A stretch of DNA of 10,883 bases from Candidatus Omnitrophota bacterium (lineage in GTDB: Bacteria > Omnitrophota > Gorgyraeia > Duberdicusellales > 4484-171): contig JAMWDA010000044.1 in the NCBI GenBank assembly GCA_023818995.1, positions 1-10,883 of the forward strand, read 5' to 3'. Positions 1 through 10,883 of the stretch are shown here, piece by piece. The notes beneath the pieces are model-generated. The model saw nothing but the letters and a program-made list of their open reading frames with translations, did not search any database and was not told the origin of the DNA. The position numbers were made by a program, and so were the translations under genes. The first letter of the stretch is position 1, and each line of letters begins with the position of its first letter.

Positions 1-860
1 TATGTCTGGCCTAAAAAAGCCGGCTCTAAAAATCTTATCATCTGGCGGTGAAGATAAGGGCCTAAAAGAATGGCCAAAAATATTACAATTGAGATCCCCC
101 AAAACCATTGCCTTAAAAAGAAGGCTAAAGCTATGAATACCGCTGAAACCACTACACCATAGAAAATATTCATTGCCAGATACTGCCTGGCAAGTTTAAT
201 ATCCATTAAGCGATATTTGATGATGGCGTAGGCTACTAAAGATAGAGAGATTAAAATTGGAATGAAACCCAATGGGTAAGACTCAATACCGTAATTGACG
301 AGAAAATCGAAGGAAGCAAAGGTATAAATGATTAATCCTACAAACAAATATTTTATTTGATTACCTTTTATGCCCTTCCACTCTATTTGTCTACCAGCTA
401 AAAATAAAGTAGATAGACAATGAATGGCGATAATTGTTAAGTAGGTAAGATATATTGGGTGAAGATAACCGGCCTTAGGATAATATCCCCAGAAATAAGT
501 GTAATAGTTATTGATATAAGCTTTGCTTGACCATAAAATAATTAGGAAAATAAAAGCAATCGCATAATAGAAATAAACCCACCTTTTGCTTTTATCTAAA
601 TAGGAAATATAAAAATGAAAAAATGAGGCGGGTATAAAAATAATTCCTGAATAACCAATTTTGACAAGTATATCTGCTAATGATTCATTTTTTATATTGA
701 ATAATATAAACCAACTAAATTGCCACCAAAAGGTAGTTAAACTATTCAACATAAAAACGGATCTAACAGAAAATTTTTCTTTACTTTTAAATAATACTAT
801 TGCACCCAAAGAAAAGAAAGAAAATGCACTTAATAAAGGAGGAATTGAGTAAGGACTCAT
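1..860 (-). CDS. Membrane sensor, probable histidine kinase N-terminal 7TM region (3' end cut by window edge)
   Basis: An open frame runs from ATG at 860 to the window edge, giving 286 residues without a stop. It is almost wholly membrane-embedded, with hydrophobic stretches near residues 9-24, 41-56, 66-87, 93-110, 134-155, 170-188, 196-214, 231-249 and 252-268. The segment around 183-221 (DFL, NYGI, YPLG, then AYAIIKYRLMDI) is typical of the seven-TM sensor region of membrane histidine kinases. Two further helices follow, ending FLEPAF, as in kinases of this type before the cytoplasmic part. The catalytic HisKA/HATPase region, or a GGDEF or other output, would lie beyond base 1 and cannot be seen. 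An SD-like AGAGG (868-872) sits 7 bases before the ATG. The gene starts 12 bases after the response regulator stop at 873, so the two are probably co-transcribed and form a signalling pair. The sensor assignment is firm; the kinase identity is inferred from the N-terminal region. Confidence 0.72.
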   Translation of the reverse strand, partial: MSPYSIPPLLSAFSFFSLGAIVLFKSKEKFSVRSVFMLNSLTTFWWQFSWFILFNIKNESLADILVKIGYSGIIFIPASFFHFYISYLDKSKRWVYFYYAIAFIFLIILWSSKAYINNYYTYFWGYYPKAGYLHPIYLTYLTIIAIHCLSTLFLAGRQIEWKGIKGNQIKYLFVGLIIYTFASFDFLVNYGIESYPLGFIPILISLSLVAYAIIKYRLMDIKLARQYLAMNIFYGVVVSAVFIALAFFLRQWFWGISIVIFLAILLGPYLHRQMIRFLEPAFLGQT

Positions 861-872
861 TTGGTATCCTCT

Positions 873-1748
873 TTAGAATTTAGTAATTTTCTGCTCATCT
901 TCACAAATAGAGAAAGCTATTTCACGAATGAAATTTGGTATTACAGTTAAAATGCCGGTTCTGGTGTCAGCGAAAGTTAATCTCTGCCAACCTTCTCCTA
1001 AAAATGCTCCTGTCTTCTTATTATAATAACGGAATACAAGAACAAAACTACACTGCTTAATTTCTCTTGTAGTCATTCTAATTTCAACTACATCGTACAG
1101 CGTTGTCTCTTGAACAAAACGATGATAGAGACTGTGAGTAATCATTTTTATATGCTTATTCTTCTGCATCTCTTCCTCGAAATTTGGATGTATCGTCAAA
1201 ATAGATTCTCTTATCTCCCCTTGCCAAGTTATGTAGGTTGTAAAATAAGTATTACCCATAAGATTGGTATCTTTAAGGAGAACTGTCCTTTCTATTGAAA
1301 AATATTTTTTAGGCAATTTGATTGGTATCTTTTCTATTTCCTTTTCTTCTACCTTAAGTAACTTTGCCTCTCTACCTTCTAAACAATTTTTCACTGTTTC
1401 TAAAAAAGTATTCGTCTCAAAAGGCTTAAGCACAAAATTACTTATTCCCAGAGAAACACTTTCTTTTGGCACATCATCATCCGCATATCCTGTAATAACC
1501 ATAAATTCACTTTTTGGGCTTCCTTGTTTATTTTGATAATCCTTTATACTTTTAATAGTTTCTATACCATTAAACTCAGGCATTCTACTATCCACTATTA
1601 TTAAATCGAAATTATCTTTCTTGGCTATTTCAATAGCCTTTAAACTATTATCTACAGGAGTGACATCGTAGCCCTCCCTTTTTAATAAATTTTCTAAACT
1701 CTTTAAAATTTGTTTATCATCATCTACTACTAAAATTTTCTTTGACAT
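873..1748 (-). CDS. Response regulator with C-terminal hot-dog thioesterase-like domain
   Basis: The protein has 291 residues. The N-terminal half (about 2-125) is a complete receiver: acidic pair D9/D10, phosphoacceptor D53 (LIIVDSRMP), T86 (VITG) and K108 (FVLKPF). A linker rich in E and K (about 126-145) leads to a domain (about 147-282) that is neither DNA-binding nor a known cyclase. It carries DTNLMGN at 160-166, then WQGEIRE at 175-181, and later FVLVFRYY and GEGWQRL. This pattern matches my knowledge of hot-dog thioesterases of the 4HBT superfamily, closest to enediyne-type enzymes (CalE7/DynE7), which carry a TNLVGN...RWQGRCRE motif. The Asn and Arg considered important there appear to be present (N162 or N166, R180). 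Whether it hydrolyses an acyl thioester or only binds an acyl ligand is unknown. ATG 1748 is chosen over GTG 1757 because a GGGGGTG ribosome site lies 6 bases before it. The membrane sensor gene follows after 12 bases. Confidence 0.85.
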   Translation of the reverse strand: MSKKILVVDDDKQILKSLENLLKREGYDVTPVDNSLKAIEIAKKDNFDLIIVDSRMPEFNGIETIKSIKDYQNKQGSPKSEFMVITGYADDDVPKESVSLGISNFVLKPFETNTFLETVKNCLEGREAKLLKVEEKEIEKIPIKLPKKYFSIERTVLLKDTNLMGNTYFTTYITWQGEIRESILTIHPNFEEEMQKNKHIKMITHSLYHRFVQETTLYDVVEIRMTTREIKQCSFVLVFRYYNKKTGAFLGEGWQRLTFADTRTGILTVIPNFIREIAFSICEDEQKITKF

Positions 1749-1754
1749 CTCTCC

Positions 1755-1761
1755 CACCCCC
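1755..1761 (-). promoter_or_regulatory. Ribosome binding site deciding the start of the response regulator-thioesterase gene
   Basis: The minus strand reads GGGGGTG six bases before ATG 1748. It can pair with the anti-Shine-Dalgarno core using one G-U pair. The in-frame GTG at 1757 lies inside this site, so it is unlikely to be the true start. Confidence 0.55.
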
Positions 1762-1779
1762 TTAAAAACTCTGCTTTCT

Positions 1780-1817
1780 CCTGGATTATTCAGGCATCCT
1801 CTTTTACGTCGAAAGGA
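1780..1817 (-). other. Two small tandem hairpins in the leader of the response regulator gene
   Basis: Read on the minus strand, bases 1817-1797 can fold as a 6-bp stem (TCCTTT against AAGAGGA, with one G-U pair) around a 9-base loop. Two bases later, 1794-1780 folds as CCTGAA against TTCAGG-like sequence, a 6-bp stem with one G-U pair and a 3-base loop. They lie between the smc stop and the ribosome site in a 169-base spacer. Neither stem is followed by a run of T, so they do not look like terminators. I recognise no riboswitch class. The stems are short and could be chance. Confidence 0.25.
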
Positions 1818-1917
1818 AAGGGATTAAAGTGATTTTCTTAGCCTCCCCATCTACTTAAAATAACCTCTTACCCTCTTGGCAATTTTATTAAACAAAATAT
1901 CTACCTAATAATTAAAT

Positions 1918-4900
1918 CTATCCTACAACCTCTTTTTCAGCAAATTTAACCGATACTAATTGGGAGATACCCTTTTCTTGCATCGTAACACCATAGAGAA
2001 TATCTGCTCTACTCATTGTTCTTTTGTTGTGGGTAATTACGATAAACTGGGCGGTAGGAGAGAATTCTTTTAAAAGCTGATTAAATCTTTCCACATTAGC
2101 TTCATCCAAAGGTGCATCTATCTCATCAAGAACGCATAATGGTGATGGTTTAAATTTAAATATAGAAAATATCAATGCTATTGCTGTTAAAGCTTTCTCC
2201 CCTCCGGAAAGAAGAGAAACATTTTGAAGTTTTTTGCCCGGTGGCTGAACCTCTATCTCTACTCCTGATTCTAAAACATTGTCTTTATCCAAAAGTATAA
2301 GTTCAGCTCTTCCTCCACCAAAAAGTAATCTAAAATATTTCTTGAATTCTTCCTCTATCTTACTAAACGCCTCTAAAAAAGTTTCTTTAGCACTCTTATT
2401 TATTTTATATATTGCTTTTTTAAGGCTATCTTGGGAAACAATTAAGTCTTCTTTTTGAGAAATAAGAAACTTATATCGGCTATTCAACTCTTCAAACTCT
2501 TCAATCGCTACAAGATTAACTTCTCCTAAAGAATCTAATTTTTTCTTAAGATTATCTCTCTCTTTCTCTATATCTTCGTAGGGTTCTTGGGGTAAATTCT
2601 CATTGGCTTCAATAAATTCTACATTATACACTTGCTTTAAATAATCCTTTATCTTCGCTCTTTCAAAATCTAATTTTTGTGTCTCTAACTTACTATTGTA
2701 TATATCTGTCATTAAATTTTCTAATTCTTTCTTCATAATCTCTATTGTTTTAGATAAATCTGACCCCTCTCTTTCAAGAAAACTTATCCTTTCTTCCATA
2801 ATTTTCTTATCCTCGGTGAAGGAGTTCGTTCGTTCTTTCTCACTATTTATACTTTCATCTAAAGACTCTATTTCCTCTTCTAATGCCTTTTTACGACTTA
2901 AATTAATTTCCTTTTCTTTATCTTTAGAAGATATCATATCTAAAATGCTTTTTCTTTCTTCTTCTAAAATGGCTATCTTAGATAAAATTGATTCTTTATG
3001 TTCTCTCAAAGATTTAACATCTGCCTCCTTTTTTGCAATCTCTATCTCTAATCTCTTTACCTCTTCGGAAGAGAACACTAATTTACTCTGTGCTTTTTCT
3101 AAATTATTCTTGGCTAACTCTAATTTGCCTACTATCTCTTGTAACTCTTTCTCTTGATTAGCTTTTTTATTTTCATTATCTTCTATCTCCCCTAAACAAT
3201 CCTGAAGTTCTTTCTCTGTCAATATTGCTTCTTCTTTTAATCGTTCTATCTCTTCGTTAACAATTTGTTCCTCCTGTTTTTTTTCTACCAAAACTCTATC
3301 CTTTTCTGTAATAGTAGTATCTTCTTTACCTACTTCTTCGCTTAATTTTAATTTATTTTCTTTACTTTCTTTAATTTTAATTTGAAGATTATTTATTTCT
3401 ACATTTAGTTCTTCTATCCTTCTAATTAGCTCCTCTTCGGGAAGAGATATTATTTTCGCCTCTACCTCCGCTCTATAGATTAATTTGTCATCGAGCTTAT
3501 CCTCTTTAAAATCTATATCTTTTAAAGATGCAATCAGTTTGTTTATCTGAGTTGGCTTTTGATCGAAAATAACTGTAACTTTTTTCGTTAAAGGAAATTC
3601 TTCGTATTTAATCTTTAAATCTTTAAGAAACTCTAAATACGAATTTAATTCTACCAAGGTTTTCTCTCTATCCAAAAGTTGCTTATTTAAATCTTCTATA
3701 AGGAGTTCTAAATCTTTTAACCTGTTACTTAGTTCCCCCCTATTTTTATTCAAGCAAGAAAGTTCATCGTTAATTTTAGTTATTTCTTCCTTGAGAAGGG
3801 ATAAAACTTTTTGTCGCTGATTTAAGAACTCATCTATCCTTCCTTTATCTAAAAGCAATCTTTTTTTCCTTGCCAAAAGATTGTTCAAATGTGTAACTAT
3901 GCTAACTTGTTTATTATTTATTTTTATTTTTTCTTCTTCCAAATGTAAAATATTATTTTTTTCTAACTCAATAGTTCTTTTAGCTTCTTCAATTAAGGTG
4001 ATATTTTTGTTCTTTAACTCATTACAGCTAATAATCCCTTCTTCTAATTCCCTTATATTATTATCTGCAGAAACGATAAATTTATTTTCCTCTTCTACCT
4101 TTTGATTATAAGAATTAACCCTCCCTCTCATATCTTGAAGAGAGTTATCCATATCTATTAAATAACTATCTATCTCCTCTATTCTCTTACGATTTATCCT
4201 TATATGGTTGATATAATTTTCTATGCGGGAGTTTATAGTAATAATTTGAGAATTAGTGTCTTCTAACTTCTTTCTCGTGATATTAATCTCATCATAAATA
4301 GATTGTCGTTTTTTAATCGCCTCAGCTATCTTACATTCCTTATCTTCCTCCTCTTTCTTAAGAAGATTAATTTTATCAAGCACACTATTAATATTATTCT
4401 GTAATTCCTGCATTTTTATAGATGCTATTTTTTTTTCTACAGAAACCAGCTCTTCCTGTAACTTTTTATACTTATTGGCTTTCTCCACCTGTCTTTCTAA
4501 ATAACTTATTTGACGTTTAACTTCGGAGATAATATCATCAACTCTAAGAAGATTCTCTTCTGTTTCTTGAAGTTTCTTTAATGTCTCTTTTTTCTTCTCT
4601 TTATATTTTATTATTCCCGAAGCTTCATCAAAAATTAATCTTTTCTCTTCAGGCTTATAACTAAGAAGCGCTTCTACTTTCCCCTGTTCTATAAAAGAGT
4701 AAGAGTATTCTCCTATCCCCGTTCCCATAAATAGCTCCTCTATATCTTTCAATCTAACAGCATTTTTGTTTATTAAATACTCGCTATCTCCTGAACGATA
4801 CAATCTTCTGGTTATCTCCACCTCCTTATAATCTATAGGTAAGTAGTTATCCTCGTTAGAAAAAGTAAGCGTTACCTCTGTATAGTTAAGAGGGGGATGG

Positions 4901-5112
4901 TTTTCTGTTCCATTAAAGATGACATCCTCCATCTTTGAGCCTCGTAAAGATTTAGGACTCTGTTCTCCTAAAGCCCATTTTATAGCATCAAAAATATTGC
5001 TCTTACCACAACCATTTGGACCGACTACCACGGTTATTCCCGGATCAAATGTAAGAATTGTTTTCTGAGGGAAAGATTTAAACCCAAAGAGTTCTAAAGA
5101 TTTCAAATACAT
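1918..5112 (-). CDS. smc: Chromosome segregation/condensation ATPase SMC with a reduced hinge
   Basis: SMC forms ring-shaped dimers that, with ScpA and ScpB, organise and help segregate the chromosome; its ABC-type head is built from both ends of the chain. The N-terminal head half has Walker A GPNGCGKS (31-38), then ALGEQSPKSLRG, and the Q-loop SFIEQGKVE (Q143). The C-terminal half has the signature LSGGEK (968-973), Walker B CVLDEIDAPLD (D996, E997) and the H-loop ITHNK (H1028). Two long charged coiled coils lie between (about 170-490 and 560-855), close to normal arm length. The protein is 1064 residues, against about 1150-1200 usual, and the shortfall falls in the centre: no canonical hinge is visible, only a non-coiled segment of about 60 residues. 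There is no CxxC zinc hook, so it is not Rad50/SbcC. It starts 18 bases after the etfA stop without a clear ribosome site, suggesting co-transcription. No scpA or scpB is in the window. Confidence 0.95.
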   Translation of the reverse strand: MYLKSLELFGFKSFPQKTILTFDPGITVVVGPNGCGKSNIFDAIKWALGEQSPKSLRGSKMEDVIFNGTENHPPLNYTEVTLTFSNEDNYLPIDYKEVEITRRLYRSGDSEYLINKNAVRLKDIEELFMGTGIGEYSYSFIEQGKVEALLSYKPEEKRLIFDEASGIIKYKEKKKETLKKLQETEENLLRVDDIISEVKRQISYLERQVEKANKYKKLQEELVSVEKKIASIKMQELQNNINSVLDKINLLKKEEEDKECKIAEAIKKRQSIYDEINITRKKLEDTNSQIITINSRIENYINHIRINRKRIEEIDSYLIDMDNSLQDMRGRVNSYNQKVEEENKFIVSADNNIRELEEGIISCNELKNKNITLIEEAKRTIELEKNNILHLEEEKIKINNKQVSIVTHLNNLLARKKRLLLDKGRIDEFLNQRQKVLSLLKEEITKINDELSCLNKNRGELSNRLKDLELLIEDLNKQLLDREKTLVELNSYLEFLKDLKIKYEEFPLTKKVTVIFDQKPTQINKLIASLKDIDFKEDKLDDKLIYRAEVEAKIISLPEEELIRRIEELNVEINNLQIKIKESKENKLKLSEEVGKEDTTITEKDRVLVEKKQEEQIVNEEIERLKEEAILTEKELQDCLGEIEDNENKKANQEKELQEIVGKLELAKNNLEKAQSKLVFSSEEVKRLEIEIAKKEADVKSLREHKESILSKIAILEEERKSILDMISSKDKEKEINLSRKKALEEEIESLDESINSEKERTNSFTEDKKIMEERISFLEREGSDLSKTIEIMKKELENLMTDIYNSKLETQKLDFERAKIKDYLKQVYNVEFIEANENLPQEPYEDIEKERDNLKKKLDSLGEVNLVAIEEFEELNSRYKFLISQKEDLIVSQDSLKKAIYKINKSAKETFLEAFSKIEEEFKKYFRLLFGGGRAELILLDKDNVLESGVEIEVQPPGKKLQNVSLLSGGEKALTAIALIFSIFKFKPSPLCVLDEIDAPLDEANVERFNQLLKEFSPTAQFIVITHNKRTMSRADILYGVTMQEKGISQLVSVKFAEKEVVG
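3433..3630 (-). other. Segment encoding the miniature SMC hinge region
   Basis: These codons cover SMC residues about 495-560. They interrupt the coiled coil with a stretch containing YEEFP, KKVTVIFDQKP and, later, YRAEVEAKIISLP. Prolines and alternating hydrophobic residues suggest short beta strands and helices rather than coil. The YEEF portion resembles the YEGF commonly seen just before the SMC hinge. The usual hinge landmarks that follow (a G-x-x-x-D-L-I stretch, a YE-x-A-I-E-x-A-L-G stretch, IVVE, and conserved glycines) are absent. Confidence 0.6.
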
Positions 5113-5130
5113 TTCTAAATAATAAGAATA

Positions 5131-6342
5131 CTAACTTGTAGGAGAGTTTAATTTCTTCAACTCTTTAATAAGGGCTGGTATAACTTTAAATAAATCTCCC
5201 ACTATCCCAAAATTAGCTACTTTAAAAATAGGAGCTTGTGGATCCTTGTTTATAGCTACAATTATCTTGGAAGATTGCATTCCTACCAGATGTTGAATTT
5301 GCCCGGAGATACCACAGGCAATATAAATCTTGGGAGCCACTGTTCTACCTGTCTGACCTACCTGATGAGAATACGCTATCCAACCGCTATCTACTGCCGC
5401 TCGGGAAGCTCCTACACCTGCATTCAATACAGATGCTAATTCTCTAATCAATTCAAAATTCTTACCTTCTCCTAATCCTCTTCCTCCTGAAACAATTATA
5501 TCGGCATCAGCTAAGTTTACCGTGTAAACTTCCTCTTTAAAAAATTCAATAAATTTTACCCTTTTGTCAATAAATTGCCCATCTAACTCTTCTATTATAA
5601 TCTCGCCTTTACGAGATTCATCTAAAGCTAACTCTTTCATTACTTTGTGTCTTACCGTAGCCATCTGCGGTCGATAATCAGTAGTAACTATCTGAGCCAT
5701 AATGTTCCCTCCGAAGGCAGGGCGAGTTTGAATAAGCAGCCTCTTTTCTTTATCTATATCAAGCCCTGTACAATCAGCAGTAAGTCCTGTTCTTATATTA
5801 ACCGCTATCCTTGAAACTAACGACCTACCCATAGTGGTAGCACCAGCAATAAATATTTCTGGTTTATACTTACGAATTAGATGGGAAATAACATTAGCGT
5901 AGTTTTCGGCAATAAAATTTTTTAGTTCAGGTTTATCTACTACAATTACCTTATCCGCTCCCTTATAGATAAGAGTATTCGCCTTATCTTTTATATTATA
6001 ACCCAAAAATACACCTACAACCTTACAATCTAACTGGGTAACTAAATCTTTAGCTTTACCTAAGAGTTCAAAGGAAACACCAGCAATATTTTGATCCTCC
6101 TGTTCAATAAAAACCCAAACATCCTTATACTCTCCTGTTTCTAATTTTACTATCTTGGGTTTAGAAATAACTATCGCCTCAAACTTACAAGCATCTTTAC
6201 AAGCTCCACAGAGATTACATTTTTCTAAATCAATTACTGCTATCTTATTAACTAAACTGATCGCAGAAAATGGACAAACCTTAATACACAAACCACAGCC
6301 TATGCACTTTTTCTTTATAACTTTTATCAATTCTTGGCTCAT
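5131..6342 (-). CDS. etfA: Electron transfer flavoprotein alpha subunit with N-terminal 2x[4Fe-4S] ferredoxin domain
   Basis: The alpha subunit binds FAD and, with EtfB, passes electrons between flavin dehydrogenases and other carriers in the cytoplasm. Residues 1-60 form a bacterial-type ferredoxin with two full CxxCxxCxxxC motifs (C13, C16, C19, C23 and C42, C45, C48, C52). The ETF N-terminal domain follows (about 73-240), then the FAD domain (about 275-400) with SGGRGLGEG (285-293), GASRAAVDSGW (311-321) and QVGQTGRTVAP. The C terminus KDPQAPIF...ADFGIVGD-like (here VANFGIVGD) is characteristic. Ferredoxin-fused EtfA occurs in anaerobes, for example CarE of the Acetobacterium caffeyl-CoA reductase, where the ETF takes part in flavin-based electron bifurcation. 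The fusion suggests direct exchange with ferredoxin or another iron-sulfur partner. Its ATG overlaps the etfB stop by 4 bases (ATGA), indicating translational coupling. No dehydrogenase partner is encoded nearby. Confidence 0.95.
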   Translation of the reverse strand: MSQELIKVIKKKCIGCGLCIKVCPFSAISLVNKIAVIDLEKCNLCGACKDACKFEAIVISKPKIVKLETGEYKDVWVFIEQEDQNIAGVSFELLGKAKDLVTQLDCKVVGVFLGYNIKDKANTLIYKGADKVIVVDKPELKNFIAENYANVISHLIRKYKPEIFIAGATTMGRSLVSRIAVNIRTGLTADCTGLDIDKEKRLLIQTRPAFGGNIMAQIVTTDYRPQMATVRHKVMKELALDESRKGEIIIEELDGQFIDKRVKFIEFFKEEVYTVNLADADIIVSGGRGLGEGKNFELIRELASVLNAGVGASRAAVDSGWIAYSHQVGQTGRTVAPKIYIACGISGQIQHLVGMQSSKIIVAINKDPQAPIFKVANFGIVGDLFKVIPALIKELKKLNSPTS

Positions 6343-7127
6343 AACAAATATTTCTTTAACTCTACCACTAATTTACCAGCTACCTCTTGGGGTTCACCTT
6401 GAAAAATTACCCCCCTTTGGCGAGGAGGAGGAGTAAATATTTTTACCACTTGTGTAGGAGAACCCTTAAGACCTACCTCATCTTCTTTTAATTCCAAATC
6501 TTTAATTGTCCATATGGGAATATGTGCTGATTTAGCTTTCAGTTTACCTCTTAAAGAAGGCATCCTTGGTTCATTTATCTCTTTTACCACGGTAAGTAAA
6601 GCGGGTAACTGTAATTCTAAAACTTCGTAACCATCCTCCAATAATCTCTCTACTCTTATAATTCTTTTTTCTAAAGATACCTCCTCTATTTTCTTAACAT
6701 AGGTTGCCTGAGGAAAATTAAGGTGTGCTGCTATTCCCGGACCAACCTGTGCGGTGTCTCCATCGGAAGCTTGTTTACCACAAATAACTAAATCTACTTC
6801 ACCAATTTTTTCTATGGCTTTAGCTAGAACTAAACTTGTTGCCCATGTATCTGAACCAGCAAAAGCTTTATCGCAAAGATGTATCCCCTCATCTACACCC
6901 AAAGAGAGAGCTTCTCTTAAAGCACTATCCGCTTGGGGTGGTCCCATAGTTAAAACTATCGTTCTATATGAATATTTCTCTTTTAGTCTTACCCCTTCCT
7001 CTATAGCATACATATCAAAAGGATTAATAATAGAAGCCACTCCTTCACGAATAAGAGTGTTAGTCTCTGGATTTATCTTTACCTCAGTAGTTTCCGGAAC
7101 CTGTTTAATACAAATTACTACCTTCAT
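6339..7127 (-). CDS. etfB: Electron transfer flavoprotein beta subunit
   Basis: This is the partner of EtfA; the beta subunit carries AMP in ordinary ETFs or a second, bifurcating FAD in the FixA-like and clostridial groups. Its 262 residues match family length. Visible landmarks are MKVVICIKQVPET (1-13), NPFDMYAIEEGVRLKE (35-50), GKQASDGDTAQVGP (117-130), the loop that holds the beta-subunit nucleotide, and RMPSLRGKLKAK (188-199) with SPTQVVKIFTPP (223-234) near the C terminus. The DGDTAQVGP loop together with the ferredoxin-fused alpha subunit is compatible with a bifurcating ETF, but motif reading alone cannot prove it. The gene starts 3 bases after the receiver-only response regulator stop and overlaps etfA by 4 bases. 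It therefore sits inside the operon begun by the promoter at 7522-7550. Confidence 0.95.
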   Translation of the reverse strand: MKVVICIKQVPETTEVKINPETNTLIREGVASIINPFDMYAIEEGVRLKEKYSYRTIVLTMGPPQADSALREALSLGVDEGIHLCDKAFAGSDTWATSLVLAKAIEKIGEVDLVICGKQASDGDTAQVGPGIAAHLNFPQATYVKKIEEVSLEKRIIRVERLLEDGYEVLELQLPALLTVVKEINEPRMPSLRGKLKAKSAHIPIWTIKDLELKEDEVGLKGSPTQVVKIFTPPPRQRGVIFQGEPQEVAGKLVVELKKYLL

Positions 7128-7130
7128 CTT

Positions 7131-7511
7131 TCAGCCATTTATTAACTCGTTAACTGTTTTTAACAATTCCTGCGAGGTAACGGGTTTAGCAAGAATATGG
7201 TGTTTACCGCGAATTTTATCTGATACTCCCTCTTCTTTTTTTACCAAAAGCCCAGTTAAAAACATTATAGGAATATTTACCGTTGTTAGATCTTGAGAAA
7301 GAGCAGCGGCAATTTCCCCTCCTTTCATATCCGGCATAACTATGTCAAGGATAATCAGGTCTGGTTTATAATTATTAGCTATCTCTATTGCATCTTTACC
7401 TTTATTTGCTATAAGCACATCATAATTTGCCCTTCTCAAGATGTTACCTATATAGAGCAACATATCTTCCTCATCATCCACCACTAATATCTTTTTAGGA
7501 AACTTATCCAT
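7131..7511 (-). CDS. Receiver-only (CheY-like) response regulator
   Basis: This 126-residue protein is a single receiver domain without an output domain. It has the acidic pair D12/D13 (ILVVDDEED), phosphoacceptor D56 (LIILDIVMPDMKGGE), the switch threonine T86 (FLTG) and the conserved lysine K109 (LAKPV). The receiver is therefore fully equipped for phosphorylation by a histidine kinase. Proteins of this type signal by binding other proteins or serve as intermediates in phosphorelays; the partner here is not evident. It is the first gene after the promoter at 7522-7550 and is followed after 3 bases by etfB, so its production is likely tied to the ETF and SMC genes. No ribosome site precedes the ATG, and the predicted transcript start lies only a few bases upstream, which suggests leaderless translation. 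CheY itself is a less likely identity, since no chemotaxis genes are seen. Confidence 0.93.
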   Translation of the reverse strand: MDKFPKKILVVDDEEDMLLYIGNILRRANYDVLIANKGKDAIEIANNYKPDLIILDIVMPDMKGGEIAAALSQDLTTVNIPIMFLTGLLVKKEEGVSDKIRGKHHILAKPVTSQELLKTVNELING

Positions 7512-7521
7512 AATATTTTTT

Positions 7522-7550
7522 AAATTATCATTGATTTTCCTTTATGTCAA
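7522..7550 (-). promoter_or_regulatory. Sigma-70-type promoter for the response regulator-etfBA-smc operon
   Basis: On the minus strand a perfect -35 TTGACA (7550-7545) is separated by 17 bases from TAATTT (7527-7522), preceded by TG at the extended -10 position. It lies in the only gap (58 bases) between rph and the receiver gene. Transcription would begin near 7514-7516, about 3-6 bases before the ATG at 7511, leaving no room for a ribosome site. Confidence 0.65.
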
Positions 7551-7569
7551 GTAGGATAAAACTCTCTGT

Positions 7570-8289
7570 TTACAAATTAATTATATCTTTTAGGACATTC
7601 CTTTCTATATCTATTATCTCCTCTATGCCTTTCTGTGCAAGAGAAAGGAGTCTATCTAAATCCTGATGAGAAAAAGAACCCCTTTCTGCAGTGCCTTGGA
7701 TTTCTACAAACTCTCCGCTACCTTTCATAACTACATTTATATCTACTGTAGCTTGGGAATCTTCAGCATAACTTAAATCCAAAAAATAGTTCCCTTTCAC
7801 TATCCCCGCACTTACCGCACCCAAAAAATCCGTTACGGGTAAAGAGGCTATCTCCCCTGAACGATACAACTTATCCAAGCATTCCACTAAGGAAATAAAA
7901 CCTCCTATTATAGAGGCGCTTCTCGTTCCTCCATCAGCCTGGATAACATCACAATCTATCCAAATAGTTCTTTCTCCTAATTCTTTAAGATTAACCACAC
8001 TGCGTAAAGACCGACCAACTAATCTTTGAATCTCCATGCTTCTCCCCGATATCCTATCTCTTAAAATTCTCACTTGGGTAGAACGGGGTAACATACCATA
8101 TTCTGAGGTTACCCAACCCTCACCTTTCCCTTTAAGAAAAACAGGAACATTTTTATCCACGGTAGCTGTCACAATAACTTTTGTATTACCCATTTCAATC
8201 AGACAGGAACCTTCGGCATACTTTATGTAACCTCTCTCAATTTTAATTTTACGTAACTGATCTACTTTTCTGAGATTATCTCTCTCCAT
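7570..8289 (-). CDS. rph: Ribonuclease PH (tRNA nucleotidyltransferase)
   Basis: RNase PH is a phosphate-dependent 3'-5' exoribonuclease that trims tRNA precursors and other RNAs; it acts as a hexameric ring in the cytoplasm. The 239 residues match the usual length. Family signatures are [14 protein letters not shown] (58-71), [15 protein letters not shown] (82-96), [14 protein letters not shown] (112-125), then [10 protein letters not shown] and VEIQGTAE. D177 and D183 align with the conserved active-site aspartates. ATG 8289 is chosen because AAAGGAG (8295-8301) sits 5 bases before it; an in-frame TTG at 8304 would place that site inside the gene. It follows the fumarase beta stop by 16 bases and is the last gene of the PilZ-queE-fumarase run. 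I see no hairpin terminator after its stop, so some read-through into the next operon is possible. Confidence 0.97.
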
Positions 8290-8294
8290 CACTT

Positions 8295-8301
8295 CTCCTT
8301 T
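8295..8301 (-). promoter_or_regulatory. Ribosome binding site deciding the rph start
   Basis: AAAGGAG on the minus strand lies 5 bases before ATG 8289. It rules against the longer frame that would begin at TTG 8304. Confidence 0.7.
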
Positions 8302-8305
8302 CAAT

Positions 8306-8836
8306 TTAGATACGTTTATAAATATCTTCTCCTTTTGTATCTATACCAACAATTAAAGGGAAATCACACACCTCTAATTGGAAAATAGCTTCTGCTCCTA
8401 AATCGGGGAAAGCAACTTTTCTATAGTTTTTAACAAACTGCCAAAGATAGGCACCACAGCCAGCATAAGTAAGAAAATAAACACCTCTATATTTTTTTAA
8501 TAGTTCCCTTACCCAAGAAGAGCGATTACCTTTGCCAATAAATCCCTTTACCCCTACCATAAGAAGAGGCTGTAAATAATCATCCATACGAGAAGAGGTA
8601 GTTGGTCCGCAAGAACCTAACTTATCTCCCTTAAAGTTTGGTCCGCAATAGTATATAATTTGTCTATAAAGATTAACCGGTAAAGTTTTTTTAGCTATAA
8701 TAAATTCTTTAAGCCTCTTATTAGCCTGATCCCGTGCAGTAAAAATTACTCCTTCAAGAAGAACCTCTTCTCCTGCTTTTAATTTGCTAATTTCTTCCTC
8801 ATCTATAGGAGTTTTTAGTTTAATTATCTTACCCAT
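8306..8836 (-). CDS. Class I fumarate hydratase (or tartrate dehydratase-type) beta subunit
   Basis: This is the smaller subunit of the iron-sulfur hydro-lyases that interconvert fumarate and L-malate, or dehydrate tartrate; it corresponds to the C-terminal domain of single-chain class I fumarases. Its 176 residues show ARDQANKR (34-41), GPTTSSRMD (77-85), GKG (101-103), GCGAY (126-130) and DLGAEAI followed by [13 protein letters not shown] (145-166), all typical of the swivelling beta domain. It begins 12 bases after the alpha-subunit stop, with no clear ribosome site, and rph follows after 16 bases. Class I enzymes are oxygen-sensitive, which suits an anaerobe. Fumarase is favoured over tartrate dehydratase because no tartrate genes are nearby, but sequence reading alone cannot separate the two substrates. 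Confidence 0.93.
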
Positions 8837-8848
8837 TGAATTTTTAAT

Positions 8849-9670
8849 TTAAACTCTTATAGTGGCGGTAGCACTCCTTAACGAATGGCAACTAATATTT
8901 ACACCTACAGGTAAACCAGCGATATGTGCAGGGTAAAGCTTAATCTTTACACATAGAGCGGTAAAATTCCCTCCCAGCCCCATTGGTCCTATGCCTAAAG
9001 AATTTATTCTCTTTAACAAGTCTTTCTCCCATCTGGTTATATCTTTATCCCTACCATACTTATCCACTCTTTCCAATAATGCTTTCTTAGCTAAAAGAAG
9101 AGCGTAATCCGCTGTTCCTCCTATGCCTACACCAATAAAAAAGGGTGGACAAGCGGAAGGCCCTGCCTTCCTAACCGCATCCACAATGAATTCTGAAATT
9201 TCTTCCCGAGAAACTGTGGGATTAAACATCTTTAAAGCTGACTTATTTTCTGAGCCAAAACCTTTAGGGAAAATAGTAATCCTCAATCCATACCTATTAG
9301 TAAATTGGATATGAAAAATATTAGGATTAAATTTAGGTTTATAAAAATTAAACGGCGTTACTGTAGATGCTCGAAAACCCTCTCTTCTATAAGCTTTTTC
9401 CAAAGCTTTACTTACTCTCTTTATAAGAATATAGTCAACTTTAACATCCTTACCGCATTCCAAAAAAACCAAAGGTAAACCAGTATCTTGACATAAAGCT
9501 ATTCTGTTTTTATAGGCACATAAGGCATTATCTAAAATAACTTTCAAAATCTTCTTTGGCTGAATTTTTCTCTCTTCTAAATAAGCTTTATTAATAAGAT
9601 TTAGAACATCCCTCCTTAAAATTGTATTTGCTCTCACAGCTAATTCGTAGACAAATTTTTCTATATCCAT
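8849..9670 (-). CDS. Class I fumarate hydratase (or tartrate dehydratase-type) alpha subunit
   Basis: This is the cluster-binding catalytic subunit of a two-subunit [4Fe-4S] hydro-lyase, probably fumarate hydratase of a partial TCA cycle. The 273 residues match the family. Three cysteines sit in the expected contexts for cluster ligands: C60 in LCQDTGLP, C174 in GPSACPPFFIGVGIGG, and C261 in ISCHSLRSA. The glycine-rich stretch GIGPMGLGGNFTA (226-238) and the PAHIAGLPVGVN block (247-258) are also characteristic. It follows queE by 11 bases and precedes the beta subunit by 12 bases, so both subunits come from one transcript. No convincing ribosome site precedes the ATG, as for other internal genes of this run, which suggests coupling to upstream translation. 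As with the beta subunit, tartrate dehydratase remains an alternative. Confidence 0.94.
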   Translation of the reverse strand: MDIEKFVYELAVRANTILRRDVLNLINKAYLEERKIQPKKILKVILDNALCAYKNRIALCQDTGLPLVFLECGKDVKVDYILIKRVSKALEKAYRREGFRASTVTPFNFYKPKFNPNIFHIQFTNRYGLRITIFPKGFGSENKSALKMFNPTVSREEISEFIVDAVRKAGPSACPPFFIGVGIGGTADYALLLAKKALLERVDKYGRDKDITRWEKDLLKRINSLGIGPMGLGGNFTALCVKIKLYPAHIAGLPVGVNISCHSLRSATATIRV

Positions 9671-9681
9671 AATTAAAAAAT

Positions 9682-10350
9682 TTATCTTACACCCAAAATT
9701 TTGTGCATTTGGGGAATGGCTCTTATGTTAGGTAGGTAATCCTTACCTAAATCTAAAAAGTAACCTAACCTTTCCTTCAATGCTTCCTCAAGGGGGTGTT
9801 CGGGTTGAAGGACAAAAATAATCTCTGGAGAGATTGACCTTACTATGCTAAAAGCTTCAACCAAATCCTCTTCCTTAGTAGAAGGAGTAATAACTACCTT
9901 AATAAAAGTTTCTCTTTTTAGTGCTTCTTCTAAGAAATATCTATGTTGGATAAATAAATCTTGCGAACCACACGAAGAGGGAAGTTTAAAATCCATAGCA
10001 ATAATATCTACCCAAGGAATAATCTTTTTTAAATTTTGGTAAAGGACGCCATTGGTCTCAAGATAAATTAGTTTGTTATCATACTTAAATTGGGGTAATA
10101 ACTCCCTTAAAAAATCTACCTGTAAGAGTGGTTCTCCTCCGGTAATAGATATAGAATGATAATCTTGATAGGTATAAATATTTTTCTTTACTTCTTCTAC
10201 ACTCATCTCTTTAAAATAGACTTGTCTTGTATCACAGTAAGCACAATTAAGATTACAACCATAAAATCGCACAAACACTTGGCTTATCCCAAAATAAGGT
10301 CCCTCCCCTTGAATACTCTTAAATATCTCTGATATTCTACCTTTATACAT
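9682..10350 (-). CDS. queE: Radical SAM 7-carboxy-7-deazaguanine synthase (QueE)
   Basis: QueE converts 6-carboxytetrahydropterin to 7-carboxy-7-deazaguanine, a step toward preQ0 and queuosine in tRNA. The protein starts with the family-typical ISEIFKSIQGEGPYFG (6-21). It has the radical-SAM cluster motif CNLNCAYCD (C32, C36, C39), the SAM-binding GGEPLLQ (71-77), LETNG (97-101) and DFKLPSS (120-126). It ends PQMHKILGVR, similar to many QueE proteins. At 222 residues it is near usual length. No other queuosine gene (queC, queD, queF) is in the window, so the name rests on the protein itself; another small radical-SAM activating enzyme is the main alternative. It lies 19 bases after the PilZ gene and 11 before fumarase alpha. 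The ribosome site is weak (GGTGA). Confidence 0.85.
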   Translation of the reverse strand: MYKGRISEIFKSIQGEGPYFGISQVFVRFYGCNLNCAYCDTRQVYFKEMSVEEVKKNIYTYQDYHSISITGGEPLLQVDFLRELLPQFKYDNKLIYLETNGVLYQNLKKIIPWVDIIAMDFKLPSSCGSQDLFIQHRYFLEEALKRETFIKVVITPSTKEEDLVEAFSIVRSISPEIIFVLQPEHPLEEALKERLGYFLDLGKDYLPNIRAIPQMHKILGVR

Positions 10351-10369
10351 TATTAATCACCAAAGAATT

Positions 10370-10753
10370 CTAACTTGCGCAAACCTCTTTACCTAGAGAA
10401 CAAAGATAGTGAACTATTCTTTCTCTATCCTTATCATTTATCTCAATAAACTCTATTCCTAATCTATTTCTGTTAATATTTAAGGGAGACTTTGCCTGCC
10501 AAACAATCTTACCTTTGGTTTCTAACGGATTTTTTTCATCGGGTAGATAAATTTTTAAATCTAACTCTTTACCAATCTCTATCCGATCGTAAACTAATAA
10601 ACAAACTCCTCTGGTGCTTATATTCTCAGTCACAGCTTTACCTTCCCTAACCTCATCTCCTCTAAGTGTATAATCTACATTTATACTCACGTTTACACGA
10701 GGATACTTCCATTTCTCCTGCTCAAGATATTTCAATCTTTCCATCCCTAACAT
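10370..10753 (-). CDS. PilZ domain protein with incomplete c-di-GMP motif
   Basis: This 127-residue protein is essentially one PilZ domain, a beta-barrel that usually binds cyclic di-GMP and changes the activity of a partner protein. After a short charged lead (1-13) comes KWKYPRVNVSINVDY. Then follow NISTRG (44-49), matching D/N-x-S-x-x-G, and a C-terminal part with GKELDLKIYLP, GKIVWQ and NRLGIEFIEI typical of the fold. In the usual RxxxR motif the second Arg (R19) is present, but the first position is W15, so ligand binding may be weak or lost. The start is well set by AGGAGG five bases before the ATG. It is the first gene of the run continuing with queE. No flagellar, cellulose or pilus gene is nearby to suggest a target. 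Confidence 0.85.
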   Translation of the reverse strand: MLGMERLKYLEQEKWKYPRVNVSINVDYTLRGDEVREGKAVTENISTRGVCLLVYDRIEIGKELDLKIYLPDEKNPLETKGKIVWQAKSPLNINRNRLGIEFIEINDKDRERIVHYLCSLGKEVCAS

Positions 10754-10758
10754 TTTAA

Positions 10759-10764
10759 CCTCCT
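10759..10764 (-). promoter_or_regulatory. Strong ribosome binding site of the PilZ gene
   Basis: A perfect AGGAGG on the minus strand lies 5 bases before ATG 10753. It fixes the first of two possible ATG codons (the other is at 10744). It is the best ribosome site in the window. Confidence 0.75.
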
Positions 10765-10882
10765 AGTTTAAATTGTGATAATTTAAATTAAATTTATGTT
10801 TAAAAATAAAACAAAAATCTATAAAATAAGGACCAAGAGGGTAAAACATCATTTCCCCTGAGTATAAAGGCTCATAATGGAG
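10763..10882 (-). CDS. Possible 3' end of an upstream gene (partial, uncertain)
   Basis: One minus-strand frame is open from the window edge for 39 codons to TAG at 10765-10763, where the stop overlaps the PilZ ribosome site as in packed operons. The first residues (YEPLYSGEMMFYPLGPYFIDF) look protein-like. The rest (CFIFKHKFNLNYHNLN) looks like translated AT-rich spacer. I do not recognise it, and the same bases could equally be an intergenic leader. A short open frame of this length easily arises by chance. Confidence 0.18.
   Translation of the reverse strand, partial: LHYEPLYSGEMMFYPLGPYFIDFCFIFKHKFNLNYHNLN
10785..10814 (-). promoter_or_regulatory. Weak candidate promoter for the PilZ-queE-fumarase-rph run
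   Basis: The minus strand shows TTGTTT (10814-10809), an 18-base spacer and TAATTT (10790-10785), about 32 bases before the PilZ ATG. In such AT-rich sequence chance matches are common, so this is only a candidate. Confidence 0.25.
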
Positions 10883-10883
10883 T

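Follow-up and report, generated by a model that had tools for sequence, protein, structure and literature searches.

The described systems closest to the locus analysed here are the enediyne thioesterases CalE7, DynE7, SgcE10 and EspE7, the Ralstonia PhcBSRQ system, the YbgC/FadM acyl-CoA thioesterases and the XrtA/PEP-CTERM kinase PrsK. For CalE7, hydrolytic release of the CalE8 product has been described (PMC3107222, in excerpt). In Ralstonia, the products of PhcB are 3-hydroxy fatty acid methyl esters, which the kinase PhcS senses, and the Phc operon also encodes receiver proteins (PMC10653808 and PMC11960443, both in excerpt).

The window, i.e., the whole stretch of DNA that was analysed, is one whole contig of 10,883 bp from a Candidatus Omnitrophota genome (1.58 Mb, 91.8% complete). 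Its open reading frames, translations and Pfam domains place a receiver-thioesterase gene at 873..1748 on the minus strand (291 aa, from the ATG at 1748 to the stop codon at 873-875). The phosphoreceiver (REC) domain takes up residues 1-123 (1380..1748, minus strand), with Response_reg PF00072 matched above its Pfam cut-off at residues 5-119 (E 2e-24), and the hot-dog thioesterase domain of CalE7/DynE7 type lies at 876..1319 on the same strand, with 4HBT_2 PF13279 matched at residues 156-276 (32.4 bits against a cut-off of 25.5). The original prediction described a complete, phosphorylatable receiver followed by a domain with the motifs DTNLMGN, WQGEIRE and GEGWQRL; all three motifs are in the translation, as are D53, T86 and K108 of the receiver.

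A HisKA_7TM sensor gene (1..860, minus strand) starts at 860, so 12 bases (861-872) separate it from the stop codon of the enzyme gene. Pfam matches PF16927 at residues 10-221 with 46.7 bits (cut-off 28.6), and because the gene runs off the contig, the 7TM sensor part at the N-terminus of the kinase is all that is visible in the window. A membrane sensor at this distance had been foreseen, and it proves to be of histidine-kinase type. The further suggestion that it is the receiver's natural input is incomplete. Sensors and acyl-chain enzymes are associated across the phylum, and a second species carries both another enzyme and another sensor at this site, so a role as receptor for the enzyme's product is at least equally likely.

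On the other side of the enzyme gene, 1911..10763 carries SMC, ETF genes, a stand-alone REC, RNase PH and others (names from Pfam). Within this flank, Pfam identifies an ETF alpha with 4Fe-4S motifs plus an ETF beta at 5131-7127 and a stand-alone PilZ protein at 10370-10753; PilZ is the second regulatory domain found fused to these enzymes. Contamination of the genome bin was considered and rejected, as a same-genus genome has counterparts of two neighbouring genes at 96% and 98% identity. Elsewhere in the genome, contig C79 carries the receiver most like the window's, which by eye belongs to an ordinary array of REC-kinase and HD-domain genes without such a REC-enzyme fusion.

A search with residues 135-291 against 5.8 billion proteins gave the 57 proteins listed here (window protein included), and the same domain pair does occur in other genomes: 47 combine REC with the hot-dog domain, three combine PilZ with it, and seven are without a complete N-terminal domain (one of these, P0043, resembles a truncated REC fusion). 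Homologues that bear organism names are Candidatus Omnitrophica/Omnitrophota. Among the 29 positions checked, the 47 REC-bearing homologues invariably keep D53, T86 and K108 of the receiver and T161, G165, N166, T167, Y168, W175, G177, E178, R180, E181, P188, T204, H209 and S234 of the hot-dog part, and N162 is kept in 46 of them. This conservation puts the receiver residues and hot-dog motifs beyond chance.

The predicted hot-dog fold of the CalE7/DynE7 branch is borne out by both sequence and structure. The best six PDB entries by sequence are SgcE10, the thioesterases 5vpj and 9ccr, CalE7 and DynE7 (twice), and the same six entries come out best by structure when the hot-dog domain is modelled alone, which was done because the receiver filled the match list in a whole-model comparison. 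N162 (where Asp is usual) and R180 align with residues of CalE7, SgcE10 and DynE7, and R180 also aligns with the residue altered in the EspE7 mutant R35A (9ccr); these Asn and Arg residues presumably have a catalytic role in CalE7-type enzymes. The window protein is therefore like the enediyne thioesterases in fold, in best matches, in the Asn/Arg signature and in a WQG..RE motif, but differs from them in being fused to a receiver and linked to a 7TM sensor gene. An enediyne pathway was not found to go with it: the genome (91.8% complete) has four ketosynthase (KS) matches in frames of 284-425 aa, and no iterative enediyne PKS or other large PKS was found there, so that such a pathway was rejected. 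The same four frames are too short for a REC-KS fusion, which was also rejected for this genome.

YbgC and FadM share the superfamily (4HBT_2) and fold of the hot-dog domain, but the window protein scores far under the NCBIfam cut-offs for these families (30.4 bits of 141.35 for TIGR02799, 26.1 of 68.7 for TIGR00051). In a tree of 67 hot-dog domains, which includes 11 from fetched loci and omits P0043, seven changes between REC-fused, PilZ-fused and stand-alone states are needed against a shuffled mean of 17.6, so gain, loss or exchange of regulatory domains has taken place on more than one occasion. The three PilZ fusions group as a single clade. The tree program warned of long branches among the stand-alone rows, and a FastTree version was also made. 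In plasmids, a methyltransferase and a stand-alone thioesterase used as queries found no more than distant matches (24-37% identity among the matches listed).

The main find is the genomic context. A thioesterase match (E ≤ 1e-8) is present in 15 of 384 Omnitrophota genomes, the window's own included, and in 13 of the 15, again with the window, a 7TM sensor gene lies downstream on the same strand within about 6 kb; the 12 such calls in the 14 other genomes come from our own profile, which has L037 and L038 among its seeds (L, C, G and P labels are our own handles). HisKA_7TM is above its Pfam cut-off in 10 of the 13 (window, L030, L031, L032, L034 and L038-L042). The partners in L035, L036 and L037 have 222-227 aa, score 21.4-26.7 bits (cut-off 28.6) and are without a kinase domain, as is the 326-aa partner in L031; HATPase_c is present in the sensors of the relatives L034, L039 and L040 and absent from the short partners of L031 and L035-L037. 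The two loci without a visible 7TM gene are L029, where REC and REC-PilZ-methyltransferase genes are followed by the contig end, and L033. Short kinase-less 7TM proteins below the HisKA_7TM cut-off were noted directly 3' of the thioesterase at L035:8292-8957, L036:7779-8459, L037:10076-10756 and L038:3937-4626.

The linkage is often tight. In 10 loci the 7TM domain starts at most 250 bp from the thioesterase; these include L026, a named Omnitrophota contig with the same order as the window (REC-thioesterase, then 7TM), a 9-base gap and a HisKA_7TM+GAF neighbour. The gene order is KS-ACP-thioesterase-7TM in L031, L034 and L040 (the L034 KS bears a receiver) and ACP-thioesterase-7TM in L039, and the window is without a KS or ACP gene. 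PrsK matches the GAF and kinase core region of the neighbours in L034 and L040, but with 43-61 bits against a cut-off of 300 and in the GAF/kinase part only, so identity with the exosortase kinase was rejected.

A broader profile, A3, matched 141 of 384 genomes at E ≤ 1e-14, and linkage was counted at 30 of its loci (the 19 best and 11 lower-scoring). A 7TM gene lies within 1.5 kb at 14 of the 19 best loci, 11 of which are the profile's own seeds (the window among them), and at five of the eight non-seed loci. The 11 lower-scoring loci, which are generic YbgC-like loci of the same phylum, have a 7TM gene within 1.5 kb in no case and carry Asp at the Asn position; among the 19 best loci, five have Asp there and one has neither residue. 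At L204, L205, L207 and L208, hot-dog genes occur as tandem pairs that have REC upstream and an ICMT-like methyltransferase behind them, and three of these four loci have a 7TM sensor within the stretch.

The association was also counted from the sensor's side. We took the best HisKA_7TM match per genome from the first 40 genomes of the match table, skipping the window's own genome and G028 (its locus is a thioesterase locus), and as controls the best HisKA kinase from each of the 40 genomes that head the HisKA table, skipping G068 (its kinase is itself a 7TM kinase). Loci extended up to 5 kb either side as contigs allowed, some genomes are common to both sets, and the sets are unmatched. At least one of ACP, KS, HMG-CoA reductase (HMGR), thioesterase, methyltransferase and ICMT lies within 5 kb at 20 of 40 sensor loci against one of 40 controls (Fisher 1.1e-6), and none of the six at the other half of the sensor loci. 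The counts by type, sensor loci against controls, are 9/0 for methyltransferase, 7/0 for KS, 7/1 for ACP, 2/0 for HMGR and 1/0 each for thioesterase and ICMT, with p below 0.05 for methyltransferase (0.002) and KS (0.012) only; the sole thioesterase (L121) is a weak match 2.8 kb off and may be a generic one. Since the enzyme profiles were built in this analysis from few seeds, and from neighbours first seen near thioesterases or sensors, this reverse test covers those families only: it shows that they are linked, not that others are absent.

The thioesterase is one of several enzymes wired to regulators, as REC-thioesterase and PilZ-thioesterase fusions occur besides REC and PilZ fusions of other acyl or methyl-transfer enzymes. 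Pfam places REC-KS fusions in L030 and L034 and a REC-HMG-CoA reductase fusion in L030, where a receiver is joined to the reductase at L030:6855-8447 (PF00368, E 2.6e-85). With at least one domain placed by the profiles of this analysis, there are also a REC-PilZ-methyltransferase in L029, PilZ-methyltransferases in the window's own genome (contig C222), L130 and L186/L187, and a PilZ-HMGR in L103. One genome has six different sensors, several adjoining different acyl enzymes.

Some further loci deserve a record of their own. An HMG-CoA reductase lies between an ACP gene and a 7TM sensor at L188:866-1886 (contig C17 of the window's genome) and at L183:6466-7504 (genome G182); its coding sequence is split, over two frames in one of the species and over three in the second. 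A FeeM-like N-acyl amino acid synthase at L063:6556-7299 (31.5 bits, cut-off 27), with weak likeness to exosortase-associated acyltransferases, shares a contig with two ACP/7TM regions. In the window's own genome, proteins without a Pfam match lie directly 5' of 7TM sensors at L063:751-1800 and L062:3648-4442, and they are possible further signal enzymes.

The sensor tree follows the type of partner enzyme. Among its 90 sensor domains, 28 abut a labelled enzyme (27 after leaving out one near-duplicate), and the partner labels of the 27 require seven changes on the tree, against a shuffled mean of 13.7 and with none of 2000 shuffles as low; the thioesterase and methyltransferase labels by themselves require two changes (1/2000 shuffles as low). 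An IQ-TREE sensor tree, in which some rows have long branches, gives the same change counts, with thioesterase and methyltransferase partners clustered (0/500 shuffles as low for each) and HMGR (4/500) and ICMT (27/500) more weakly so. The window's sensor falls in a set of six (SH-aLRT 96), five of them thioesterase-linked. Co-inheritance of operons may partly contribute to this clustering by partner, yet L034, L039 and L040, which the hot-dog tree sets apart from the REC fusions, have sensors that group with the window's.

A second species of the same genus, G182, has a different enzyme and a different sensor at the same site. Its contig C132 matches the window flank at 1911-10763 with 93.5% identity over 8857 bp, and this collinear flank marks the edge of the exchanged block. 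The leader 5' of the enzyme gene (1749..1852, minus strand) is partly kept: together with the first REC codons it is 74% alike over 137 bp (window 1716-1852). Beyond the end of the SMC gene, G182 has a receiver fused to a methyltransferase-like part, followed by another HisKA_7TM sensor; the methyltransferase call comes from our own profile (E 2e-33), the best Pfam methyltransferase family scoring 26.8 bits of 27, below its cut-off. The two receivers are 43% identical, the best G182 match to the window's sensor is 34% identical, the best match to the G182 methyltransferase part in the window's genome is 32%, and neither search of the 384 genomes gave a match to the thioesterase in G182. Four further regions (ACP-HMGR-7TM, two with ACP and 7TM, and PilZ-methyltransferase) are collinear between the two species at 90-94%. 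This difference of enzyme and sensor is one case, and the far side of the site lies beyond both contigs.

Similarity between the two species resumes at the end of the 7TM domain, with 87% identity over 87 bp (window 150..236, minus strand), where a segment common to other sensor genes begins that is 86-87% identical to the paralogues on C222 and C17. Within the window's genome, the paralogous sensors on C102, C17 and C222 have divergent 7TM parts and are 86-89% alike in the DNA directly behind, i.e., about as similar as the two species are; a second group (C86a, C86b and C171) is 81-98% alike behind the 7TM part. Divergent 7TM parts before a shared segment suggest, from DNA comparison, that sensors recombine onto common kinase bodies. 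Contigs C17, C86, C102 and C171 of the window's genome and C132 of G182 end or begin just behind the 7TM domain, which is where near-identical kinase bodies would be expected to interrupt an assembly.

By description rather than by sequence, the layout of the window can be likened to that of Ralstonia PhcBSRQ (3-OH-PAME/3-OH-MAME), where the gene of an acyl-modifying enzyme, a sensor histidine kinase and REC proteins share an operon, as far as the excerpted sources go. The window differs in having a thioesterase in place of the methyltransferase, in an enzyme that itself bears the receiver and in a sensor of the HisKA_7TM family. A methyltransferase (own profile) holds the place of the thioesterase in G182, and nine of the 40 sensor loci have one of the same family; among 120 listed of 824 relatives of the L098 methyltransferase, two carry the JGI name "3-hydroxypalmitic acid methyl ester biosynthesis protein", which is the PhcB reaction.

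The reading that we prefer, with a probability of about 0.5, is that the gene encodes the phosphorylation-controlled terminal enzyme of an acyl-signal synthase/receptor cassette, with a CalE7-type acyl-thioesterase as output and the 7TM histidine kinase as sensor. An acyl chain would be built on ACP by KS/ACP genes or by the general fatty-acid system, and the hot-dog domain would cut it free, which would be the terminal, product-releasing step; in some clusters an ICMT-like or PhcB-like enzyme might then methylate the product. The adjoining 7TM kinase would sense this lipid product in the membrane, phosphorylate the receiver and so tune release, i.e., the receiver would close a feedback loop on signal synthesis. 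Both domains and folds, the conservation of phospho-site and active site, the recurrent enzyme-sensor linkage, the REC/PilZ fusions and the differing enzyme and sensor at one site are computed; from these we infer hydrolytic activity, substrate, diffusion of the product, its binding by the 7TM part, the direction of control and the signal itself.

The main rival is a non-signalling role in membrane lipid. A phospho-regulated housekeeping thioesterase, whose 7TM kinase responds to the state of the membrane or to an external cue and controls fatty-acid release for membrane or envelope lipid, would account equally well for the enzyme-sensor linkage and the phospho-site, and neighbours of ICMT, KS and HMGR type are likewise compatible with synthesis of envelope lipid. 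We nevertheless consider it less likely, because the sensor varies with the type of enzyme, both differ between two species with 93.5% identical flanks, and six different sensors in one genome, several by different acyl enzymes, are not obviously needed for housekeeping lipid.

Two other accounts are less probable again. It is improbable that the hot-dog domain has lost catalysis and serves the response regulator as an output that binds an acyl ligand or dimerises: Asn does replace the YbgC-type Asp, but by alignment the same Asn is present in CalE7, DynE7 and SgcE10, of which CalE7 is the one described (PMC3107222, in excerpt) as freeing its product by hydrolysis. The near-complete retention of N162 (46/47) and complete retention of W175, R180 and E181 (47/47) also speak against this, as does the different kind of enzyme in its place at the G182 site. 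Least probable of all is membership in a secondary-metabolite (polyene- or enediyne-like) pathway whose product the kinase does not sense, the genes being neighbours through a shared mobile island. Such a pathway would suit the closest structures, which are polyene-releasing thioesterases, and the sporadic distribution (15/384 genomes), but no large PKS was found in the window's genome, and enzyme and sensor are found together repeatedly, in several families and with enzymes of several types, the enzyme abutting a same-strand sensor in 10 loci.

More broadly, and tentatively enough that we would not bet on it at even odds, Omnitrophota may possess a family of exchangeable "make-and-sense" lipid-signal cassettes. 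Each would pair a terminal acyl enzyme, be it of the thioesterase, the PhcB-like methyltransferase, the ketosynthase or the HMG-CoA reductase type, with a matching 7TM sensor on a shared kinase body, and the enzyme would often be coupled to phosphorylation by REC or to c-di-GMP by PilZ. In the PMC literature we found no description of a receiver fused to a hot-dog thioesterase or of a ketoacyl synthase fused to a response regulator or PilZ. Judged by title, HisKA_7TM papers there concern archaeal or eukaryotic systems alone, and those on Omnitrophota quorum sensing hold nothing on such cassettes. A query for Omnitrophota with PhcB-type signalling or a receiver-thioesterase gave no Omnitroph mention among the matches listed.

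If the cassette reading is true, swapping an enzyme and its sensor together at a single site would amount to a pherotype switch for a lipid signal, of which we know no example. Biosynthetic enzymes as receiver outputs would let a kinase control the release of a small molecule directly, without transcription. As the enzyme and sensor genes are neighbours, expressing both in a laboratory host is a way to match ligand with receptor. Should the product be the ligand of the kinase, the cassettes would be candidate lipid-signal languages in a phylum that is large and for the most part uncultured.
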